Assembly (NCBI RefSeq): GCF_011927905.1
Contig: NZ_JAATJL010000001.1
Span: forward strand, 744,001-808,000
DNA from: Arthrobacter pigmenti
Lineage (GTDB): Bacteria; Actinomycetota; Actinomycetes; Actinomycetales; Micrococcaceae
Length of the DNA: 64,000 nucleotides
Direction of reading: 5' to 3'
This document shows, piece after piece, positions 1-64,000 of the stretch. Every line of letters starts with the position of its first letter. Positions within the stretch are counted from its first letter, which is position 1. A program made the translations under genes and the position numbers. Below the pieces are notes generated by a model, which saw nothing but the letters and a program-made list of their open reading frames with translations, was not told where the DNA came from and did no database searches.

Positions 1-2
1 CG

Positions 3-701
3 AACTTCGGCAACATTACCGGGCAGAACTATGTGCTCATCAACGAATCGATCAACCTGTTCCGCGGGCTGATCAATTCGGGGATCTTCACGGGCGGGGT
101 GATTCTGTGCACGGTGATCTTCGGGATTCCCGTTGGCTACGCGTTGGCGCAGATGCACTTCCGCGGCCGGGGCGTGGTCTTCGCGCTGATGCTCCTGGTC
201 CAGATGGTGCCGTTCCAGCTGCTGCTCATTCCGCTCTACGTGCTGATCGTGCGGGATTACGGACTGGCCGACACGTACCTCGGCATGATCCTGCCGTTCG
301 CGATCAACTCCACAGCCGTTTTCGTGTTCCGGCAGTACTTCCTGCAGCTGCCCGCATCCCTGTTCGAGGCAGCACGCATCGACGGGGCCAGCGAGATGCG
401 GATCCTCACGCGGATCGCCGTCCCGCTGGTGCGGCCCGCGATCGTCACCGCAATCCTGCTGACCTTCATCGGGCCCTGGAACGAATTCCTCTGGCCCTTC
501 CTCGTCACCAAGGACGCGGCCTACCAGCCGCTCGCGGTGTCGCTGGCCAACTACATTTCCAACGTTGCGGCAACCGCCGCCAACCCGTTCGGGGCAATCC
601 TTGCCGGTGCCTGCGTACTCGCAGCTCCCGCCGTCGGACTGTTCATAATCTTCCAACGCCAATTCATCTCGACCAATATCGGATCCAGCGCAAAGGGCTA
701 A
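3..701 (+). CDS. Carbohydrate ABC transporter permease (MalG type), 5' truncated
   Basis: This is the inner-membrane permease of a sugar ABC importer. The reading frame is open to the window edge, so the N-terminus is missing; the first Met seen (position 33) is internal. About 232 residues remain, with several hydrophobic segments. The cytoplasmic coupling loop reads EAARIDGASEMRILTRIAVP, the EAA motif of MalG/CUT1 permeases that contacts the ATPase. The C-terminus (FIIFQRQFISTNIGSSAKG) is typical of the family. A GH130 gene follows after 6 nt, so the importer probably brings in a mannose- or beta-mannoside-type oligosaccharide. The substrate is inference; the binding protein and second permease would lie upstream of the window. 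Confidence 0.93.
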   Translation, partial: NFGNITGQNYVLINESINLFRGLINSGIFTGGVILCTVIFGIPVGYALAQMHFRGRGVVFALMLLVQMVPFQLLLIPLYVLIVRDYGLADTYLGMILPFAINSTAVFVFRQYFLQLPASLFEAARIDGASEMRILTRIAVPLVRPAIVTAILLTFIGPWNEFLWPFLVTKDAAYQPLAVSLANYISNVAATAANPFGAILAGACVLAAPAVGLFIIFQRQFISTNIGSSAKG

Positions 702-707
702 TCTCCT

Positions 708-1787
708 ATGACTTCCCAGAAAACTCTCCTGCCGACCGTGCCGTACACGCTCACCCGGGCCGGCGTAATCATGACACCGGAGGACGGCAATGACTTCGAA
801 GCCGAAGGCGTGCTCAACCCGGCCAGCGGCCGGGGTCCCGACGGCGAGCTGTACCTACTTCCACGCCTGGTGGCCAAGGGCAACGTATCCCGCGTGGGGC
901 TCGCGAAGGTGATCATCGAGAACGGGGTGCCCACCGGCGTCGAGCGCCTCGGCGTTGTGCTCGGGCCGGACGAGGGCTGGGAACGAGGCATGAACAACGC
1001 CGGCACCGAGGATCCGCGCACCACGTGGGTGCCCTCGCTCGGCAAGCACCTCATGACCTACGTGGCCTATGGCCCGCTGGGTCCGCGCCTGGCGTTCGCC
1101 CATTCTGCGGACCTGCGGACCTGGGACCGTCTGGGACCCTGCTTCTTCGAGTACGAGCCCTCCCTCTCGATGGACCTCAACCTGTTCCCGAACAAGGACG
1201 CCGTGTTCTTCCCCGAACCGGTGAATGATCCCGACGGCGTCCCCTCCTACGCCATGCTTCACCGCCCCATGTGGGACCTCGGCTGGATCCGTGAGGGTGA
1301 GGGTGAGCACCTGCCGGCCGGCGTCACCGACAACCGCCCGGGTATCTGGATCTCCTACGTCCCGGTCGAGGAAGTTCAGCGGGACCTCCGCAACCTCGTG
1401 CACATGGGCAAGCACCGCCTCGTTGCCTTGAGCGAGTTTGATTTCGAGGAGCTGAAGATCGGCGGCGGCCCTGCACCGATCCGGGTTGACGAGGGATGGC
1501 TGATCATTCATCACGGGGTAGCGGGTGCGCTGGAGAAGTCGGCGTTCGACCACCAACAGAAGGTCCACTACACGGCCGCCGCGATGATCCTCGACGCCGA
1601 TGATCCGTCGAAGGTCATCGCCCGCAGCAGCGAACCGCTCCTGGCACCGGAGACGGACGACGAGAAATCGGGCATCGTGCCCAACGTCGTCTTCCCGACG
1701 GCGATCGAGGAGATCGACGGGCAACTGTTCGTGTTCTACGGGATGGCGGACTCGAAAATCGGTGTCGCACGCCTCGATCGGAGATGA
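708..1787 (+). CDS. Glycoside hydrolase family 130 (mannoside phosphorylase-like)
   Basis: This 359-residue intracellular enzyme has no signal peptide. GH130 enzymes phosphorolyse (some hydrolyse) beta-mannosides on a five-bladed propeller. Family features seen are the early NPASGRGPDGELYLLPRL block, the EDPRTTWVP segment (about residues 102-110), FFPEPV with HRPMW, the KIGGGPAPI loop, the WLIIHHGV strand and the terminal VFYGMADSKIGVARL blade. The start ATG follows the permease stop by 6 nt, so the two are co-transcribed, and transport followed by intracellular phosphorolysis is the simplest role. Phosphorylase versus hydrolase cannot be decided without an alignment of the phosphate-binding residues. 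Substrate is unproven. Confidence 0.88.
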   Translation: MTSQKTLLPTVPYTLTRAGVIMTPEDGNDFEAEGVLNPASGRGPDGELYLLPRLVAKGNVSRVGLAKVIIENGVPTGVERLGVVLGPDEGWERGMNNAGTEDPRTTWVPSLGKHLMTYVAYGPLGPRLAFAHSADLRTWDRLGPCFFEYEPSLSMDLNLFPNKDAVFFPEPVNDPDGVPSYAMLHRPMWDLGWIREGEGEHLPAGVTDNRPGIWISYVPVEEVQRDLRNLVHMGKHRLVALSEFDFEELKIGGGPAPIRVDEGWLIIHHGVAGALEKSAFDHQQKVHYTAAAMILDADDPSKVIARSSEPLLAPETDDEKSGIVPNVVFPTAIEEIDGQLFVFYGMADSKIGVARLDRR

Positions 1788-1826
1788 TTCCCGCATCGTC
1801 CTTCCCTCGCCGTTGATGACTCACAA

Positions 1827-1982
1827 GCAGGACACGCCGTTATTGAATGCTCAGGGCGATGATTCCGTGCAGGTATGACGGGCTGAACCGGCGTGTTACT
1901 CACGACACGCCGCTGTTCGCCGGGTCTTGGGCGGCAGACCTGCACGGAATCGCGCGGGAAGGTGTGAAGCGGCGTGTTCTGC
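1827..1982. repeat. Nested palindromic element between convergent genes
   Basis: Three near-concentric inverted repeats lie in the 205-bp gap between the GH130 and amidohydrolase stops. The outer pair is 1827-1839 and 1970-1982 (ACACGCCG core, one mismatch). The middle pair is 1861-1874 and 1938-1951, 14 bp perfect (GATTCCGTGCAGGT and its complement). The inner pair is 1889-1896 and 1905-1912, 8 bp perfect with an 8-nt loop. It may act as a bidirectional terminator or be a mobile-type palindromic repeat. There is no U-tract after the arms. Confidence 0.7.
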
Positions 1983-1992
1983 CTGGCCGATG

Positions 1993-3687
1993 TCAGTGGT
2001 GGGCGCCGTGCCCACAAGTGGACAACGACGACGACGGCGCGTGCGGCCTCGTCCCCGCTGACACCGGCGGCGTGCCAGTCAGCTCGTGCAGCGCATCGTG
2101 TACAACTTCGCCGCCAACCAGGGTCAGGTCCGCACGCTCGGCGAGCAGCTCACCCGGCTCAAGGGCGTACAGGTTCGCGGACCACGCCACGAGGTCCGCG
2201 TGGGCGCCGACACGGATGACACCGAGGGTGTCTTCCGCGTGCCAGGCCCAGGCGCCGCCCCGGGTGTAGGCCCGCAGGGATGAGTCCAGATCGAGGCGCT
2301 CATCAGGTGTCCAGGACGAGCCGCCGTCGAGCCCTGCCCTGGTCATGGCACTGTAGAGGCCTACCAACGGATCCATTTCGCCCACCTGCCAGTCGCTCGA
2401 GAACGCCAGCCGGGCACCGGACGCCGCGAGCGACCTAAGGCGCCATGCCCGGTCCCACCGCTCCTCGCCGACGTTATCCATCCACGTCCCGGCCACCAGG
2501 TCCGGCGAACAGTGGCGCGGTTGCATCGCCGGCACCACGCCCAGGCTTGCGAAACGTGGCAGGTCATCCGGATGCAGGCACTCGACGTGCACGATCCCGT
2601 GGCGGCGATCAGTGGTCCGGTTGGCGCGCTGGGCGTGCTCGATCGAGTCAAGGGCAAGCCGGATGCCCCAGTCGCCCGTGGCATGCGTGTGGGTCTGGAA
2701 GCCAAGCCGGTCCAGCTCGGTGAGCATCGCGGTGAACTCGTTGGGCGGCAGAGTGGGCTTCCCGCGGTGTCCCGGTTGGTTCGCGTAGTCGGCGAGCATG
2801 GCGGCCGTGTGCGGTTCAACCACGTCATCGGCGTACAGCTTTACGGGTCCGAGCCGAAGCATGGGGTCAACCGGTGCGCTGTCCACGGCTTCGCGGAGAT
2901 CCCGCCGGAAGGCAGCATCCGCATCCACCGGGTGGAAGAGGGCTGTAATGACCCTCGAATGTACAAGGCCTTCCTTACGCGCCCGATACATCAGGTCCAG
3001 TTCGGCCAATGGGACCTGCGGTTCCACCACCGTGGTGATTCCGTAAGCCGCTGCCATCTCCAGGCTCGAGGCAAGGCGCCGGTACCGCCGGTCCGGAGAG
3101 TACAGGGGGATGTCGCTCTGCAGGCCTCGAAGCCCGGCGGAGGTCATTGCACTGGTGTAGAAGTCGGTGACCCACCCGGTGGGGCGCCCGTCGTCGTACT
3201 CCGGGTTTCCCCAGTGGATCCTCGCCCCGCTGTCAATGCCGAGAAGGCGGATGGCGGCGTCGTTCAGCCAGACGGAATGCTGGTCATAGGTGGTGATGAA
3301 CACGGGCCGCTGAGTGAGGCCGCGGAGGTCATCGGCGTTCGGCCGCCGGCCCGGAACCACCGAGTAGACGGCATTCTCTGCACAGATCCAGTCGAGGTCG
3401 GGCCGGGCTTCCGCGTGATCAGCGATCCGGCGGCGCACCTCCGCCAGCGAGTCCGCGCCCTCAAGGCTCACGGCGTCCGCATCGAAACCGAGCAGCAGGT
3501 GATTGTGGCTGTCGATGATGCCGGGCGTGAGCAGGCGTCCGTGAAGATCCAACTTCCGGCGCGCGGAAGGTGCGTCGGCGTCATCCCCGATCCAGCTGAT
3601 GCGTCCGTCGGCGATCCCGACCGCCTGCGCCCAGCCGGGCGTATCGAAAGTCCGCACAATTCCGTTGTGCAGCAACAGGTCCAGCAT
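1993..3687 (-). CDS. Amidohydrolase family protein (Amidohydro_3/YtcJ-like)
   Basis: This is a 564-residue metal-dependent hydrolase of the amidohydrolase superfamily. From the N-terminus it shows the cap strand MLDLLLHNGIVRTFDTPGW, the metal-binding GIIDSHNHLLLG (HxH-type, about residues 60-70), VVEPQVPL, QTHTHATGDWGI, HVECLHPDD and the late metal Asp in AFSSDWQVGEMDP. This order is typical of YtcJ-like exocyclic amidases. I place the start at 3687, where TGATG couples it to the stop of the upstream permease gene with a 1-nt overlap; longer in-frame extensions run into that gene. The pair suggests uptake then hydrolysis of an N-acyl or cyclic amide, under the divergent TetR regulator. The substrate is unknown. 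Confidence 0.9.
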   Translation of the reverse strand: MLDLLLHNGIVRTFDTPGWAQAVGIADGRISWIGDDADAPSARRKLDLHGRLLTPGIIDSHNHLLLGFDADAVSLEGADSLAEVRRRIADHAEARPDLDWICAENAVYSVVPGRRPNADDLRGLTQRPVFITTYDQHSVWLNDAAIRLLGIDSGARIHWGNPEYDDGRPTGWVTDFYTSAMTSAGLRGLQSDIPLYSPDRRYRRLASSLEMAAAYGITTVVEPQVPLAELDLMYRARKEGLVHSRVITALFHPVDADAAFRRDLREAVDSAPVDPMLRLGPVKLYADDVVEPHTAAMLADYANQPGHRGKPTLPPNEFTAMLTELDRLGFQTHTHATGDWGIRLALDSIEHAQRANRTTDRRHGIVHVECLHPDDLPRFASLGVVPAMQPRHCSPDLVAGTWMDNVGEERWDRAWRLRSLAASGARLAFSSDWQVGEMDPLVGLYSAMTRAGLDGGSSWTPDERLDLDSSLRAYTRGGAWAWHAEDTLGVIRVGAHADLVAWSANLYALEPGELLAERADLTLVGGEVVHDALHELTGTPPVSAGTRPHAPSSSLSTCGHGAHH

Positions 3688-5126
3688 CAGCGTGAGTCCT
3701 CCTCGGAAACGGCGTCCAGAAGCAGCAGGTGCGTCCCGCTGCGTGGCTTGAGGTAGAGGTAGTAGTAGGTGAAACCGGCGACGACGAAGCCCACCGAAAT
3801 GCCGAGACTGAGCCACTGCGCCGGGTCGAGGAAGGAAATGACGAACACCAGTGCCAGCGCTGCGATGCAGACCAGCGGCGGTAACGGCCACCAGGGCATC
3901 CGGTAGCCCGGGCGTGTGCGATCGCGGCGGCGGTGATTGACCGCAGCCAGTGCAATGAACAGGTAGCTGAAGGAGAGCGTGGAACCGGTGGCCGTTAGCA
4001 GGACGTCCAGCGGCACGAAGCATGCGAGGAAGGCAATGAGGCCCATCACCGAGGTCGCGATAACGGGGCTCTGGCCCTTGGGGCTGACCCAGCGCAGGCG
4101 TGCTGCAAGCGGTTCAGGCAGCGCGCGGTCACGTGCGGCCGAGTAGAGAAGCCGGCCGGCCTGCAGGGCGATGGCGATGATCGCGTTGATAATCGCAAAG
4201 GCGACGGCGAGCAGGACAAAGAGGGTCACGGCATCGCCGGCGCGATCGGCAAGGAAGGCCTCGACCGGAAGCTCGGACCCGAAGAGCGCTTCCTGCGAGG
4301 AGGCTCCAAGCAGGATGGCCGTCAGCGGAATCAGTTCGGAGGCAACGGTGATGCCTGCACTCCAGAGGACCGCCTTCGCGACAGCGCGTGAGGGGTTCTT
4401 CGTCTCCTCGGCGAAGTAGACCGCACCGCCGTACCCGTTGTAGGAGAAGATTCCCTGCGTCACAGCGATCATCAGGCCGGCGATGGCCAGGGGAGCAAGG
4501 CCTCCGGTCGCCGGGTCGAGGGTCTGGGGATCAAACAGTGTGGTGACGGGACGCTCGATGTGAATCAGCCCGAGCACGGCCAGCAACGCGAGCGCCGCCA
4601 TTTCGATGAAAAGGAACACACCGGTGAGCCAGGCGTTGGCCCGGATATTGAAGCAAGCCGTAACAGTGCAGATTACGACGACGACGAGCGCCGTCTGCTG
4701 CGACGACAGGCCGGCGATGGCGACGCCAAGGTAGTCGGCTACACCCAGCGCGAAGACGGCGATGATCAGCGGGAGTGATACCAGGCTGATGAGGAAGGTC
4801 GCGACGCCGAATGCCGGCCCGAGGGCGCGGGAGACAAGCGAGTAGTCGCCTCCCGCGACTGGATAGGCGGAGGCCAGCTCCGCGTAGCAGAACGCGATCA
4901 GGATGCTCACGATCCCTGCGATCAGGAATCCCCAGAAGACACCGGTGCCGAAGGCGGTGAGTGCCGCGCCGCCGAGGATGAAGACGCTCGAGGCGGGGGA
5001 GATGGACGAGAGCGTGATGAGAACATTGCCGCCGACACCCAGTGTGCGGGACAACGAGGGCGTGTAGGACTGACCTGCGGCTGCGGGCGGCGTATCGACG
5101 GCGTTGGGAGGCTTCTTCATGGACAT
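3687..5126 (-). CDS. APC-superfamily amino acid/amine permease
   Basis: This 479-residue membrane protein has about 12 hydrophobic segments. The N-terminal core SRTLGVGGNVLITLSSISPA and the FCYAELASAYPVAGGDYSLV segment match TM1 and TM2-3 of APC permeases; GIFSYNGYGGAVYFAEE and NPSRAVAKAV follow as in the amino-acid/polyamine family. It would import an amino acid, amine or amide by proton symport. It is first in the operon, reads away from the TetR gene, and its stop overlaps the amidohydrolase start. Two starts are possible (Met at 5126 or 5120); neither has a strong ribosome binding site. Substrate is unassigned. Confidence 0.92.
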   Translation of the reverse strand: MSMKKPPNAVDTPPAAAGQSYTPSLSRTLGVGGNVLITLSSISPASSVFILGGAALTAFGTGVFWGFLIAGIVSILIAFCYAELASAYPVAGGDYSLVSRALGPAFGVATFLISLVSLPLIIAVFALGVADYLGVAIAGLSSQQTALVVVVICTVTACFNIRANAWLTGVFLFIEMAALALLAVLGLIHIERPVTTLFDPQTLDPATGGLAPLAIAGLMIAVTQGIFSYNGYGGAVYFAEETKNPSRAVAKAVLWSAGITVASELIPLTAILLGASSQEALFGSELPVEAFLADRAGDAVTLFVLLAVAFAIINAIIAIALQAGRLLYSAARDRALPEPLAARLRWVSPKGQSPVIATSVMGLIAFLACFVPLDVLLTATGSTLSFSYLFIALAAVNHRRRDRTRPGYRMPWWPLPPLVCIAALALVFVISFLDPAQWLSLGISVGFVVAGFTYYYLYLKPRSGTHLLLLDAVSEEDSR

Positions 5127-5146
5127 CCAATCGTGGGAACAGGTTT

Positions 5147-5164
5147 TTTGACGCCTGTGTCAAA
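5147..5164. promoter_or_regulatory. Probable TetR operator in the divergent promoter
   Basis: TTTGAC, six bases, then GTCAAA form a perfect 6-bp dyad in the 81-bp gap between the permease and the TetR gene. Position and symmetry suit autoregulation plus control of the permease-amidohydrolase operon. Binding is inferred. Confidence 0.55.
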
Positions 5165-5207
5165 TAACCATTGGAGTGTGGCAGCTCACATCGGCTAGTG
5201 TCAAGGA

Positions 5208-5801
5208 GTGGCCAGGCCGAACACCCAGAAGCAGCGTCGAACAGAACTCGTCGAAGCAACCCTGCAAGCCGCGTCTGCCCAGGGCCTGCGGACTCTTTCC
5301 CTCTCAGATGTAGCGAAGAAGGCGGGGCTGACGCGCGGGGCGCTGCTCTACTATTTCGATGATCTTGACGCGTTGCTGGTCGAAGCCCATCGGGCGGGAA
5401 CCGAGCGCTTCTGCGACCGCCGCGACGAGTTGATCTCGCAGCAGGAAACCGCGGCGGGTAAGCTGCGCGTCGCAATAGACGCAGGCCTGCCCAGCGGGCC
5501 GGATGATGCGCTGATGCGGTTGCTGTATGAGTTCGACTTCATGGCAGGCACCTCCGAACTGCACGATTCGCTGGTCCAGAAGATGTACCTGCGTCAGTGC
5601 TCCACGTATCAACGGATCTTCGAGGGTGGCAATGCAACGGGGGAGTTCGCGGTCACGATCGACGTGCCCCAGGCGGCCATGAACCTGGTGGCACTTGAAG
5701 ACGCCTATGGGCTGCACATTGTGGCGGGGAACTCTCTGGTCACGGTCCAACTGGCGCGGGAAGCGATGCTTGCCTTCGCCATGCAGATCGGTTGTTCATG
5801 A
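5208..5801 (+). CDS. TetR/AcrR-family transcriptional regulator
   Basis: This is a 197-residue regulator with an N-terminal helix-turn-helix at about residues 10-55: RRTELVEATLQAASAQGLRT, LSLSDVAKKAGLTRGALLYY and FDDLDALLVEAH. The rest is the all-helical ligand and dimer domain. The start is a GTG at 5208; AAGGA lies directly before it, closer than usual. It is transcribed away from the permease-amidohydrolase operon across 81 bp containing a TTTGAC-N6-GTCAAA dyad, so it most likely represses that operon and itself until the transported substrate or a product is present. Confidence 0.93.
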   Translation: MARPNTQKQRRTELVEATLQAASAQGLRTLSLSDVAKKAGLTRGALLYYFDDLDALLVEAHRAGTERFCDRRDELISQQETAAGKLRVAIDAGLPSGPDDALMRLLYEFDFMAGTSELHDSLVQKMYLRQCSTYQRIFEGGNATGEFAVTIDVPQAAMNLVALEDAYGLHIVAGNSLVTVQLAREAMLAFAMQIGCS

Positions 5802-5936
5802 GGATGTTCTCATGGCTGACTCCCCGCCGTCTCATGGTGGGCTGCGCATGATTGAACAGGCGAAGTATTAACAGACTCGCCGTGTGATGTTCATCTCTTG
5901 GCAGGAATCTCTCTGCTTTGATGAAGGTTAAATGAA

Positions 5937-6881
5937 GTGAAAGCTATTCGAGCTATCGAGAAGGCGATCATGAACTTCCGGACGGCCGAGCATCCGCGGC
6001 CGCAGCATTTCATCCTGCACATGAGCGACACCCACCTGGTGGGCGGGGCTGAACCACTCTATGGGGTTGTGGACAGCGAGGCCCGGCTCCGGCAGATCTT
6101 CACCGAACTGGAAGCCTCCGGTTGCAGGCCCGAGGCGCTTGTATTCACCGGCGATCTCGCGGATAAGGGCGAGGCTCAGGCATACGCGAAGCTCCGCGCG
6201 ATCGTGGAGCCGGCAGCCCACAAGCTGGGCGCGGAGGTGATCTGGGCGATGGGCAACCACGATGACCGCGCAACCTTCCGCACGGAGCTCCTCGGCCAGC
6301 CGGCAGACTCAGCACCGGTGGACCGCAGCTACCTGGTCAACGGCCTGCGCATCATCACGCTGGATTCCACGGTTCCCGGGCACCACCACGGCGAGATCAG
6401 CCACGAGCAACTCGTCTGGCTGGCCAATGAACTGCTCACGCCTGCGCCGGCCGGAACCATCCTCGCCCTGCACCACCCGCCGGTGCCCTGCATCCAGGAT
6501 CTGTCGGTCCTGGTGGAGCTGCGCGACCAAAGCCGGCTCGCCGACGTCGTACGCGGTACTGATGTCCGCGCCATTCTGGCGGGTCACCTGCACTACTCAA
6601 CCAGCGCGCTTTTCGCGGGCATCCCCGTGTCGGTTGCCTCGGCCACCTGCTACACGCAGGACCTGGCGTACGACGACGGCGGCACCCGCGGCCGCGACGG
6701 CGCGCAGGCTTACAACCTGGTCCACGTGTATGAGGACACCGTGGTCAATTCGGTGGTACCCATCGGCACCCACAAGGCAGTCGGAGAGACCGTGCCGCGT
6801 GAAGAGACGCGCCGCCGCCTCGAAGCCGCCGGTGTGCGGATCGAGGACGCGGCGCCTGCACGCGAGCTGACGGGCGTCTGA
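5937..6881 (+). CDS. Metallophosphoesterase (3',5'-cyclic-nucleotide phosphodiesterase-like)
   Basis: This calcineurin-like dinuclear metal phosphoesterase has up to 314 residues. The canonical motifs appear in order: DTHLVGG (D-x-H), FTGDLADKG (GD-x-x-D), AMGNHDDR (GNHD), LALHHPP (H) and LAGHLHYS (GHxH). All metal ligands of the CpdA/Icc group are present. A second in-frame start, ATG at 5970 with GAGAAGG before it, is at least as good as the GTG at 5937 and would give 303 residues. The gene stands alone and ends 1 nt before the convergent Stealth gene. Cyclic AMP is a family-based guess for the substrate; glycerophosphodiesters are also possible. Confidence 0.9.
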
Positions 6882-6882
6882 C

Positions 6883-8550
6883 CTACTTCTCCCAGGGCGC
6901 CTTCACAGGGAAGTACTTCTCCAGGAAATCCGTGACGGCTTTTGCCCGCTCCTCGGCGGGGACTTCGGGGAAGCTGCCGTCGTTGAGGCAAAACAGGTCT
7001 GCGTTCCGCTTGTCCAGCAGCTTGTGCAATCTACGCAGGCCGGAGCGCATGGTGGTGTCGATGTACTTGACCTTCGCCGATTCCTGCGTCACGGCACGGC
7101 CGGTCAGCAGCGCGTAGTAGTGGTACAGCGAATTGGTGACGGAGATGTTGTCCTTCGCACGGAAGGTGGAGGCGGCCGTCGAGGCGAACTCCTCAGCGAA
7201 CTCCTCTTCCATCTCGAACAGCACGCTCTTGCGCAGCGGAGCCGCCGTGTGCTCGAGGTGGCGGGTGGTGATGCGGCCAAAACGCTCATGCAGCAGGCGC
7301 CGGTTCACCCGGGCAGCGTTTTCGAAGCCGCTGCGTTCGGCGTCGTTCTCGCCCAGCCCGATTCGGGTGTCTGCCTGGATGAACTTGGTGATCCCGCCGG
7401 GGGAGTAGAACATGTCCGGCCCAACAGGACGGCCGAAGAACATGTCGTCATTGGAGTAGAGGAAGTATTCCGAGAGGCCCGGAATGTGGTGGAGCTGGGC
7501 TTCCACGGCCTGCGAATTGTGCGTGGGCAGTACGGACGGGTCCTTGAAATGCTCCTCTGATCGGACCAGCGTCACCGAGGGATGATCCACGAGCCACTCC
7601 GGGCGGTCCGAGTCCGTTGCGATGAAAATTCGGCGGACCCACGGCGCAAACATGTATACCGAGCGCAGCGCATACTTCAGCTCGTCGATCTGCCGGTAGC
7701 GTGCCTCATGGTCATCGCCCTCGCCTACGACGGCGTCCTTCATGCGGGCGGCGCGTGCGGCCAGGTACTCCGGTGAGCTGCCGTCCACCCAGGAGAAGAC
7801 GAGATCAATCTCGAAGTCGATGTCCGTGGCGTGGTCCGCGAACATGTTGTCGATGGTGGGCCAAACCAGGCCGTGGCGGGTGACCGAGCCGCGCACCACT
7901 TCGTTGGACGGCAAGGTGCGCCGGGTCAGGGAGTTTTCCATCGGCAGCACAATGTGGTTCCCGTCGAGGGACCACAGCTCTATCTGCACGCCCGCTGAGG
8001 GGCCGAAGGTCAGGCCGCCGATCGGCTCGATGCGCGGCCGGAACAACCGGAAGATACGGGCTTTGTCACTGGGCGAAAGGGAGCCGTCAGCGACAAGGAG
8101 GGTGGTGCGCCGCTTCGTGTCCACGGTGCGGGAGTAGAAGGGCTCGTTCCGGCAGGCCTCCACGAGGGCAACCCTTAGTTGCTCGCGGTATTTCAGATCG
8201 ACGGCGACTACGGGACGTTCGTCATTGCCGCGCACCAGCAGGTACTCGATTTCGGCGCGCTCCAGCGCTTCCCGAATGAACAGCAGATCCTCCACCATCG
8301 CCTGATGCGGCGTTGTATCGGTGTTGATGAGGGCGAACCGGCGCTTGACTGTAGTGATGTCGTCGCGGTCGTTCAGTCGTTCAACGGCGGCGGTGGAGGC
8401 GGATTCGAGGAGTTCGACGTCGTTCTCCACTTCGGGCGCGCCGAAGTACACATCATGCTGGGCGGCGGTATCTGTAATGGGATCCTCCATCGGGGAAAGT
8501 TCAGCGGGGTCGGCACCGCAGGCTGAGAGCTTGCGCGGGTGCTGCTCCAA
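6883..8550 (-). CDS. Stealth-family sugar-phosphate transferase (CpsY-like)
   Basis: This 555-residue protein of the Stealth family transfers hexose-1-phosphate units, as in capsule polymerases and human GNPTAB. The conserved regions appear in order: CR1 IDLVFSWVDGSSPEY (about 248-262), CR2 ELKYALRSVYMFAPWVRRIF with ATDSDRP (about 290-317), the HNSQAVEAQLHHIPGLSEYF segment with YSNDDMFFG (about 345-373), and CR4 near the C-terminus. About 240 residues precede CR1, as in actinobacterial CpsY-type proteins. The start drawn is a TTG at 8550; an ATG at 8490 is possible and would remove 20 residues. No capsule genes are adjacent, so it may act alone on a wall polymer. That role is inference. Confidence 0.88.
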   Translation of the reverse strand: MEQHPRKLSACGADPAELSPMEDPITDTAAQHDVYFGAPEVENDVELLESASTAAVERLNDRDDITTVKRRFALINTDTTPHQAMVEDLLFIREALERAEIEYLLVRGNDERPVVAVDLKYREQLRVALVEACRNEPFYSRTVDTKRRTTLLVADGSLSPSDKARIFRLFRPRIEPIGGLTFGPSAGVQIELWSLDGNHIVLPMENSLTRRTLPSNEVVRGSVTRHGLVWPTIDNMFADHATDIDFEIDLVFSWVDGSSPEYLAARAARMKDAVVGEGDDHEARYRQIDELKYALRSVYMFAPWVRRIFIATDSDRPEWLVDHPSVTLVRSEEHFKDPSVLPTHNSQAVEAQLHHIPGLSEYFLYSNDDMFFGRPVGPDMFYSPGGITKFIQADTRIGLGENDAERSGFENAARVNRRLLHERFGRITTRHLEHTAAPLRKSVLFEMEEEFAEEFASTAASTFRAKDNISVTNSLYHYYALLTGRAVTQESAKVKYIDTTMRSGLRRLHKLLDKRNADLFCLNDGSFPEVPAEERAKAVTDFLEKYFPVKAPWEK

Positions 8551-8614
8551 TGATAAGCCTGCCTAGGAGAAGCCCCCGCATGCTATCGCGGAGGCTCTAC
8601 AACGAAAGGGCACC

Positions 8615-9145
8615 ATGGCCAGGCACACCTTCACCACCCTGCTGAGCAAGCAGGTCGGCAACGAATTCGCCGCATCCCAGCAGTACCTTGCCATCGCGGT
8701 GTGGTTCGACGGACAGGACCTTCCCCGGCTTGCCGCTCACTTCTATCGGCAGTCCCTCGAGGAGCGGAACCATGGGCTGATGTTGGTGCAATACATGCTG
8801 GACCGCGGTCATGAGGTACAGATCCCCGGCGTCGAGGAAGTGCGGAACACCTTCTCTTCGGTGGAGGATCCAGTAGCGCTCGCGCTCTCGCAGGAGAAGC
8901 AGGTAACCCGGGATATCGAGGCGCTGTTTGCCCAGGCACGCTCGGAGAATGATGCGCTCGGTGAGCAGTTCATGCTGTGGTTCCTCAAGGAGCAGGTCGA
9001 GGAAGTGGCATCGATGTCCACGCTGCTGGCCATCGTGCAGCGCGCGGACAACCTGTTCGACGTCGAGAACTTCCTCGCCCGGGAGATCGTGGGCGACGCC
9101 GGTAATGACCCGAATATGCCGCCCACCGCCGGCGGCGCGCTGTAG
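8615..9145 (+). CDS. Ferritin (bacterial Ftn type)
   Basis: This 176-residue four-helix iron-storage protein forms the usual cytoplasmic cage. The ferroxidase residues sit in NEFAASQQYLAIAVWFD (first helix Glu), SLEERNHGLMLVQYMLDRG (Glu and His of helix B) and FLKEQVEEVASM (helix D). Length and order fit the BfrB/Ftn group; the conserved Met of heme-binding bacterioferritin is not evident. The start ATG has GAAAGGG 5 nt upstream. A PIG-L deacetylase gene begins 2 nt after its stop. I looked for an IdeR/DtxR box upstream and did not find a convincing one. Confidence 0.94.
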   Translation: MARHTFTTLLSKQVGNEFAASQQYLAIAVWFDGQDLPRLAAHFYRQSLEERNHGLMLVQYMLDRGHEVQIPGVEEVRNTFSSVEDPVALALSQEKQVTRDIEALFAQARSENDALGEQFMLWFLKEQVEEVASMSTLLAIVQRADNLFDVENFLAREIVGDAGNDPNMPPTAGGAL

Positions 9146-9147
9146 CC

Positions 9148-9843
9148 ATGGAGACCTTCCCCATGGACTGGCAGCGGGCGCTGGTCCTGATGGCTCACCC
9201 CGACGACGCCGAGTACGGCACGTCCGCCGCCGTCGCCGAATGGATCGCGCAGGGCAAGGAGGTGCGCTACGTCCTTGCCACCCGGGGCGAAGCCGGAATC
9301 GCCGGAATGCCGCCCAGCGAGAGCGGCCCGGCCCGCGAGATTGAGCAGCGCGCCGCCTGCGACCGGGTGGGAGCCGAGGTCCTGGAATTCATGGACTATC
9401 CGGACGGCCGGATCATGGAGTCGCTGCAGCTCCGCCGCGATCTGGCGGAAGTCATCCGACGGCACCAGCCCGACGGCGTCGTCACCCTGAACCACGGCGA
9501 CTCCTGGGGGCCCGGCACCTGGAATTCCGAGGATCACCGGGCGCTGGGGCGATCGGTTCTCAATGCGGTGGCGGACGCGGCGAATGAGTGGATCTTCCCT
9601 GACCTTGACGGCCCACCCCACAAGGTCAAGTGGACGGCGATCATGAGCATGAGTCCCACGCACGCCATGCCGGTCAGCGAGGAGAGCGTCGAGAAAGCGA
9701 TTCTGTCCCTCGCCGCCCACGAGCAGTACCTTCGCGCGCTGGACAGCCGGCCCGTAGAGGAGCAGGCTACCGAGCAGGTGCGCTGGGCGACAGGGCGCGG
9801 CGAGGGCGGTCCGAGCGTCGGGTTCGAGCTGATCGGGCTCTAG
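9148..9843 (+). CDS. PIG-L family N-deacetylase
   Basis: This 231-residue zinc-dependent deacetylase of the LmbE/MshB/Mca superfamily carries the signature LMAHPDDAEYGTSAAVAEW (AHPDD, residues about 14-18), the ATRGEAGIAGM strand, REIEQRAACDRVGA, FMDYPDGR and the later metal His in EDHRALGRSV. Relatives act on GlcNAc-type substrates such as mycothiol precursors or on mycothiol S-conjugates. This one is shorter than MshB and Mca (about 290-300), so the substrate is open. It starts 2 nt after the ferritin stop and is probably co-translated with it. ATG at 9163 is an alternative start. Confidence 0.9.
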   Translation: METFPMDWQRALVLMAHPDDAEYGTSAAVAEWIAQGKEVRYVLATRGEAGIAGMPPSESGPAREIEQRAACDRVGAEVLEFMDYPDGRIMESLQLRRDLAEVIRRHQPDGVVTLNHGDSWGPGTWNSEDHRALGRSVLNAVADAANEWIFPDLDGPPHKVKWTAIMSMSPTHAMPVSEESVEKAILSLAAHEQYLRALDSRPVEEQATEQVRWATGRGEGGPSVGFELIGL

Positions 9844-9918
9844 GAGCTGCGAGCGGGCCAGGTGGGTCCGCCGCCGGACTCGGGCTTGCTTGAAACGATG
9901 TCCGGACTGCTCCATTTG

Positions 9919-11148
9919 CTACCAGTCGTGCACCGTGCCGTCGGACAGACGGTTGTAGGGCAGGTACGCCTGCTGATACGGAAACGACGCCGCTGCCTCC
10001 TCGTTCAGCTCGACGCCGAGACCGGGCTTGTCCCCCGGATGCAGGAAGCCATCCGTGAAAGTCATGGACTGCTCGAAGACGGTGTTCGTCTTCTCGCTGT
10101 GTTCCATGTACTCTTGGATGCCGAAGTTGTGGATCGCCAAACCAACGTGGGTCTGCGCCGCAAGGCCGACAGGGGAGACGTCCGTGGGCCCGTGGAAGCC
10201 TGACTTGATCTGATACTGCGCCGCGTAATCCATGACCTTCTTCAGCGGCGAGATACCGCCGAAATGCGTCGACGCGGCACGCACGTAGTCGATGAGCTGT
10301 TCCTTGATGAGCGTCTGGAAATCGAAGACGGTGTTGAAAATTTCACCGACGGCCAGGGGAGTGGTGGTGTGCTGGCGGATCAGCCGGAAGGAGTCCTGGT
10401 TCTCGGCAGGAGTGACGTCCTCGAGCCAGAACAGGTCGTACGGCTCAAGTGACTTGCCGAGCTTCGCAGCCTGGATCGGTGTCATCCGGTGGTGCCCGTC
10501 GTGCAGTAGCGGCAGTTCGGGCCCGAACTCGTTCCGGACGGCCTCGAAGACCGTGGGGATGTGACGCAGGTACGCCCGGGTGTCCCAGTCCTCCTCGGTG
10601 GGCTGGGCGCCGCGGCCCGCAGGCTCGAAGTCGTAGCGCTCGCCGGTGGCCTGCGCCTGAGCGGCCACGCCGTAGAGGGCTTTGATGCCGGGTACCGACG
10701 TCTGCACGCGGATGGACTTGTAACCCTCTTCGAGGTGGTGGCGGATGGAGTCAAACAGCTCGGGCAGGTCGCGGCCGGATGCGTGGCCATAGGTGCGCAG
10801 CGCCGTCCGCGATGCACCTCCGAGCAGCTGGTACACAGGCATCCCGGCGGCCTTGCCCTTGATGTCCCACAGAGCCATGTCGACGGCGGCAATGGCGGCC
10901 ATGGTCACGGGGCCGCGGCGCCAGTACGCGCTGCGGTAGAGGAACTGCCAGGTGTCTTCGATACGGTGCGGGTCCCGGTTGATCAGGAGCTGGGTGACGT
11001 GCTCCTTGAGGTACGTGGCGACGGCCAGCTCGCGGCCGTTGAGGGTGGCGTCACCCAGTCCGGTGATGCCCTCATCCGTAGTGATCTTGAGCGTGACGAA
11101 GTTCCTGCTCGGGCTGGTGACGATGACCTCTGCGGAGGTGATTTTCAC
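9919..11148 (-). CDS. manD: D-mannonate dehydratase (enolase superfamily, ManD/RspA)
   Basis: This 409-residue mandelate-racemase/enolase-superfamily enzyme dehydrates D-mannonate to 2-keto-3-deoxygluconate. ManD landmarks are [20 protein letters not shown] with [15 protein letters not shown], the long insert [31 protein letters not shown] (first metal Asp and catalytic His), [33 protein letters not shown] and [17 protein letters not shown] at 11148 with GAAAGGA upstream is the start; longer frames enter the neighbouring gene. It lies 10 nt after the mannitol-dehydrogenase-family gene, giving consecutive steps fructuronate to mannonate to KDG. It is last in the minus-strand island operon. Confidence 0.93.
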
Positions 11149-11158
11149 GGGGGTCCTT

Positions 11159-12556
11159 TCAGAATGAGGTTGATGCTGTTGCAGCGCCGAGGCGCTCTGC
11201 TGCGAGGACGACGGCGGCAACCAGTTCCGGGGACTTGGCCAGTTCGGAATCCAAAAGGGCGAGCGCACTGCGTTCGTCAACCGATGAATGTGCTGGACCA
11301 TCGTCGCGTCGACCGACCAGGGAGTCCGCTCCCCGGTCGTGGAAGTCAATATGGGGACTGCGAAGGCACCGGAGCCAGGCTGCGATGAGCGCCGCCTGGC
11401 CGCGACCAGGATCCAGTCCCTGGGCAAGGCGTCTACGAATGACGGGAATCGAGCGCATCCGCAACTTGATGCTGCCGTCCGCAGCTATTTGCGTGAGTTG
11501 ATGCTCGATTCTCGGATTCTGGAACCTCGTGCGCAGGTCTTGCAGCCCCGCGTCGATTTCCGCTGCGGAGAAGGGAAGTACCGGGCGGGCATCGGACCAC
11601 AGCTCCTCCAGCAGTTCTACACATTCAGGATCCTTCATTGTGTCTGCGATCGTCTGGTACCCGCGAATCATTCCCGTATAGGCAAGCAGGGAGTGCCCGG
11701 CGTTGAGCAGCCACAATTTCCGCTCCTCGAACGGTCTAATGTCGTCCACAAAGCGGGCTCCAGCCAGTTCCCATGCAGGTCGTCCCGCCGGAAATTCGCC
11801 GGCCAGGATCCATTCCGCGAATGGCTCGGTAACCACGGGTGCACGGTCCGGGAAGCCAGTGAGGCGGGAAGCGGTTTCACAATCGGCAGCCGTTGTGGCG
11901 GGGGTGATGCGGTCCACCATGGTGGAAACGAAGGAAACATTGGCATCAATCCAGTGCGCAAGGTTTTCGTCTACGGACGTGGCCATCTGCAGGACCACCG
12001 TGCGGGTGACATCCCCGTTGTGATTCAGGTTGTCACAGCTGACCAATGCAAGTGGGCCGGCGCCTGCGTCCCGGCGCGCCCGTAGCCCATCCACTATCCG
12101 CCCTGGTGCTGAACGGGCTGCCCGGGTTGCGGGTTTCGACGAGCGCAGGAGACGAATATCGCCGTCGACCTCCGCGTTTCCGTAGTCCAGGCCCTTGGTG
12201 CCGTGATGGTGATACCCGGCCTCCGTGACGGTCACAGTGAGAACCGCTGTGTCGGGAGTAGCCAGCAGCTCGCGCCAGCGGGCGCCGTTGTTGCCGTCCA
12301 CCGCTTCAACGATGGAGGAGATGACCTGCGCGCGGTCCTCGTTCCGGTCACGGATGAGCAGGGTATACAGTCCGTCCTGTTCGGTGAGGGATTCGGCGGC
12401 CCGCGGGCTGCGGCCGGTAAAAGCGGCAATTCCCCAGGGACGACTCCCCGAGAGTTCGTTGGCCTGATGCGTATACCAAGCTTGATGCGCCCGATGGAAC
12501 GCCCCCAGGCCAAGGTGCACCATCCTTATGGGCGGTCTGTTCGTTCCAGTCATCAC
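11159..12556 (-). CDS. Mannitol dehydrogenase family protein, probable fructuronate reductase
   Basis: This 465-residue NAD(P)-dependent polyol/uronate dehydrogenase shows the N-terminal Rossmann segment [20 protein letters not shown] and the family's core [32 protein letters not shown] and [20 protein letters not shown] (Lys-x-x-x-Leu-Asn-x-x-His catalytic region). Fructuronate reductase (UxuB) is the best fit because a D-mannonate dehydratase follows after 10 nt and a uronate isomerase lies in the same island; tagaturonate, mannitol or arabitol use cannot be excluded. The start is GTG at 12556 or the next-codon ATG, behind GGGAGGAG. Confidence 0.9.
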
Positions 12557-12657
12557 TTAACTCCTCCCGAGGTAAGACCAACAGCAAGGTAACGCTGCAA
12601 ATCAGACACAAAGCCGCACACAGGCGCGACGCCTAAGATCAGCTGTGCGACTGCGGA

Positions 12658-13806
12658 CTACCAAAAGTTGCGCATCGGGAAGGTGTCCAGCAACTCCAGT
12701 CCTGTTGCGCCTAGGTGGACGATGCGCTCGGTTCGCAGCCCACCCACCTGCGGGTGATTGATGGTGGCCTTGAGCGTGAACACGCTGCCCTGTTCGATGA
12801 CGGTATGGTCCGTCGGCCCGATCCACGGAAGCTCCTCTTCGGGGTCCATTCCGGTTCCATGGCCGGTGCCGCGGCCTCGCGCCTCACCGGAAAACTCGGC
12901 GTATCCTCGCTCAATCAGAACGGCCTGGATCGCTCCATTGAGATCGGCAGCGGAGATACCTGGTCGAGCAGCCGCCAAGCCGGCTTCGACGGCGTCGGCA
13001 GCGGCGTCGATTATCTCGCGTGCCTGGCCGGAGGGCGGACCGTATACGAATCCTCGCCCACCGTCGGCCACGTAATTGCCGTAGCGAGCCCCGATGTCGG
13101 TCAGGACGAGATCGCCCCGCTCCAGCACGCGGTTGGTGGGCAAGGCTAGGCTGAAGGCGGACCGAGGGCCGGCCTGCACCATGGACAGGTAGGCCGGTGT
13201 GTCGGCACCAGCGTTGATCATCGCCACGTCAGCCGCTCTGGCGAGTTGCCGCTCGGTGACTTGGCCTGCCGTCGACACCGCTTGCTGCACCGCTTCCATG
13301 CCCAGATCCGTCAGCACCGCCGCATGGCGCAGCTGCTCCAGCTCCCAAGGGCTCTTTACGGCCTTGATTTTCGCGAGCAAGTTGGAGGCGACAAGGGGCG
13401 CAGGAGCAATGGCCTCAGCGATGGTGCGGTGCAACCCCACAGGAATCTGTTCCTCCCCGGCCAGCGCAACCCGGCCATCTGCGTTGAGATGGCGGCGCAG
13501 GTAGAGGGGTAGATGCTCCAGCTCGGCGACATCGAATGCTGTCTCGCTGGCGGCATAGTCGAGGCAGCCGTCACCAGTAAAGAGCGTCGGGTCTGACTCG
13601 GCGGGAAGCGCGATGACGGCTTGGGCGATGGTATGAACGCCATCGACCGGTCGGAAGTCGGTGAAATAGCGGACGTTAGCGGTGCGCCAGCAGTCTGCAT
13701 AAGCGATCAGCAGCTTGAAGCCTTCGCGCTTCATGGCTTCCTGAACGGCACCAATGCGCCGGCGATGCTCGGATTCGGGGGTCGTCGGCGGGGGATCAAG
13801 CCGCAT
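12658..13806 (-). CDS. M24/creatinase-family hydrolase with an incomplete metal site
   Basis: This 382-residue 'pita-bread' fold protein of the Xaa-Pro aminopeptidase/creatinase family has an N-terminal creatinase-type domain (residues about 15-140) and a C-terminal M24 domain. Metal-ligand counterparts are visible as TDIGARY (Asp), YVADGGRGF (Asp), GTGHGTGMDPEE (His) and GLRTERIV (last Glu). However, the usual FTIEPG-type Glu segment reads FTLKATINHP, so one of five ligands seems absent. Creatinase itself is metal-free, so it may be a C-N hydrolase rather than a peptidase. ATG at 13806 has GAGGAGG upstream. It lies between the reductase and TRAP genes; its role in uronate use is unknown. Confidence 0.87.
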   Translation of the reverse strand: MRLDPPPTTPESEHRRRIGAVQEAMKREGFKLLIAYADCWRTANVRYFTDFRPVDGVHTIAQAVIALPAESDPTLFTGDGCLDYAASETAFDVAELEHLPLYLRRHLNADGRVALAGEEQIPVGLHRTIAEAIAPAPLVASNLLAKIKAVKSPWELEQLRHAAVLTDLGMEAVQQAVSTAGQVTERQLARAADVAMINAGADTPAYLSMVQAGPRSAFSLALPTNRVLERGDLVLTDIGARYGNYVADGGRGFVYGPPSGQAREIIDAAADAVEAGLAAARPGISAADLNGAIQAVLIERGYAEFSGEARGRGTGHGTGMDPEEELPWIGPTDHTVIEQGSVFTLKATINHPQVGGLRTERIVHLGATGLELLDTFPMRNFW

Positions 13807-13857
13807 GAAATCCTCCTCAGAATAAATAATGGATAGGCGGTAGGGAGTCGCCGAGGA

Positions 13858-15804
13858 TTACTGGAAACCCAGCGCCTGGGGCAGCCAGAGCGAGAGGGCG
13901 GGGAAAAGCGTTAGCAATAGCAGGACAACGCCCATTGGGACGTATAGCCACCTGATCTCCCAAAACACCCGGCCCACCTTCGATTTGGTGACGGTGGCGG
14001 CGATATACACAAGGCCGCCCACCGGGGGCGTCAGCTGTCCGATCATAATTGCCAGCACCAGGACCACACCCAAGTGAATCAGGTCGATGCCGGCAGCGGC
14101 TGCCAATGGTGCGAGCACCGGCACGATCAGCACCATCGCCGGGGGCGGTTCCAGAATCAACCCGAGCATGAGAAGGAATAGCACGATGCCCAGCATTAGC
14201 AGAGTCTGGTTCTCAATATCGGTCAGCGCCTCTGCCAGGTTTGCCGGTACCTCTTCGGCAATGAGAATCCACGCTAGTGGGCCTGAGGCTGCCAACAAGA
14301 ACAGAATGACGCCGGTATCATGGGCACTTTCCCGCACAGATTCCCAGGCGCCTGAGGCTCGGAGCTTGCGAAAAACTAGAAAACCGAGGAGCAGGGCCAG
14401 GATACATGCCGCCGCGCCGGCCTCTGTTGCTGTCACGACGCCGGCTCGGAGCATCATCAGGATTCCGAGAGGCAACGCAAACGCGGGGGTAGCGTAGAGC
14501 AGGGATGTGAGCCTTTCCCGGGAAGGCGCCTTGTCAACTGAGTCCACCTTATTTTTGCCCCGCCCGCTGAGCCACCACACGGCCACCATGAGCGTTGCCG
14601 CGAACAGTAAACCCGGAACAATGCCAGCCATAAACAGCGCCCCAACAGACACGCCGGCCAGAGAAGCATAGATCAGGAAAGAAATGGACGGCGGAATCAA
14701 GGTCGCTGTGATGGCCGCGCTCGCCGTAATGGCGCTTGCATACTCGCGGCTGTAGCCGGTCTTTTCCATCGGACCGACGAGTGTCTTGCCGACAATGGCG
14801 GTATCGGCAGAACTGGAGCCGGAAAGACCGCCAAGCATTGCGGACGTCAGGATATTGACCTGTCCCAGCCCGCCCCGCCAGTGCCCAACGAAAGCAACTG
14901 CGACGCGGATAAGCGCAGCGGTGATGCCGCTGGCGTTCATCAACGCACCCATGAGAATGAAGAACGGTATAGCCAACATCACGAAGTTTGTACTGACAGA
15001 ACTGGCAAAATTGTTGGCAATCACAATCTCGGGCAACCTGCCGGCTTCGTAGGCGATGGCGCTGCCAAGCAAGAGAGCATGGGCGACCGGGGCACCAAGC
15101 AGCAGCAACACCAGGCAGGCAGTGACGGCGATGGCTGTGGTGTCGAAGATCACCAGGATGCTCTCACTGACGAAGAACGCCACCAGGGAGGCGAAGAGGA
15201 CGCCCCCTGCCACTGCCAGGAAGACCGAGCCTCTGAAGGTATCTCTGACGTGGGCGCGCAGTAGGGCTAACAGGGAAAGGGTGGCCCCGACAGGTAGCGC
15301 CAGGTACAGCCAGCTGTACGAGATGCCTAGATTGATTGCCACCGCGGTGGTTTCCCGCATCAAATTGACGCCCAAGTACCCGATGAGGGTTAGGGAAGCG
15401 GCCGAGAGCCCTATGCCGAGCAGGTCTGTGTACCGCCAGGTAGAACGGGGCAACCAGTGCACCAGCGTGGTCATGCGGATGTGACTTCCATGGCGGGTGG
15501 CAGTCGCTGCACTCAGCATGACCAGCCAGAGGAAGGCCCAGCGCGCGGCTTCTTCCGGCCACGGCAGGGCCGCATTGAAGACGTAACGCATCACGATCTG
15601 TAGAGCCGTGACTCCCACCATGATTATCAGCAGTGAGGCACCAATCGAGTCGAGGCCCAGATCGAACTGACGTAACCAGCCGCGTGCTGGTGTCTCAGCT
15701 GCCGGAAGCTGTTCGCTCGGATCAACAACCGTTTCCCGCAGTTCCACGCCTGACTTCGTCGGTGCCAGGTCGGCTTCCGCACCCTTCATGGCGTTAGTTG
15801 TCAT
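13858..15804 (-). CDS. TRAP transporter permease, fused DctQ-DctM
   Basis: This 648-residue membrane protein joins the small four-helix DctQ subunit and the large DctM subunit of a tripartite ATP-independent periplasmic transporter. Residues about 45-190 carry the DctQ signature ALQIVMRYVFNAALPWPEEA with HIRMTTLVHWLP. From about residue 215 comes DctM, with LLLLGAPVAHALLLGSAI, MLAIPFFILMGALMNASGIT, MLGGLSGSSSADTAIVGKTL and ITATLIPPSISFLIYASLAG. It would import a carboxylate using a sodium gradient. It lies 26 nt after the DctP gene. Neighbouring uronate genes make a hexuronate the likely cargo. The DctQM fusion is known in the family. Confidence 0.94.
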   Translation of the reverse strand: MTTNAMKGAEADLAPTKSGVELRETVVDPSEQLPAAETPARGWLRQFDLGLDSIGASLLIIMVGVTALQIVMRYVFNAALPWPEEAARWAFLWLVMLSAATATRHGSHIRMTTLVHWLPRSTWRYTDLLGIGLSAASLTLIGYLGVNLMRETTAVAINLGISYSWLYLALPVGATLSLLALLRAHVRDTFRGSVFLAVAGGVLFASLVAFFVSESILVIFDTTAIAVTACLVLLLLGAPVAHALLLGSAIAYEAGRLPEIVIANNFASSVSTNFVMLAIPFFILMGALMNASGITAALIRVAVAFVGHWRGGLGQVNILTSAMLGGLSGSSSADTAIVGKTLVGPMEKTGYSREYASAITASAAITATLIPPSISFLIYASLAGVSVGALFMAGIVPGLLFAATLMVAVWWLSGRGKNKVDSVDKAPSRERLTSLLYATPAFALPLGILMMLRAGVVTATEAGAAACILALLLGFLVFRKLRASGAWESVRESAHDTGVILFLLAASGPLAWILIAEEVPANLAEALTDIENQTLLMLGIVLFLLMLGLILEPPPAMVLIVPVLAPLAAAAGIDLIHLGVVLVLAIMIGQLTPPVGGLVYIAATVTKSKVGRVFWEIRWLYVPMGVVLLLLTLFPALSLWLPQALGFQ

Positions 15805-15830
15805 CTTTACCTCTCCTGGTTAATACCGAG

Positions 15831-16871
15831 TCAGTCGCTGGTTGCAAGCGACTTGACCTGCTCGATGAACTCTTTTGACCCGGGGTACTTTGCGAAGTAC
15901 TCCTCGTTGTAGGTTTGTGCGCGGGCTTCCCATTCGTCCAGATCCGTCGGTTCCGGGATGACGGTGGCGCCCTGGGCCTCCAGCTCCTCAAGCGTCGCCT
16001 GTTCTTGCTCCCGGCTCATTTGGCGCGCTTCAGCGAAGACCCGTTCCCCAACCTCGGTCAAGCAATTTTGCAGTTCTTCGTCCAAGCTGTTGAACCAGTC
16101 TGCGTTGGCGCGAATTGGCTTGATATTGAACCAGTGCTTTGTATTGGTCAGATGGGGGGCCGGCTCCCAGAAGGCGTTGGCCTCGATCTGGGCGACCGCG
16201 CCTTCGCCAGCCTCGATGACGCCCGTCTCCAGTGCGTTATAAATCTCCGTGAACGGAACCGGAGTGGCGTTGGCTCCCAGGGCGTTCCAGAGTCCGAGCG
16301 GAATCTCCGCCTCGGGGACCCGGATCTTCAACCCTTCGAGGTCATCGATGTTCTCTACTGGCCGGCTGGCGAATGTCCAGCGCCATCCATCTTCACCCAT
16401 GCCAAGGATGGTGACACCAGTAGACTCTTCCAGCAGCTCGGACATCTCGTCCTGCATTTCTTCAATTACCCGCTCGACGTGTTCTTCGTCCTCGAACACG
16501 TAACCAAGGGACAATGCCGAAACGATGGGAGCGCCCGGACCCTCCACATCAAAGCCGCCGCTGGTGATCTCATAGGTGCCCTGACGGTTGCCGTCGATCA
16601 GATCGATGAATCCGCCGAGTTGCCCGGCCGGAAAGTTGCTGCCCACCAGGCGGCCATTCGAGCACTCTTCCACCTCGTCGATGAACCTCTCGAATGCGTC
16701 ATTCATGGGCGTACCGACACCTTCGATTGTCGCCACCCTGTACTCGATGACCTCGCCGCCGCCCCCCTCCTGCCCGGTGGATGGTGCGCATCCGGCGAGC
16801 ACGACGGCAACGGCAACAGAGCTAATTGCTATCCCCATGCCTGGGTGCCCAGGTGCAAGACGTGACCTCAT
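15831..16871 (-). CDS. TRAP transporter solute-binding lipoprotein (DctP family)
   Basis: This 346-residue extracytoplasmic receptor is made as a lipoprotein: a basic start and hydrophobic stretch end in the lipobox VLAGC (about residues 24-28), followed by a Gly-rich linker. Family features are LEGLKIRVPEAEIPLGLWNA, with the conserved Arg that salt-bridges the substrate carboxylate, then NATPVPFTEIYNALETGVIE. AAAGGAG precedes the ATG. It is the first gene of the minus-strand hexuronate operon and reads away from the LacI gene across a gap holding a CAACCGGTTG palindrome. The uronate ligand is inferred from neighbours. Confidence 0.93.
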   Translation of the reverse strand: MRSRLAPGHPGMGIAISSVAVAVVLAGCAPSTGQEGGGGEVIEYRVATIEGVGTPMNDAFERFIDEVEECSNGRLVGSNFPAGQLGGFIDLIDGNRQGTYEITSGGFDVEGPGAPIVSALSLGYVFEDEEHVERVIEEMQDEMSELLEESTGVTILGMGEDGWRWTFASRPVENIDDLEGLKIRVPEAEIPLGLWNALGANATPVPFTEIYNALETGVIEAGEGAVAQIEANAFWEPAPHLTNTKHWFNIKPIRANADWFNSLDEELQNCLTEVGERVFAEARQMSREQEQATLEELEAQGATVIPEPTDLDEWEARAQTYNEEYFAKYPGSKEFIEQVKSLATSD

Positions 16872-16942
16872 TACAGCTCCTTTTGTCAGTGCGGCATAGC
16901 CGCGGACTTGCTGACGTCGTTGGTGTGATTAGGATTACACCT

Positions 16943-16958
16943 GTGCAACCGGTTGTCA
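16943..16958. promoter_or_regulatory. LacI-family operator, site 1 (CAACCGGTTG)
   Basis: A 10-bp perfect palindrome CAACCGGTTG (16946-16955), within GTGCAACCGGTTGTC, sits about 75 nt upstream of the DctP start in the gap divergent to the LacI gene. The same core recurs at 18189-18198. LacI regulators typically bind such CG-centred palindromes. Confidence 0.7.
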
Positions 16959-17114
16959 AACATTAGTGTTCGAAGATTTTCTTCACTCACCAGACTGCGT
17001 TCCCCTTGAGGGCCAATGCTGAGCATGAGTGTCGCTAAGCTGGATGGCAACCGATAGCCTCGATCGCGTTGAAACGGCTCCAGCCGACGGACGCTCTACC
17101 TGCAAAGGAAAGCT

Positions 17115-18170
17115 GTGAGAACTGAATCCAATTCACCGGTACCGGGCGGCCCGTCCGCCGTGGGCCGGGAGGGTCGGCAGGCCGCGACTATTTACGACGT
17201 CGCCAAGCTGGCTGGGGTTAACGCGTCGACTGTCTCTCGTGCCTTGAGTCAACCCGGCCGCATCAGCGCCAAGACCGACAAAAAGGTCCAGGATGCAGTG
17301 AAGGCCCTGAATTATCGGGTGAATCCGGTTGCGAGGGCGCTTCCGACCGGCAGGACGAAGACCATAGGATTGCTGGTTGCTGACATCACTAATCCGGTGT
17401 TTTTTGATATCGCACGCGGCGCCGAACGGGCGGCTGCAACCCGCGACTACACCTTGGTGCTGGCCGAGTCCGCCGAATCGCCGGAGACCGAGTTGTTGGC
17501 TGCTCAGCGGCTGCTGGCGGTAGCGGACGGCGTGGTGCTAGCCACATCACGCTTGAGCGATGATCAAATTCGTCAACTCTCCCAGTCCAAGCCGGTGGTG
17601 GTAATCAACCGTGAGGTAGCCGATGTGCCGAGCGTGATGGCTGATATAGAAACCGGGATATCCCAAGCCGTCCGTCATCTGTTTATGTTGGCCCATAAGT
17701 CGGTCGCTTATGTTGCCGGCCCGGAGCGGTCGTGGATGTCTCGGCGGCGCTGGGAAATCATTAACGATCGGTGCAACTGGAGCAATATTTCTGCCGTCCC
17801 AATCGGAGGTTCCGCTCCCACCGTGGAGGGTGGGCGAAAGGCCGCAATGAAGGTCTTGGAAAGCGGGGCGACGGCCGTTATCGCATACAACGACCTGGTG
17901 GCGATCGGGTTGATGCAGGAAATGGTCGGAGGCGGAAAAGACGTGCCTGATGACATCAGCATCATCGGGTTCGACAACATTTTCGGCTCGGACTTTACTA
18001 CTCCGCCTCTGACGACTATCAGCTCACCACTTGCCGAGATGGGGGCTTCGGCCATTGAGCTGGTTTTGCGTGCGGTCGGTGCCACGGAGGGAGCCGGCGA
18101 TATCGGTGATTTGGCCACCGAACTCTTAATTCGCGGCTCGACCGGCAAGGTTCGCATTCCACCCCGCTGA
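17115..18170 (+). CDS. LacI-family transcriptional regulator of the hexuronate island
   Basis: This 351-residue regulator has its N-terminal HTH and hinge at about residues 20-70 (TIYDVAKLAGVNASTVSRAL with NYRVNPVARALPTGRTKTIG). The periplasmic-binding-protein-like effector domain follows, with GLLVADITNPVFFDIARGAE, AVIAYNDLVAIGLM and ISIIGFDNIF. The start is GTG at 17115 with AAAGGAAA before it. It is divergent from the TRAP operon and upstream of uxaC in the same direction. CAACCGGTTG palindromes occur on both sides of it, so it probably represses both transcription units until a uronate or pathway intermediate is bound. Confidence 0.94.
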   Translation: MRTESNSPVPGGPSAVGREGRQAATIYDVAKLAGVNASTVSRALSQPGRISAKTDKKVQDAVKALNYRVNPVARALPTGRTKTIGLLVADITNPVFFDIARGAERAAATRDYTLVLAESAESPETELLAAQRLLAVADGVVLATSRLSDDQIRQLSQSKPVVVINREVADVPSVMADIETGISQAVRHLFMLAHKSVAYVAGPERSWMSRRRWEIINDRCNWSNISAVPIGGSAPTVEGGRKAAMKVLESGATAVIAYNDLVAIGLMQEMVGGGKDVPDDISIIGFDNIFGSDFTTPPLTTISSPLAEMGASAIELVLRAVGATEGAGDIGDLATELLIRGSTGKVRIPPR

Positions 18171-18185
18171 GGTCTGGCAACCGAG

Positions 18186-18201
18186 CGGCAACCGGTTGAC
18201 A
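18186..18201. promoter_or_regulatory. LacI-family operator, site 2 (CAACCGGTTG)
   Basis: The palindrome CAACCGGTTG (18189-18198) occurs just after the regulator gene and about 210 nt upstream of the uxaC start. It is identical in its 10-bp core to site 1, and a half-site-like GGCAACCGAG precedes it (18175-18184). The rest of the roughly 240-bp gap up to uxaC holds no other feature I can support. Confidence 0.7.
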
Positions 18202-18409
18202 GACTGAGTGGGGGGAATCACAATTGCGGAGTGCGATTCTCAATTGCCGCCGATCCCAATTCGGCTACTGTTCACCAGCTCGTCTGCTTGTTCATTGCCG
18301 ATTCGGTGTCTGACCCGCCGGGCGTCTTGAGGCCGCATGCCGGCGCCCTCAGTTCCAGCAATACGACCATTAAAGCTCTATGAGCCAAGTGCACCTTAAG
18401 GACTCATCC

Positions 18410-19828
18410 ATGCCGTCGCTAGCACCTCATCCCGACCGTCTTCTGCCAGCCGATCCAGCGGTCCGTGCCCTTGCCCGGTCCCTCTACAAGTCAGTGGCTG
18501 AAGCGCCGATCTACTCGCCCCACGGCCACGTCGACGCAGAACTTCTGCTTCGAAACGATTACTTCGGTGGTCCCTCCGAGCTGCTGATCACGCCCGATCA
18601 CTACGTGGTTCGACTGCTGCACGCTTCCGGGATACCGCTTGATGACCTCGGTGTCACACGCAAGGGAAAGGCATCCGCAGCAGACGGAAGGGCGGTATTC
18701 CGTGCCTTCTGCGCACACTGGCACGTTTTCTTTGGCACGCCGGTGCACTATTGGTTTGAAAGCGAGTTTGCGGAACTGTTCGGGATAACGGAACAGCCGT
18801 CAGCCCAGACCGCGGACAGCATCTATGACCAGATCAGCGACGCCTTGTTGACCGAGAGATTCAGACCGCGTTCCCTCCTCGAACGGTTCAACCTCAGGCT
18901 CCTTGCGACGACGGATGACCCTTCCGACGATCTCACCGCACACGCAGCACTCGCGGACGATCCTTCGTTCGCGGGCCGGGTGATCCCCACATTCCGCGCT
19001 GACGCATATATGACGCCCGACCACAGCTCGTGGTTGCCGAAGCTGGAGGAGCTCGCTGAAGCAAGTAACACCGATACGGGTACGTATGCCGGATTGCTGT
19101 CAGCACTCCGCAACCGGCGGGCCTTTTTCAAGCAGCATGGTTGCACTTCAACGGACACCGGTGTCCCTGATGCATGGGCGTTGCCGTTGGAGGACGTTGA
19201 GGCGGAAAGGCTCCATGCGGCGGGGATGGCAGGGACCATTACTCCCGATCAGGCGGTGGCCTACCGCCGCAACATGCTCTACCAGTTTGCTCGGATGTCG
19301 CAGGAGGATGGACTGGTCATGCAGCTACATCCCGGAGTTATCCGCAACCACCATAAGCCCACACTGGATCAGTATGGTCCGGACACCGGCCACGATCTGC
19401 CGGACACCACCGCCTTCACGCTGCCACTTCAGCGGGTCCTGAACGATTTTGGTACCAACCCTTCGTTCCGGTTGGTCCTCTTCACCGTGGACGAGACTGC
19501 CTTTTCACGGGAGATTGCGCCCTTGGCTGGTTTCTATCCGTCGGTCTATGTCGGTGCGCCCTGGTGGTTCATTGATACCCCCGCAGCCATTCACCGCTTC
19601 CGGGGGGCAGCCACTGACAGTGCCGGATTTTACAAGACGTCCGGGTTTATTGACGACACCCGTGCGTTCTGCTCAATCCCCGCCCGCCACGATATGTCCC
19701 GCCGCCTGGACGCGGGCTACCTTGCGGGTCTGGTGGCCACCCATCAGCTCAGCGAAGAGGACGCACACCGGATCGTTCAGGACCTGGTGGAGAAGATTCC
19801 TGTGGACACGTTCAGGCTCAAGGTCTGA
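18410..19828 (+). CDS. uxaC: Glucuronate/uronate isomerase UxaC
   Basis: This 472-residue cytoplasmic enzyme isomerises D-glucuronate to D-fructuronate (and galacturonate to tagaturonate). UxaC features are IYSPHGHVDAELLLRNDYFG (metal-binding HxH), LLERFNLRLLATTDDPSDDL, MQLHPGVIRNH, APWWFIDTP and the terminal ARHDMSRRLDAGYLAGLV. I chose ATG at 18410 because AAGGA lies 7 nt upstream and the length then matches known UxaC; an ATG at 18380 lacks a ribosome site. It supplies fructuronate to the reductase and mannonate dehydratase encoded at 9.9-12.6 kb. Its last 11 bp overlap the convergent next gene. Confidence 0.94.
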   Translation: MPSLAPHPDRLLPADPAVRALARSLYKSVAEAPIYSPHGHVDAELLLRNDYFGGPSELLITPDHYVVRLLHASGIPLDDLGVTRKGKASAADGRAVFRAFCAHWHVFFGTPVHYWFESEFAELFGITEQPSAQTADSIYDQISDALLTERFRPRSLLERFNLRLLATTDDPSDDLTAHAALADDPSFAGRVIPTFRADAYMTPDHSSWLPKLEELAEASNTDTGTYAGLLSALRNRRAFFKQHGCTSTDTGVPDAWALPLEDVEAERLHAAGMAGTITPDQAVAYRRNMLYQFARMSQEDGLVMQLHPGVIRNHHKPTLDQYGPDTGHDLPDTTAFTLPLQRVLNDFGTNPSFRLVLFTVDETAFSREIAPLAGFYPSVYVGAPWWFIDTPAAIHRFRGAATDSAGFYKTSGFIDDTRAFCSIPARHDMSRRLDAGYLAGLVATHQLSEEDAHRIVQDLVEKIPVDTFRLKV

Positions 19829-20642
19829 TGTCAGCAGGCGCCTCGACGGCATAGAACCGCCGCGGATCCTGCAGTAGCGCCGGATACGCAAAATCCGTGC
19901 GCCGCAGCCAGCCCGAGAAGTTGATGCGCCGCCGCGCCGCCTGGGCGCCGTCGTCGTCCGTTGAAAGCGCACCCAGCGTGCCCGTCTGCAGCCGGGCGCC
20001 ACCATCAACGACGACGGCGGCAGCGTCTCCAACGCGTGCAAGTTCCGTGAATGCCGTGTACTGTCGCGACCACTTGGGCGCTGCCCTACCGGCCGGGGGA
20101 TGGTTCGCCAGGTGCAGCGCGTCGCCGTCGGAAGAGTCCACCGGGCCGTGCCAGATCCACAGGCGCGAACCGACGGGCTCAACCGGAATCAGCTCGAGCT
20201 CGGGCTCCGGCCAGCTGTAGGGCAGGTTCTCGGGGATGCCGGGGAACCGGTCCCGGTAGAAGTCCGGCGCCTTCTGTATCAGGTTGGATTGGTGGCTCAG
20301 GTGCACCTCCGTCTGGCCGAGCCAGGGCGGCATCGCCGGTTCCGGCCCGGCGCCGGCGTTGAACGCCGTAGCGGAATCCGGTGCGAACTCGCTGATCAAG
20401 GCAGCTGTGCTGTCCGCGTGTCCGCGCGAGACCCACTCCCGGACCATCGCCAATCCGTACACCGCGAGGGCTGGGACGTAACCCATCCACATGCGGGTGG
20501 CGGGGTGGCGTCGCCAGCCGTAATCGGGCAGCACGAGGGCCCGGAGGATCTGCAGGGTCTCGACCCGTTGTTTTCCGAGCCGTGCCTGGTCCAGCACGGC
20601 CGCGCTTGCCGCGAAGTCGGGATAGGGCAGGAAGGTCTGCAT
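19818..20642 (-). CDS. MSMEG_6728-family protein (pyrimidine-dimer glycosylase-like)
   Basis: This protein has about 274 residues. The N-terminal MQTFLPYPDFAASAAVLDQA, then RLGKQRVETLQILRAL and WRRHPATRMWMGYVPALAVYG, match the actinobacterial MSMEG_6728 family, related to the pyrimidine-dimer DNA glycosylase domain of T4 DenV type. A DNA-repair role is inferred only from that relationship. The start is set at MQTF (20642); an ATG 18 nt upstream (20660) is possible. Its 3' end overlaps the end of uxaC by 11 bp tail to tail, which leaves no room for a separate terminator. Neighbours give no further clue. Confidence 0.72.
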   Translation of the reverse strand: MQTFLPYPDFAASAAVLDQARLGKQRVETLQILRALVLPDYGWRRHPATRMWMGYVPALAVYGLAMVREWVSRGHADSTAALISEFAPDSATAFNAGAGPEPAMPPWLGQTEVHLSHQSNLIQKAPDFYRDRFPGIPENLPYSWPEPELELIPVEPVGSRLWIWHGPVDSSDGDALHLANHPPAGRAAPKWSRQYTAFTELARVGDAAAVVVDGGARLQTGTLGALSTDDDGAQAARRRINFSGWLRRTDFAYPALLQDPRRFYAVEAPADIRP

Positions 20643-20676
20643 GCGGCCAGTGTGCCACATGTCCTAAGCCTGCTTC

Positions 20677-21843
20677 CTATCGCACAGCGCGGTAGCGTCC
20701 AGAATGCGTCCTGCTGTGCAGGTCGACTGCTTCGGCGTAGTAGGACACCAGCTGCTCGCACAGCACTGGCCAGGTGCGTCCCTGAACCGCGGAATACGCC
20801 GCCCTGCCAAAGGCCCGGCGTTTGGTGTCATCACCCAGCAGGTCCATGACTCCGGCGTGTAACTGATCCAGCTTTCCCGGTTCATACAGCCAGCCGGTCC
20901 GCGAGGAATCGACCAGGTCCAGCGGACCACCGCGTCCGACCGCCACCACGGGGACTCCGGAAGCCATGGCTTCCTGAATGGTCTGGCAGAACGTCTCCGA
21001 TTCGCCCGGGTGCACAAAGACGTCGAACGAGGCCATGATGCGCGCCAGCTCATTCCCGGTCTGGAAGCCGGCAAAAACGGCTCCGGGCAGCTTCCGCCTC
21101 AGCGAATCCTTGGCCGGTCCGGACCCGACGATCACCAGCCGCGTACCCGGGATGGCGTCCAACCCGGCGAGGTCCTCCACCTGCTTTTCGGCAGCCAGCC
21201 GGCCCACGTATCCGATGATCCGCGACCCCGGCGGCGCCACCGAACGCCGCCACTGCCCGTCCCGCTTCGCCGGAGTGAAACGGGCGGTGTCCACCCCTCG
21301 GCGCCACAGCCGCAACCGGGGAATGCCACGGCTTCCTAGTTGATTCAGGGCGAACGACGACGGCGCCAGCGTCAGTGTGGAACGGGCGTGGATGTTCTCC
21401 ACCCGCTGCCACAGCACGTTCTCAAGCCAGGGCACGCCATAGCGGGCGGCGTAGGCGGGTATCTCCGTCTGGTAGACGGACACGGTCGTCAGTCCCAACT
21501 GATTCGCGGCCTGCACCGCCCGCCACCCGAGCACAAAAGGGGAAGCGATATGGACGACATCGGGAGCGAAGTCCGCGAGGGTCCGTCGGACCCTCGCAAC
21601 CGTGCCTGCCGCCAGCCGCACGGTCGGGTAGCCCTTCAGCGGGAACGAAGGCAGCGGAACAACCGGGTAGCCCTCGACCGTCGCAGGGGACTTCTCGTCC
21701 AACCACGACGACGACGGCGCGATCACCAATACATCTTCGAAACAGTCGCCCCGGCTGCTCAGGTGCTCCAGCACCTTCAACAGGGAGTGTGTCACCCCGT
21801 TCATGTGCGGAAGGAAAGATTCGGCAACCACTGCGACTCTCAC
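20677..21843 (-). CDS. GT4-family glycosyltransferase (MgtA/PimB-like)
   Basis: This 388-residue GT-B fold retaining glycosyltransferase shows VAVVAESFLPHMNGVTHSLL (nucleotide-sugar fold start), VHIASPFVLGWRAVQAANQL, SVYQTEIPAYAARYG, the linker IIGYVGRLAAEKQVEDLAGL and the C-terminal donor site HPGESETFCQTIQEAMASGV (E-x7-E). Actinobacterial relatives add mannose to glycolipids or phosphatidylinositol mannosides from GDP-mannose. A mannose-1-phosphate guanylyltransferase lies at 60.6 kb, but no direct link is shown. It is cytoplasmic or peripheral to the membrane. It is a single-gene unit. Confidence 0.9.
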   Translation of the reverse strand: MRVAVVAESFLPHMNGVTHSLLKVLEHLSSRGDCFEDVLVIAPSSSWLDEKSPATVEGYPVVPLPSFPLKGYPTVRLAAGTVARVRRTLADFAPDVVHIASPFVLGWRAVQAANQLGLTTVSVYQTEIPAYAARYGVPWLENVLWQRVENIHARSTLTLAPSSFALNQLGSRGIPRLRLWRRGVDTARFTPAKRDGQWRRSVAPPGSRIIGYVGRLAAEKQVEDLAGLDAIPGTRLVIVGSGPAKDSLRRKLPGAVFAGFQTGNELARIMASFDVFVHPGESETFCQTIQEAMASGVPVVAVGRGGPLDLVDSSRTGWLYEPGKLDQLHAGVMDLLGDDTKRRAFGRAAYSAVQGRTWPVLCEQLVSYYAEAVDLHSRTHSGRYRAVR

Positions 21844-21912
21844 GCCACAGATCCTGCCAGCGGCGTCTGTGCAACCGGCGAGCAGGAGGTTGCATCCGGG
21901 TGAACAGTGCCT

Positions 21913-22539
21913 CTAATACGCGGTGTACTGCTCTCCGACGGGAAGTGCCGGGCCCAGCCGGTTGTCCGGGCCGGGCAGGGGGCAGGCCCACGCTTCGTCG
22001 TAGGCGCAGGAGGGGTTGTACGCGAAGTTCAGGTCAACGATCAGGCGCCCCTCGCGCTCGCCGAGATGCGCTCCCTTGACCGTGTCCAGCAGGTACCGCC
22101 CGCCGCCATAGCTTCCGCCGGCGCCGGACGAGCCGTCCCGGAGCGGCAGGAAAAGCCCGCCGCCGTAGGACTTCAATCGCCAAAGTGCCAACGATCCGAG
22201 GCCGTCCAGCACCACGCTGCCCAGCCGTTCGAAAGGAACTACGCCGTCAGTTCCGGTGGGAACCTCCATCAGCTGGCCGGCGCCGTCGTCGTCGATCGTC
22301 GCCTCGAACCGGTAATCGGCGTTGTAGGCCGCCACCGAGAGGCCGGTGAACCGTGTGCGTGCCTCGGCCGGGAGGGGCGACGCCGGGTGGCTGGCGAACA
22401 GGCGGTCCCGATCGGTGCGCCAGTGGGCGTGGGCGAGCGCCGGCGATCCGTCCGCTGCGGCGTCCCGAACCTCCTGGTACAGGGCGAACACCCGACGACG
22501 CCAGTCTGCCGTGTGCAGGGCCGTTGCTGCATGGTTCAT
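21913..22539 (-). CDS. DUF1684 domain-containing protein
   Basis: This 208-residue cytoplasmic protein of unknown biochemical role carries the DUF1684 hallmark: SYGGGLFLPLRDGSSG, the TYGGGRYLLDT-like SYGGGRYLLDTVKGA, and the strongly conserved DLNFAYNPSCAYDEAWACPL, followed by PGPDNRLGPALPVGEQ. The two Cys of the CAYD and WACPL segments are the only cysteines and are conserved in the family as I know it. The gene is divergent from the TauE gene with only about 40 bp between starts. Confidence 0.88.
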   Translation of the reverse strand: MNHAATALHTADWRRRVFALYQEVRDAAADGSPALAHAHWRTDRDRLFASHPASPLPAEARTRFTGLSVAAYNADYRFEATIDDDGAGQLMEVPTGTDGVVPFERLGSVVLDGLGSLALWRLKSYGGGLFLPLRDGSSGAGGSYGGGRYLLDTVKGAHLGEREGRLIVDLNFAYNPSCAYDEAWACPLPGPDNRLGPALPVGEQYTAY

Positions 22540-22579
22540 GTTGCCACCCTAACGGTTGCCTCGGCGTACTGTATCTAGG

Positions 22580-23332
22580 GTGACGATTGCCCTTTTCCTG
22601 CTGGTCCTCGGCCTCATTCTGGTCGGTGCCGTTGCGCAGCGCATTGCGGGGCTGGGTTTCGCGCTACTCGTGTCCCCTTTCCTGGTGCTGATCCTCGGTC
22701 CGCACGAGGGCGTGCTGCTGATCAATATCTGCGGGGTGGTTTCCTCCGCGCTGATCGTTCCCCGGGTGTGGCGGGACATCGACTGGAGCATGTTCCGCTG
22801 GCTCACGGTCCCCGCCGTGTTCGGTTCCGTTGCCGGTTCGATTGCCGCCGCAGCCCTTCCCAGCGCTCCGCTCGCGGTGACCGTCGGCGCCGTCGTGCTT
22901 GTGGCGTTGACCCTCTCGCTGGTGATGCAGCGCTCCTCGGTGGTGGTTGCCGGCAACGTGCCCAAGGCGGTCGCGGGGATATCGGCGGGGCTTACCAACT
23001 CGATGGCCGGGGTCGGCGGGCCGGCCGTGAGCGCCTACGCGCTGCTATCGCGCTGGCCGCAGCGGCCCTTCGCCGCCACACTGCAGCCGTTCTTCGCCGT
23101 CATCGGCACGGTGACCGTCACTGTGAAACTGCTGATCGATCCCACGCAGGTACCTCCACTGGATGCCTGGATGTGGGTAGTGATTCCGCTGACCATTGTC
23201 GTCGGAATCTTCGCCGGCGAGCAGCTGGCCCGCTTCATCCGCGACCGGCACGCCCGTTTCGCGGTCATCATCATCGCGTTCCTGGGGGCGGCCACGGCGT
23301 TCGTGAACGGGATTTTCGACCTCGTCGGCTAG
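22580..23332 (+). CDS. TauE/SafE-family sulfite/organosulfur exporter-like permease
   Basis: This membrane protein has about 250 residues and some eight hydrophobic segments. The family's duplicated glycine-rich repeats appear as IAGLGFALLVSPFLVLILGP and AGISAGLTNSMAGVGGPAVS. TauE/SafE proteins export sulfite or sulfoacetate, or move other small anions; the substrate here is unknown. I place the start at GTG 22580; a TTG at 22556 is in frame and would add eight residues unlike the family. The short, Shine-Dalgarno-poor leader in the 40-bp divergent gap may mean leaderless translation. Confidence 0.87.
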   Translation: MTIALFLLVLGLILVGAVAQRIAGLGFALLVSPFLVLILGPHEGVLLINICGVVSSALIVPRVWRDIDWSMFRWLTVPAVFGSVAGSIAAAALPSAPLAVTVGAVVLVALTLSLVMQRSSVVVAGNVPKAVAGISAGLTNSMAGVGGPAVSAYALLSRWPQRPFAATLQPFFAVIGTVTVTVKLLIDPTQVPPLDAWMWVVIPLTIVVGIFAGEQLARFIRDRHARFAVIIIAFLGAATAFVNGIFDLVG

Positions 23333-23401
23333 CCTCCGCGTGAGCCAGCTCGCCCGAGTCGTTGAGGGGCTCCTGCCCATCCCGGTGGCACCATTGAAGG
23401 G

Positions 23402-24658
23402 ATGAGACTTCCCACCAAACCCCGAGCTGTGCCGATGCCCCTGTGGCTGCAGGGCGCGTTCGAACTGGGGCAGGCAGCGGTGGTCTCAGCGCTGGTCGTC
23501 GTGATTCCCCTGGCCGGTGTCTGGCTGACCGGCGGCTTCGCTGCCAGGGAGGCTTTGGGAACTCTTCGGCTTGCCGCCCAGGCGTGGCTCGTGATCCACG
23601 GAGTGCCCCTGGAAATCACCTTGCCCGACGGCGGGACGGGCACCCTCTGGGCGGTCCCGCTTGCGCTCACCCTCCTTCCGTTCCTGCTCGCGTGGCGCGC
23701 CGGACGCAGGCTTGCCCGCGCCTCCTACACCGACCAGCTGTGGCAGGCACTCCTCGGCGCACTCGTGGTGTACGCCGCGTTCGGGTTTGGAGCGGCCTTT
23801 CTAGCCGACGACGGCGCCACCTCGGCTTCCCCTGCTGCTGGCGCTTCGGTGCCCCTCATCGCGTCAGGGCTCGGCATGATCATCGGTGCTTACCAGGAGG
23901 CGGGATCCTGGGGGAGGCTTATCGGGGTTGATCTCGCTGACTGGATCTCAACCACCAGTCAGCATTCCCGCTGGGCGGGCTCCTACGTATGGTCCGCGCT
24001 CAGGGCTTCGTTCCTGGCCGTTGTCGCCGCGCTTGGCCTGGCCGCGCTCCTGCTCGCTGTGACACTGGCAATTCACTGGGCCAGCATCGCAACCATCTAC
24101 GAGCGGCTGGACGCGGGGATAGTTGGCGGGGCGGTGGTCACCATCGGCCAGTTGGGTTTCCTTCCGAACCTCGCCATCTGGACGCTCTCCTGGTCCTCCG
24201 GTGCGGGGTTTGCCCTCGGAACCGGCAGTTCCATCACGCCCTTGGCAACCACGGCTGGCCCGCTTCCGGCCATCCCGATTCTCGGCGCTGTGCCGTCAGG
24301 AACGCTGGACTACGGAATGGCGGCCCTCGCGCTGCCGGTCGTGGCAGGGGTGCTCGCGGGTTTGTGGTTCTTCCGGGAAGGTGAGAATCACTTCGATGAG
24401 TGGCTGCAGCTGAAGACGCACGCGAGGTGGTTCACGGCAACGGCCTCCACGCTCACCCTCGGTGCCTTCATCGGCGTCATGGCAGGGCTGGGTGCTGCCG
24501 TGCTCGCACTGCTTTCCGGTGCGTCGGCCGGCATTGGGCGGTTCGTTGAGCTTGGACCGGACCCACTGTGGACCGGACTGTGGGTGGCCGCTGAAGTGGC
24601 TGTCGGCGTCGTCGTCGGTTTTGCTGCCGGTCCGCTGCTGGAGCGCGAGAACCGGTAA
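23402..24658 (+). CDS. DUF6350-type integral membrane protein
   Basis: This 418-residue very hydrophobic protein has roughly ten predicted membrane segments. The order (membrane protein of this size, then purN, then purH on the same strand) is the usual actinobacterial context of DUF6350. Visible segments include WLQGAFELGQAAVVSALVVV near the N-terminus, the WLVIHGVPLEITLPDGG loop, and NLAIWTLSWSSGAGFALGTG, a motif I associate with the family. No catalytic residues are apparent. The function is not known. Family assignment rests on context plus these segments. Confidence 0.75.
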   Translation: MRLPTKPRAVPMPLWLQGAFELGQAAVVSALVVVIPLAGVWLTGGFAAREALGTLRLAAQAWLVIHGVPLEITLPDGGTGTLWAVPLALTLLPFLLAWRAGRRLARASYTDQLWQALLGALVVYAAFGFGAAFLADDGATSASPAAGASVPLIASGLGMIIGAYQEAGSWGRLIGVDLADWISTTSQHSRWAGSYVWSALRASFLAVVAALGLAALLLAVTLAIHWASIATIYERLDAGIVGGAVVTIGQLGFLPNLAIWTLSWSSGAGFALGTGSSITPLATTAGPLPAIPILGAVPSGTLDYGMAALALPVVAGVLAGLWFFREGENHFDEWLQLKTHARWFTATASTLTLGAFIGVMAGLGAAVLALLSGASAGIGRFVELGPDPLWTGLWVAAEVAVGVVVGFAAGPLLERENR

Positions 24659-24705
24659 GCCCTGTTCAGGGGCCGCTGGTTTGCCGCGGCTACTGGGTTT
24701 CGCGG

Positions 24706-25119
24706 CTACTGGTTGAAGAAGCCGTCAAGGTTGCGGAGGCCGTCTTCACACTCGCGTTGAGCCTGGCTTGTGAGGGCACGCGACGTGCAGTCCTCGTAGC
24801 GTTCGGTGACGGGCCAGAGCAGGATGGCCGCTCCGAGTCCGAGGGTCAGGAACAGCGACGCGACGAGGCCCACGGTCGTCGAAACCCGCAGCACCGCCGG
24901 AGCCTTCTGCTTCACCAACCCCACGAGTGCCAGGACGCCGACCGTGACGGATGCGAGGCCGAAGATCAACCCCAACACCTTCCACGGAAGCGGGAAATTG
25001 GAAGCCAGCAGGGTGCCGAGGAGCAGGAGCATGAACACGCGGAGCAGCGTGCGGGTCGAATTGTTGCTTTCCGGCTGCTTCGGCTGCTTCGGTGGGGCGG
25101 AGGGGCCTGGCTGGGTCAT
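24706..25119 (-). CDS. Small three-helix membrane protein, function unknown
   Basis: This 137-residue protein has a Pro/Gln/Lys-rich cytosolic N-terminus (MTQPGPSAPPKQPKQPES), three hydrophobic segments at about residues 27-45, 48-66 and 78-100, and a short C-terminal tail with two Cys (YEDC, QRECED) that would lie outside if the N-terminus is inside. I do not recognise a family. It is transcribed against DUF6350 and purN. A 12-bp direct repeat (CGCGGCTACTGG at 24685 and 24701) overlaps its 3' end. Confidence 0.72.
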   Translation of the reverse strand: MTQPGPSAPPKQPKQPESNNSTRTLLRVFMLLLLGTLLASNFPLPWKVLGLIFGLASVTVGVLALVGLVKQKAPAVLRVSTTVGLVASLFLTLGLGAAILLWPVTERYEDCTSRALTSQAQRECEDGLRNLDGFFNQ

Positions 25120-25373
25120 GGGTTAACCCTAGGCGTTCCGCGGCGAAGTGCGCGCCCACTTCTGCTCCGGGCCAATCCGGCGCTCAAGTCGGGGTCCTCG
25201 ACCGATACCCACCTGTTCGAGATCTCGCGGCTTTGCGTCCCGGATTGCCGTGAAGTCGCGGCGTGTCGCCGTTCGACTCGCTCTTGCTGCCTCCAAAGCC
25301 GCGCGATTGGTGCACCTCAACTCCAAATGCTCGCTGGCGCTCGCACCGGGTCCCTGCAGATACCCTTGAAACC

Positions 25374-25955
25374 ATGCGCATCGTTGTCCTTGTTTCCGGG
25401 TCCGGGTCCAATCTGCAGGCCGTCATCGACGCAGTGCAGGATGGGGACCTACCCGTGGAGATCGCGGCGGTGGGGGCCGACCGTCCGGATACCTATGGCG
25501 TGGAGCGTGCCGCAGCAGCCGGCATCCCCACGTTCGTAGTCGACTTCAAGTCCCACGCGAGCCGTGCTGAATGGAACGCCGAACTCACAGCGCAAACGGC
25601 CGGCTTCGAACCCGATTACGTCATCTCCTCAGGGTTCATGCGCATCGTCGACCAGCGATTCCTTGACCGTTTCCCCAACCGGTACCTGAATACCCACCCG
25701 GCGCTGCTGCCCAGCTTCCCCGGAGCCCACGGTGTGCGCGATGCCCTCGCCTACGGCGTGAAGATCACCGGCTGCACCGTGATGATCGCCGACGCCGGCA
25801 TCGATACCGGGCCCATCCTCGCCCAGGCTGCAGTGCCCGTGCTGGAGGGGGACACCGAGGAAACCCTCCACGAACGCATCAAGGTCCAGGAGCGGCTGCT
25901 CCTCATCGAAACCCTTCGCGAACTGGCCCTCACCCCATCCACTCAGCAGCGGTAG
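25374..25955 (+). CDS. purN: Phosphoribosylglycinamide formyltransferase
   Basis: This 193-residue enzyme carries out the third step of de novo purine synthesis, passing the formyl group of 10-formyl-THF to GAR. Seen are the N-terminal VVLVSGSGSNLQAVIDA, the folate-site segment SSGFMRIVDQRFLDRFPNRY with LNTHPALLPSFPGAHGVRDA (catalytic Asn-x-His), and the catalytic Asp in ADAGIDTGPILAQ. The start is the ATG at 25374; a longer frame from 25263 reads unrelated residues. Its 10-formyl-THF comes from folate enzymes such as FolD at 46.8 kb; PurH lies 4.3 kb downstream on the same strand, with convergent genes inserted between. Confidence 0.96.
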   Translation: MRIVVLVSGSGSNLQAVIDAVQDGDLPVEIAAVGADRPDTYGVERAAAAGIPTFVVDFKSHASRAEWNAELTAQTAGFEPDYVISSGFMRIVDQRFLDRFPNRYLNTHPALLPSFPGAHGVRDALAYGVKITGCTVMIADAGIDTGPILAQAAVPVLEGDTEETLHERIKVQERLLLIETLRELALTPSTQQR

Positions 25956-25983
25956 CGACCCGCAAGGGACGCTACCGCTGCTG
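25944..25983. terminator. Bidirectional hairpin between purN and the amylase gene
   Basis: A 14-bp perfect inverted repeat, CAGCAGCGGTAGCG (25944-25957) and its complement (25970-25983), with a 12-nt loop spans the purN stop between convergent genes. No strong U-tract follows on either strand. Confidence 0.7.
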
Positions 25984-25994
25984 ACTCGTTGCAC

Positions 25995-28697
25995 CTATTC
26001 GACAGTAATCACGTTCGTCCGGTGGTCGTAGCTGAAGGTGACCGGGCCGCCGTCGTGCGTGAACGGGATATTCGCACCGCCCGGCGCTCCTCCGGCGCCA
26101 TAGTTCACTTTCCAGTTCCCGTTGAGGGCGGCCTTGAACTCGTAATTGCCGGCAGGGACATCGACGGAGAGCCGCCAGATCCCATCCGCGGGGTCGAGAG
26201 TCAATTGTGCTGCACCGCACGCAGGCATCCAGTCCTCCGCGCAACCGATCTCGGTGTTGAAGCTGCCGGGCGCTGAAACGGCGTCCGGTTGCTCAAAGCT
26301 CTCGCCGACCGTCACGGTGCGCACCTCGCTGTAGATACCGCCCAGTTCCGCGCGGTATCTGATCTCCGTCCCGTCGGGGACGCCCGCGACGTCGTCGAAC
26401 GCGGTATAGGCGGGGGAGGAGGTGTCGGTCCCGATCCCGGTCCAGGGACCGCCGTCGATGCTTCGTTCGAGCGTGACCTCATGCGTGGCCTTCTCGGGCT
26501 CCGCAACCGCGCGGACCTCTACGGTTCCCTGCACGGAAGCGTTCTCCTGGGGAGATTCAAGGCGTACGACGGCGGCAGGTACCTCCGCTTCGACAACAGG
26601 ACTCGCCGCGGTGTGCCGCTTGTTGTCCAGTACCACGGCCCGATACTCCAGGTCTGTTCCGGGGTCGAGCGCCGCGACGTCGTGGAATACGCGGTACGGC
26701 GCGTTGTCGTCGGTGCCAATGGGTGTCCACGTGCCGCCGTCCGACCGCGCCTCGAAGGTGACCTGGTAGAACGAGGAGCCATCGACGTCGGCCTGGACCA
26801 GCATCCGTCCGTTGTCCGCCTCAGCCGGTGCGGGCGTATCGAGGGCGATAGCGGGCGCGGCCTTTGAGCCGGGAATGCGACTGACGCCCTCGTACACCAC
26901 TGCTGAAAGCGGGGGCACGGTCACCTCAAGGGTGCCGTTGCGTTCGCTCTTGAGCTGGCGATCGCCGTCGCCGTACACCTTCTTGAACGGCCGCCCGGGC
27001 AGGTAGGTGGGGATGCTCGCGGTCTGCTCCTTGGTGCTGTTGTTGAGTGCCACCACATACTCGCGCTGCCTGCGCGTATCGATCCTCGAGAAGGCGTAGA
27101 TTCCCGGGCCGTCCGCAGCATACCGGTGTTGGTGTGCGCCGTCGCGGAGGGCGGGGTGGTCCTCCGTCACCTCTGCGAGCTCCTGGATCTTCTGGTACAT
27201 CGGGTGGCTGGTGTCAAAGTTGTCCTCGGCGTGGGTGGACGAAGTTCCCAGCAGGTCATCATCGAGGTATTCCGGCACCTGGCTCGCGAATAGTGTCTGG
27301 CGGGCGTCCTGGTCGCCTCCCGGGCCGGTGAAGCCCTGCTCGTCACCGTAGTAGATCACCGGGTTGCCGCGGGAGAAGTACATGAGCTCATGGGCCAGGC
27401 CGTCGCGGGCAAGCAGCTCGGATTCCGGTGCACCGGGGTTATCAGCGGCGATGAACCCGCCGATGCGCCCCATGTCGTGGTTCCCGAGGAACGTGGGCAG
27501 GCTATAGGCGTTCGAATCCGTGTCGGTGTACCAGTCATCGGCGAGGAAGAAATCCTCCAGGGTGCCGGCGTCGGCGCTGCGCGACGCGAATCCGCGGGCT
27601 GCATCCTGGAACGGGAAGTCCAGCACCGCCTGCATCGAATTGCGGGTGGTGTACTGGGAAGTGAAGTCCTTGGTGGTGTCGAAGACCTCGCCGAACATGA
27701 AGAACTCGTCCTTGCCCTGTTCGCGGGCGAATGCCAGGACGTCGGGCCCGAACTCCTGCCAGAACTCGTCATTGACGTGCTTCATGGTGTCGATGCGGAA
27801 TCCGTCCACGCCGAAGTCCGCAATCCACGTCTGGTAGATCTCCTTCATGCCGTCCACCACGGTGGGGTGTTCGGTGAAGAGGTCATCCAGTCCGAAGAAG
27901 TCGCCGTAATAGGAATCCTCACCGGCGAAGGTGGTGTCGCCACGGTTGTGGTAGAGCGAGGGATCGTTGAGCCAGGCCGGCACCTTGAGGTTCTCCTCAC
28001 CGGCTTCGAGCACGGGTGTGTACGGGAAGGACTCTTCGTTGTCGAGCGCCGGGAAGTCCTCGCTCCCGGCGACATCGCGGTCATCGAACTCTTCGCCTGC
28101 GGCGGTCCGGTAGGGTTCCCGGTCCTTGGAGATATACGGCATCCGGGCACCCTCCTCGTAGCCGATGACGTCCGCCGTGTGGTTGGTGATGATGTCGAAG
28201 TACACCTTCATGTCCCGCGAGTGGGCCTCATCGATGAGCGCCTTCAGATCCGCGTTGCTGCCCAAATGCGGGTCAATCTGCGTGAAATCGGTGATCCAGT
28301 AGCCGTGGTAGCCGGCCGAAGCGTCTGCGGTTTGCACGGGCTTGTTCTTGAAACTCGGCGTCAGCCAGATGGAAGTGGTCCCCAGCCCCTCGATGTAGTC
28401 CATTCGCTCCAGCAGGCCCTGGAGGTCACCGCCGTTATAGAAACCTTTACGGGTGGGGTCGAAGCCGGAAACCATCGGATCGGGGCCCAGCCCGCCGTCG
28501 TCGTTCGCGGTGGTCCCGTTTTCGAAGCGGTCGGCCATCACGAAGTAGAAATTTTCGTCCGTCACCGGTGCGCGCAGCGAAGTGAGGGCCGTTGGTCCGT
28601 CAGGTCCCGGTTTGGGTTTGGCCTGCGCGGGAAGGGCGGATCCTGTCGCTGCCAGAACGGCAGCAAGAACGACGACGGCGGCGTGGCGCACCAGCAT
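25995..28697 (-). CDS. Secreted alpha-amylase (GH13) with C-terminal X25-type module
   Basis: This 900-residue exported enzyme has a signal peptide (residues 1-27, cleavage near PAQA-KPKP). The GH13 catalytic regions are complete: DIITNHT (D168, N172, H173), GFRIDTMKHV (nucleophile D303), FMFGEVFD (acid E337) and FLGNHDMGR (D408). Two beta-sandwich modules follow (about 620-790, each with a D/E-rich xxWTPIGTDD- or PWTGIGTDT-type strand). The C-terminal module (about 800-900) has FNTEIGCAEDWMPACGAAQL and PAGNYEFKAALNGNWKVNYG, as in the X25 modules of pullulanases. It hydrolyses alpha-1,4-glucans outside the cell. The start at 28697 has GGAGG; the frame continuing to 29330 overlaps the MFS gene and is not coding. 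Confidence 0.93.
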   Translation of the reverse strand: MLVRHAAVVVLAAVLAATGSALPAQAKPKPGPDGPTALTSLRAPVTDENFYFVMADRFENGTTANDDGGLGPDPMVSGFDPTRKGFYNGGDLQGLLERMDYIEGLGTTSIWLTPSFKNKPVQTADASAGYHGYWITDFTQIDPHLGSNADLKALIDEAHSRDMKVYFDIITNHTADVIGYEEGARMPYISKDREPYRTAAGEEFDDRDVAGSEDFPALDNEESFPYTPVLEAGEENLKVPAWLNDPSLYHNRGDTTFAGEDSYYGDFFGLDDLFTEHPTVVDGMKEIYQTWIADFGVDGFRIDTMKHVNDEFWQEFGPDVLAFAREQGKDEFFMFGEVFDTTKDFTSQYTTRNSMQAVLDFPFQDAARGFASRSADAGTLEDFFLADDWYTDTDSNAYSLPTFLGNHDMGRIGGFIAADNPGAPESELLARDGLAHELMYFSRGNPVIYYGDEQGFTGPGGDQDARQTLFASQVPEYLDDDLLGTSSTHAEDNFDTSHPMYQKIQELAEVTEDHPALRDGAHQHRYAADGPGIYAFSRIDTRRQREYVVALNNSTKEQTASIPTYLPGRPFKKVYGDGDRQLKSERNGTLEVTVPPLSAVVYEGVSRIPGSKAAPAIALDTPAPAEADNGRMLVQADVDGSSFYQVTFEARSDGGTWTPIGTDDNAPYRVFHDVAALDPGTDLEYRAVVLDNKRHTAASPVVEAEVPAAVVRLESPQENASVQGTVEVRAVAEPEKATHEVTLERSIDGGPWTGIGTDTSSPAYTAFDDVAGVPDGTEIRYRAELGGIYSEVRTVTVGESFEQPDAVSAPGSFNTEIGCAEDWMPACGAAQLTLDPADGIWRLSVDVPAGNYEFKAALNGNWKVNYGAGGAPGGANIPFTHDGGPVTFSYDHRTNVITVE

Positions 28698-28753
28698 GAG
28701 ACCTCCGGGAGAGTGGATCACCTTAGAGTGTCCCAGCTCACATGGACTGTCAA

Positions 28754-30103
28754 CTAAAGTGCGGCACCACGGGTCTCGGGTGCCTTCAGTGCCATCCACA
28801 GCACTGCGAGCAGCACAAGAAGACCCGTTGCCGCGAAGGTCAGCGGCAGCCCCAGATACGGCCACAGCAGCGAGCCGAAGATCAGTGGAACCAGGCCGGC
28901 GCCCACACGGGAAACCGTTGACGCCCAACCGAATCCCGACCCCCGCAGCTCTGTGGGGTAGAGCTCCGACACATAGGTGTAGAGAACCGGAATGGCCACC
29001 TGAATGGTGAAGCCAAACGCCAGCAGCCAGAACGTCGCAACGACAGGCAACTCGACACTGAGGGCAAAGATCACCAGAACGACGGCGGACAGCGGGCCGG
29101 ACACGCCAAGAATCCACTTTCGTCCCACGCGTTCCACGAGCAGGGCAGCGGCCACGACGCCAAGGAAGCCGATGCCCGTCATACCGGCTGTTGTCAGGAA
29201 GGCGACCGACTGCCGGAACCCTGCGGTGATGAGGATCTGGGGCATCCAGGTCAGGGCGCCGTAGTAGACGAGGAGGATGGTCAGGAAGAGTCCCCAGGCG
29301 GCCAGGGTGATGCGCCAGTTGAACCGCCACAGCGCCGTGAACTGCCCGGTCAGGCCACCGAGCGTGAGCCGTGGATCGTCACCGGCTTCGGGCAGCCGCC
29401 ATCGCCGTGCGGTTCCACCCGTGCTCCGGACCAGTTGGTTAATCACGGCCTTCGCCTCGTCCGTTCGTCCACGCTGGACCAGATAGAGGGGCGACTCCGG
29501 GACCGACCGCCGCACCCAGAACACAAGCAACGCCGGAAGCACCATCACCAGCATGAGGTAACGCCAGTCGCCGAAAGCGGCGATGAGCAGCGCCGAGACC
29601 ACACCGCACAGGGCTGCGCCGATAGGCCACCACCCATCCATGGCGGTGAGAACGCGGCCGCGGTGCTTCCTTGGTGTGAACTCGCCGACCAGGGCGTAAT
29701 CGACCGGGATACAGCCGCCCAGGCCGAAGCCGGCGAGGAACCGGAAGATGCAGAACCAGATGAGATCCCCGGAGAGTGCGCCCAGCACGGTGAACACGGA
29801 AAAGATCAGCAGCGTAGCCGTGAACGCCTTCTTGCGACCGATGATGTCGGCGATCGAACCCCATGCAAAAGCGCCCACTGCCATGCCGATCAGATTGGAC
29901 GTGCCCACCCAGGCAGCCTGCCCCGGCGTCAGGCCCCACTCATCCGAAAGCAACGGGATGAGGTAGCCGTTGAGTGTGACGTCCCAGGCGTCGAACATGA
30001 AGCCGAGCCCGCCGATCAGGAAAATTCTGCCCTGCACCCGCCAGCGCCACGGCAGGTCCTGGACAACCTGGTCGCCGGTGGGAAGTTCGGTGTGGGTGCT
30101 CAC
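28754..30103 (-). CDS. MFS transporter (sugar/metabolite porter family)
   Basis: This 449-residue 12-TM carrier shows the sugar-porter-type landmarks [20 protein letters not shown] in TM1 (conserved Asp), [13 protein letters not shown] (loop 2-3 motif), [20 protein letters not shown] in TM4-5, [16 protein letters not shown] before the central loop, and RVGRKW-type repeats in the second half. Relatives carry sugars, aromatic acids or inositol. It is 56 nt upstream of the amylase on the same strand but is probably an independent unit. The substrate cannot be read from the sequence. Confidence 0.9.
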
Positions 30104-30256
30104 TGGGGCTCTCTCGCATGGGATCCAACTTTTCGAACACCATACCGCCGCGCACGGACAGTCTTGCTTCGTAAGCCGTCTGCCCGGCTAAAGAGAGCAG
30201 GCAGCAGTGTTTTAGACTTGGAGCGATCCCACTGCACTCATTCCCTGGAGACCTGC

Positions 30257-31873
30257 GTGACTTTGACCAACCTTGACCGCGTTCCCATCCGCCGCGCGCT
30301 GATTTCCGTTTACGACAAGACGGGGCTCGAGGAACTCGCGCAGGGGTTGCATTCCGCCGGCGTGCGTATTGTGTCGACCGGTTCCACGGCCAGGAAGATT
30401 GCGGCCGCCGGAATTCCGGTTCAGGAAGTCGAAGAGGTTACAGGCTCGCCCGAGATGCTGGACGGCCGCGTCAAGACCCTCCACCCGCGCGTTCACGGCG
30501 GGATTCTTGCCGATCGTCGGGTGCCGGCCCACATGGACACGCTTGCGCAGATGGAGATTGAGGCCTTCGACCTGGTGGTGGTGAATCTTTATCCGTTCGT
30601 CCACACAGTCAAGTCGGGGGCCGGACAGGACGACGTCGTCGAGCAGATCGATATCGGTGGTCCCGCGATGGTCCGCTCGGCCGCGAAAAACCACGCCGCC
30701 GTCGCCATTGTGGTTGATCCCGCGAACTACGCCAGTGTTGTGCAAGCCGCCAGTGAGGGAGGGTTCGATCTGAAGACGCGCCAGCGGCTCGCAGCCCGTG
30801 CCTTTGCGCACACAGCTTCCTATGACAATGCGGTGGCCACCTGGACAGCGAGTCAGTTCCTCGACGAAGACGGGGACGGCGTGGTGGACTGGCCGGCCTA
30901 CGCCGGTCTCGCGCTCGAGCGCTCCGAGGTGCTGCGCTACGGCGAAAACCCGCACCAACAGGCCGCGCTCTACGTGGACAAGGCAGCTCCGGTGGGAATC
31001 GCGCAGGCCGATCAGCTGCACGGCAAGGCGATGAGCTACAACAACTTCGTGGACGCGGACGCCGCTCTGCGTGCCGCTTTCGACTTGGCGGAACCCGCCG
31101 TCGCCGTCATCAAGCATGCGAACCCATGCGGTGTTGCCATCGGCTCCGCAGACGCAGTGGATCCAATCGCTGACGCCCACGCCAAAGCGCATGCCTGTGA
31201 CCCGGTATCAGCCTTCGGCGGGGTGATTGCGGCCAACCGGACGGTCACGGCGGGCATGGCCCGGACCGTGAAGGACATCTTCACCGAGGTTGTCATCGCT
31301 CCGGGTTTCGATCCCGAAGCGGTGGCGATCCTGTCGCAGAAGAAGAACATCCGCCTTCTCGCGCTGCCTGAAGGCTATGACCGGTACCCGACGGAAATCC
31401 GGCAGGTCTCAGGCGGAGTGCTCCTCCAGGTCAGCGACACCGTGCAGGCCGACGGCGACAATCCGGAGAACTGGACCCTCGCCGCGGGCGAGCCGGCTGA
31501 TGAGGCAACCCTCGCCGATCTCGCCTTTGCCTGGACCGCGTGCCGTGCCGCGAAGTCCAACGCAATCCTGCTCGCCCGGGACGGTGCCGCCGTCGGCGTC
31601 GGAATGGGGCAGGTCAACCGGCTCGATTCCTGCCGCCTCGCGGTGGAGCGGGCCAACACGCTCGACGGTGACGGTGAGGAGCGCGCGCGCGGCGCCGTGG
31701 CGGCGTCGGACGCGTTCTTCCCCTTCGCAGATGGTCTGCAGATCCTGATCGACGCCGGTGTCCGCGCCGTCGTCCAGCCCGGCGGTTCGGTGCGCGACCA
31801 GGAGGTTATCGACGCCGCGACGGCCGCCGGTATCACCATGTACTTCACCGGGGCACGCCACTTCTTTCACTGA
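30257..31873 (+). CDS. purH: Bifunctional AICAR transformylase/IMP cyclohydrolase
   Basis: This 538-residue enzyme catalyses the last two steps of purine synthesis. Residues 1-145 form the MGS-like IMP cyclohydrolase domain ([50 protein letters not shown]). The rest is the AICAR transformylase with [32 protein letters not shown] and [13 protein letters not shown] (Lys-x-x-x-Pro-Cys-Gly) and the C-terminal [18 protein letters not shown]. The start is GTG at 30257 with GGAG upstream; a longer frame runs back into the opposite MFS gene. ZMP (AICAR), its substrate, is the ligand expected for the riboswitch upstream of glyA. Confidence 0.97.
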
Positions 31874-31944
31874 ACCGGTACGTTAGACACGTTGAAGCAC
31901 CAACATAATTCAGCACATAAAGACCCTCAGGGAGACGCCTAACA

Positions 31945-34164
<2,220 letters not shown>

Positions 34165-34180
34165 TCATCTGCTTCTCGGC

Positions 34181-34223
34181 GGCCCCGGATTCGCGCACTT
34201 TTTCGCGTGAATCCGGGGCCTTT
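34181..34223 (+). terminator. Rho-independent terminator after icd
   Basis: GGCCCCGGATTCGCGC (34181-34196) pairs with 34205-34220 (one mismatch) around an 8-nt loop, and TTT follows. It lies 16 nt after the icd stop and separates icd from the exported-protein genes. Confidence 0.85.
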
Positions 34224-34336
34224 CGTGTGGGTGGAGAAGTTTTTAGGAGTTAGCCCATCCAAGTGACTATTTACACCGAATTGGAAGCATGCTTTCCTTG
34301 ATTCCTGGGGAAGCGATCCACAGGGGGTGGTGACAG

Positions 34337-35467
34337 ATGGAAAGGCGCATTCGCCGATCTGCCGCTGCCGGCCTGCGCATCTCACTTCTCGGCGGCTGTG
34401 GAGCGCTGGGTTTTCTGGCGTTTTCCGCCGCTACAGCAACAGCCGACGACGACGGCCATGGCCTATCCGGCGCCCTCACCTCCGTGGTCGAGTCAGTTGC
34501 GACTCCCACGGAAGCTGTGTTGGAAGAAGTCGGTTCGTCATTGAAGCCGGCCGTTGAAGCGGTGGTGCCGTCGTCGTCGGCTTCGGCTGTTCCGCCAGTG
34601 TCCGACGTCGTCAGCAACGTACCCGAGCTCATCGGTGAAGTGAGCGTTGCCGAGACAGTTGCACCGGTTACCTCCCTGGTTGATTCGGTGGTGTCGCAGG
34701 TTCCGGTGGTCAACCGGGTAGTTCCCGAGGGGACAACTTCAAGGGTCACGCAGCCGGTTCTTGATGCGGTGGATACAACCGTTGAGCCGGTGCTTACGCC
34801 GGTACAGCGGGTTCTCACGCCCGTCGTCGATGCCGTGGATCCTGTGATCGAGACAGTGGAACCGGTGGTCGATGTTGTTGAACATGTGGTGACGCCGGTT
34901 GTTGATCCTGTTGTGGATGTCGTGGACCCGGTCGTAGATGTGGTTGAGCCTGTCTCGGATCCTGTTGCACCGGCGGTGCCGGCACCCGATGTTATCGAAC
35001 CCGTTGTTCCCGAGCGCGCACCAGTGGCTTCCGTAGTCGATAGCGAGCAGACAATTCCTCCCGACTCCAACGGCGTCTCGGGAGTTCCTGTCACGACGAC
35101 ATCGGTTGCTGCTGACGATCGTCCGGCGGGTAAGCGCGTGGGTTCGTCGAGCATCACGGTTAGTGGCCCGCCGGTCGACCTGACGTCGTCGCCGATATTT
35201 GTCTCCGGTGACGAGTTTGTTGTGCAGGAAGCTCCTTTGCTGACGCTCGCGGACGCCCAGCCAGCCGCCTCGCCAACGGGTTCGCCAATGCTCAGTTCCG
35301 GCGCCGGTTCTGCCTCCGCTGGATCCGCTGGGCCAGGCGGCGTTGGTGCTGCTGACATGCCATCGTCATTCGATCCTGCATTTTCTTCGACGGACCCCAG
35401 GCAGTCCCGCGACTCCGCGGCACTGCCTCAGGGGCCAACTTTCGATCCCGGCTCAACTCCCGATTGA
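34337..35467 (+). CDS. Exported Val/Pro-repeat protein, function unknown
   Basis: This 376-residue protein has a signal peptide: RRIRRSAAAGLRIS, a hydrophobic core and a cut near TATA-DDD (about residue 36). Residues about 100-225 are a low-complexity run of Val-Pro-Val-Val-Asp/Glu units (PVVDVVDPVVDVVEPV style, period 5-8), giving an alternating, probably extended structure. The C-terminal 100 residues are Ser/Gly/Pro-rich; no cysteines and no sorting signal or membrane anchor are seen. It lies 89 nt upstream of the chaplin-like gene, same strand, so joint expression is likely. A surface or cell-wall-associated role is inference. I do not recognise a named family. Confidence 0.8.
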   Translation: MERRIRRSAAAGLRISLLGGCGALGFLAFSAATATADDDGHGLSGALTSVVESVATPTEAVLEEVGSSLKPAVEAVVPSSSASAVPPVSDVVSNVPELIGEVSVAETVAPVTSLVDSVVSQVPVVNRVVPEGTTSRVTQPVLDAVDTTVEPVLTPVQRVLTPVVDAVDPVIETVEPVVDVVEHVVTPVVDPVVDVVDPVVDVVEPVSDPVAPAVPAPDVIEPVVPERAPVASVVDSEQTIPPDSNGVSGVPVTTTSVAADDRPAGKRVGSSSITVSGPPVDLTSSPIFVSGDEFVVQEAPLLTLADAQPAASPTGSPMLSSGAGSASAGSAGPGGVGAADMPSSFDPAFSSTDPRQSRDSAALPQGPTFDPGSTPD

Positions 35468-35556
35468 TGAGCTCGTCGCTGCCCTCCACGCGGTAGCAGA
35501 AGAGCTTCTGTGGCGCTCGAAGCGCCACGTCAAACATCAATTCAGGAGAAAACATC

Positions 35557-37767
35557 ATGCAAACGTGCATACAACGAGGGATCAAAGTATTCCTCCTAGC
35601 CGGGGGCATTCTGGTCCTTGGCGCTGGGGCGGCGTCCGCCGCGGAACCCGGCACAGAAGTATTGGGCGGCGTAAGTGCGCCAGTGAATGTCAGCGGTAAC
35701 GCCGTTTCGGTGATTGGGGACGCTTCCTCTGAGGGGTCGACGTCGTCATCGGGCGGGGGAGTAGCCGCTGGCAGCGAGGCATCGTCCGGCGAGGATGATT
35801 CGCTACTTGGCGGTGTGACGGCTGTGGTTGAGGCTGTGGCTCCGGTAAATGTCAGCGGGAATGCGGTGTCGGTGATTGGTGATTCGTCGACTGGCGGTTC
35901 GGATGCTGCGGCTGGTGGTTCCACGTCTGGTGGTGCCGGTGTTGCTGGTGGGTCGTCGGATGACGGTCTGGTCGGTGATGTGGCCGCTGTGGTTGAGGCT
36001 GTGGCTCCGGTGAATGTCAGCGGGAATGCGGTGTCGGTGATTGGTGATTCGTCGACTGGCGGTTCGGGTGCTGCGGCTGGTGGTTCTACGTCTGGTGGTG
36101 GCGGTGTTGCTGGTGGGTCGTCGGATGACGGTCTGGTCGGTGATGTGGCCGCTGTGGTTGAGGCTGTGGCTCCGGTGAATGTCAGCGGGAATGCGGTGTC
36201 GGTGATTGGTGATTCGTCGACTGGCGGTTCGGGTGCTGCGGCTGGTGGTTCTACGTCTGGTGGTGGCGGTGTTGCTGGTGGGTCGTCGGATGAGGGTCTG
36301 GTCGGTGATGTGGCCGCTGTGGTTGAGGCTGTGGCTCCGGTGAATGTCAGCGGGAATGCGGTGTCGGTGATTGGTGATTCCTCGGCTGAGGGCTCGGATG
36401 CGGCTGCTGGTGGTGCAACCTCCGGTGGTGCCGACAGCAGTTCGGAATCCGGTAGTTCGGATGATTCGCTGGTGGGCGATGTTGTCGGTGATGTTGATGC
36501 TGTGGCTCCGGTGAATGTCAGCGGGAATGCGGTGTCGGTGATTGGTGATTCCTCGACTGGCGGTTCGGATGCTGCGGCTGGCGGTTCCACGTCTGGTGGT
36601 GGCGGTATTGCTGGTGGGTCGTCGGATGACGGTCTGGTCGGTGATGTGGCCGCTGTGGTTGAGGCTGTGGCTCCGGTGAATGTCAGCGGGAATGCGGTGT
36701 CGGTGATTGGTGATTCCTCGACTGGCGGTTCGGATGCTGCGGCTGGCGGTTCCACGTCTGGTGGTGGCGGTATTGCTGGTGGGTCGTCGGATGACGGTCT
36801 GGTCGGTGATGTGGCCGCTGTGGTTGAGGCTGTGGCTCCGGTGAATGTCAGCGGGAATGCGGTGTCGGTGATTGGTGATTCCTCGACTGAGGGCTCGGAT
36901 GCGGCTGCTGGTGGTGCAACCTCCGGTGGTGCCGACAGCAGTTCGGAAGGCAGCGCCGATGACGGTTTGCTCGGCGACATCGGACTTGATCTCGGCGCTA
37001 TCGCACCGGTCAATGTTGGGTGCAACGCGGTGTCGGTGATTGGCGACAGCTCATCTTCGAACTGCGAATCAGCGGCAACTGCCAATGGTGGCTCGTCGGG
37101 AAGTAACGGTGGCTCTGCTGGCGGTGGTTCGGATGATTCCCTGGTGGGGGATGTCATCGGGAGTGTTGATGTCGTGGTCCCCGTGAACGTCGGGTGTAAC
37201 GCAGTCTCGGTGATTGGTGACACCTCCACCTCCGATTGCGGTTCGGCTGCAGGGAACCCGGATGATCCCACAGGCCCAACGGATCCCACGGACCCAACGG
37301 ATCCCACGGACCCAACGGATCCCACGGACCCAACGGATCCCACGGATCCCACGGATCCCACGGATCCAACGGACCCAACGGACTCAACGGATCCCACGGA
37401 TCCCACGGATCCCACTGATCCAACGGACCCAACGGACTCAACGGATCCCACGGATCCCACCGATCCTCAGGGGCCAGCCACGGGTGATGACGGCAACGGG
37501 ACGCCAGGAGCCGGAACGGACAACGGACTCAACAACGGCACCGACTTCAGGGTTGTCCTGGCCAGTGCGGGCGTCACGGCCGGCGCAGGCGTCGCGGACC
37601 GCGCCGCAACGAACGCAACGAGCGCTGCAGGCACAGCAGGCTCAGCGGCTCGCGGCAGTCTCGCTCAGACCGGCGTCGATTCGTCGCTGTTGCTTCTGAT
37701 GGGAGGCCTGCTCGTCATAAGCGGCGTCGCCCTGGTCGCACGCCGGGTTCGCACAGTGCGGATCTAA
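35557..37767 (+). CDS. Chaplin-like ten-repeat surface protein with LAQTG sorting signal
   Basis: This 736-residue protein has a signal peptide (IKVFLLAGGILVLGAGAASA, cut near residue 30). Ten copies of the core PVNVSGNAVSVIGD follow, mostly every 55 residues, joined by Gly/Ser/Ala linkers. The core resembles the amyloid-forming heart of chaplins (PVNVCGNSVNVIG). Repeats 1-8 have Ser-Gly where repeats 9 and 10 have Gly-Cys, and those two also end in a second Cys 14 residues on (NCES, DCGS). A Pro-Thr-Asp stalk of about 65 residues and a C-terminal LAQTG, hydrophobic helix and RRVRTVRI tail form a class E-type sorting signal. AGGAG precedes the ATG. Wall anchoring is well supported; amyloid or hydrophobin-like action is inferred. 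Confidence 0.85.
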   Translation: MQTCIQRGIKVFLLAGGILVLGAGAASAAEPGTEVLGGVSAPVNVSGNAVSVIGDASSEGSTSSSGGGVAAGSEASSGEDDSLLGGVTAVVEAVAPVNVSGNAVSVIGDSSTGGSDAAAGGSTSGGAGVAGGSSDDGLVGDVAAVVEAVAPVNVSGNAVSVIGDSSTGGSGAAAGGSTSGGGGVAGGSSDDGLVGDVAAVVEAVAPVNVSGNAVSVIGDSSTGGSGAAAGGSTSGGGGVAGGSSDEGLVGDVAAVVEAVAPVNVSGNAVSVIGDSSAEGSDAAAGGATSGGADSSSESGSSDDSLVGDVVGDVDAVAPVNVSGNAVSVIGDSSTGGSDAAAGGSTSGGGGIAGGSSDDGLVGDVAAVVEAVAPVNVSGNAVSVIGDSSTGGSDAAAGGSTSGGGGIAGGSSDDGLVGDVAAVVEAVAPVNVSGNAVSVIGDSSTEGSDAAAGGATSGGADSSSEGSADDGLLGDIGLDLGAIAPVNVGCNAVSVIGDSSSSNCESAATANGGSSGSNGGSAGGGSDDSLVGDVIGSVDVVVPVNVGCNAVSVIGDTSTSDCGSAAGNPDDPTGPTDPTDPTDPTDPTDPTDPTDPTDPTDPTDPTDPTDSTDPTDPTDPTDPTDPTDSTDPTDPTDPQGPATGDDGNGTPGAGTDNGLNNGTDFRVVLASAGVTAGAGVADRAATNATSAAGTAGSAARGSLAQTGVDSSLLLLMGGLLVISGVALVARRVRTVRI
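35836..36996 (+). repeat. 165-bp tandem repeats inside the chaplin-like gene
   Basis: Units start (GTGGCTCCGGT) at 35836, 36001, 36166, 36331, 36502, 36667 and 36832: spacing 165 bp, once 171. Adjacent units are nearly identical at DNA level, including synonymous sites, which points to recent duplication or gene conversion. Diverged copies flank them near 35668, 37003 and 37168. Confidence 0.95.
37267..37470 (+). repeat. Short tandem array encoding the Pro-Thr-Asp stalk
   Basis: About 200 bp built of 9- and 18-bp units (GATCCCACG and GACCCAACG) encode PTD repeats with two PTDSTD variants. The reading frame is kept because every unit is a multiple of 3. Such arrays are prone to slippage, so copy number may vary between strains. 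Confidence 0.92.
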
Positions 37768-37779
37768 TGACGAAGGCAA

Positions 37780-37810
37780 GTTGGCCGGAGCAGATCGAGC
37801 TCCGGCCAAC
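37780..37810 (+). terminator. Hairpin after the chaplin-like gene
   Basis: GTTGGCCGGAGC (37780-37791) pairs perfectly with 37799-37810 around a 7-nt loop, 12 nt after the stop. No U-tract follows, as is common in high-GC actinobacteria. Confidence 0.78.
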
Positions 37811-37936
37811 TAGCCACGTCAGAAGCAGCCGCTTGTTGAGAGGCCGAGCACGGAGCCAAGCCCAACATTAGGTGCCTCGCGTAACAATTCCTGTCCGAGT
37901 AAGTTGCGCGGAAATGTTCGTGTTACTGCTTGAACC

Positions 37937-38925
37937 ATGAATTCGCAACGCCCCGCTGTGTCGTCAGAGGAACGCAACGCCCGCATCGCCGTCACGCTAT
38001 TTCCGCTGCTGGTTCTGGGCGGAGGCGCGGTAGCTCTGTTGATGCCAACTGCGTTCACAGGATTGGCCCCTGCATCAACCCGCTGCTGGGCGTCATCATG
38101 TTCGGGATGGGCCTGACGCTGACTCCTCCGGATTTCGCAGTGATCGCGAGGCGACCGATCCCGGTGGTGATCGGCGTCGTCGCTCAGTTCGTGGTGATGC
38201 CCCTGCTGGGACTCCTGGTCGCATCTGTCCTCGGACTTCCTGCCGCGCTGGCAGCCGGTGTGATTCTGGTCGGTTGCTGCCCCGGCGGCACGGCGTCGAA
38301 TGTTGTGTCCTACCTCGCGAAGGGTGATGTGGCACTGTCCGTCGCGATGACAACCGTGTCGACGCTGCTGGCTCCGATATTCACGCCGTTGCTGACCCTG
38401 TGGCTGGCCGGACAATACCTCCCGGTCGACGCCGGATCCATGGCGTGGTCCATCGTCCAGATTGTGCTGATCCCCGTTGCGCTCGGACTGGCCGCACGTC
38501 TGCTCCTTCCACGGCTCGTGGCGGCGGCACTGCCTGTCTTGCCCTGGATCTCGGTCGCAGCCATCACGCTCGTGGTCATGGCAGTAGTAGGCCTGAGCGC
38601 TGACGCCATCTTCTCCGCGGGCCTGCTTGTGCTGCTCGCGGTGATCCTCCATAACGGGCTTGGCTTTGCGCTCGGGTACACCGCAGCCCGGCTGTTCAAG
38701 CTCCCTGTTCGAGCCCGCCGCACAACTGCCATCGAGGTCGGGATGCAGAACTCGGGCCTGGCCGCGGGGCTGGCACGCACCCACATGACACCGGAATCGG
38801 CTCTCCCGGCAGCCATCTTCTCGGTGTGGCACAACGTCTCCGGTGCGCTGCTGGCCGCATACTGGCGCCGCCGGGGCCTGGCTGACGAGGTGCAGCCAGC
38901 ACCGGAAGCGGGCGTCGCCAGCTGA
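37937..38925 (+). pseudogene. Bile acid:sodium symporter family transporter, frameshifted
   Basis: The N-terminal part reads from ATG 37937 as NSQRPAVSSEERNARIAVTL then FPLLVLGGGAVALLMPTAFT and GLAP, the usual start of actinobacterial BASS/arsenite-permease-like proteins. The continuation INPLLGVIMFGMGLTLTPPD, with VGCCPGGTASNVVSYLAKGD and GMQNSGLAAGLA, lies in another frame. The join is near 38065-38075 (GGATTGGCCCCTGCATCAAC) and needs one extra base, so a 1-bp deletion or a sequencing error breaks the gene. Downstream, the frame is intact to 38925 with eight or nine membrane segments and the conserved family motifs. Restart at an internal codon would lack TM1. Substrate unknown. Confidence 0.78.
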
Positions 38926-38941
38926 GGCGGTCGACGCCCGC
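38908..38941. terminator. Hairpin over the symporter stop codon
   Basis: GCGGGCGTCG (38908-38917) and its exact complement (38932-38941) enclose the TGA stop, between convergent genes. It probably serves both directions. Confidence 0.6.
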
Positions 38942-38957
38942 TCGTGCGGTTGCCCGC

Positions 38958-40034
38958 TTACCGGTTGTCGTTGGCGTAGCGAACGCCGAGCTGTGCCCTG
39001 ACGCCGTCGAACATGCGCATGGTGTCGAGGGTGTGTTGCAGTGGCATGGTGGGGCTCTCCAGGAGTCCTGACTGGATGCAGCGCGTGGTCTCGCGGAGCT
39101 CGTACGCGTAGCCGTTGCCTACCCGTTCGAACTCCTCCACCCGCGATTCCCCATTGAAGGCCTGGATGACGAGTTCCCGCGGGTTATGAAGCGGAGACGA
39201 TGTCCGCAGCCACCCCTTGCTGCCGGCGACAGTGGCCTGGCTGGGCCCGGAAGCCACCAACGACGACGACAGCTGGGCCTGCGCCCCGCTCGCGTAAGTG
39301 AGGGTGAGCGCATTCTGTGCGTCGACGCCGTCGTCGTTCAGTGTGGCTTCCGCGGAGACTGACGTCGGGAAGCCCAAGGCGCCAAGCGCCCACGTCGTCG
39401 GGTAAACGGTGAGGTCGAGGAGGGCGCCGCCGCCTGCCAGTGGGTCCCACAGGCGGGCGGCGGGGTCATAGGTTGAGGGGAAGCCGAGGTCGGCCTGTAC
39501 CCAGCCGATCTCGCCGAGCTCGCCCGAGTGAATGATCTCCCAGGCACGGTTAAGGCTCGGCAGGAAGCGTGACCAGACCGCCTCCATGAGGAACAGGCCC
39601 TTCTCGCGCGCCAGGTCGATGAGTTCTTCAGCCTCTCGCGCGTTGACGGTGAAGGCCTTCTCGCAGAGCACATGCTTACCTGCCGTCAACGCAGCCTTGC
39701 ACACCTCGAAGTGCTGCCCGTGCGGGGTGGCGATGTACACCACGTCCACTTCCGGATCCTGCGCGAGGAGCTCGAAGCCGCGGGCGTCGTCGTCGTCGTA
39801 ATGGGCAGTCGCGAAGCCGTGGGTCTGCGCGAAAGTCCGTGCCCGTTCTTCGCTGCGGGAACTGACGGCCTGCAGCACGGCGTCCTCAAGTTGCGCCAGG
39901 TCCTCTGTCACCGATCGTGCGATGCCGCCGGTCGCAACGACGCCCCACCGCAACGGTTCTCCGGTGGCGGTGAAAGGGGATGGCGCACCGGGCTCGACAC
40001 ACGGCGGCACAGGGAAGCGGGTTTTTGGAGTCAT
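38958..40034 (-). CDS. Gfo/Idh/MocA-family NAD(P)-dependent oxidoreductase
   Basis: This protein has about 358 residues. Rossmann-type dinucleotide binding is seen at LRWGVVATGGIARSVTEDLA; the family core is VDVVYIATPHGQHFEVCKAA, AGKHVLCEKAFTVNAREAEE (the EKP-like motif reads EKA) and LFLMEAVWSRFLPSLNRAWE. The C-terminal domain has LLDLTVYPTTWALGALG. The pattern resembles the dihydrodiol-dehydrogenase/xylose-dehydrogenase branch of sugar oxidoreductases. ATG 40034 is preceded directly by GAGGAG, which is very close; GTG 40070 is an alternative with no ribosome site. It follows the MFS gene by about 39 nt and may belong to the ArsR-MFS operon. Confidence 0.88.
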   Translation of the reverse strand: MTPKTRFPVPPCVEPGAPSPFTATGEPLRWGVVATGGIARSVTEDLAQLEDAVLQAVSSRSEERARTFAQTHGFATAHYDDDDARGFELLAQDPEVDVVYIATPHGQHFEVCKAALTAGKHVLCEKAFTVNAREAEELIDLAREKGLFLMEAVWSRFLPSLNRAWEIIHSGELGEIGWVQADLGFPSTYDPAARLWDPLAGGGALLDLTVYPTTWALGALGFPTSVSAEATLNDDGVDAQNALTLTYASGAQAQLSSSLVASGPSQATVAGSKGWLRTSSPLHNPRELVIQAFNGESRVEEFERVGNGYAYELRETTRCIQSGLLESPTMPLQHTLDTMRMFDGVRAQLGVRYANDNR

Positions 40035-40073
40035 CTCCTCATACTTCCCAATCCTGCCGGTCGCGTCCACCCG

Positions 40074-41306
40074 TTACATCGCGCGATTCACCGCCGCGGA
40101 CCTCCTCCGCAGAACCAGCGGTAGCACGCTCAGGAAGCACAGCACCGTCATCGCGAGAATCAACATGCGGTAATCGATGATGCTCAACAGCGCCGCAGCG
40201 AGCACGGACGCGCCCACCTGCGGGACGTTGATCATCATGTTGGTGGCGGCGGACGTGCGTCCCTGCATTGCGGGCGGGGTTTCCTGCTGGCGTAGCGTAA
40301 CGAAGGCGATGATCGCCCACGGAACGCCGATACCCAGCAACACTGTGGAGCCAAGAACCACACCAAGCACGGGCACGCCGGAGCCGAAGACCGCCACGCT
40401 GAGCAGCAGGATCCCGACGACGATCGTCCGTCGGATGCCCAGCCGCCGGATGACCATGCTCGCGGTAAGCCCGCCGACCACTGACATCACGCCCTGGCAG
40501 CTGATGAGCACGCTGAGGAACTCCGGAGGCATGCCAAGGCCCTGTTCGGTGGTTGCGAAGATGGTGACGTTCAGGACGCCGGTCGCTCCGACGGCGATGA
40601 CCAGCGTCAGCAGAGCCGGGCGAAGCAGGGCGTGCGCGAACAGGAACCGGAAACCCGCGGTGCTGGTCGCCCAGAAGGACTCCTGTCCGCGCTCGTGCAC
40701 CGATTCGGCAACCCGCAGCCTACTGAGTACAGCTGCCGCAACGAGGAACGACACACAGGTCATCCCCACCACCCAGTCCATTCCCCACAGCCCCAGAATG
40801 CCGGCGCCGATCAGTGGCGACACAATACGCAGCCCCTGGTCGATGCTGCTGAGCATCCCGTTGGCTGGAGCGAGCATGCGGTCCGGCAGCAGGTCGCGCA
40901 GCACACCGGATTGGGCCGCCGCGGTCACGTAGGACGCGTTCGCATAGACAAAGATCACCACGTAGATGAGCCAGAGGTGGTCTGCGGAGCGCACCAGCAG
41001 CAGGGCCAGTACGACGACGGCGGCAGCCACGTTGGTCACGGCCAGCACCGGCACCCGTCGGAAGCGGTCGGCGAGCTGCCCGGTCAGCGGAGCCAGCAGT
41101 GCCGGGAGTCCCAGCGCCGCGAAAACCAGGCCCGCGGCCGCGTCGCTCCCGGTCAGCTGCTTCACCCAGATTGCGGCCGTGAGATAGAGCGCGGAGTCAC
41201 CGAAGTTGCTGAAGATCCAGGCCAGACCGAGCCGCCGGAAGGCCGGTATGCGCAGGATCTCGCGGTTGGTCGCGACGTCGGCGTGGGGCTGTACGTCGGC
41301 GCTCAT
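40074..41306 (-). CDS. MFS transporter, drug-exporter-like
   Basis: This 410-residue 12-TM protein of the EntS/MFS_3 type begins FRRLGLAWIFSNFGDSALYL. LTGQLADRFRRVPVLAVTN is the loop 2-3 motif, and VLRDLLPDRMLAPANGMLSS with PLIGAGILGLWGMDWV follows, as in multidrug or siderophore exporters. It overlaps the ArsR gene stop by 4 nt (ATGA), so regulator and pump are translationally coupled. Export of a toxic compound sensed by the regulator is the likely job; the compound is unknown. Confidence 0.9.
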   Translation of the reverse strand: MSADVQPHADVATNREILRIPAFRRLGLAWIFSNFGDSALYLTAAIWVKQLTGSDAAAGLVFAALGLPALLAPLTGQLADRFRRVPVLAVTNVAAAVVVLALLLVRSADHLWLIYVVIFVYANASYVTAAAQSGVLRDLLPDRMLAPANGMLSSIDQGLRIVSPLIGAGILGLWGMDWVVGMTCVSFLVAAAVLSRLRVAESVHERGQESFWATSTAGFRFLFAHALLRPALLTLVIAVGATGVLNVTIFATTEQGLGMPPEFLSVLISCQGVMSVVGGLTASMVIRRLGIRRTIVVGILLLSVAVFGSGVPVLGVVLGSTVLLGIGVPWAIIAFVTLRQQETPPAMQGRTSAATNMMINVPQVGASVLAAALLSIIDYRMLILAMTVLCFLSVLPLVLRRRSAAVNRAM

Positions 41307-41968
41307 TCGCTTTCCTTTGGGTCAGCGGCGCCGGCTTTGGCATCGGCGCCGCTGCCGTCAGGATCAATATTGAGCACCGCGAAGATCTGGGCGGGAAGAG
41401 AGCCCTCGGGACGCTGCTCGGGGTGTTGCCACCGGCCGTCAAAGCGACGGCTGAGCTCCAGGAGATCATCGCGGAACTGCCGGATTTCCTCGTGGGTGGC
41501 ATAGAAGCTCGAGCGCATGATCGAGGCGACATCGATGTCGTCCACGGGCAGTTGAGGAGCACGCTGTAGCCAGGACTGGATGCGATCCGCCTGGCGGTGT
41601 ACGTGGATGCTGGCCATCGCGGATACCGCGTGGACCGAGCCGGGCGCGTTCCTATCGATGACTTGCGAGCGGCTGTGCGAAACCGTCTTCCACGGCTTCT
41701 CCCGCCCGGGCCGGTCAACCTTCTCGATGTAGCCGTGTTTCGCAAGCATGCGCAGGTGGTAGGAACAGCTCGCGACCGATTCCCCGATTGCCGCAGCACA
41801 CTCTGTGGCGGTCGCTTCGCCTTTGTCATTCAGCACGTCGAGCAGTTCGAGACGCGCCGGGTGCGCCAGGGCTCGAATGCGAACCGGGTCGCTGACAACC
41901 TGTTCGTTCGCTGGCCCGCGGTAGGTGACGCCGTCAGGGAAGGTGCGGGCGCCGTCGCCGTTGGTCAT
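41303..41968 (-). CDS. ArsR-family winged-helix regulator with extended C-terminus
   Basis: This 221-residue protein has an N-terminal ArsR-type winged helix at about residues 25-100 (VRIRALAHPARLELLDVLND, TATECAAAIGESVASCSYHL, AKHGYIEKVDRPGREKPWKT), followed by about 120 residues that probably form the effector or dimer domain, as in other long ArsR-like regulators. No Cys cluster for metals is seen beyond one Cys in the HTH and one in TECAAA. It is the first gene of the operon with an MFS pump; a near-perfect palindrome 18 nt upstream is its likely own operator. Confidence 0.91.
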   Translation of the reverse strand: MTNGDGARTFPDGVTYRGPANEQVVSDPVRIRALAHPARLELLDVLNDKGEATATECAAAIGESVASCSYHLRMLAKHGYIEKVDRPGREKPWKTVSHSRSQVIDRNAPGSVHAVSAMASIHVHRQADRIQSWLQRAPQLPVDDIDVASIMRSSFYATHEEIRQFRDDLLELSRRFDGRWQHPEQRPEGSLPAQIFAVLNIDPDGSGADAKAGAADPKESE

Positions 41969-41985
41969 GCCACCCAGTATGGCTT

Positions 41986-42017
41986 TCTAAAGGACTCTTT
42001 AGCAAGAGTTCTTTAGA
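41986..42017. promoter_or_regulatory. Near-perfect ArsR-type operator
   Basis: TCTAAAGGACTCTT (41986-41999), a 4-nt spacer TAGC, then AAGAGTTCTTTAGA (42004-42017): 14-bp arms with one mismatch. It ends 2 nt from the stop of the carbonic-anhydrase gene and lies 18 nt before the ArsR start, overlapping the expected promoter. It is notably AT-rich against its surroundings. Confidence 0.8.
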
Positions 42018-42018
42018 A

Positions 42019-42540
42019 TCATTTTTCGAGAGTTGTACGATGTGCTGCGGCAAGCTCCTGATAGCGGGCGGCATTCTGCTTCACGCCCTCCAATTCCTCG
42101 TCGCTCAGTTCCCGCCGTACCCTGGCGGGCACTCCCGCCACCAGCGAGCGCGGCGGTATCTGGGTTCCTTCGAGTACGACGGCGCCCGCGGCCACGAGCG
42201 ATCCCTCGCCGATATTCGCCCCGTTCATGACGGTGGCGCTCATGCCGATGAGGCAGTCGTTCCCGATGGCGCATCCGTGGACCACGGCGCTGTGTCCGAT
42301 GCTCACGCGGTCTCCCACCGTCGTCGGGAAGCCGGGATCGGCGTGGAGGACGACGTTGTCCTGGAGGTTCGTGCCTTCGCCGACGGTGATCGATTCGGTG
42401 TCCGCGCGTACGCAGACACCGTAGAAGGCGCTGGAGTTCTCACCGAGCCCGGCGTTTCCGATGATCGATGCCGTCGGCGCGACGAACACGGACTCCGCGA
42501 TGGACGGTGTGTGGCCTGCGAATGTGATGATGTGTCCCAT
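42019..42540 (-). CDS. Gamma-class carbonic anhydrase-like protein
   Basis: This 173-residue left-handed beta-helix protein is of the CaiE/PaaY/gamma-CA group. Hexapeptide repeats run from FVAPTASIIGNAGLGENSSA to VLEGTQIPPRSLVAGVPARV. Metal-site histidines sit in VVLHADPG and IGHSAVVHG, and the early Arg in CVRADTESITVG matches the trimer Arg. It would hydrate CO2 as a cytoplasmic trimer, though many relatives are inactive or acyl-CoA-related. ATG 42540 gives the family length; a frame extended to 42795 reads non-homologous residues. Its 3' end abuts the ArsR operator. Confidence 0.9.
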   Translation of the reverse strand: MGHIITFAGHTPSIAESVFVAPTASIIGNAGLGENSSAFYGVCVRADTESITVGEGTNLQDNVVLHADPGFPTTVGDRVSIGHSAVVHGCAIGNDCLIGMSATVMNGANIGEGSLVAAGAVVLEGTQIPPRSLVAGVPARVRRELSDEELEGVKQNAARYQELAAAHRTTLEK

Positions 42541-42614
42541 GCGCTCAGCGTATCCGGTGCGAAATTCGGTCGATATCGTCTCGGTGGTGTTGATTTTAGG
42601 TAGCCCGGATCGAT

Positions 42615-42716
42615 CACGGAGCAATCCGGCCTGGTCTTGGACCAACCTCGACACAGTCGTGAGCAATCTGGACTGGCCGTGGACTGACCTGGGCCGCGGT
42701 GAGGGAAAGGTTGGAC
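42615..42716 (+). repeat. 21-bp period repeat array upstream of the AbiEi-like gene
   Basis: Degenerate units of GAGCAAYCYGGAC type start at 42619, 42640, 42661 and 42682 (exact 21-bp spacing), with a weaker one at 42701. They lie in the 307-bp non-coding gap between the carbonic anhydrase and the AbiEi-like gene. The same unit recurs after that gene. The rest of the gap up to 42847 shows nothing else I can name. Confidence 0.65.
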
Positions 42717-42847
42717 ACCTCAGTCTTATTTGGTCCCTGCGTTGGGCCGTCGGGCTTGCTCCCGGCCCTGACCCAATCTTGCTGACGTTATCCACATAGC
42801 AGACCTTTCGCCTACATCGAGGATCCTGCCGCGGTTAGCTGGAAACC

Positions 42848-43807
42848 ATGGAGGACTTCCCGATTCGAATCCGAACCAGCGCGGACAAGCCCTACGAGGA
42901 GGGGTGGCCGAGGGAGCTCGCCCGCCGGGCCAAGAACGGCGAACTGCTGCGGATCAGGCACGGATGCTACGTCGATGCACAGGGCTGGGGCCAGCTTGAG
43001 GACGAGCAGCGCTATCGCGGCATGCTCGCAGCTGTGACGCGGTCGGCTCGCCAGGTCCCCGTCTTCGGCGTGAAGACCGCCGGAGTTCTGTGGGGGCTTC
43101 CGCGCCCTGCTCTTCCTTCGGATGTTCAGGTAATGGTGCCGGTCGGGAGCGGGCGCAAGAGCGGTAACGGTGTTCACAGGATCACGGTTGATCCTTCCCA
43201 TCTGGACATCACCGAGCTCGGCCGGGACCTGGTCACGGGGAAGATTCAGACAGCGGTTGCTCTTGCACTAACCTATGACTTTCCCTGGGCAGTCGCCGTG
43301 ATGGACCGGCTGTTGAACGCCAAACCCCTGCCTGCCGAACTGCATCCCCAACCAGTAACCAAGGCGCAGGTCGCGGAGTGCATCGAGGATTTGCCTTCCG
43401 GTGTGAAGCGGCGCAAGGCATGGCGCGTCCTTAGTTTCGCCGATGGCTTGGCCATATATCCGGGAGAATCTCTGAGCAGGGTGCATATGGCTGAGCTCGG
43501 ATTTCCCGCGCCGGAGCTGCAGCATCCCGTAATGGACGAACGCGGCCTAGTAGCGAAGGCCGATTTCTATTGGAAGGACCATGCGCTCGTAGGAGAGTTC
43601 GATGGGCGCGGTAAGTATATGAAGCCGGAGTATCTGCAGGGACGGACTCCCGCGCAGGCCGTCATCGATGAGAAGAATCGGGAGAACCGCATACGAGCTA
43701 CAGGCAAGAACGTCGTTCGGTGGGAGTGGAATGAAGCGGTCAACCCCAACGCGCTCGCTCGCGACCTGACCAAAGCTGGATTGCCGCGGCTGAGTCGCGG
43801 CGCGTAA
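42848..43807 (+). CDS. AbiEi-antitoxin-like protein with endonuclease-fold C-terminus
   Basis: This 319-residue protein belongs to a diverse actinobacterial family often annotated as type IV toxin-antitoxin AbiEi-like. The N-terminal part (PRELARRAKNGELLRIRHGC, YVDAQGW) resembles the AbiEi winged helix; the middle has VFGVKTAGVLWGLP. The C-terminal third (ESLSRVHMAELGFPAPELQH, KADFYWKDHALVGEFDGRGK, EKNRENRIRATGKNVVRWEW) has the D...E-x-D-x-K pattern of very-short-patch/DUF559 endonuclease folds. No toxin partner is adjacent. Function is unknown; it may be a solitary nuclease or regulator. It lies between two arrays of the same short repeat. Confidence 0.8.
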   Translation: MEDFPIRIRTSADKPYEEGWPRELARRAKNGELLRIRHGCYVDAQGWGQLEDEQRYRGMLAAVTRSARQVPVFGVKTAGVLWGLPRPALPSDVQVMVPVGSGRKSGNGVHRITVDPSHLDITELGRDLVTGKIQTAVALALTYDFPWAVAVMDRLLNAKPLPAELHPQPVTKAQVAECIEDLPSGVKRRKAWRVLSFADGLAIYPGESLSRVHMAELGFPAPELQHPVMDERGLVAKADFYWKDHALVGEFDGRGKYMKPEYLQGRTPAQAVIDEKNRENRIRATGKNVVRWEWNEAVNPNALARDLTKAGLPRLSRGA

Positions 43808-43825
43808 AAGGCCGGTAGGGTTCAA

Positions 43826-43923
43826 GGTGAGCAACCCGGACACGGGGTGAGCAACCCGGACGCGGAATCGGCTAAGCCAGACCGAGGTGAGGGATATGCT
43901 GCTCACCTTTGTCTGGTTTGCTC
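43826..43923 (+). repeat. Repeat array downstream of the AbiEi-like gene
   Basis: GTGAGCAACCCGGAC occurs exactly twice (43827-43841, 43847-43861), then a weaker unit follows at 43870. On the opposite strand, related GAGCAAACCAGAC reads from 43923 to 43911 and GGTGAGCAGC lies near 43907. The unit matches the array upstream of the same gene. Confidence 0.7.
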
Positions 43924-43970
43924 CCGAAGCAGAAGTCAGCCGACGGGGGAAACGCCCGAGAAGGAACCAG

Positions 43971-44144
43971 TCAGTCCTCCAGCACCAATGCCTGGGCAAC
44001 GATCACGCGGTCCCCGTTGTAGGTGAGCGCAGGGGAGCCGTGCAGTCGGTAACCGCTTTCGAGGGCTTCGCTGACGCGGGCGCAGAACGCCTTGTCGTCC
44101 TGTCCGGTCAATACGCGGTAACGCAGGGGTGCTTCGTCGGTCAT
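43971..44144 (-). CDS. DUF1737 small protein
   Basis: This 57-residue protein starts at ATG 44144 behind GAGGAGG. It reads LRYRVLTGQDDKAFCARVSE then SGYRLHGSPALTYNGDRVIV and AQALVLED, the full DUF1737 signature (YRxLTG at the start, GYxLHGSPAxT in the middle, QALV at the end). Function is unknown; the family is often found beside folate or housekeeping genes. It lies 20 nt downstream of purU, same strand, and is probably co-transcribed. Confidence 0.88.
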   Translation of the reverse strand: MTDEAPLRYRVLTGQDDKAFCARVSEALESGYRLHGSPALTYNGDRVIVAQALVLED

Positions 44145-44164
44145 GGTTCCTCCTCGAAAAGGCG

Positions 44165-45046
44165 TTAGTTGAATACCACGGTACGCGTGCCGTCGAGCAG
44201 CACCCGGTGTTCAGCGTGCCACTTGACTGCCTGCGCCAGCGTCCGGCTTTCGACGTCGGCGCCCATCGCAACCAGCTGCGGCGCCGTCCGCGCGTGGTCT
44301 ACGCGAATCACTTCCTGCTCGATGATCGGCCCCTCGTCCAGCGCCGGTGTCACGTAGTGCGCAGTTGCACCGATCAGTTTCACCCCGCGCGCATGAGCCT
44401 GGTGGTAAGGCCGGGCACCTTTGAATGAAGGCAGGAACGAGTGATGGATATTGATGGCCCGCCCCACCAGCTGTGAACACAGACTGTCGCTGAGCACCTG
44501 CATGTACCGGGCGAGTACAACCAGCTCGATCTCATACTGGGCCACCAGCTCAAGCAACTTCGACTCCGCAGTGGCCTTACCGTCAGCGGTCACCGGCACG
44601 TGGTGGAACGGTACGCCGTAGAACGCAGCGAGGTCTGCTAGCTCCGTGTGGTTGGAAACGATCACTGGTACTTCGATCGGCAGCATCCCTGCGCGCTGCT
44701 GGAAGAGGAGGTCGTTGAGGCAGTGGGCGGATTTCGACGCCATGATCAACGTTCGCGCCGGTGTTCCGGCGACGTGGAGGTTCCAGGTCATCCCGAAGGC
44801 CTCCGCGACCGGGGACAAGTGCGCTGTGACGGCGGCCTGCGGCGAGGACGTGGTCATCGCGACCCGCATGAAGAAGGTTCCCGTGTCAGGGCTGCCGTAC
44901 TGCTGCGACTCGGTGATGTTGCATTCGGCTGCTACAAGCGCGCCGGAGACCGCATGCACAATGCCGGGCCGGTCATCGCAGGAGAGGGTCAGAATGAACG
45001 ACGACGGCGCGTTGCCGGCGCCTTCGGAAAGTACAGCGGAGGTCAC
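44165..45046 (-). CDS. purU: Formyltetrahydrofolate deformylase
   Basis: This 293-residue enzyme hydrolyses 10-formyl-THF to THF and formate, balancing one-carbon units. The N-terminal ACT domain (residues about 15-90, FILTLSCDDRPGIVHAVSGA) binds Met/Gly-type effectors in relatives. The formyltransferase domain has VPVIVSNHTELADLAAFYGV, LVVLARYMQVLS, INIHHSFLPSFKGARPYHQA (Asn-x-His catalytic) and HYVTPALDEGPIIEQEV (catalytic Asp). It is divergent from glyA across a 302-bp gap carrying the riboswitch, which reads toward glyA only. Confidence 0.96.
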   Translation of the reverse strand: MTSAVLSEGAGNAPSSFILTLSCDDRPGIVHAVSGALVAAECNITESQQYGSPDTGTFFMRVAMTTSSPQAAVTAHLSPVAEAFGMTWNLHVAGTPARTLIMASKSAHCLNDLLFQQRAGMLPIEVPVIVSNHTELADLAAFYGVPFHHVPVTADGKATAESKLLELVAQYEIELVVLARYMQVLSDSLCSQLVGRAINIHHSFLPSFKGARPYHQAHARGVKLIGATAHYVTPALDEGPIIEQEVIRVDHARTAPQLVAMGADVESRTLAQAVKWHAEHRVLLDGTRTVVFN

Positions 45047-45143
45047 GCTCCAAGGGTACCGGCCCCCAGAGCAAGCCCGCGGCGTCGGAAGTCACCGTCG
45101 GACATACTTCCCGCGCATCCCGCGGAGCCGGTAGAATCGGGAT

Positions 45144-45260
45144 GTCGCGACTGGCGTTAGGTGGGTAACCACCAGGAAGCGGCAAGTGCGCCGTTGTTGT
45201 ACGACGACGGCGCTCAAGCACCGACCACGGATCGCACGCCTGGGACGTAGGTCAAGTTGT
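45144..45260 (+). ncRNA. ZTP (pfl-motif) riboswitch in the glyA leader
   Basis: The leader carries the pfl consensus in order: CGCGACTGGCG (45147-45157), GGTGGGTAACCACC (45160-45173, a P2-type hairpin), GGAAGCG, a variable stem, then CGCACGCCTGGG (45233-45244). The GACTGGCG and CGCCTGGG blocks form the pseudoknotted ZMP/ZTP pocket in known examples, which sit upstream of glyA, folD and pur genes. Here the variable stem is 13 bp with G-U pairs: GCGCCGTTGTTGT (45188-45200) against ACGACGACGGCGC (45201-45213). A hairpin (ACCTGCTG 45261-45268 with 45301-45308) follows as a possible expression platform before the ribosome site at 45338-45343. It would switch glyA on when ZMP accumulates under folate shortage. 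Confidence 0.87.
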
Positions 45261-45348
45261 ACCTGCTGCAGTATGCATCCAACTTCGGGTGCAGCGAGCT
45301 CAGCAGGTAGCCTGACCTGTAGAAAGCCGCCACAACCAGGAGCCTCCC

Positions 45349-46641
45349 GTGACCTCATCTCCCTCTGTGACCCAGTCCGTCACCAACGCACCTCTGTCTG
45401 AGGTTGACCCGGAAATCGCCGCGGTCCTTGAGAATGAACTAGCGCGCCAGCGCGACACCCTAGAAATGATCGCATCGGAGAACTTCGCGCCCCGCGCCGT
45501 GCTCGAGGCGCAGGGCTCGGTGCTGACCAACAAGTACGCCGAAGGGTATCCCGGACGCCGTTACTACGGTGGTTGTGAGCACGTCGATGTCGCCGAGAGC
45601 CTCGCCATCGAGCGCGTGAAGGCACTGTTCGGCGCCGAGTACGCCAACGTCCAGCCGCACTCCGGAGCTCAGGCGAACGCCGCAGCGCTTGCGGCCATGA
45701 TCAAGCCCGGCGAGAAGATCATGGGCCTCTCCCTGGCGCACGGCGGGCACCTGACCCACGGCATGAAGCTGAACTTCTCCGGCAAGCTGTATGAGGTCGC
45801 TGCCTACGGTGTGGAGAACGACACCAACCGGCTCGATATGGAGCGCGTCCGCGAGCAGGCAATTGCGGAGAAGCCGCAGGTCATCATCGCCGGCTGGTCC
45901 GCCTACCCGCGGCACCTCGACTTCGCAGCCTTCCGGTCGATCGCTGACGAGGTTGGCGCCCTGCTGTGGACCGACATGGCTCACTTCGCCGGCCTGGTAG
46001 CGGCGGATCTGCACCCGAGCCCGGTGCCGCACTCCGACGTCGTCACCTCCACCGTCCACAAGACGCTCTCGGGACCCCGCTCGGGAGTGATCCTGGCCAA
46101 GCAGGAGTGGGCGAAGAAGCTCAACTCCAACGTATTCCCGGGCCAGCAGGGCGGGCCGCTCATGCATGTCATCGCGGCCAAGGCCACTGCCTTCAAGATC
46201 GCCGGCTCCGCGGAATTCAAGGAGCGCCAGGAGCGTGTGCTAGAGGGCGCCCGCATCATTGCGGAACGCCTGATGGGCAACGATGTCACCGAGCACGGTG
46301 TTTCAGTCCTTACCGGCGGCACTGACGTGCACCTCGTCCTGGTTGATCTCCGCCACTCCGAGCTCGACGGCCAGCAGGCGGAAGACCTTCTGCACTCGGT
46401 CGGCATCACTGTAAACCGGAACGCCGTCCCGAACGATCCACGCCCACCGATGGTCACCTCCGGCCTCCGCATCGGAACGCCGGCGCTCGCAACCCGCGGT
46501 TTCGGTGCAACCGAATTCACCGAGGTCGCCGAGATCATCGCGTCGGTCCTGAAGCCCGGCGCCGACATCGAGGCATTGAGCGCACGCGTTTCGCGCCTCG
46601 CCGCCGACTTCCCGCTCTACCCTGGTCACGAGGAATGGTAG
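45349..46641 (+). CDS. glyA: Serine hydroxymethyltransferase
   Basis: This 430-residue PLP enzyme converts serine and THF to glycine and 5,10-methylene-THF. Present are [94 protein letters not shown] (PLP Lys in HKTL) and [12 protein letters not shown] near the end. The start is a GTG at 45349 with CAGGAG upstream. It is preceded by a ZTP riboswitch and followed by a small ORF and folD, forming a one-carbon operon. Confidence 0.97.
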
Positions 46642-46784
46642 AAGACCTCCCGACGGACGCGTTGGAGTCGGCTGCGGCCGCCTCGAGCGCGTACGACATC
46701 CCCACTGACGAATGCTGCTTCACAGGCTGCTGTGAGCGCGGCAAAGCCTTCTTGCTCGAACAGTTGGATAAAGGAGCCGCGTAG
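46635..46784 (+). CDS. 49-codon Cys-rich small ORF between glyA and folD
   Basis: The ATG at 46635 overlaps the glyA stop by 7 nt, and the TAG (46782-46784) abuts the folD ATG. The product begins [20 protein letters not shown] and continues [20 protein letters not shown] and LEQLDKGAA. It has four Cys in nine residues (CCFTGCC), an acidic N-terminal half and G/C-rich third positions like a real gene. The folD ribosome site AAAGGAG lies inside its last codons, so the three genes look translationally coupled. I do not recognise a family; the Cys cluster suggests metal or Fe-S binding or redox activity. GAGGA is directly against the ATG, so initiation may be by coupling. Confidence 0.62.
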
Positions 46785-47678
46785 ATGAGCGCACAGATAC
46801 TTGACGGCAAGGCCACCGCAGCAACGATCCGAAGTGAACTGGCGGATCGGATAGGCGCGCTCAAGTCGAAGGGAATCACGCCCGGCCTGGGTACGGTCCT
46901 GGTCGGCGACGATCCCGGAAGCCACACGTACGTCACAGCTAAGCACCGCGATTGCGAGCAGCTCGGCATCAACTCAATCCGGCGGGATCTTCCCGGGGAC
47001 ATCACCCAGGAAGATCTCGAGAAGGTCATCGATGAACTGAATGACGACGACGCCACGACCGGCTACATCGTCCAGTTGCCATTGCCGCCCCACCTGGACG
47101 AGCACGCGATCCTCGAGCGGATGGCCCCGGGGAAGGATGCAGACGGGCTGCACCCGACCAACCTGGGCAAACTCGTGCTCAATGTCAAAGACCGGCTGGA
47201 TTCCCCGCTGCCCTGCACCCCGAACGGCATCGTGGAGCTCCTGCTGCGTCACGATATTCACCTCAAAGGCAAGAACGTCCTCGTGGTGGGCCGTGGAGTC
47301 ACGGTGGGCAGGCCGCTCGGGTTGCTGCTGACCCGCAAGTCGATCAACGCCACGGTCACGCTCGCCCATACCGGCACGGTTGACCTGCCGAGGCACTTGG
47401 CCGTGGCCGACGTCGTCGTAGCCGCCGCAGGAATGCCGGGCATGATCACCGCTGAGCAGTTGAAGCCGGGGGCTATCGTGCTCGACGTCGGCGTCACCAG
47501 GGTGATCGACTCGGACACCGGCAAGGCGAAGCTGAGCGGAGACGTCGCGAAGGACGCCGCGGAGGTTGCCGGTTGGCTGTCGCCAAACCCGGGTGGAGTA
47601 GGCCCGATGACCCGGGCGATGCTGCTCTCGAACGTGGTGGAAGCAGCCGAACGGCAGGCAGGCATCAGCATTCGCTAG
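46785..47678 (+). CDS. folD: Methylene-THF dehydrogenase/methenyl-THF cyclohydrolase
   Basis: This 297-residue bifunctional enzyme interconverts 5,10-methylene-THF and 10-formyl-THF. Diagnostic are [20 protein letters not shown] (catalytic Tyr and Lys), [46 protein letters not shown], the NADP loop [16 protein letters not shown] and the C-terminal [16 protein letters not shown]. It starts immediately after the small Cys-rich ORF, with AAAGGAG upstream. It takes methylene-THF made by GlyA and feeds PurN, PurH and PurU with 10-formyl-THF. A strong hairpin ends the operon. Confidence 0.97.
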
Positions 47679-47689
47679 AAAAAGTACGA

Positions 47690-47737
47690 CGACGACGGCC
47701 GCCACCTTCATCGCGAAAGGTGGCGGCCGTCGTCGTT
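47690..47737 (+). terminator. Perfect 20-bp stem terminator after folD
   Basis: ACGACGACGGCCGCCACCTT (47690-47709) pairs with its exact complement (47718-47737), loop of 8 nt, 11 nt after the folD stop. The outer stem is the ACGACGACGGC motif found throughout the window. No U-run follows. Confidence 0.88.
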
Positions 47738-47803
47738 CCCCGCTTGGAAGCTACTCCAGTACCGAAGGGAGAATGCGGACGTTCGCCGTCCTCATTAATA
47801 AAT

Positions 47804-47821
47804 GATTGGCTTTTACCAATC
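47804..47821. promoter_or_regulatory. Operator-like dyad and leaderless promoter of the ABC operon
   Basis: GATTGG, six bases, then CCAATC (47804-47821) lie 25-42 nt before the GTG start, over the expected -35. TAGTCT (47834-47839), 6 nt before the GTG, is a plausible -10, so the mRNA may be leaderless. The regulator is not encoded nearby. Confidence 0.5.
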
Positions 47822-47845
47822 GCAGAAATCCTCTAGTCTGATCTG

Positions 47846-48787
47846 GTGCCCAACCAAACTATTCCGGACTACGTCATCTCGGCTGAGAAACTGACCAAGC
47901 ATTATGGCGACTTCGCTGCGGTCAACAACATTTCCTTTGACGTGCCGGCAGGGGAGTCGTTCGGCCTGCTCGGTCCCAACGGCGCCGGCAAGTCGACCAC
48001 CATGAAGATGATCGGCGGCGTCTCGCAGCGCACCTCCGGCAAGCTCACGATCATGGGCCTCGATCCGGAGCAGCACGGTCCTGAGGTCCGCGCGCACCTT
48101 GGGGTGGTGCCCCAGCAGGACAACCTCGATGAAGAGCTGCGCGTGCGCGACAACCTGCTGGTGTACGGGCGCTATTTCGGACTGCCAATGAGCTATTTGA
48201 AACCCAAGGCGGATGAGCTCCTCGAATTCGCACAGTTGACGGACAAGGCGAAGGCCAAGGTCGATTCCCTTTCCGGAGGTATGAAGCGCCGCCTGACGAT
48301 TGCGCGTTCGCTCATCAACGAGCCGAAGATCCTGCTGCTGGACGAGCCCACTACTGGCCTGGACCCGCAGGCCCGCCACATCCTGTGGGACCGCCTGTTC
48401 CGCCTCAAGGAGTCCGGCGTTACCCTGATCCTCACCACCCACTACATGGATGAGGCCGAGCAGCTGTGCGACCGCCTCGTCGTTGTCGACAAGGGACAGA
48501 TCATGGCCGAGGGATCGCCTGCCAGGCTCATCCGGGAGCACTCAACCCGTGAGGTGCTTGAGCTGCGCTTCGGGTCCGAGCGTAACGCGACCGTCGCCGC
48601 TGACCTGCAGGGCATCGGCGACCGGCTGGAACCCTTGCCCGACCGCGTCCTGATCTACACCGAAGACGGTGAAGCGGCACTCGAGCAGGTCACTGCCCGC
48701 GGGCTGCACCCCATCACCTCGCTGGTGCGCCGGTCCTCGCTCGAGGATGTCTTCCTGCGCCTGACCGGTAGGAGCCTCATTGACTAG
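47846..48787 (+). CDS. ABC exporter ATP-binding protein (DrrA/NodI type)
   Basis: This is the 313-residue ATPase of a type-5/ABC-2 exporter. Walker A is GLLGPNGAGKST (about residues 40-51), the Q-loop is LGVVPQQDNLDEE, the signature is DSLSGGMKRRL, Walker B is ILLLDEPTTGLDP and the switch His is in LILTTHYMDEAEQ. A C-terminal regulatory extension (about 225-313, ending SSLEDVFLRLTGRSL) is typical of DrrA/NodI. It starts with GTG at 47846 and overlaps the first permease gene by 8 nt. It would drive export of a drug, lipid or polysaccharide; the substrate is unknown. Confidence 0.93.
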   Translation: MPNQTIPDYVISAEKLTKHYGDFAAVNNISFDVPAGESFGLLGPNGAGKSTTMKMIGGVSQRTSGKLTIMGLDPEQHGPEVRAHLGVVPQQDNLDEELRVRDNLLVYGRYFGLPMSYLKPKADELLEFAQLTDKAKAKVDSLSGGMKRRLTIARSLINEPKILLLDEPTTGLDPQARHILWDRLFRLKESGVTLILTTHYMDEAEQLCDRLVVVDKGQIMAEGSPARLIREHSTREVLELRFGSERNATVAADLQGIGDRLEPLPDRVLIYTEDGEAALEQVTARGLHPITSLVRRSSLEDVFLRLTGRSLID

Positions 48788-49658
48788 CCAACGCACGGGC
48801 AACCCGGACACAAGCACGACGACCGCGGTGCCCACCCTTAAGGCACACTCACCCACGGTAGCGGCGCAGCGGGCCCGTAAGTTCGGTTCCTGGTACTACG
48901 CCGAGCATGCCCTGAAGGTCATGAACGGCTATCGCTGGACCCTGCTCGCCTACAGTGTGGGCAACCCGGTAATGTACCTCTTCGCAATGGGCGTAGGCCT
49001 GGCCACCCTGGTGGACCAGAACAGTGCGGAGGCCGCCTTCGGAGGGGTCAGCTACCTTGCCTTCATCGCACCGGCCCTATTGTCCTCGGCGACCATCATG
49101 GCGGCGGCCACGGAGTTCACGTATCCGGTGATGGACGGATTCAAATGGCGCAGGGTCTATTACGGGCCGCACGCGTCCCCGCTTGCCGTTCATCAGATTG
49201 TCAACGGCTACATCATCGCGATCGCCATCCGCCTGTTCCTGATGTCCGCGATTTACTTCGCCATCGTCGCACTGTTCGGCGCCTCGCCGTCGGCATGGGG
49301 TTCAATGGCGATCGTCGTCGCCGTCCTCTGCGGTCTGGCCTTCGGGCTGCCGCTCATGGCCTACTCGGCCAGCATCAAGGAGGACAAGGGGCAGTTCGCG
49401 CTGGTCATGCGCTTCATCGTGACGCCGTTGTTCCTGTTTTCCGGGACGTTCTTCCCGCTTGAGACGCTCCCTGTCTTCCTGCGCTGGATCGGCTGGATTT
49501 CACCCCTATGGCACGGCACGGAGCTGGGCCGGGTGCTCACGTACGGCTACACCGAGCCGATCTGGCTTTCAGTGATCCACGTCCTGTACCTGATCGGACT
49601 GGCCCTCGTCGGTTGGATCCTCGCCCGCCGCATCTACGAACAGAGGTTGGGCCAGTGA
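48780..49658 (+). CDS. ABC-2 type exporter permease, subunit 1
   Basis: This 292-residue membrane protein has six hydrophobic segments. Family features are WTLLAYSVGNPVMYLFAMGV in TM1, YLAFIAPALLSSATIMAAAT, and the FIVTPLFLFSGTFFPLETLP segment with PLWHGTELGRVLTYG at the end, matching DrrB/NodJ-type permeases. The start is a TTG at 48780 inside the end of the ATPase gene; the stop overlaps the next permease start (GTGA). It probably pairs with subunit 2 as a heterodimer with the ATPase. Confidence 0.9.
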   Translation: MTSQRTGNPDTSTTTAVPTLKAHSPTVAAQRARKFGSWYYAEHALKVMNGYRWTLLAYSVGNPVMYLFAMGVGLATLVDQNSAEAAFGGVSYLAFIAPALLSSATIMAAATEFTYPVMDGFKWRRVYYGPHASPLAVHQIVNGYIIAIAIRLFLMSAIYFAIVALFGASPSAWGSMAIVVAVLCGLAFGLPLMAYSASIKEDKGQFALVMRFIVTPLFLFSGTFFPLETLPVFLRWIGWISPLWHGTELGRVLTYGYTEPIWLSVIHVLYLIGLALVGWILARRIYEQRLGQ

Positions 49659-50488
49659 GCAAGGTACTGACCACACGGGACTATCAACTAACCACCCGGA
49701 ACCGTCCGTTCAGCGCCCTCTATGCGCGCAACGCAAAGGCCGTAATCAGCCGCGGTCTCATGGCAACCAAGAGCAGCAACTGGATGATCATGGTCTCAGG
49801 GTTTTTCGAGCCGGTACTGTACCTGGTCTCAATGGGTCTGGGCCTGGGCGCACTGGTGGGCGCCGTCGTCGGACCCGGTGGTGAGGAGATCAGTTACGCC
49901 GCCTATATCGCGCCGGCTCTGCTGGCCGTGTCAGCGATGAACGGTGCGGTTTATGACTCCACCTGGAATGTGTTCTTCAAGATGAACTTCGCGAAACTGT
50001 ACCAGGGGATGCTCTACACCTCGCTGGGCCCCCTCGACGTTGCGATCGGGGAGATCTTCCTGGCGCTGCTTCGCGGTGCCCTGTATGCCACGGGCTTCAC
50101 GGCAGTCATGGGCATGATGGGTCTGATTACCACGCCGTGGGCCCTGTTGATGATTCCGGCGGCGGTGCTGATCGCGTTCGGATTCGCGTCCTTCGGCATG
50201 GGTATCACCAGCTACATGAAGACGTTCCAGCAGATGGACTGGATCAACTTCGTGATGCTGCCGATGTTCCTGTTCTCGGCCACGTTCTATCCGCTGAGTG
50301 TGTACCCTGAGCCCATCCAGTGGTTCATCCAGGCACTTCCGCTGTGGCACGGCGTCGAGCTCCTGCGGCAGATCAGCGTTGGCATCTTCACTCCGGCAAC
50401 GGCAATCCACATCACCTACTACCTGGTGATGATCCTCATTGGGATGGTGCTCACGACGACGAGGTTGCGGAAGCTGTTCCTGAAATAG
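49655..50488 (+). CDS. ABC-2 type exporter permease, subunit 2
   Basis: This 277-residue permease is paralogous to its upstream neighbour: GFFEPVLYLVSMGLGLGALV in TM1, YAAYIAPALLAVSAMNGAVY, FVMLPMFLFSATFYPLSVYP and LPLWHGVELLRQISVGIF. The GTG at 49655 overlaps the previous stop by 4 nt; frames opening earlier are not homologous. Two different permeases with one ATPase suggest a heterodimeric channel. A VOC gene follows after 58 nt. Confidence 0.91.
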   Translation: MSKVLTTRDYQLTTRNRPFSALYARNAKAVISRGLMATKSSNWMIMVSGFFEPVLYLVSMGLGLGALVGAVVGPGGEEISYAAYIAPALLAVSAMNGAVYDSTWNVFFKMNFAKLYQGMLYTSLGPLDVAIGEIFLALLRGALYATGFTAVMGMMGLITTPWALLMIPAAVLIAFGFASFGMGITSYMKTFQQMDWINFVMLPMFLFSATFYPLSVYPEPIQWFIQALPLWHGVELLRQISVGIFTPATAIHITYYLVMILIGMVLTTTRLRKLFLK

Positions 50489-50546
50489 GAGAGGTGCTGT
50501 CCGGAACGGTCTTTCCGCAGCAGGTCTGTGGGCAGATACTGGAACC

Positions 50547-50906
50547 ATGATCGGAAAATGGCACGCCACTGTCTTTGACTGTTCCAATACGGACCAGCTC
50601 GCTTCGTTCTACGAGGACATGCTTGGGATGATCCGCGTCCAACACGACGACGACGGCTGGATCACCATCGGTGACGCCCCGGACCGTCCGGCCCTGGCCT
50701 TCCAGAGAGTGGAGGAATACACTCCGCCGAAATGGCCGGGCCAGGACATCCCGCAGCAGGTGCACCTCGACATCCGGGTGGAGGACCTCGACGTTGCCGA
50801 GCAGAAGGTCCTCGCGCTGGGAGCCACAAGCATGGACTCCGGTACGGAGGCCTTCCGGGTTTACCTCGATCCGGCAGGGCACCCGTTCTGTCTGGTCCGC
50901 TGGTGA
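50547..50906 (+). CDS. VOC-family (glyoxalase/bleomycin-resistance-like) protein
   Basis: This 119-residue vicinal-oxygen-chelate domain protein has the paired beta-alpha-beta-beta-beta modules WHATVFDCSNTDQLASFYED (first) and QVHLDIRVEDLDVAEQKVLA (second, with the HLDI His), ending YLDPAGHPFCLVRW. Most single-domain members dimerise; activities range from drug sequestration to isomerases or dioxygenases. Location after an exporter operon hints at detoxification, but that is inference. Confidence 0.88.
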   Translation: MIGKWHATVFDCSNTDQLASFYEDMLGMIRVQHDDDGWITIGDAPDRPALAFQRVEEYTPPKWPGQDIPQQVHLDIRVEDLDVAEQKVLALGATSMDSGTEAFRVYLDPAGHPFCLVRW

Positions 50907-50920
50907 GTCATTAAAAGCGC

Positions 50921-50980
50921 ATCGACTCTCCAATAGATGACCGTTTGAGCCCTCAAAGGGTCATCTATTGAAGAGTCGAT
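50921..50980. repeat. 60-bp near-perfect palindrome between convergent genes
   Basis: Left arm 50921-50949 and right arm 50952-50980 are complementary over 29 bp with two mismatches and a 2-nt centre. It sits between the VOC and sortase stops, so it can act as a bidirectional terminator, but the length and low GC are unusual here. Confidence 0.85.
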
Positions 50981-50993
50981 TGGGTAGAACCCG

Positions 50994-51671
50994 CTAGAGA
51001 ACCAGCGTTGCGAAGATCACGTAGTTGTCGTCGAACAGCCCCGTCGCGGGATCGTAGCCGTCGCAGGTGATGAGACGGATCTCGGACTCCGGCGTGTAGC
51101 CGTAGACGGTAGCGGTGGGGAAATCATTCTTCGGGTACTGCTCGCCGCGGGTGACCTCGAACGTCGCGGTGGAACCGTCCGCCCGCAACACGTCAATCCG
51201 GTCACCTGGCTTCAGACTGCGAAGGTCGGCAAAGACACCCGGTCCACCGTCCGTTGCGTTGACGTGGCCAAGCAGCACGGAAGGGCCGCGTTCGCCCGGC
51301 GTGGGTGACTGGTTGTACCAGCTCGCCGGTGCTCCCGGACCGTCCGGCGGGACCTCAAGCGAACCGTTCTCACGGATGCCCAGGGACAGCAGCTCGGAAC
51401 CGGCGCCGATCGAGGGGATCGTGAATGACACGGGCTCGGAGGCTTCCATCACCGGCGGAAGGGAATCAGCAGGCGCAGGCTCGGCGGCCGGCGTTGTTTC
51501 CGCTACCGACGGAGTGGGGGACGCTGGAGCGGACGTGGCGGGCGCCGTCGTCGTACTGGGCGCTTGCGCGCCGTCACTGCCGGGTGTGCTGCCGCAACCG
51601 GTCAGGATAAGAAGGGCGGCCGCCGCAGAGACTGCAAAGCCTCTGCGGCGGCCGTTGTTCGAGCTGATCAT
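50994..51671 (-). CDS. Class F sortase
   Basis: This 225-residue exported protein has a lipoprotein-like or uncleaved N-terminus (AAALLILTGCGSTPGSDG), then an Ala/Pro/Thr-rich linker (about 30-75), then the sortase barrel. Catalytic His is in VLLGHVNATDGG and catalytic Cys in IRLITCDGYDPATG. After the Cys the sequence runs LFDDNYVIFATLVL; in relatives I know, an Arg often precedes the Asp-Asn, so the catalytic Arg seems absent or shifted. It follows the CHRD-protein gene by 16 nt on the same strand, an arrangement typical of class F sortases and their substrate. Whether it also serves the LAQTG protein at 35.6 kb is unlikely but open. Confidence 0.86.
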   Translation of the reverse strand: MISSNNGRRRGFAVSAAAALLILTGCGSTPGSDGAQAPSTTTAPATSAPASPTPSVAETTPAAEPAPADSLPPVMEASEPVSFTIPSIGAGSELLSLGIRENGSLEVPPDGPGAPASWYNQSPTPGERGPSVLLGHVNATDGGPGVFADLRSLKPGDRIDVLRADGSTATFEVTRGEQYPKNDFPTATVYGYTPESEIRLITCDGYDPATGLFDDNYVIFATLVL

Positions 51672-51687
51672 GAAATCAGATCAGTCC

Positions 51688-52464
51688 TTAGTTGTTGCCG
51701 CGGCGGCGAACAACGTAGGTGCCACCTGCTGCTGCAGCGAGAACCAGGCCACCACCGAGGGCGATCATGCCCAGGTTGGAGCCGGTCTGCTGCTCTACAC
51801 CGGTGTCAGCGCCACCCTGAGGCATTTCGCCCATCTGGGAGAGAGCCAAGGTGCCACAGAGTGCAGGTGAAGTTGCACCCAAGGGCAGGCTGTCGTCAAG
51901 GTCGCTCGGGGATGTGAACACTTCCTCGCTCACGCCGGCAGTTGCGGGATCCAGGCCGTGGACAACAACGACAGCGGTCCCGGCAGCAAGTGCGTCCAGG
52001 GTCTCTGCGTTCATCTCAAAGGTGCGCTCAACAGTGTACGAGGCACCCTGGCCGCCGAGGGTCAGGTCAAGACCTGCAGCCGGGCTGGTGTCACCGCTGG
52101 TGCTCAGCGTGGTCAGGATTCCGCCGTAGAACGGAGCTCCGTCAGTGGTGGAGACGATGCCGTCACCGTTTTCGTCAGCGGCCGCGGTGGGGCAAACGCC
52201 CTGAGCTCCACCGTGGATGTGCTGAACGTGGGGGTACACGGTTTCCGCATCCAGCATCGCGGCGAGGCCGGACACCTCCAGGTAGACCGTGGCCTGCTTG
52301 TCGTTGATGGTCACCGTGATGTTGCCGGAACCCGTTGTCCCGTTGAGCTGACCCAACTCCGAGGTGTAGGTGCCGTTTGCATGGTTTGCCATCGCAGGAG
52401 CGCTTCCAAGGGCAACCATGCCCAATGCGAGAGCGGGAACTGCGAGGAGAGCCTTCTTGTTCAT
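51688..52464 (-). CDS. Exported CHRD-domain protein with C-terminal anchor
   Basis: This 258-residue protein has a signal peptide (MNKKALLAVPALALGMVALG then SAPAMA-NHAN). The CHRD domain (about residues 30-160) shows YTSELGQLNGTTGSGNITVT, the HVQHIHGG turn and LEVSGLAAML. The C-terminal part has MPQGGADTGVEQQTG, a hydrophobic helix and RRRGNN, a sorting-type tail but without a canonical LPXTG; GGADTG may be the class F recognition site. ATG 52464 follows GGAGG; a longer frame to 52512 is unlikely. It is co-transcribed with the class F sortase that follows. Confidence 0.9.
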   Translation of the reverse strand: MNKKALLAVPALALGMVALGSAPAMANHANGTYTSELGQLNGTTGSGNITVTINDKQATVYLEVSGLAAMLDAETVYPHVQHIHGGAQGVCPTAAADENGDGIVSTTDGAPFYGGILTTLSTSGDTSPAAGLDLTLGGQGASYTVERTFEMNAETLDALAAGTAVVVVHGLDPATAGVSEEVFTSPSDLDDSLPLGATSPALCGTLALSQMGEMPQGGADTGVEQQTGSNLGMIALGGGLVLAAAAGGTYVVRRRGNN

Positions 52465-52645
52465 GATTTCCTCCGTTGTGCGAATGGGACGCGTGCCTTC
52501 AAAGCCACGCATAACCCTAGTTCGACGTGCGGTGGGTCACGGATGGGTGTGAATTGAATTAAAGTTTCCTGAGTTCCCGCAGGGTGGGTTTTCGCCGGTG
52601 GTGGAAGGCGGCAACGGGTGCAGGCTTCTTTGCGACAATGGAGGA

Positions 52646-53137
52646 ATGCAACCACTGGGAACTTCTGGAAAGCCCGCGGGCAAGGGCCTGAGCCTGCGGA
52701 TGGGCAGCATTGGAATGGCCATCATGCTGGTGGTCTTCCTTGTGGCCGTGGTCTTCGCGGCGAATGAGAACGACGTCGTCGGCTGGCTTGTGGTGATCAT
52801 TTCCCTCGGATGGCTGCTTATCTTCAGCTTCGTGGTCTTCACCCTGCGTTCGGCTGCCCGCAAGGCGGGTGCCCGGATCGAGGAGTTCAACCGTGCTGCC
52901 GGCGGCGGCATGGCTGGCCCGGGTTCCTCCCCCCGTTCGTCGGCGATGCGGGATGAGAAGCTGGACCACAGCTTCAAGATCGTCCAGGTGCAGGCGAGGG
53001 TTATCCGCGATCATCTGGGCAAAGACGAGGGCATGGTGGACCGCGCAATCGAGACCATCGAGATCACCTCCCACAACGCGCGCAGCATGATGAAGAACAA
53101 CGACGACGGCCCTGTCGAGGGCACGGTCGTAGATTAG
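52646..53137 (+). CDS. Small two-helix membrane protein with coiled C-terminal domain, unknown
   Basis: The protein has about 163 residues. Two hydrophobic segments (about 23-40 and 47-67, MAIMLVVFLVAVVF and WLVVIISLGWLLIFSFVVF) are followed by a soluble, charged, helix-rich tail of about 90 residues (LDHSFKIVQVQARVIRDHLG, VDRAIETIEITSHNARSMM). I do not recognise the family. GGAGGA lies directly before ATG 52646; GTG 52598 is an alternative with 16 more residues. It is upstream of the exonuclease III gene by 36 nt, same strand. Confidence 0.72.
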   Translation: MQPLGTSGKPAGKGLSLRMGSIGMAIMLVVFLVAVVFAANENDVVGWLVVIISLGWLLIFSFVVFTLRSAARKAGARIEEFNRAAGGGMAGPGSSPRSSAMRDEKLDHSFKIVQVQARVIRDHLGKDEGMVDRAIETIEITSHNARSMMKNNDDGPVEGTVVD

Positions 53138-53173
53138 CCGCTGGTCTCTGACCCCTCCGGTAAGGTTGATTGG

Positions 53174-54010
53174 GTGAGTTTGGCACCAACCCCTGAGAGC
53201 ACTAAGCACCCTGATGCCCTGCGCGTTGCCACGGTGAACGTAAACGGTATCCGCGCCGCCTACCGGCGGGGGATGCAGGAATGGCTCGCTGCCCGGGACG
53301 TCGACATCCTGTGCCTGCAGGAGGTGCGTGCGCCGGATGAAATAGTGCGGGACCTCCTCGGTGATTCCTGGCACATCGTCCACGCGGAAGCAGCGGCCAA
53401 AGGACGCGCGGGTGTGGCCATCGCATCCCGTACGGCTCCCATCGCCACGCGCGAGCACATCGGTGACGCATACTTCGCCACCGCGGGCCGTTGGGTGGAA
53501 GCCGACTTCGAGTTCGACGGCGCGAAGGTCACCGTTGCCAGTGCCTATGTCCATTCCGGTGAGGCGGGATCGCCGCAGCAGGAGGACAAGTACCGGTTCC
53601 TCGACCTGATGACGGCACGCCTTACGGACCTGCGCGGCACACGGGACCACGCCCTTGTGGTGGGAGACCTCAACGTCGGCCACACCACCCTGGACATCCG
53701 TAATTGGAAGGGCAATCTGAAGAAGGCGGGCTTCCTGCCCGAGGAACGCGCCTATTTCGATCACTTCTTCAGCGAATCCGTCGGCTGGGTGGATGTTCAC
53801 CGCACCCTTGCCGGTGAGATGGACGGCCCGTACACGTGGTGGTCCTGGCGCGGCAAGGCATACGACAACGACGCCGGGTGGCGCATCGACTACCACCTCG
53901 CCACCCCGGAACTTGCAGCATCAGCTCTCCACGCCGTCGTTGACCGTGCCCACTCGTGGGAAGCCAGGTTCTCGGACCACGCCCCGCTCGTCGTCGACTA
54001 CAAGCTTTAG
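53174..54010 (+). CDS. xth: Exodeoxyribonuclease III (AP endonuclease)
   Basis: This 278-residue exonuclease-endonuclease-phosphatase-fold enzyme acts in base excision repair, cutting at abasic sites and trimming 3' ends. Motifs are VATVNVNGIRAAYRRGMQEW, DILCLQEVRAPDEIV (metal Glu), GRAGVAIASR, VASAYVHSG, VVGDLNVGHTTLDIRNW (Asp and Asn), AGWRIDYHLATPEL and RFSDHAPLVVDY (catalytic Asp-His). The start is GTG 53174. It lies 12 nt upstream of trpS and is probably co-transcribed. Confidence 0.94.
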   Translation: MSLAPTPESTKHPDALRVATVNVNGIRAAYRRGMQEWLAARDVDILCLQEVRAPDEIVRDLLGDSWHIVHAEAAAKGRAGVAIASRTAPIATREHIGDAYFATAGRWVEADFEFDGAKVTVASAYVHSGEAGSPQQEDKYRFLDLMTARLTDLRGTRDHALVVGDLNVGHTTLDIRNWKGNLKKAGFLPEERAYFDHFFSESVGWVDVHRTLAGEMDGPYTWWSWRGKAYDNDAGWRIDYHLATPELAASALHAVVDRAHSWEARFSDHAPLVVDYKL

Positions 54011-54022
54011 GACCGCACCAAC

Positions 54023-55078
54023 ATGGCCTCAGCACCTCCAAGCAGTCCCGCGCAGCGCCAGCGGGTGCTCTCCGGCATGCAGCCCTCGGGCAGCTCCCTC
54101 CATCTCGGGAATTACCTCGGAGCACTCATCCAGTGGGTCCGGATGCAGGAGAGCTACGACGCCATCTATTTCATCCCGGACCTGCACGCGATCACCGTGC
54201 CCCAGGACCCGGCCGAGCTGGCCGAGCGCACCCGGTTGACCGCTGCGCAGTACATTGCGGGCGGCGTGGACGTGAACCGTTGCACCCTGTTCGTCCAGTC
54301 CCAGGTTCCGGAGCATGCCCAGCTGGCGTGGGTCCTGAACTGCCTGACCGGGTTCGGCGAAGCATCGCGGATGACGCAGTTCAAGGACAAGTCTTTGAAG
54401 CAGGGAGCTGACTCCACCTCGGTTGGTCTCTTCACGTACCCAGTCCTGCAGGCGGCGGACATCCTGCTGTACCAACCCGAGGGCGTACCGGTGGGGGAGG
54501 ACCAGAGGCAGCACATCGAACTGAGCCGCGATCTTGCACAGCGTTTCAACACCCGCTTCGGGGAAACGTTCGTGGTGCCGAAGCCGTTCATCCAGAAGGA
54601 ATCGGCCAAGATTTACGACCTCCAGAACCCCACCGCGAAGATGTCCAAGTCCGCCAGCTCTGCCGCCGGGCTGATCAACATCATGGACGAACCCAAGGTG
54701 ACGGCGAAGCGCATCAAGTCAGCGGTCACGGATGACGGCACAGAGATCCGCTTCGACCGCGAGGGCAAGCCCGGCGTTTCCAACCTGCTCTCCATCTACT
54801 CGCTGATGACGGGGAAGGACATGGACGACGTCGTCGGGCACTTTGAGGGCCGCATGTACGGTCACCTGAAGGTCGAGTTGGCAGACGTCGTCGTCGATCG
54901 TCTGGAGCCGATCAGGAGCCGCGCACTGGAACTGCTGGCCGATCCGGCCGAGCTTGACCGGCTGCTCGCCGTCGGTGCAGCGAAGGCCCGCGAGATTGCG
55001 TCCGTCACGCTTGCGGATGTGTTCAGCAAGGTCGGCTTCCTCCCCGCCGCAGACCGCGGACCGGTGGGTGCCCGCTAA
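54023..55078 (+). CDS. trpS: Tryptophanyl-tRNA synthetase
   Basis: This 351-residue class I aminoacyl-tRNA synthetase charges tRNA-Trp. It has the HIGH-like [11 protein letters not shown] after [42 protein letters not shown] with [20 protein letters not shown], and the KMSKS loop in [12 protein letters not shown]. Length and motif order fit the bacterial TrpRS. A 2H phosphoesterase gene begins 4 nt after its stop. Confidence 0.97.
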
Positions 55079-55082
55079 CATC

Positions 55083-55682
55083 ATGAGCCGGCCCGTCAGC
55101 GATATCAGCCAACCGACCTACGTGGTGGGTCGGCGCGCTGTGGAAGGCAACAGCGTGGGGGTGGTCATCGCCATTCCTGAGCCGATTGCCGGTGAATTGG
55201 AACGGTGGCGTGCGTCCTTCGGGGACCCGATGGCGGCGCTCGTCCCGCCGCACATCACGCTAATTACGACGACGCCGGCAACCGACTGGCCGGAGACAAT
55301 CCGGCACGTTCGCGACGTCGCGGCCTCGCAGCGATGCTTTACTGTCACGTTGAAGAGCACCGGCACCTTCCGTCCGCTCACGCCGGTGGTTTATGTGAAC
55401 GTCACAGAGGGCTTCGAGTCCTGTGTGGAGCTTCACCGCCGTTTGCAGGCCGGGCCCCTCGAACGCGAACTCGAGTATCCCTTCCACCCACACGTCACCG
55501 TGGCGCATGACGTCAGCGAGGCGAGCATGGATTCCGCCGAGGACTCCCTCGACGACTTCGAGGCATCCTTCACCGTACGTACCATGGGACTGTACGAGCA
55601 CGACACCACGGGCGTCTGGAAACTACGGGAAGAGCTCATCTTTGGCCAAAACACTGCCGCAGGCGAAGAAGCAGGCGCCTGA
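55083..55682 (+). CDS. 2'-5' RNA ligase/2H phosphoesterase family protein
   Basis: This 199-residue protein has the two H-x-T/S motifs of the 2H family: PPHITLITTTPA (about residues 57-68) and FHPHVTVAHDVSE (about 138-150). Family members act on 2',3'-cyclic or 2'-5' phosphodiester RNA ends. ATG 55083 is 4 nt after the trpS stop; longer frames read trpS out of frame. The end overlaps the start of the YihY gene by about 41 nt, indicating a packed operon. Exact activity is unknown. Confidence 0.89.
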   Translation: MSRPVSDISQPTYVVGRRAVEGNSVGVVIAIPEPIAGELERWRASFGDPMAALVPPHITLITTTPATDWPETIRHVRDVAASQRCFTVTLKSTGTFRPLTPVVYVNVTEGFESCVELHRRLQAGPLERELEYPFHPHVTVAHDVSEASMDSAEDSLDDFEASFTVRTMGLYEHDTTGVWKLREELIFGQNTAAGEEAGA

Positions 55683-56754
55683 CACACCGTTTCCCACCGA
55701 GCGGGTCCAGCTGACGCTGAAAGTACTGCGGGCCCGCGGGGAACTTGGCCGGATACGGCGGGAAAAGGGCGGGGGAGTGCCCGTTCTCGCGGCCACCATC
55801 CAGTACCTGATCGCCAAACTGTATGCCTTCCGGCCCATGCGTGCTTTCCAGCTGTACACGATGCGCCACGGCCCGCTGATGGCTGCCGGCATCGCGTACA
55901 ACATGTTCTTTGCCATCGCGGCGCTGCTGGTGGTTGGGTTCTCGATTCTCGGGCTGGTGGTCACCGGGGATGAGAACCTGCAGAACCTTATCGTCCGGAC
56001 TGTTGATTCCACGACCCCGGGCCTCATTGACACTGACGGGGAGGACGCGACTTCAAGCGGCATCGCGACGCGTGAGCAGCTGTTCGGCCTGGAAGCCGAA
56101 CTGGGTCTCACCCTTCTTATTTCAACGGTTGTCATGCTCCTTACCTCTCTGCGTTGGATCGGGGGCGTCCGGGAGGGCATGCGCGGGATCTTCGACCTGC
56201 CGCCCGTCCAGGTGAACCCGGTGCTGGTGAAGCTGAAGGACCTCGGTATCCTGCTGGTCCTAGCCGTTGCATTGATAATGACCACGGCGGTCGGTCTGCT
56301 TGCCAACACTGTCCTGGATCTGGTGCTGCAGTGGCTGGGCCTGAGTGACGCGGCCAAACCGCTGACACAGATCGCCGGAGCTGTGGTGACACTCCTGCTC
56401 GACACCTTGGTGGCGGTGATTCTGTTCAAGTCCGCGTCAGCAGTGCAGATGCCCCGGCGCGTACTCCTGCAGTCAGCCCTGATCGCGGGCGTGGGCAGTA
56501 CTGTGTTGCGCACTTTCAGCACTCTGCTGCTCGCGAACGTTGACCGGAACCCGCTGCTGGCCGGGTCAGCTGTGATCCTCGGACTCTTCGTGTGGTTCTT
56601 CCTGCTCAGCCAGGTCTACCTGCTGGCCACGGCCTGGGGCGCCATCGGTACCGCCGACGCCCGGTCGGCCCGGATCCATGCCCGGGGCGGCCGCGCCAGG
56701 TCGCTGCGCCAGCGCAGCCGCGCCGCCCGTGCCGCGGAAGTCTCGGGCACGTAG
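55642..56754 (+). CDS. YihY/BrkB-family inner membrane protein
   Basis: This protein has about 370 residues and six membrane segments. Family features are YTMRHGPLMAAGIAYNMFFA at the first TM, LLTSLRWIGGVREGMRGIFD, VKLKDLGILLVLAVALIMTT and SAVILGLFVWFFLLSQVYLL near the end, with a basic Arg-rich C-terminal tail. Formerly called ribonuclease BN in error; the function is unknown, with a transport role suspected. The start is a TTG at 55642 with GGAAGAG upstream, inside the end of the preceding gene; no later Met gives a full N-terminus. Confidence 0.87.
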   Translation: MAKTLPQAKKQAPDTPFPTERVQLTLKVLRARGELGRIRREKGGGVPVLAATIQYLIAKLYAFRPMRAFQLYTMRHGPLMAAGIAYNMFFAIAALLVVGFSILGLVVTGDENLQNLIVRTVDSTTPGLIDTDGEDATSSGIATREQLFGLEAELGLTLLISTVVMLLTSLRWIGGVREGMRGIFDLPPVQVNPVLVKLKDLGILLVLAVALIMTTAVGLLANTVLDLVLQWLGLSDAAKPLTQIAGAVVTLLLDTLVAVILFKSASAVQMPRRVLLQSALIAGVGSTVLRTFSTLLLANVDRNPLLAGSAVILGLFVWFFLLSQVYLLATAWGAIGTADARSARIHARGGRARSLRQRSRAARAAEVSGT

Positions 56755-56795
56755 CAGGGCAGGGACAGCCGCCGGGGGGAGCAAGAAACGTCAGG

Positions 56796-56846
56796 GTACG
56801 ACGACGGCGCGTGGCTACCTCACGGGGCCACGCGCCGTCGTCGTAC
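56796..56846. terminator. Perfect 20-bp stem between YihY and sdhB
   Basis: GTACGACGACGGCGCGTGGC (56796-56815) pairs with its exact complement (56827-56846), 11-nt loop, then TGTTTTAG. Convergent genes flank it, so it probably serves both. It contains the ACGACGACGGC motif in both arms. Confidence 0.9.
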
Positions 56847-56855
56847 TGTTTTAGA

Positions 56856-57644
56856 CTAGATCTTGCGGGTCAGGATGGCTTGCTTGACCTCTGCGATGGC
56901 CTGGGTGACCTGGATGCCGCGGGGGCAGGCCTCGGAACAGTTGAAGGTGGTGCGGCAGCGCCACACGCCTTCCTTGTCGTTGAGGATTTCCAGGCGCATG
57001 TCGCCGGCGTCGTCACGGGAATCGAAGATGAAGCGGTGCGCATTGACGATCGCCGCAGGGCCGAAATACTGGCCGTCCGTCCAGAAGACCGGGCAGGACG
57101 AGGTGCACGCGGCGCAGAGGATGCACTTGGTGGTGTCGTCGAAGCGTTCACGTTCCTCGGCGGACTGCAGACGTTCACGCGTTGGCTCGTGTCCCCGGTT
57201 TACGAGGAACGGCATGATCTCCCGGTAGGACTGGAAGAACGGCTCCATGTCCACGATCAGGTCCTTCTCGACCGGAAGGCCCTTGATGGGTTCCACGAGG
57301 ATGGGCTTGGAAGTGTCCAGGTCCTTCAGCAGGGTCTTGCACGCCAGGCGGTTGCGCCCGTTGATGCGCATGGCATCCGAGCCGCAGACACCGTGCGCGC
57401 AGGAGCGGCGGAACGAGACCGTGCCGTCGTGCTCCCATTTGACCTTGTGCAGTGCATCCAGCACGCGGTCCGTGCCGTACATGGTGAGCTTCCACTCGTC
57501 CCAGTGCACCTCATCGGAGACCTCGGGGTTGTAGCGGCGGACCTTCAGCGTGATGTCGAAGGTGGGGATTTCTCCGCCGCCGCCAACACCGGGAGCGAGG
57601 TCAACCTTGGAGGCCGGTTCTTTTTCGACAGTTTCGGTGCTCAT
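56856..57644 (-). CDS. sdhB: Succinate dehydrogenase iron-sulfur subunit
   Basis: This 262-residue protein carries the three Fe-S clusters of complex II. The [2Fe-2S] ligands are in FRRSCAHGVCGSDAM and RNRLACKTL; the [4Fe-4S] is in CILCAACTSSCPVF; the [3Fe-4S] and last ligands are in CRTTFNCSEACPRGI. It passes electrons from SdhA FAD to the quinone site. Its ATG overlaps the sdhA stop by 1 nt (TAATG). It is the last gene of sdhCDAB. Confidence 0.97.
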   Translation of the reverse strand: MSTETVEKEPASKVDLAPGVGGGGEIPTFDITLKVRRYNPEVSDEVHWDEWKLTMYGTDRVLDALHKVKWEHDGTVSFRRSCAHGVCGSDAMRINGRNRLACKTLLKDLDTSKPILVEPIKGLPVEKDLIVDMEPFFQSYREIMPFLVNRGHEPTRERLQSAEERERFDDTTKCILCAACTSSCPVFWTDGQYFGPAAIVNAHRFIFDSRDDAGDMRLEILNDKEGVWRCRTTFNCSEACPRGIQVTQAIAEVKQAILTRKI

Positions 57645-59422
57645 TAGTACTTACGCTCCATGGGCTGGTAACGGGTGAAGACTACCGGTTTGGTCTCAAG
57701 GCGCACCCCGCTGGTTTCAGTGGCGGAGGCATCCTTGTAGGCCATGGAATGGGTCATGAAATTCTCGTCGTCGCGCTCCGGGAAGTCCTCGCGGAAGTGG
57801 CCGCCGCGGGACTCCTGGCGGTGCAGGGCCGCTGCTGTCATGACCTTGGCCATGTCCAGCAGGAAGCCCAGCTCCACTGCTTCGAGGAGATCAAGGTTGA
57901 AGCGCTTGCCCTTGTCCTGGACGGTTACGCGGGTGTAGCGCTCCTCAAGTTTGTCGATGACTTCGAGGGCTTCCTTCAACGTCTGCTCGGTACGGAAAAC
58001 CTGGACGTTGGCGTCCATGATGTCCTGCAGTTCCTGACGGATCTGCGCAACGCGCTCCCCGCCCTCCGAGCTCCGCATGGTGTCCAGGAGGCGCTCGGTC
58101 TCGACCAGCGGGTTGTCGGGGATTTCGACGAACTCTGCGGTTGTGGCGTACTCGGCGGCCGCGATGCCCGCGCGCTTACCGAAGACGTTGATGTCCAGCA
58201 GCGAGTTGGTGCCAAGGCGGTTTGAGCCGTGCACGGAGACGCAGGCGACCTCGCCGGCGGCATAGAGGCCCGGCACAACGGTGTCATTGTCCTGAAGGAC
58301 CTCGGCCTTGATGTTGGTGGGAATCCCGCCCATCGCGTAGTGCGCCGTCGGGAAGACGGGAACCGGCTCTGTGTAGGGCTCGACGCCGAGGTAGGTGCGC
58401 GCAAACTCGGTGATGTCCGGCAGCTTGGCGTCGATGTGCGCGGGCTCGAGGTGGGTCAGGTCCAGCAGGACATAGTCCTTGTTCGGCCCGGCGCCGCGGC
58501 CTTCGCGCACTTCGTTGGCCATGGAACGGGCCACGATGTCGCGGGGAGCGAGGTCCTTGATGGTGGGGGCATAGCGTTCCATGAAACGCTCACCCTCGGA
58601 GTTGCGCAGGATCGCGCCTTCGCCTCGGGCCGCCTCTGAGAGCAGGATTCCCAGCCCAGCCAGTCCGGTGGGGTGGAACTGGAAGAACTCCATGTCCTCG
58701 AGCGGGATTCCACGGCGGAAGGCGATGCCCATGCCGTCGCCGGTGAGAGTGTGTGCATTGGAGGTGGTCTTGAAGACCTTGCCCACGCCGCCGGAGGCAA
58801 AGACAACGGACTTTGCCTGGAAGACGTGCAGTTCACCGGTGGCGAGGTCATACGAAACGACGCCGGCAACACGCTTCTGAATGCGCGTCTTGCCTTCGAC
58901 GGTGACTTCCTCATCCACCGTGAGCATGTCCAGTACGTAGTACTCGTTGAAGAACTCGACGTTGTGCTTCACGCAGTTCTGGTACAGCGTTTGCAGGATC
59001 ATGTGGCCGGTGCGGTCCGCGGCATAGCAGGCGCGGCGGACGGGAGCCTTGCCGTGGTCCCGGGTGTGGCCACCGAAACGGCGCTGGTCGATCCGGCCTT
59101 CGGGCGTGCGGTTGAAGGGCAGCCCCATCTTCTCAAGGTCCAGCACGGCGTCGATGGCTTCCTTCGCCATTACCTCGGCGGCGTCCTGGTCAACGAGGTA
59201 GTCGCCGCCCTTGACGGTGTCGAAGGTGTGCCACTCCCAGTTGTCCTCTTCGACATTGGCGAGCGCTGCACACATACCGCCCTGCGCCGCACCGGTGTGC
59301 GAACGCGTGGGGTAGAGCTTGGTCAGTACAGCCGTCCTTGCGCGCTGGCCGGATTCGATCGCGGCGCGCATGCCGGCGCCGCCGGCGCCAACAATAACGA
59401 CGTCGTACTTGTGGACCTGCAT
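57644..59422 (-). CDS. sdhA: Succinate dehydrogenase flavoprotein subunit
   Basis: This 592-residue FAD subunit oxidises succinate to fumarate. It has the dinucleotide fold VVIVGAGGAGMRAAIESGQ, the FAD-linking His region TRSHTGAAQGGMCAALANVE, RRFGGHTRDHGKAPVRRACY, the active-site PTGLAGLGILLSEAARGEGA and the HYAMGGIPTN loop with GLYAAGEVACVSVHGSNRLG. Order and length match actinobacterial SdhA. It is preceded by sdhD with a 65-nt gap and coupled to sdhB. Confidence 0.97.
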   Translation of the reverse strand: MQVHKYDVVIVGAGGAGMRAAIESGQRARTAVLTKLYPTRSHTGAAQGGMCAALANVEEDNWEWHTFDTVKGGDYLVDQDAAEVMAKEAIDAVLDLEKMGLPFNRTPEGRIDQRRFGGHTRDHGKAPVRRACYAADRTGHMILQTLYQNCVKHNVEFFNEYYVLDMLTVDEEVTVEGKTRIQKRVAGVVSYDLATGELHVFQAKSVVFASGGVGKVFKTTSNAHTLTGDGMGIAFRRGIPLEDMEFFQFHPTGLAGLGILLSEAARGEGAILRNSEGERFMERYAPTIKDLAPRDIVARSMANEVREGRGAGPNKDYVLLDLTHLEPAHIDAKLPDITEFARTYLGVEPYTEPVPVFPTAHYAMGGIPTNIKAEVLQDNDTVVPGLYAAGEVACVSVHGSNRLGTNSLLDINVFGKRAGIAAAEYATTAEFVEIPDNPLVETERLLDTMRSSEGGERVAQIRQELQDIMDANVQVFRTEQTLKEALEVIDKLEERYTRVTVQDKGKRFNLDLLEAVELGFLLDMAKVMTAAALHRQESRGGHFREDFPERDDENFMTHSMAYKDASATETSGVRLETKPVVFTRYQPMERKY

Positions 59423-59487
59423 ACCTGTGCTCTTTCTGTCGAAATCCAGTCGATATCTAGGGGGCGGGCGAAGGCCCGAGGCGGCAG

Positions 59488-59955
59488 CTAAGGTGCCGGG
59501 CAGTAATCCGCCACGTGCGGAACGCCGTTGATGACAGGGCAGGGGTCAAAGGTGAAAATCACCAGGGTGCCCAGCACGACGATGACGACGGTGGCCACGT
59601 AGAGAACGCTCTTCAGCCAGAACCGGGTGGAGTCCTTCTCCGCGTAGTCGTTGATGATGACGCGGACGCCGTTGGTGCCGTGCAGCATCGCAAGCCAAAG
59701 CATGACCAGGTCCCAGACCTGCCACAGGGGATCAGCCCACTTGCCGGCCACAAAACCGAAGTCGACACCCTCGATGCCGTCACCCGCGATCATGCTGGTC
59801 CAGAGGTGGACGAAGATCAGGACAACCAGGACAACACCGGAGAGCCGCATGAACAGCCACGCGAACATTTCGAAGTTGCCCTTGGAGGAGCCGCTGCGCC
59901 GGTACTGGGGAGAAATACGGCCTGAACGCGGTGTTTCAACAATGGGAGCTGCCAT
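59488..59955 (-). CDS. sdhD: Succinate dehydrogenase membrane anchor, SdhD type
   Basis: This 155-residue protein has three hydrophobic helices (GVVLVVLIFVHLWTSMIAG, LVMLWLAMLHGTNGVRVIIN, SVLYVATVVIVVLGTLVIF). His in FVHLWTS and in MLHGTNGVRVIINDY are candidates for heme b and quinone contacts. An N-terminal cytosolic segment of about 30 residues precedes them. It starts 3 nt after the sdhC stop. It anchors SdhAB to the membrane. Confidence 0.92.
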   Translation of the reverse strand: MAAPIVETPRSGRISPQYRRSGSSKGNFEMFAWLFMRLSGVVLVVLIFVHLWTSMIAGDGIEGVDFGFVAGKWADPLWQVWDLVMLWLAMLHGTNGVRVIINDYAEKDSTRFWLKSVLYVATVVIVVLGTLVIFTFDPCPVINGVPHVADYCPAP

Positions 59956-59958
59956 GGC

Positions 59959-60339
59959 TTAGTGACCTCCGAATACCACAGAGAGATGGCGGATAGAGAA
60001 GGCGATCATGGTGACCGCCCAGAGCCCGACAACCGCCCACAGCATCTGGCGCTGGTACTTCGGACCCTTTTTCCAGAAGTCCACGAGAACCACGCGAAGT
60101 CCGTTGAAGGCGTGGAAGACGATCGCTGCGACCAGTCCCAGCTCTCCGAGGCCCATGAGGGGGTTCTTGTAGGACTCGATGACGACGTTGTAAGCCTCGG
60201 GTGAAACCCGTACCAGCGAGGTGTCGAGCACATGCACCAGTAGGAAAAAGAAGATCACGACGCCGGTAATACGATGCGCAACCCAGGACCACTGGCCTTC
60301 ACGGCCGCGGTAAAGGGTGCCTGCTGGTGTCTTCGACAC
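59959..60339 (-). CDS. sdhC: Succinate dehydrogenase cytochrome b556 subunit
   Basis: This 126-residue three-helix subunit has the Sdh_cyt signature SWVAHRITGVVIFFFLLVHV (the family's SxxHRxTG motif) and VFHAFNGLRVVLVDFW, whose His is the likely heme ligand. I chose GTG 60339 because GGGAGG precedes it and the N-terminus VSKTPAGTLYRGREGQWSW matches homologues; longer frames to 60390 are less likely. It is the first gene of sdhCDAB. The 225-bp gap upstream to manC must hold two divergent promoters; I see no clear element in it. Confidence 0.93.
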   Translation of the reverse strand: MSKTPAGTLYRGREGQWSWVAHRITGVVIFFFLLVHVLDTSLVRVSPEAYNVVIESYKNPLMGLGELGLVAAIVFHAFNGLRVVLVDFWKKGPKYQRQMLWAVVGLWAVTMIAFSIRHLSVVFGGH

Positions 60340-60564
60340 TGAAAAACCTCCCTGTGTCGCCTGGACGTCAGCGCGTCTTCCGCGCTGCAATGTCGCCTAA
60401 GCGAGAGCACTCTTCAAACAAGCCTAATCTAGGTTCCGCGCCGGGGGTGTTCAATTTAGGGCGCCCTACGCTGTGACTTTGTTAACAGGGCAAAGTGGCC
60501 CTTGAACACGGTAAGTACGGCTTCCAGTCGAGCGCGGAGGCTTCCCTGCATTAATGTGGGATCG

Positions 60565-61686
60565 ATGAGTACTTCAGAGCACAGCCCACTGGACCGCTTT
60601 CACGGTGTGATCCCGGCCGGCGGCACCGGAACCAGACTGTGGCCCCTGTCCAGGGCGGCCGCCCCCAAGTTCCTGCACGACCTCACGGGGTCCGGCAGCA
60701 CGCTGATCCGCGCCACCTTCGAGCGGCTCCACCCCCTGAGCGGTAAGCGGATCATGGTGGTCACGGGTAAGGCGCACCGCCGGGCCGTGCTTCGTCAGCT
60801 GCCGGAGCTGAAGGATTCGAACCTTGTCCTCGAGAGCGAGCCCAAAGACTCGGGTGCGGCGATCGGTCTCGCGGCCGCCATTCTCTACCGGCGCGATCCG
60901 GACACCATCATGGGATCCTTCGCTGCCGACCAGGTGATCGCACCGGTCGAGGAGTTCCAGGCTGCCGTCCGCGAAGCCGTTTACACCGCTGCCGAGGGAT
61001 ACATCGTCACGATCGGTATCCGTCCCACGCACCCGTCGACGGGCTTCGGCTACATTCGGGCCGGTGAAGCGCTGAGCATCGCGTCGGCCCCCAGCGCCCA
61101 TTCCGTCATCGAATTCGTCGAGAAGCCGTCCGTCGGGGTTGCGCGAGAGTACCTGGACAGTGGCAAGTACAGCTGGAACGCAGGTATGTTCGTGGCCCCG
61201 GTGGCCCTGATGCTCAAACACCTCGAAGCCAACGAGCCCACCCTGTATGCCGGGCTGACGGAGATCGCCGAGGCCTGGGACACCCGCTCCCGTAATGAAG
61301 TGGCGCGCCGCGTGTGGCCCACGCTCCCGAAGATCGCCATCGACTACGCGGTTGCCGAACCTGCCGCCGCGGCGGGTGACGTCGCCATGATCCCCGGGAA
61401 CTTCAGCTGGGACGACGTCGGCGACTTCGCTGCTATCGGCAGGCTCAACCCCGCGATGGAGAACAGTGAACTCACGGTGATGGGGGAGGGCGCGAGGGTC
61501 TTCTCGGAGAACGCTTCCGGGATCGTGGTTTCCGATACGAAGCGGGTGATCGCGCTGATCGGAATCGACGACGTCGTCATCGTCGATACCCCCGACGCAC
61601 TGCTGGTGACCACCAAGGAACACGCCCAGGAAGTGAAGAAGGCGGTCGAGTCCCTCAGGGCGAGCGGCGACGTCGACGTCCTTTAG
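60565..61686 (+). CDS. manC: Mannose-1-phosphate guanylyltransferase
   Basis: This 373-residue nucleotidyltransferase makes GDP-mannose from mannose-1-phosphate and GTP. It has the pyrophosphorylase loop GVIPAGGTGTRLWPLSRAAA, the PKFL-type KFLHDLTGSGSTLI segment, GSFAADQVIAP, RPTHPSTGFGYIRAG, EKPSVGVAREYLDSGKYSWN with AGMF, and a C-terminal beta-helix part with NASGIVVSDTKRVIALIG. There is no phosphomannose isomerase domain. ATG 60565 is chosen over an upstream in-frame codon. GDP-mannose would serve mannosyltransferases such as the GT4 enzyme at 20.7 kb. Confidence 0.94.
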   Translation: MSTSEHSPLDRFHGVIPAGGTGTRLWPLSRAAAPKFLHDLTGSGSTLIRATFERLHPLSGKRIMVVTGKAHRRAVLRQLPELKDSNLVLESEPKDSGAAIGLAAAILYRRDPDTIMGSFAADQVIAPVEEFQAAVREAVYTAAEGYIVTIGIRPTHPSTGFGYIRAGEALSIASAPSAHSVIEFVEKPSVGVAREYLDSGKYSWNAGMFVAPVALMLKHLEANEPTLYAGLTEIAEAWDTRSRNEVARRVWPTLPKIAIDYAVAEPAAAAGDVAMIPGNFSWDDVGDFAAIGRLNPAMENSELTVMGEGARVFSENASGIVVSDTKRVIALIGIDDVVIVDTPDALLVTTKEHAQEVKKAVESLRASGDVDVL

Positions 61687-61752
61687 GCGCGCCGGCGACG
61701 CACAATGACGCCCGGTTGGGGCTGTCCCATCACCGTTGGATAGGCTGGACGA

Positions 61753-62958
61753 GTGCAGAAGACTCCCACCGAACCCCTCGTTGTTCCCCAGATCGGAGTG
61801 TGGGTAGCGCCGCTGCTGGATGAGCTGACCAGGTTCCGGCGTGACCTTCACGCAAATCCCGAGCTCTCGCACAAGGAGTACCGCACCACAGACCGGCTCG
61901 TAGAGCGTCTGGAGGCAGCCGGCCTGCAGCCCAAGCGGCTGGAGAACACCGGCCTGTTCGTGGACATCGGCCAGGGGGAGCTGAGGATCGGCCTGCGCGC
62001 GGATATTGATGCGCTGCCCATCCTTGAGGAAACAGACCTGCCGTACTCATCGACGAATACGGGCATTGCCCACGCCTGCGGCCACGATATCCACACCACC
62101 GTGATGCTCGGCGTCGCACTCGTACTGGCCAAGATCGACGCAGAGTCACCCCTCAGCGGGCGGATTCGGGTCATCTTCCAGCCCGCCGAGGAAACCATGC
62201 CCGGAGGTGCGCTGGATGTCATCGCCCAGGGCGTCCTCGACGAGGTGCCGCGCATCCTCGCGCTGCACTGCGACCCGCGCATCGACGTCGGACTGGTTGG
62301 CACGCGCATCGGTGCGATCACGTCGGCCTCCGACACAGTCCGGGTTGAACTGAGTGGCCGCGGCGGCCATACCTCCCGCCCGCACCTGACCGAGGACCTC
62401 GTCTTCGCCCTCGCCCATATTGCCGCGAACGTGCCCGCAGTCCTGTCCCGCCGGATCGACGTGCGCAGCGCCGTGTCGGTTGTCTGGGGCCAGATTCATG
62501 CCGGCTCCGCACCGAACGCGATTCCCGCCCACGGCTTCATGTCCGGTACCATGCGGTGCCTTGACGGCGAGGCCTGGGAAGCCGCCGGCGACCTCATGGA
62601 CCACACCGTACGGCAGTTGGCGGCACCGTTCGGCGTCGAGGTGAAGATCGAACACACCCGCGGCGTCCCTCCCGTGGTGAACACCGAGGCTGAGACCGGC
62701 CTGATCGAGGCCGCTGCCCGGGCGGAGCTGGGACCTGAAGCAGTGGTGCTGACACCGCAGTCGATGGGCGGGGAAGATTTCGCCTGGATGACCCAGAAGG
62801 TACCCGGCGCAATGATGCGGCTGGGAACGCGCAGCCATGGTGGCGAGACCTATGACCTGCATCGTGGAGACTACATTCCGGATGAACACGCTATCGGCTG
62901 CGGCGTCCGTGTGATGGCGGCCGCAGCGATGCGCGCTGTGCTCGGCCTGCGCCACTAG
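61753..62958 (+). CDS. M20-family amidohydrolase (aminoacylase/IAA-amide hydrolase-like)
   Basis: This 401-residue zinc amidohydrolase of the M20D type has the N-terminal RRDLHANPELSHKEYRTTDR, metal-binding IAHACGHDIHTTVMLG, FQPAEETMPGGA (catalytic Glu-Glu), the lid region SGRGGHTSRPHLTEDLVFAL (dimerisation domain with the His of GGHTSRPH), GSAPNAIPAHGFMSGTMR and the terminal MGGEDFAWMTQKVPGAMMRL. It removes acyl groups from N-acyl amino acids or related amides. The start is GTG 61753. The substrate is unknown. Confidence 0.93.
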   Translation: MQKTPTEPLVVPQIGVWVAPLLDELTRFRRDLHANPELSHKEYRTTDRLVERLEAAGLQPKRLENTGLFVDIGQGELRIGLRADIDALPILEETDLPYSSTNTGIAHACGHDIHTTVMLGVALVLAKIDAESPLSGRIRVIFQPAEETMPGGALDVIAQGVLDEVPRILALHCDPRIDVGLVGTRIGAITSASDTVRVELSGRGGHTSRPHLTEDLVFALAHIAANVPAVLSRRIDVRSAVSVVWGQIHAGSAPNAIPAHGFMSGTMRCLDGEAWEAAGDLMDHTVRQLAAPFGVEVKIEHTRGVPPVVNTEAETGLIEAAARAELGPEAVVLTPQSMGGEDFAWMTQKVPGAMMRLGTRSHGGETYDLHRGDYIPDEHAIGCGVRVMAAAAMRAVLGLRH

Positions 62959-62991
62959 GGGCTTGAACGAACACTCCGGCCTCCGCCGGGA

Positions 62992-64000
62992 ATGCGTACG
63001 CCCGAAGTCCGGTTGGCACAACACGTGAGCAGCTCCACCGGAAACCGTGTCCCCCTGTCCGTCCTCGACCTCGCGACTGTTGGCGTCGGCCGAACCAGCG
63101 CCCAGGCCCTCGCCGACAGCACCCGGCTCGCCGTTGAAGCCGATCGTCTGGGGTTCACCCGGTTCTGGGTGGCGGAGCACCACAACATGCCCTCCGTGGC
63201 ATCCACGAGCCCGGCGGTCCTGATCGCCCACCTCGGAGCGCACACCGAGCGGATTCGCCTCGGGTCCGGCGGGGTCATGCTGCCCAACCATGCCCCGTTT
63301 GTTGTCGCGGAGCAGTTCGCGCTGCTCGAAGCCCTTCAGCCCGGACGTGTGGACCTTGGCATCGGCCGCGCCCCTGGAACTGACCAGATGACCGCGATGG
63401 CCTTGCGCCGCCAGGTGGATGGACTCGGCGTGGAAGAGTTCCCCCAACACGTGCTCGAGGTCCTCGCACTCTTGGGGGATAACCGCACGCCCGAGAGGGC
63501 GGCGAGGCTGGCAGCCACTCCCGCACCGTCGTCGTTCCCTGAAGTCTGGCTCCTCGGATCCAGCGGATACTCCGCCCAGCTGGCCGGGATGCTGGGACTG
63601 CGGTACAGCTACGCCCACCACTTCGGGAACGAGGACCCGGCGGCCGTCATGCGGTTGTACCGGTCCAATTTCCAGCCCTCGCCGGTGCTCGCGGAACCCT
63701 ATGCAATGCTTGCGACCTCCGCCCTCACCGCCGAAACCGAGGAGGAAGCCCGGTACCTCGCCGGTCCGGCGCAGGTCATGGCACTGTCCCTGCGTTCCGG
63801 GCGGCCCGCTCCCATTGTGTCCCCGCAGGAGGCCGCGGAGCGCGTCCTGACGGAGCAGGAGCAGACGATGCTCCAGCACCTCCCCGCGATCAAAACGGTC
63901 GGCACTCCTGGGCAGGTCACGGCGCGGCTGGATGAGTTGGTGGAAATCACCGGTGCGCAGGAGCTGATGATCACCGGAACAACGTACGACGTCGGCAGCC
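62992..64000 (+). CDS. Luciferase-like (LLM class) flavin-dependent oxidoreductase, 3' truncated
   Basis: The frame is open to the window end; at least 336 residues of a bacterial-luciferase-family TIM barrel are seen: VPLSVLDLATVGVGRTSAQA, RLGFTRFWVAEHHNMPSVAS, IRLGSGGVMLPNHAPFVVAE, QFALLEALQPGRVDLGIGRA and VWLLGSSGYSAQLAGMLGLR with YSYAHHF. These match the MsnO8/YhbW-type LLM group. The start is ATG 62992, or GTG 63025 in frame; neither has a strong ribosome site. It would use reduced FMN. It follows the M20 gene by 33 nt. Confidence 0.9.
   Translation, partial: MRTPEVRLAQHVSSSTGNRVPLSVLDLATVGVGRTSAQALADSTRLAVEADRLGFTRFWVAEHHNMPSVASTSPAVLIAHLGAHTERIRLGSGGVMLPNHAPFVVAEQFALLEALQPGRVDLGIGRAPGTDQMTAMALRRQVDGLGVEEFPQHVLEVLALLGDNRTPERAARLAATPAPSSFPEVWLLGSSGYSAQLAGMLGLRYSYAHHFGNEDPAAVMRLYRSNFQPSPVLAEPYAMLATSALTAETEEEARYLAGPAQVMALSLRSGRPAPIVSPQEAAERVLTEQEQTMLQHLPAIKTVGTPGQVTARLDELVEITGAQELMITGTTYDVGS

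Follow-up and report, generated by a model that had tools for sequence, protein, structure and literature searches.

The window, a 64,000-nucleotide stretch of the genome of the soil bacterium Arthrobacter pigmenti, probably harbors a two-gene surface-protein unit in which, as predicted from the sequence and its RNA folds, translation of a partner gene unlocks translation of a wall protein. Computed results comprise the pair of genes, the anchor signal, the fold and covariation of the RNA, and the relationship to chaplins by way of relatives. In the proposed scheme, both genes would lie on one transcript. The first would give rise to a secreted partner, and the second to a secreted protein whose ten beta-rich units, similar to those of chaplins, sit on a PTD stalk; a class E sortase would link this protein to the cell wall through LAQTG. 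On that transcript, the final codons of the partner would base-pair with the wall gene's Shine-Dalgarno site, closing a three-way junction. The outer helix would block initiation, leaving the wall protein poorly translated until a ribosome reaching the end of the partner gene melts the helix. The units may form a beta-rich or amyloid-like coat for attachment or surface hydrophobicity, and the partner may assist in assembling it.

Organization of the gene pair

The signal peptide, ten units, PTD stalk, and LAQTG motif that an earlier note had described are all present in the wall protein (Table 1). Its Pro/Thr/Asp stalk starts at residue 566, and LAQTG lies at residue 702, followed by a hydrophobic stretch and an Arg-rich tail. 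The NCBIfam LPXTG-anchor domain scores 17.5 bits on this protein (cut-off 15.9), and the genome encodes a class E sortase, which scores 241 bits against a cut-off of 160. The properties of a class E sortase substrate are thus all found, namely an LAxTG motif, a hydrophobic stretch, a basic tail, and the sortase itself. The LAQTG signal and the sortase gene support the LAxTG anchor of the earlier note, and the protein is apparently anchored in the cell wall.

Table 1. Features of the two-gene unit, in window coordinates
Feature	Position	Strand	Basis
Terminator-like hairpin (16 pairs) between upstream dehydrogenase gene and partner	34181..34220	+	
Partner gene (376 aa, Val/Pro-rich) with signal-peptide start and ...FDPGSTPD at its end	34337..35467	+	ORF list
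Structured RNA element, three-way junction	35454..35559	+	Model R1, folding
Outer helix 5' strand: partner CDS end (Thr-Pro-Asp codons in part) and stop codon	35457..35467	+	
Wall-gene Shine-Dalgarno AGGAG, predicted paired with partner end (mean probability 0.80)	35544..35548	+	
Chaplin-like wall protein gene, 736 aa	35557..37767	+	ORF list
Signal peptide, about aa 1-28, similar across relatives	35557..35640	+	By inspection; cleavage site inferred
Eight Cys-less units; cores start 35680, 35842, 36007, 36172, 36337, 36508, 36673, 36838	35680..36879 (end of eighth core)	+	
Two Cys-pair units; cores start 37006 and 37180	37006..37239 (last Cys codon)	+	
PTD-rich stalk; tandem repeat 37264-37466 inside	37252..37476	+	Repeat search and translation
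LAQTG sorting signal, then hydrophobic stretch, Arg-rich tail	37660..37764	+	NCBIfam anchor domain and translation

The earlier note had registered neither the partner gene nor the structured RNA between the genes. Pfam and NCBIfam searches gave no family above cut-off for the partner; collagen- and apolipoprotein-type matches, seen in 1-3 of 35 partners, seem to reflect composition. The hairpin upstream of the partner weakly suggests that the unit begins downstream of it, weakly because two such sites were found against 2.9 in shuffles.

In 90 of 95 loci, the script-chosen start of the wall gene follows, at a distance of 78-167 nt, an ORF ending in Pro-Asp-stop. The five exceptions are four contig ends and one locus (L145) ending in Pro-Gly, which leaves 90 of 91 readable loci as the unbiased figure (one genome contributes two copies, L106 and L109). 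The invariance of Pro-Asp in A3 and in 72 distinct tails proves nothing, because these were picked from ORFs ending in Pro-Asp. The partner searches included a class-wide one covering 197 genomes; of the eight partner-model matches inspected outside the collected set, seven end in Pro-Asp, and L275 does not. Partner-like ORFs of the f32 genomes, presumed to be Streptosporangiales-like, also end in Pro-Asp, with longer gaps of 162-314 nt in eight folded loci. Within the genus, the partner occurs in 16 of 38 genomes and genuine unit matches in 15, with both in 14; a sixteenth genome, G008, was rejected because it gives a weak match within an aldehyde-dehydrogenase-like ORF. Elsewhere, the upstream Pro-Asp ORF is absent from 17 of 26 further loci that carry chaplin units and from 27 loci around Streptomyces-type chaplins, save for one opposite-strand frame, so that the partner, judged from these loci, is not general to chaplins.

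A structured RNA between the genes

Within the window element, CUCC at 35457-35460 is predicted to pair with GGAG at 35545-35548. The element scores 67.8 bits with model R1, of which it is one of 11 training rows, and folds at -44 kcal/mol (z -5.24), a value that none of 200 shuffles equaled. Across the folded elements, z lies below -2 in 89 of 89 and below -4 in 71 (median -5.07), and the Shine-Dalgarno site pairs with the first 18 nt at a mean probability above 0.5 in 77 of 89. Among controls, none of 160 random windows has z below -4, and only one of 66 windows placed at other ribosome sites does; 6 of those 66 show such pairing. Covariation reaches 0.322 in the MAFFT alignment A6, against 0.159 when shuffled and at most 0.150 when slid, and 0.430 in the model-fitted A7, where shuffling gives 0.153 and sliding no more than 0.093. 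Two-sided changes occur at 25 of 28 pairs in the 75 held-out rows from the gene strand, and 85.6% of the cells there are paired.

On the gene strand, R1 finds a single match in each of 86 out of 100 sources, the 11 training rows included; the 14 missed sources include all three f32 loci searched. Of these matches, 84 begin with the Pro-Asp-stop end of the partner, the others being a contig end (L108) and L145, where Gly replaces Asp and the element still scores 31.5 bits. At an E-value limit of 0.001, R1 has two matches in the 3.8-Mb genome of the host, and each of them sits where a partner adjoins a secreted repeat gene. Rfam 15 gave nothing at E up to 1 for window positions 34200-37000, and Rfam at gathering scores returned one tRNA only from 12 loci. 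A wobble-pair test on held-out loci did not favor the gene strand (96 GU against 91 AC cells), and there are 20 mirror R1 matches on the opposite strand; the case for an RNA over a DNA palindrome therefore rests on the Shine-Dalgarno pairing and the position.

The last Pro codon of the partner is CCT in 53 of 74 L-loci, against 8% in gene bodies, and CCC in 21; it is CCC in the window too. CCG, which makes up 48% of gene-body Pro codons, is found in 0 of the 74 and in 1 of the 72 distinct tails. With CCC, the outer helix has C-A in place of U-A, as in the window; since Pro is kept despite this mismatch, a protein-level constraint probably acts too. The terminal Pro-Asp had initially been read as a protein signal, a reading displaced by the codon bias and the RNA folds. 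It could be, for example, a docking tail to which the pairing is secondary, and it persists whether the Pro codon is CCT or CCC, in 90 of the 91 readable loci, and in the f32 loci, three of which yielded no R1 match when searched. However, the avoidance of CCG, a covariation that runs through non-coding helices, and the persistence of the element in L145 without Asp all speak against this account, which we regard as quite improbable. A somewhat stronger contender, although still unlikely, is that the RNA is a riboswitch, a thermometer, or a protein-bound switch, in which a signal stabilizes or opens the Shine-Dalgarno helix and the overlap with the stop codon is incidental. Placing the Shine-Dalgarno site in the helix that closes a junction is a usual switch layout, the fold is more elaborate than coupling requires, and both inner hairpins covary. 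Against a switch, unpaired positions between the strands of the outer helix are at most 82% conserved in 86 gene-strand rows (the highest being an A in an inner hairpin), and the 5' strand carries the Pro-Asp-stop end in 84 of 86 matches, which suits translational coupling.

The repeat units and their cysteines

The ten exact PVNV(SG or GC)NAVSVIGD units begin at residues 42, 96, 151, 206, 261, 318, 373, 428, 484, and 542, spaced 54-58 residues apart, and TRF detects a 165-nt array in the gene with a score (1797) beyond chance. When the first 120 nt of each unit are compared without gaps, units 2, 3, 4, 6, and 7 are 96-100% alike and units 5 and 8 are 93% alike, whereas unit 1 is 56-61% alike to units 2-8, and units 9 and 10 match all others at 45-56%. 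Since identity is high in the middle and low in units 1, 9, and 10, the array is a recent block duplication with diverged end units. Ten units is a high number, as the earlier note had stressed, but not an exceptional one: by regular expression, 80 related loci carry 3-15 units (median 7; ten or more in four), and G341 of the same genus has 16. Multi-unit, largely Cys-less LAxTG relatives are common within the order of the host.

Besides Cys 4 in the signal peptide, the protein has Cys at 489/503 and 547/561, and thus four in its mature form. The earlier note was right that the Cys pair, with its spacing of 14, is confined to the last two units, the other eight being Cys-less, and that the loop is shorter than that of chaplins: the window pair sits at offset 5, against offset 4 and spacing 18 in 22 of 22 chaplin domains from the f34 genomes (presumed Streptomyces), and is thus one residue later. 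Its statement that the first eight units have lost Cys is doubtful. Units with two close Cys occur in just 5 of 80 related proteins, and given this rarity and the shifted, shorter-looped pair, independent gain in Arthrobacter would be at least as likely as loss. The placement of the Cys units nearest the wall end recurs in 19 of 19 proteins with both unit kinds, drawn from 23 picked, mutually related proteins, and extends to Agrococcus and f32 proteins.

Relationship to chaplins

The wall protein is a distant relative of the chaplins, which are coat proteins of Streptomyces, a kinship that appears through its relatives. Aligned by hhalign with 22 chaplin domains, the window units score 30.0, against at most 22.3 for 100 column-shuffled decoys, over 21-28 columns only. 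PF03777 matches 10 of the 11 relatives that form A1 together with the window protein (12 members) at E up to 0.01 (best E 7e-31), and it exceeds its cut-off of 21 bits in G019 (27.3) and G023 (22.4) of the same genus. The window protein reaches 12.7 bits, and the earlier note had itself listed missing similarity to this model as counting against its proposal; its chaplin-like label therefore stands through the relatives and the decoy comparison and not through a direct match. The three GN motifs of a chaplin are not present in each unit, units 1-8 having the middle one alone; relatives such as G019 retain the first. PF03777 and A2 searches found no companion short chaplin or other unit-bearing gene in the host genome; one weak A2 match lies at 922597. 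The suggestion of a hydrophobin-like protein fails, with PF01185 at 14.8 bits (cut-off 23) and four Cys in the mature protein. Fungal hydrophobins have an eight-Cys pattern. A Pfam match to DUF493 was likewise below cut-off.

The units could instead be a short V/N/G-rich beta motif that arose convergently in an adhesin, as the missed PF03777 match, the few aligned columns, and the one GN motif at most per unit might suggest; yet the PF03777 matches among the relatives, the lower decoy scores, and the f32 units with Cys at the chaplin offset make convergence rather improbable. The earlier note had proposed a distinct amyloid coat with a disulfide-locked base. The terminal position of the Cys-pair units in all 19 proteins fits this, as does the AF2 model, of low confidence for the wall protein and the partner alike, which gives three short strands in each of units 1-8; ChpE forms fibrils although it lacks Cys (PMC3079736). 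Against such a coat, the proteins of G004 and G340 have no Cys units, each Cys unit of the model has one strand with pLDDT below 40, and Foldseek found no fold match in the PDB at E 0.001. We consider the proposal doubtful. The protein stands less apart than the earlier note proposed: PF03777 misses it but recognizes most of its relatives in A1, Cys-poor multi-unit LAxTG relatives are common, and a chaplin-like gene of Arthrobacter has already been published (PMC4255298).

Comparison with known systems

The Streptomyces long chaplins ChpA-C (PF03777) share with the wall protein a PVNV..N.V.VIG-type core, and they are likewise secreted and sortase-anchored (PMC7766987). They have two domains, in contrast to ten units here; chaplins carry three GN motifs and a Cys pair (except ChpE), whereas no unit of the window protein has more than a single GN, and just two of its units contain Cys, at another offset and spacing. 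The published Arthrobacter gene, from A. chlorophenolicus, also belongs to a non-sporulating host, and the accessible part of that account mentions no repeat architecture, partner, or RNA (PMC4255298). CwpA and CwpB of Actinoplanes missouriensis are likewise SrtE-dependent, wall-anchored, and hydrophobic outside Streptomyces, with predicted disordered regions and clusters of beta sheets; according to the authors, they differ in lacking chaplin domains (PMC13251363). NCBIfam NF058582 (Microco_LAVTG) is also a sorting domain of sortase-dependent surface proteins, but it covers the C-terminal anchor only, and its score in the G018 relative, 23.1 bits, stays below the cut-off of 27.

In RNA-phage and ribosomal-protein operons, a start site lies hidden in a long-range helix until translation of the preceding gene opens it. 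The proposed freeing of the wall-gene start resembles this, but here the helix closes a covarying three-way junction, one strand of which is the partner's own terminal codons. At 89 nt, the distance from partner stop to wall-gene start exceeds what termination-reinitiation tolerates in measurements from E. coli and Haloferax (PMC10666635).

Biological significance

Chaplins have been studied mainly in spore-forming Streptomyces. The present analysis predicts a chaplin-related multi-unit family on the walls of non-sporulating bacteria, behind a partner without a named family above cut-off, and bears on whether a surface role predated the role in aerial growth, an idea put forward in PMC4255298. 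In this analysis the RNA family turned up solely between partner genes and surface-repeat genes of Micrococcales. On balance, we favor the view that it is an undescribed family in which the end of a coding sequence acts as the anti-Shine-Dalgarno strand, an arrangement that would largely fix the last two residues of the partner and tie synthesis of the wall protein, chaplin-like or a replacement, to that of the partner. The conserved terminus of a protein would thus be explained, at least partly, by RNA base pairing. The element would be a directly testable switch, and a marker for gene pairs whose repeats have changed type, as in G184, G018, and the second locus of the host genome.

The wall protein and its repeats

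The reading frame that the earlier note had picked out as a signal peptide, repeat units, stalk and sorting signal is real and as described there. Its ten exact PVNV..NAVSVIGD units comprise eight of the SG and two of the GC kind, and the Cys pairs, 14 residues apart, are indeed seen in units 9 and 10 only. When the first 120 nt of each are compared, units 2, 3, 4, 6 and 7 are 96-100% alike and units 5 and 8 93%, with far greater divergence in units 1, 9 and 10, so that the count of ten results from block duplication and was reached recently. An antisense frame that stays open over the entire repeat array probably reflects the codon pattern that the repeats share.

Features of the wall protein locus and of loci compared with it
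Feature	Coordinates	Strand	Length	Description
Partner ORF	window 34337-35467			Val/Pro-rich, signal-peptide start
RNA element	window 35454-35559			-44 kcal/mol, z -5.24, 0/200 shuffles as good
Wall protein ORF	window 35557-37767	+	736 aa	signal peptide, ten units, PTD stalk, LAQTG
Antisense frame	window 35292-37460	-	722 aa	open over repeat array
Sortase-domain ORF	window 51000-51670	-		lipoprotein-like start
Second partner locus, own genome	G000:C1:3128612-3131181 (L255:4613-7182)		354 aa (partner)	partner end EHGFSPD
Partner and LAQTG protein, G018	L256:3591-6169			
Wall-protein frame, L149	L149:3932-5434			

In the AlphaFold model of the wall protein (run on A4; mean pLDDT 52, pTM 0.48), units 1-8 contain strands of about 8, 4 and 3 residues, at which ten-residue pLDDT means are 61-82 in units 1-7 and near 50 in unit 8. 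A single strand (pLDDT below 40) is predicted in each of units 9 and 10, and the loops are predicted to be disordered. Foldseek found no match to the model in the PDB at E 0.001; many of the weaker matches are, judged from their names, beta-helix proteins.

Relationship to the chaplins

The wall protein fails the cut-off of the Pfam chaplin family PF03777 (12.7 against 21 bits) and is the best match in its own genome. Relatives in the same genus exceed the cut-off (27.3 bits for one unit in G019, 22.4 bits in G023), and at E up to 0.01 the family model finds 10 sequences in the 12-member alignment A1, or 10 of its 11 relatives. By hhalign, the window units score 30.0 against 22 chaplin domains taken from loci L032-L058 of family f34, presumed to be Streptomyces, the maximum over 100 column-shuffled decoys being 22.3; 52 Arthrobacter units score 38.8 against the same domains (decoy maximum 21.6). 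On these alignments the window units are read as homologous to the chaplins through intermediates. The chaplin likeness proposed earlier is thus upheld through the relatives and hhalign, and not by PF03777 on the protein itself, which, lacking two of the three GN motifs and also the chaplin Cys positions, is not filed as a chaplin.

In all 19 proteins with both kinds of unit, out of 23 picked proteins that are related and hence not independent, the Cys-less units come first and the Cys-pair units lie nearest the wall end, an order that agrees with the earlier idea of a 'locked base'. The regular expression caught only part of L129, whose Cys unit is nonetheless last. The offset and spacing of the Cys residues are 4/18 in the f34 chaplins (22 of 22), 4/14 in f32, a family outside the order, and 5/13 or 5/14 in Arthrobacter and Agrococcus; given this difference from f34, the supposed loss of Cys from the first eight units is not established. 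The absence of Cys also says little about amyloid, since the Cys-less ChpE forms fibrils in vitro (PMC3079736, excerpt). Loci L290-L300 (f32) encode long proteins with a single Cys-less unit followed by Cys-pair units; no LPXTG was seen at their C-termini, where LTGMN or similar precedes a hydrophobic stretch.

Distribution

A multi-unit wall protein is not unusual within its order, which makes the system less distinct than the earlier note had it. A contig profile search confirmed 251 of 319 candidate stretches, and the best 80 of these 251 come mostly from Microbacterium, Agromyces, Agrococcus, Leifsonia and Cryobacterium, together with Arthrobacter, Janibacter, Knoellia and others. By regular expression these 80 have 3-15 units per protein (median 7), with at least ten in 4, so that ten is at the high end yet within the range; they end in LAxTG (68), LPxTG (5) or no motif (7), and units with two close Cys residues are present in only 5. 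Of 296 class genomes, 66 have a PF03777 match that exceeds the cut-off; of 149 family genomes, 12 have one at E up to 0.01, and in 6 of these the cut-off is exceeded. Multi-unit chaplin-type proteins are also present in f32, outside the order, and a chaplin-like gene has already been reported in Arthrobacter chlorophenolicus (PMC4255298, excerpt).

Some individual records deserve comment. One Agrococcus contig (NZ_FPEG01000001.1) holds two locus copies, L106 and L109, about 280 kb apart in opposite orientation and with identical match length and E-value. L108 is labelled as a Fulvimarina MAG, probably through a binning error, as its locus copy is Microbacterium-like. The L149 frame enters Arg/Cys-rich sequence after several units, which we take as a frameshift or assembly error.

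The partner gene

In 90 of 95 loci the wall-gene start, as chosen by script, has a reading frame ending in Pro-Asp-stop 78-167 nt upstream; four of the others (L108, L125, L166 and L167) are at contig ends, and in L145 the partner ends in Pro-Gly. The predicted partner structure is helical at 134-202 and largely disordered thereafter. Among 38 genomes of the genus, 16 have partner matches, 15 genuine unit matches and 14 both. In G332 the units are on split contigs and a partner match is absent; G333 seems to have a copy, at a contig end, of a second kind of locus.

In the organism's own genome a second partner precedes a secreted acidic repeat protein with repeats like LGLDVAADANVDAAVEG...GDDNSSEGSL, the same kind of signal peptide and no sorting signal (no LPXTG). 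In G018 a partner and an LAQTG protein are flanked, as in the window, by a dehydrogenase and an oxidoreductase gene (names by eye); the repeats are of the ADANVDAAVVLGAGDGVLGD type, unlike those of the window, with signal peptide, anchor and partner kept.

Beyond the order, a YTPD-ending partner stands ahead of an LAETG chaplin-type gene in L276 and partners stand ahead of other secreted proteins in L272 and L273; the partner-model match in L275 does not end in Pro-Asp. Eight f32 loci combine a single Cys-less unit with several Cys units; five of them have an upstream frame ending SFSPD and the remaining three offer less than 350 nt of upstream sequence. In five of L290-L300 the upstream frame ends in RTAADDPSFSPD. 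Seventeen further loci whose units are of the Cys type showed no such frame upstream, L287 being outside this count.

An RNA element between the two genes

In the predicted fold, two hairpins are enclosed by a helix between UCUCCUGAYUGA, at the end of the partner, and the UCAGGAG region that precedes the start of the wall gene. This pairing accounts for a bias in the partner's last Pro codon, which is CCT in 53 and CCC in 21 of 74 loci, and CCG in one of 72 distinct tails from a wider set; in gene bodies CCG makes up 48% and CCT 8% of Pro codons. All 89 elements folded have z below -2 (71 below -4; median -5.07), and in 77 the Shine-Dalgarno (SD) sequence is paired, with a mean probability above 0.5, to the first 18 nt. 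In controls from the same loci the median z is -0.17 for 160 random windows, with none below -4, and -0.66 for 66 other ribosome-site windows, with one below -4 and such pairing in 6.

RNAalifold on the MAFFT alignment A6 (11 sequences) gives a three-way junction with two-sided changes in 11 of 19 pairs. A fuller 28-pair structure, drawn from the pair probabilities of these same rows, has a covariation of 0.322 (0.159 shuffled, at most 0.150 slid). The value is 0.430 (0.153 shuffled, at most 0.093 slid) in the model-fitted A7, whose 106 rows include 20 mirror-strand matches and by construction lean towards the structure. In the 75 rows left after removal of mirror and training rows, two-sided changes are still seen in 25 of the 28 pairs, with 85.6% of cells paired.

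The RNA model R1, searched at E up to 0.1 over 100 sources (1.06 Mb), gave 86 gene-strand matches, one per source, and none in fourteen; as 11 matches are training rows, 75 of 89 held-out sources were matched. Matches begin in the Pro-Asp-stop end in 84 of 86 cases and end on the start codon, which is part of the model. Strictly filtered at E up to 0.001, R1 gave 16 matches in 14 of 394 class genomes, missing G142, which has partner and wall gene. The downstream gene has a secreted-type start in 15 of the 16 (L308 is ambiguous) and is mostly chaplin-like, those of L309, L319 and L320 being of another low-complexity type. In the window's own genome R1 gave two matches at E up to 0.001, the window element and the second partner locus (47.2 bits); the G018 element scores 59.9 bits. 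A search of Rfam gave no match to the element, and among the chaplin papers listed by literature searches no title or opening of an abstract describes it or the partner.

Proposed coupling, anchoring and role

Since the helix predicted to hide the wall-gene SD includes the stop codon of the partner, a ribosome that reaches the end of the partner should melt this helix and would expose the SD. Termination-reinitiation in its simple form is unlikely, because the 89 nt between stop and start are too far by the distances measured in PMC10666635 (excerpt); initiation at a fresh, unmasked site is therefore favored.

L145 is a natural separation of protein tail from RNA, as its partner ends in Pro-Gly yet R1 scores 31.5 bits. 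CCC as last Pro codon places a C-A mismatch in the helix, wobble pairs give no evidence for the strand (96 GU vs 91 AC), and R1 has no match in three f32 loci searched despite their Pro-Asp ends; together these suggest that the partner's protein tail matters too, beside the RNA pairing. In L292, L293 and L297 (f32), partner-terminal CCTGAC pairs with GTCAGG upstream of the next gene and not with its SD, possibly as a relative of the RNA element.

The sortase-domain frame in the window is one of three sortase matches in the genome, and just before it lies the end of a gene whose tail is hydrophobic and finishes in Arg. A class E sortase encoded in the genome (241 bits; cut-off 160) would anchor the unmasked gene's product, the wall protein, and by analogy with chaplins the resulting coat may have a role in attachment, surface hydrophobicity or protection from drying.
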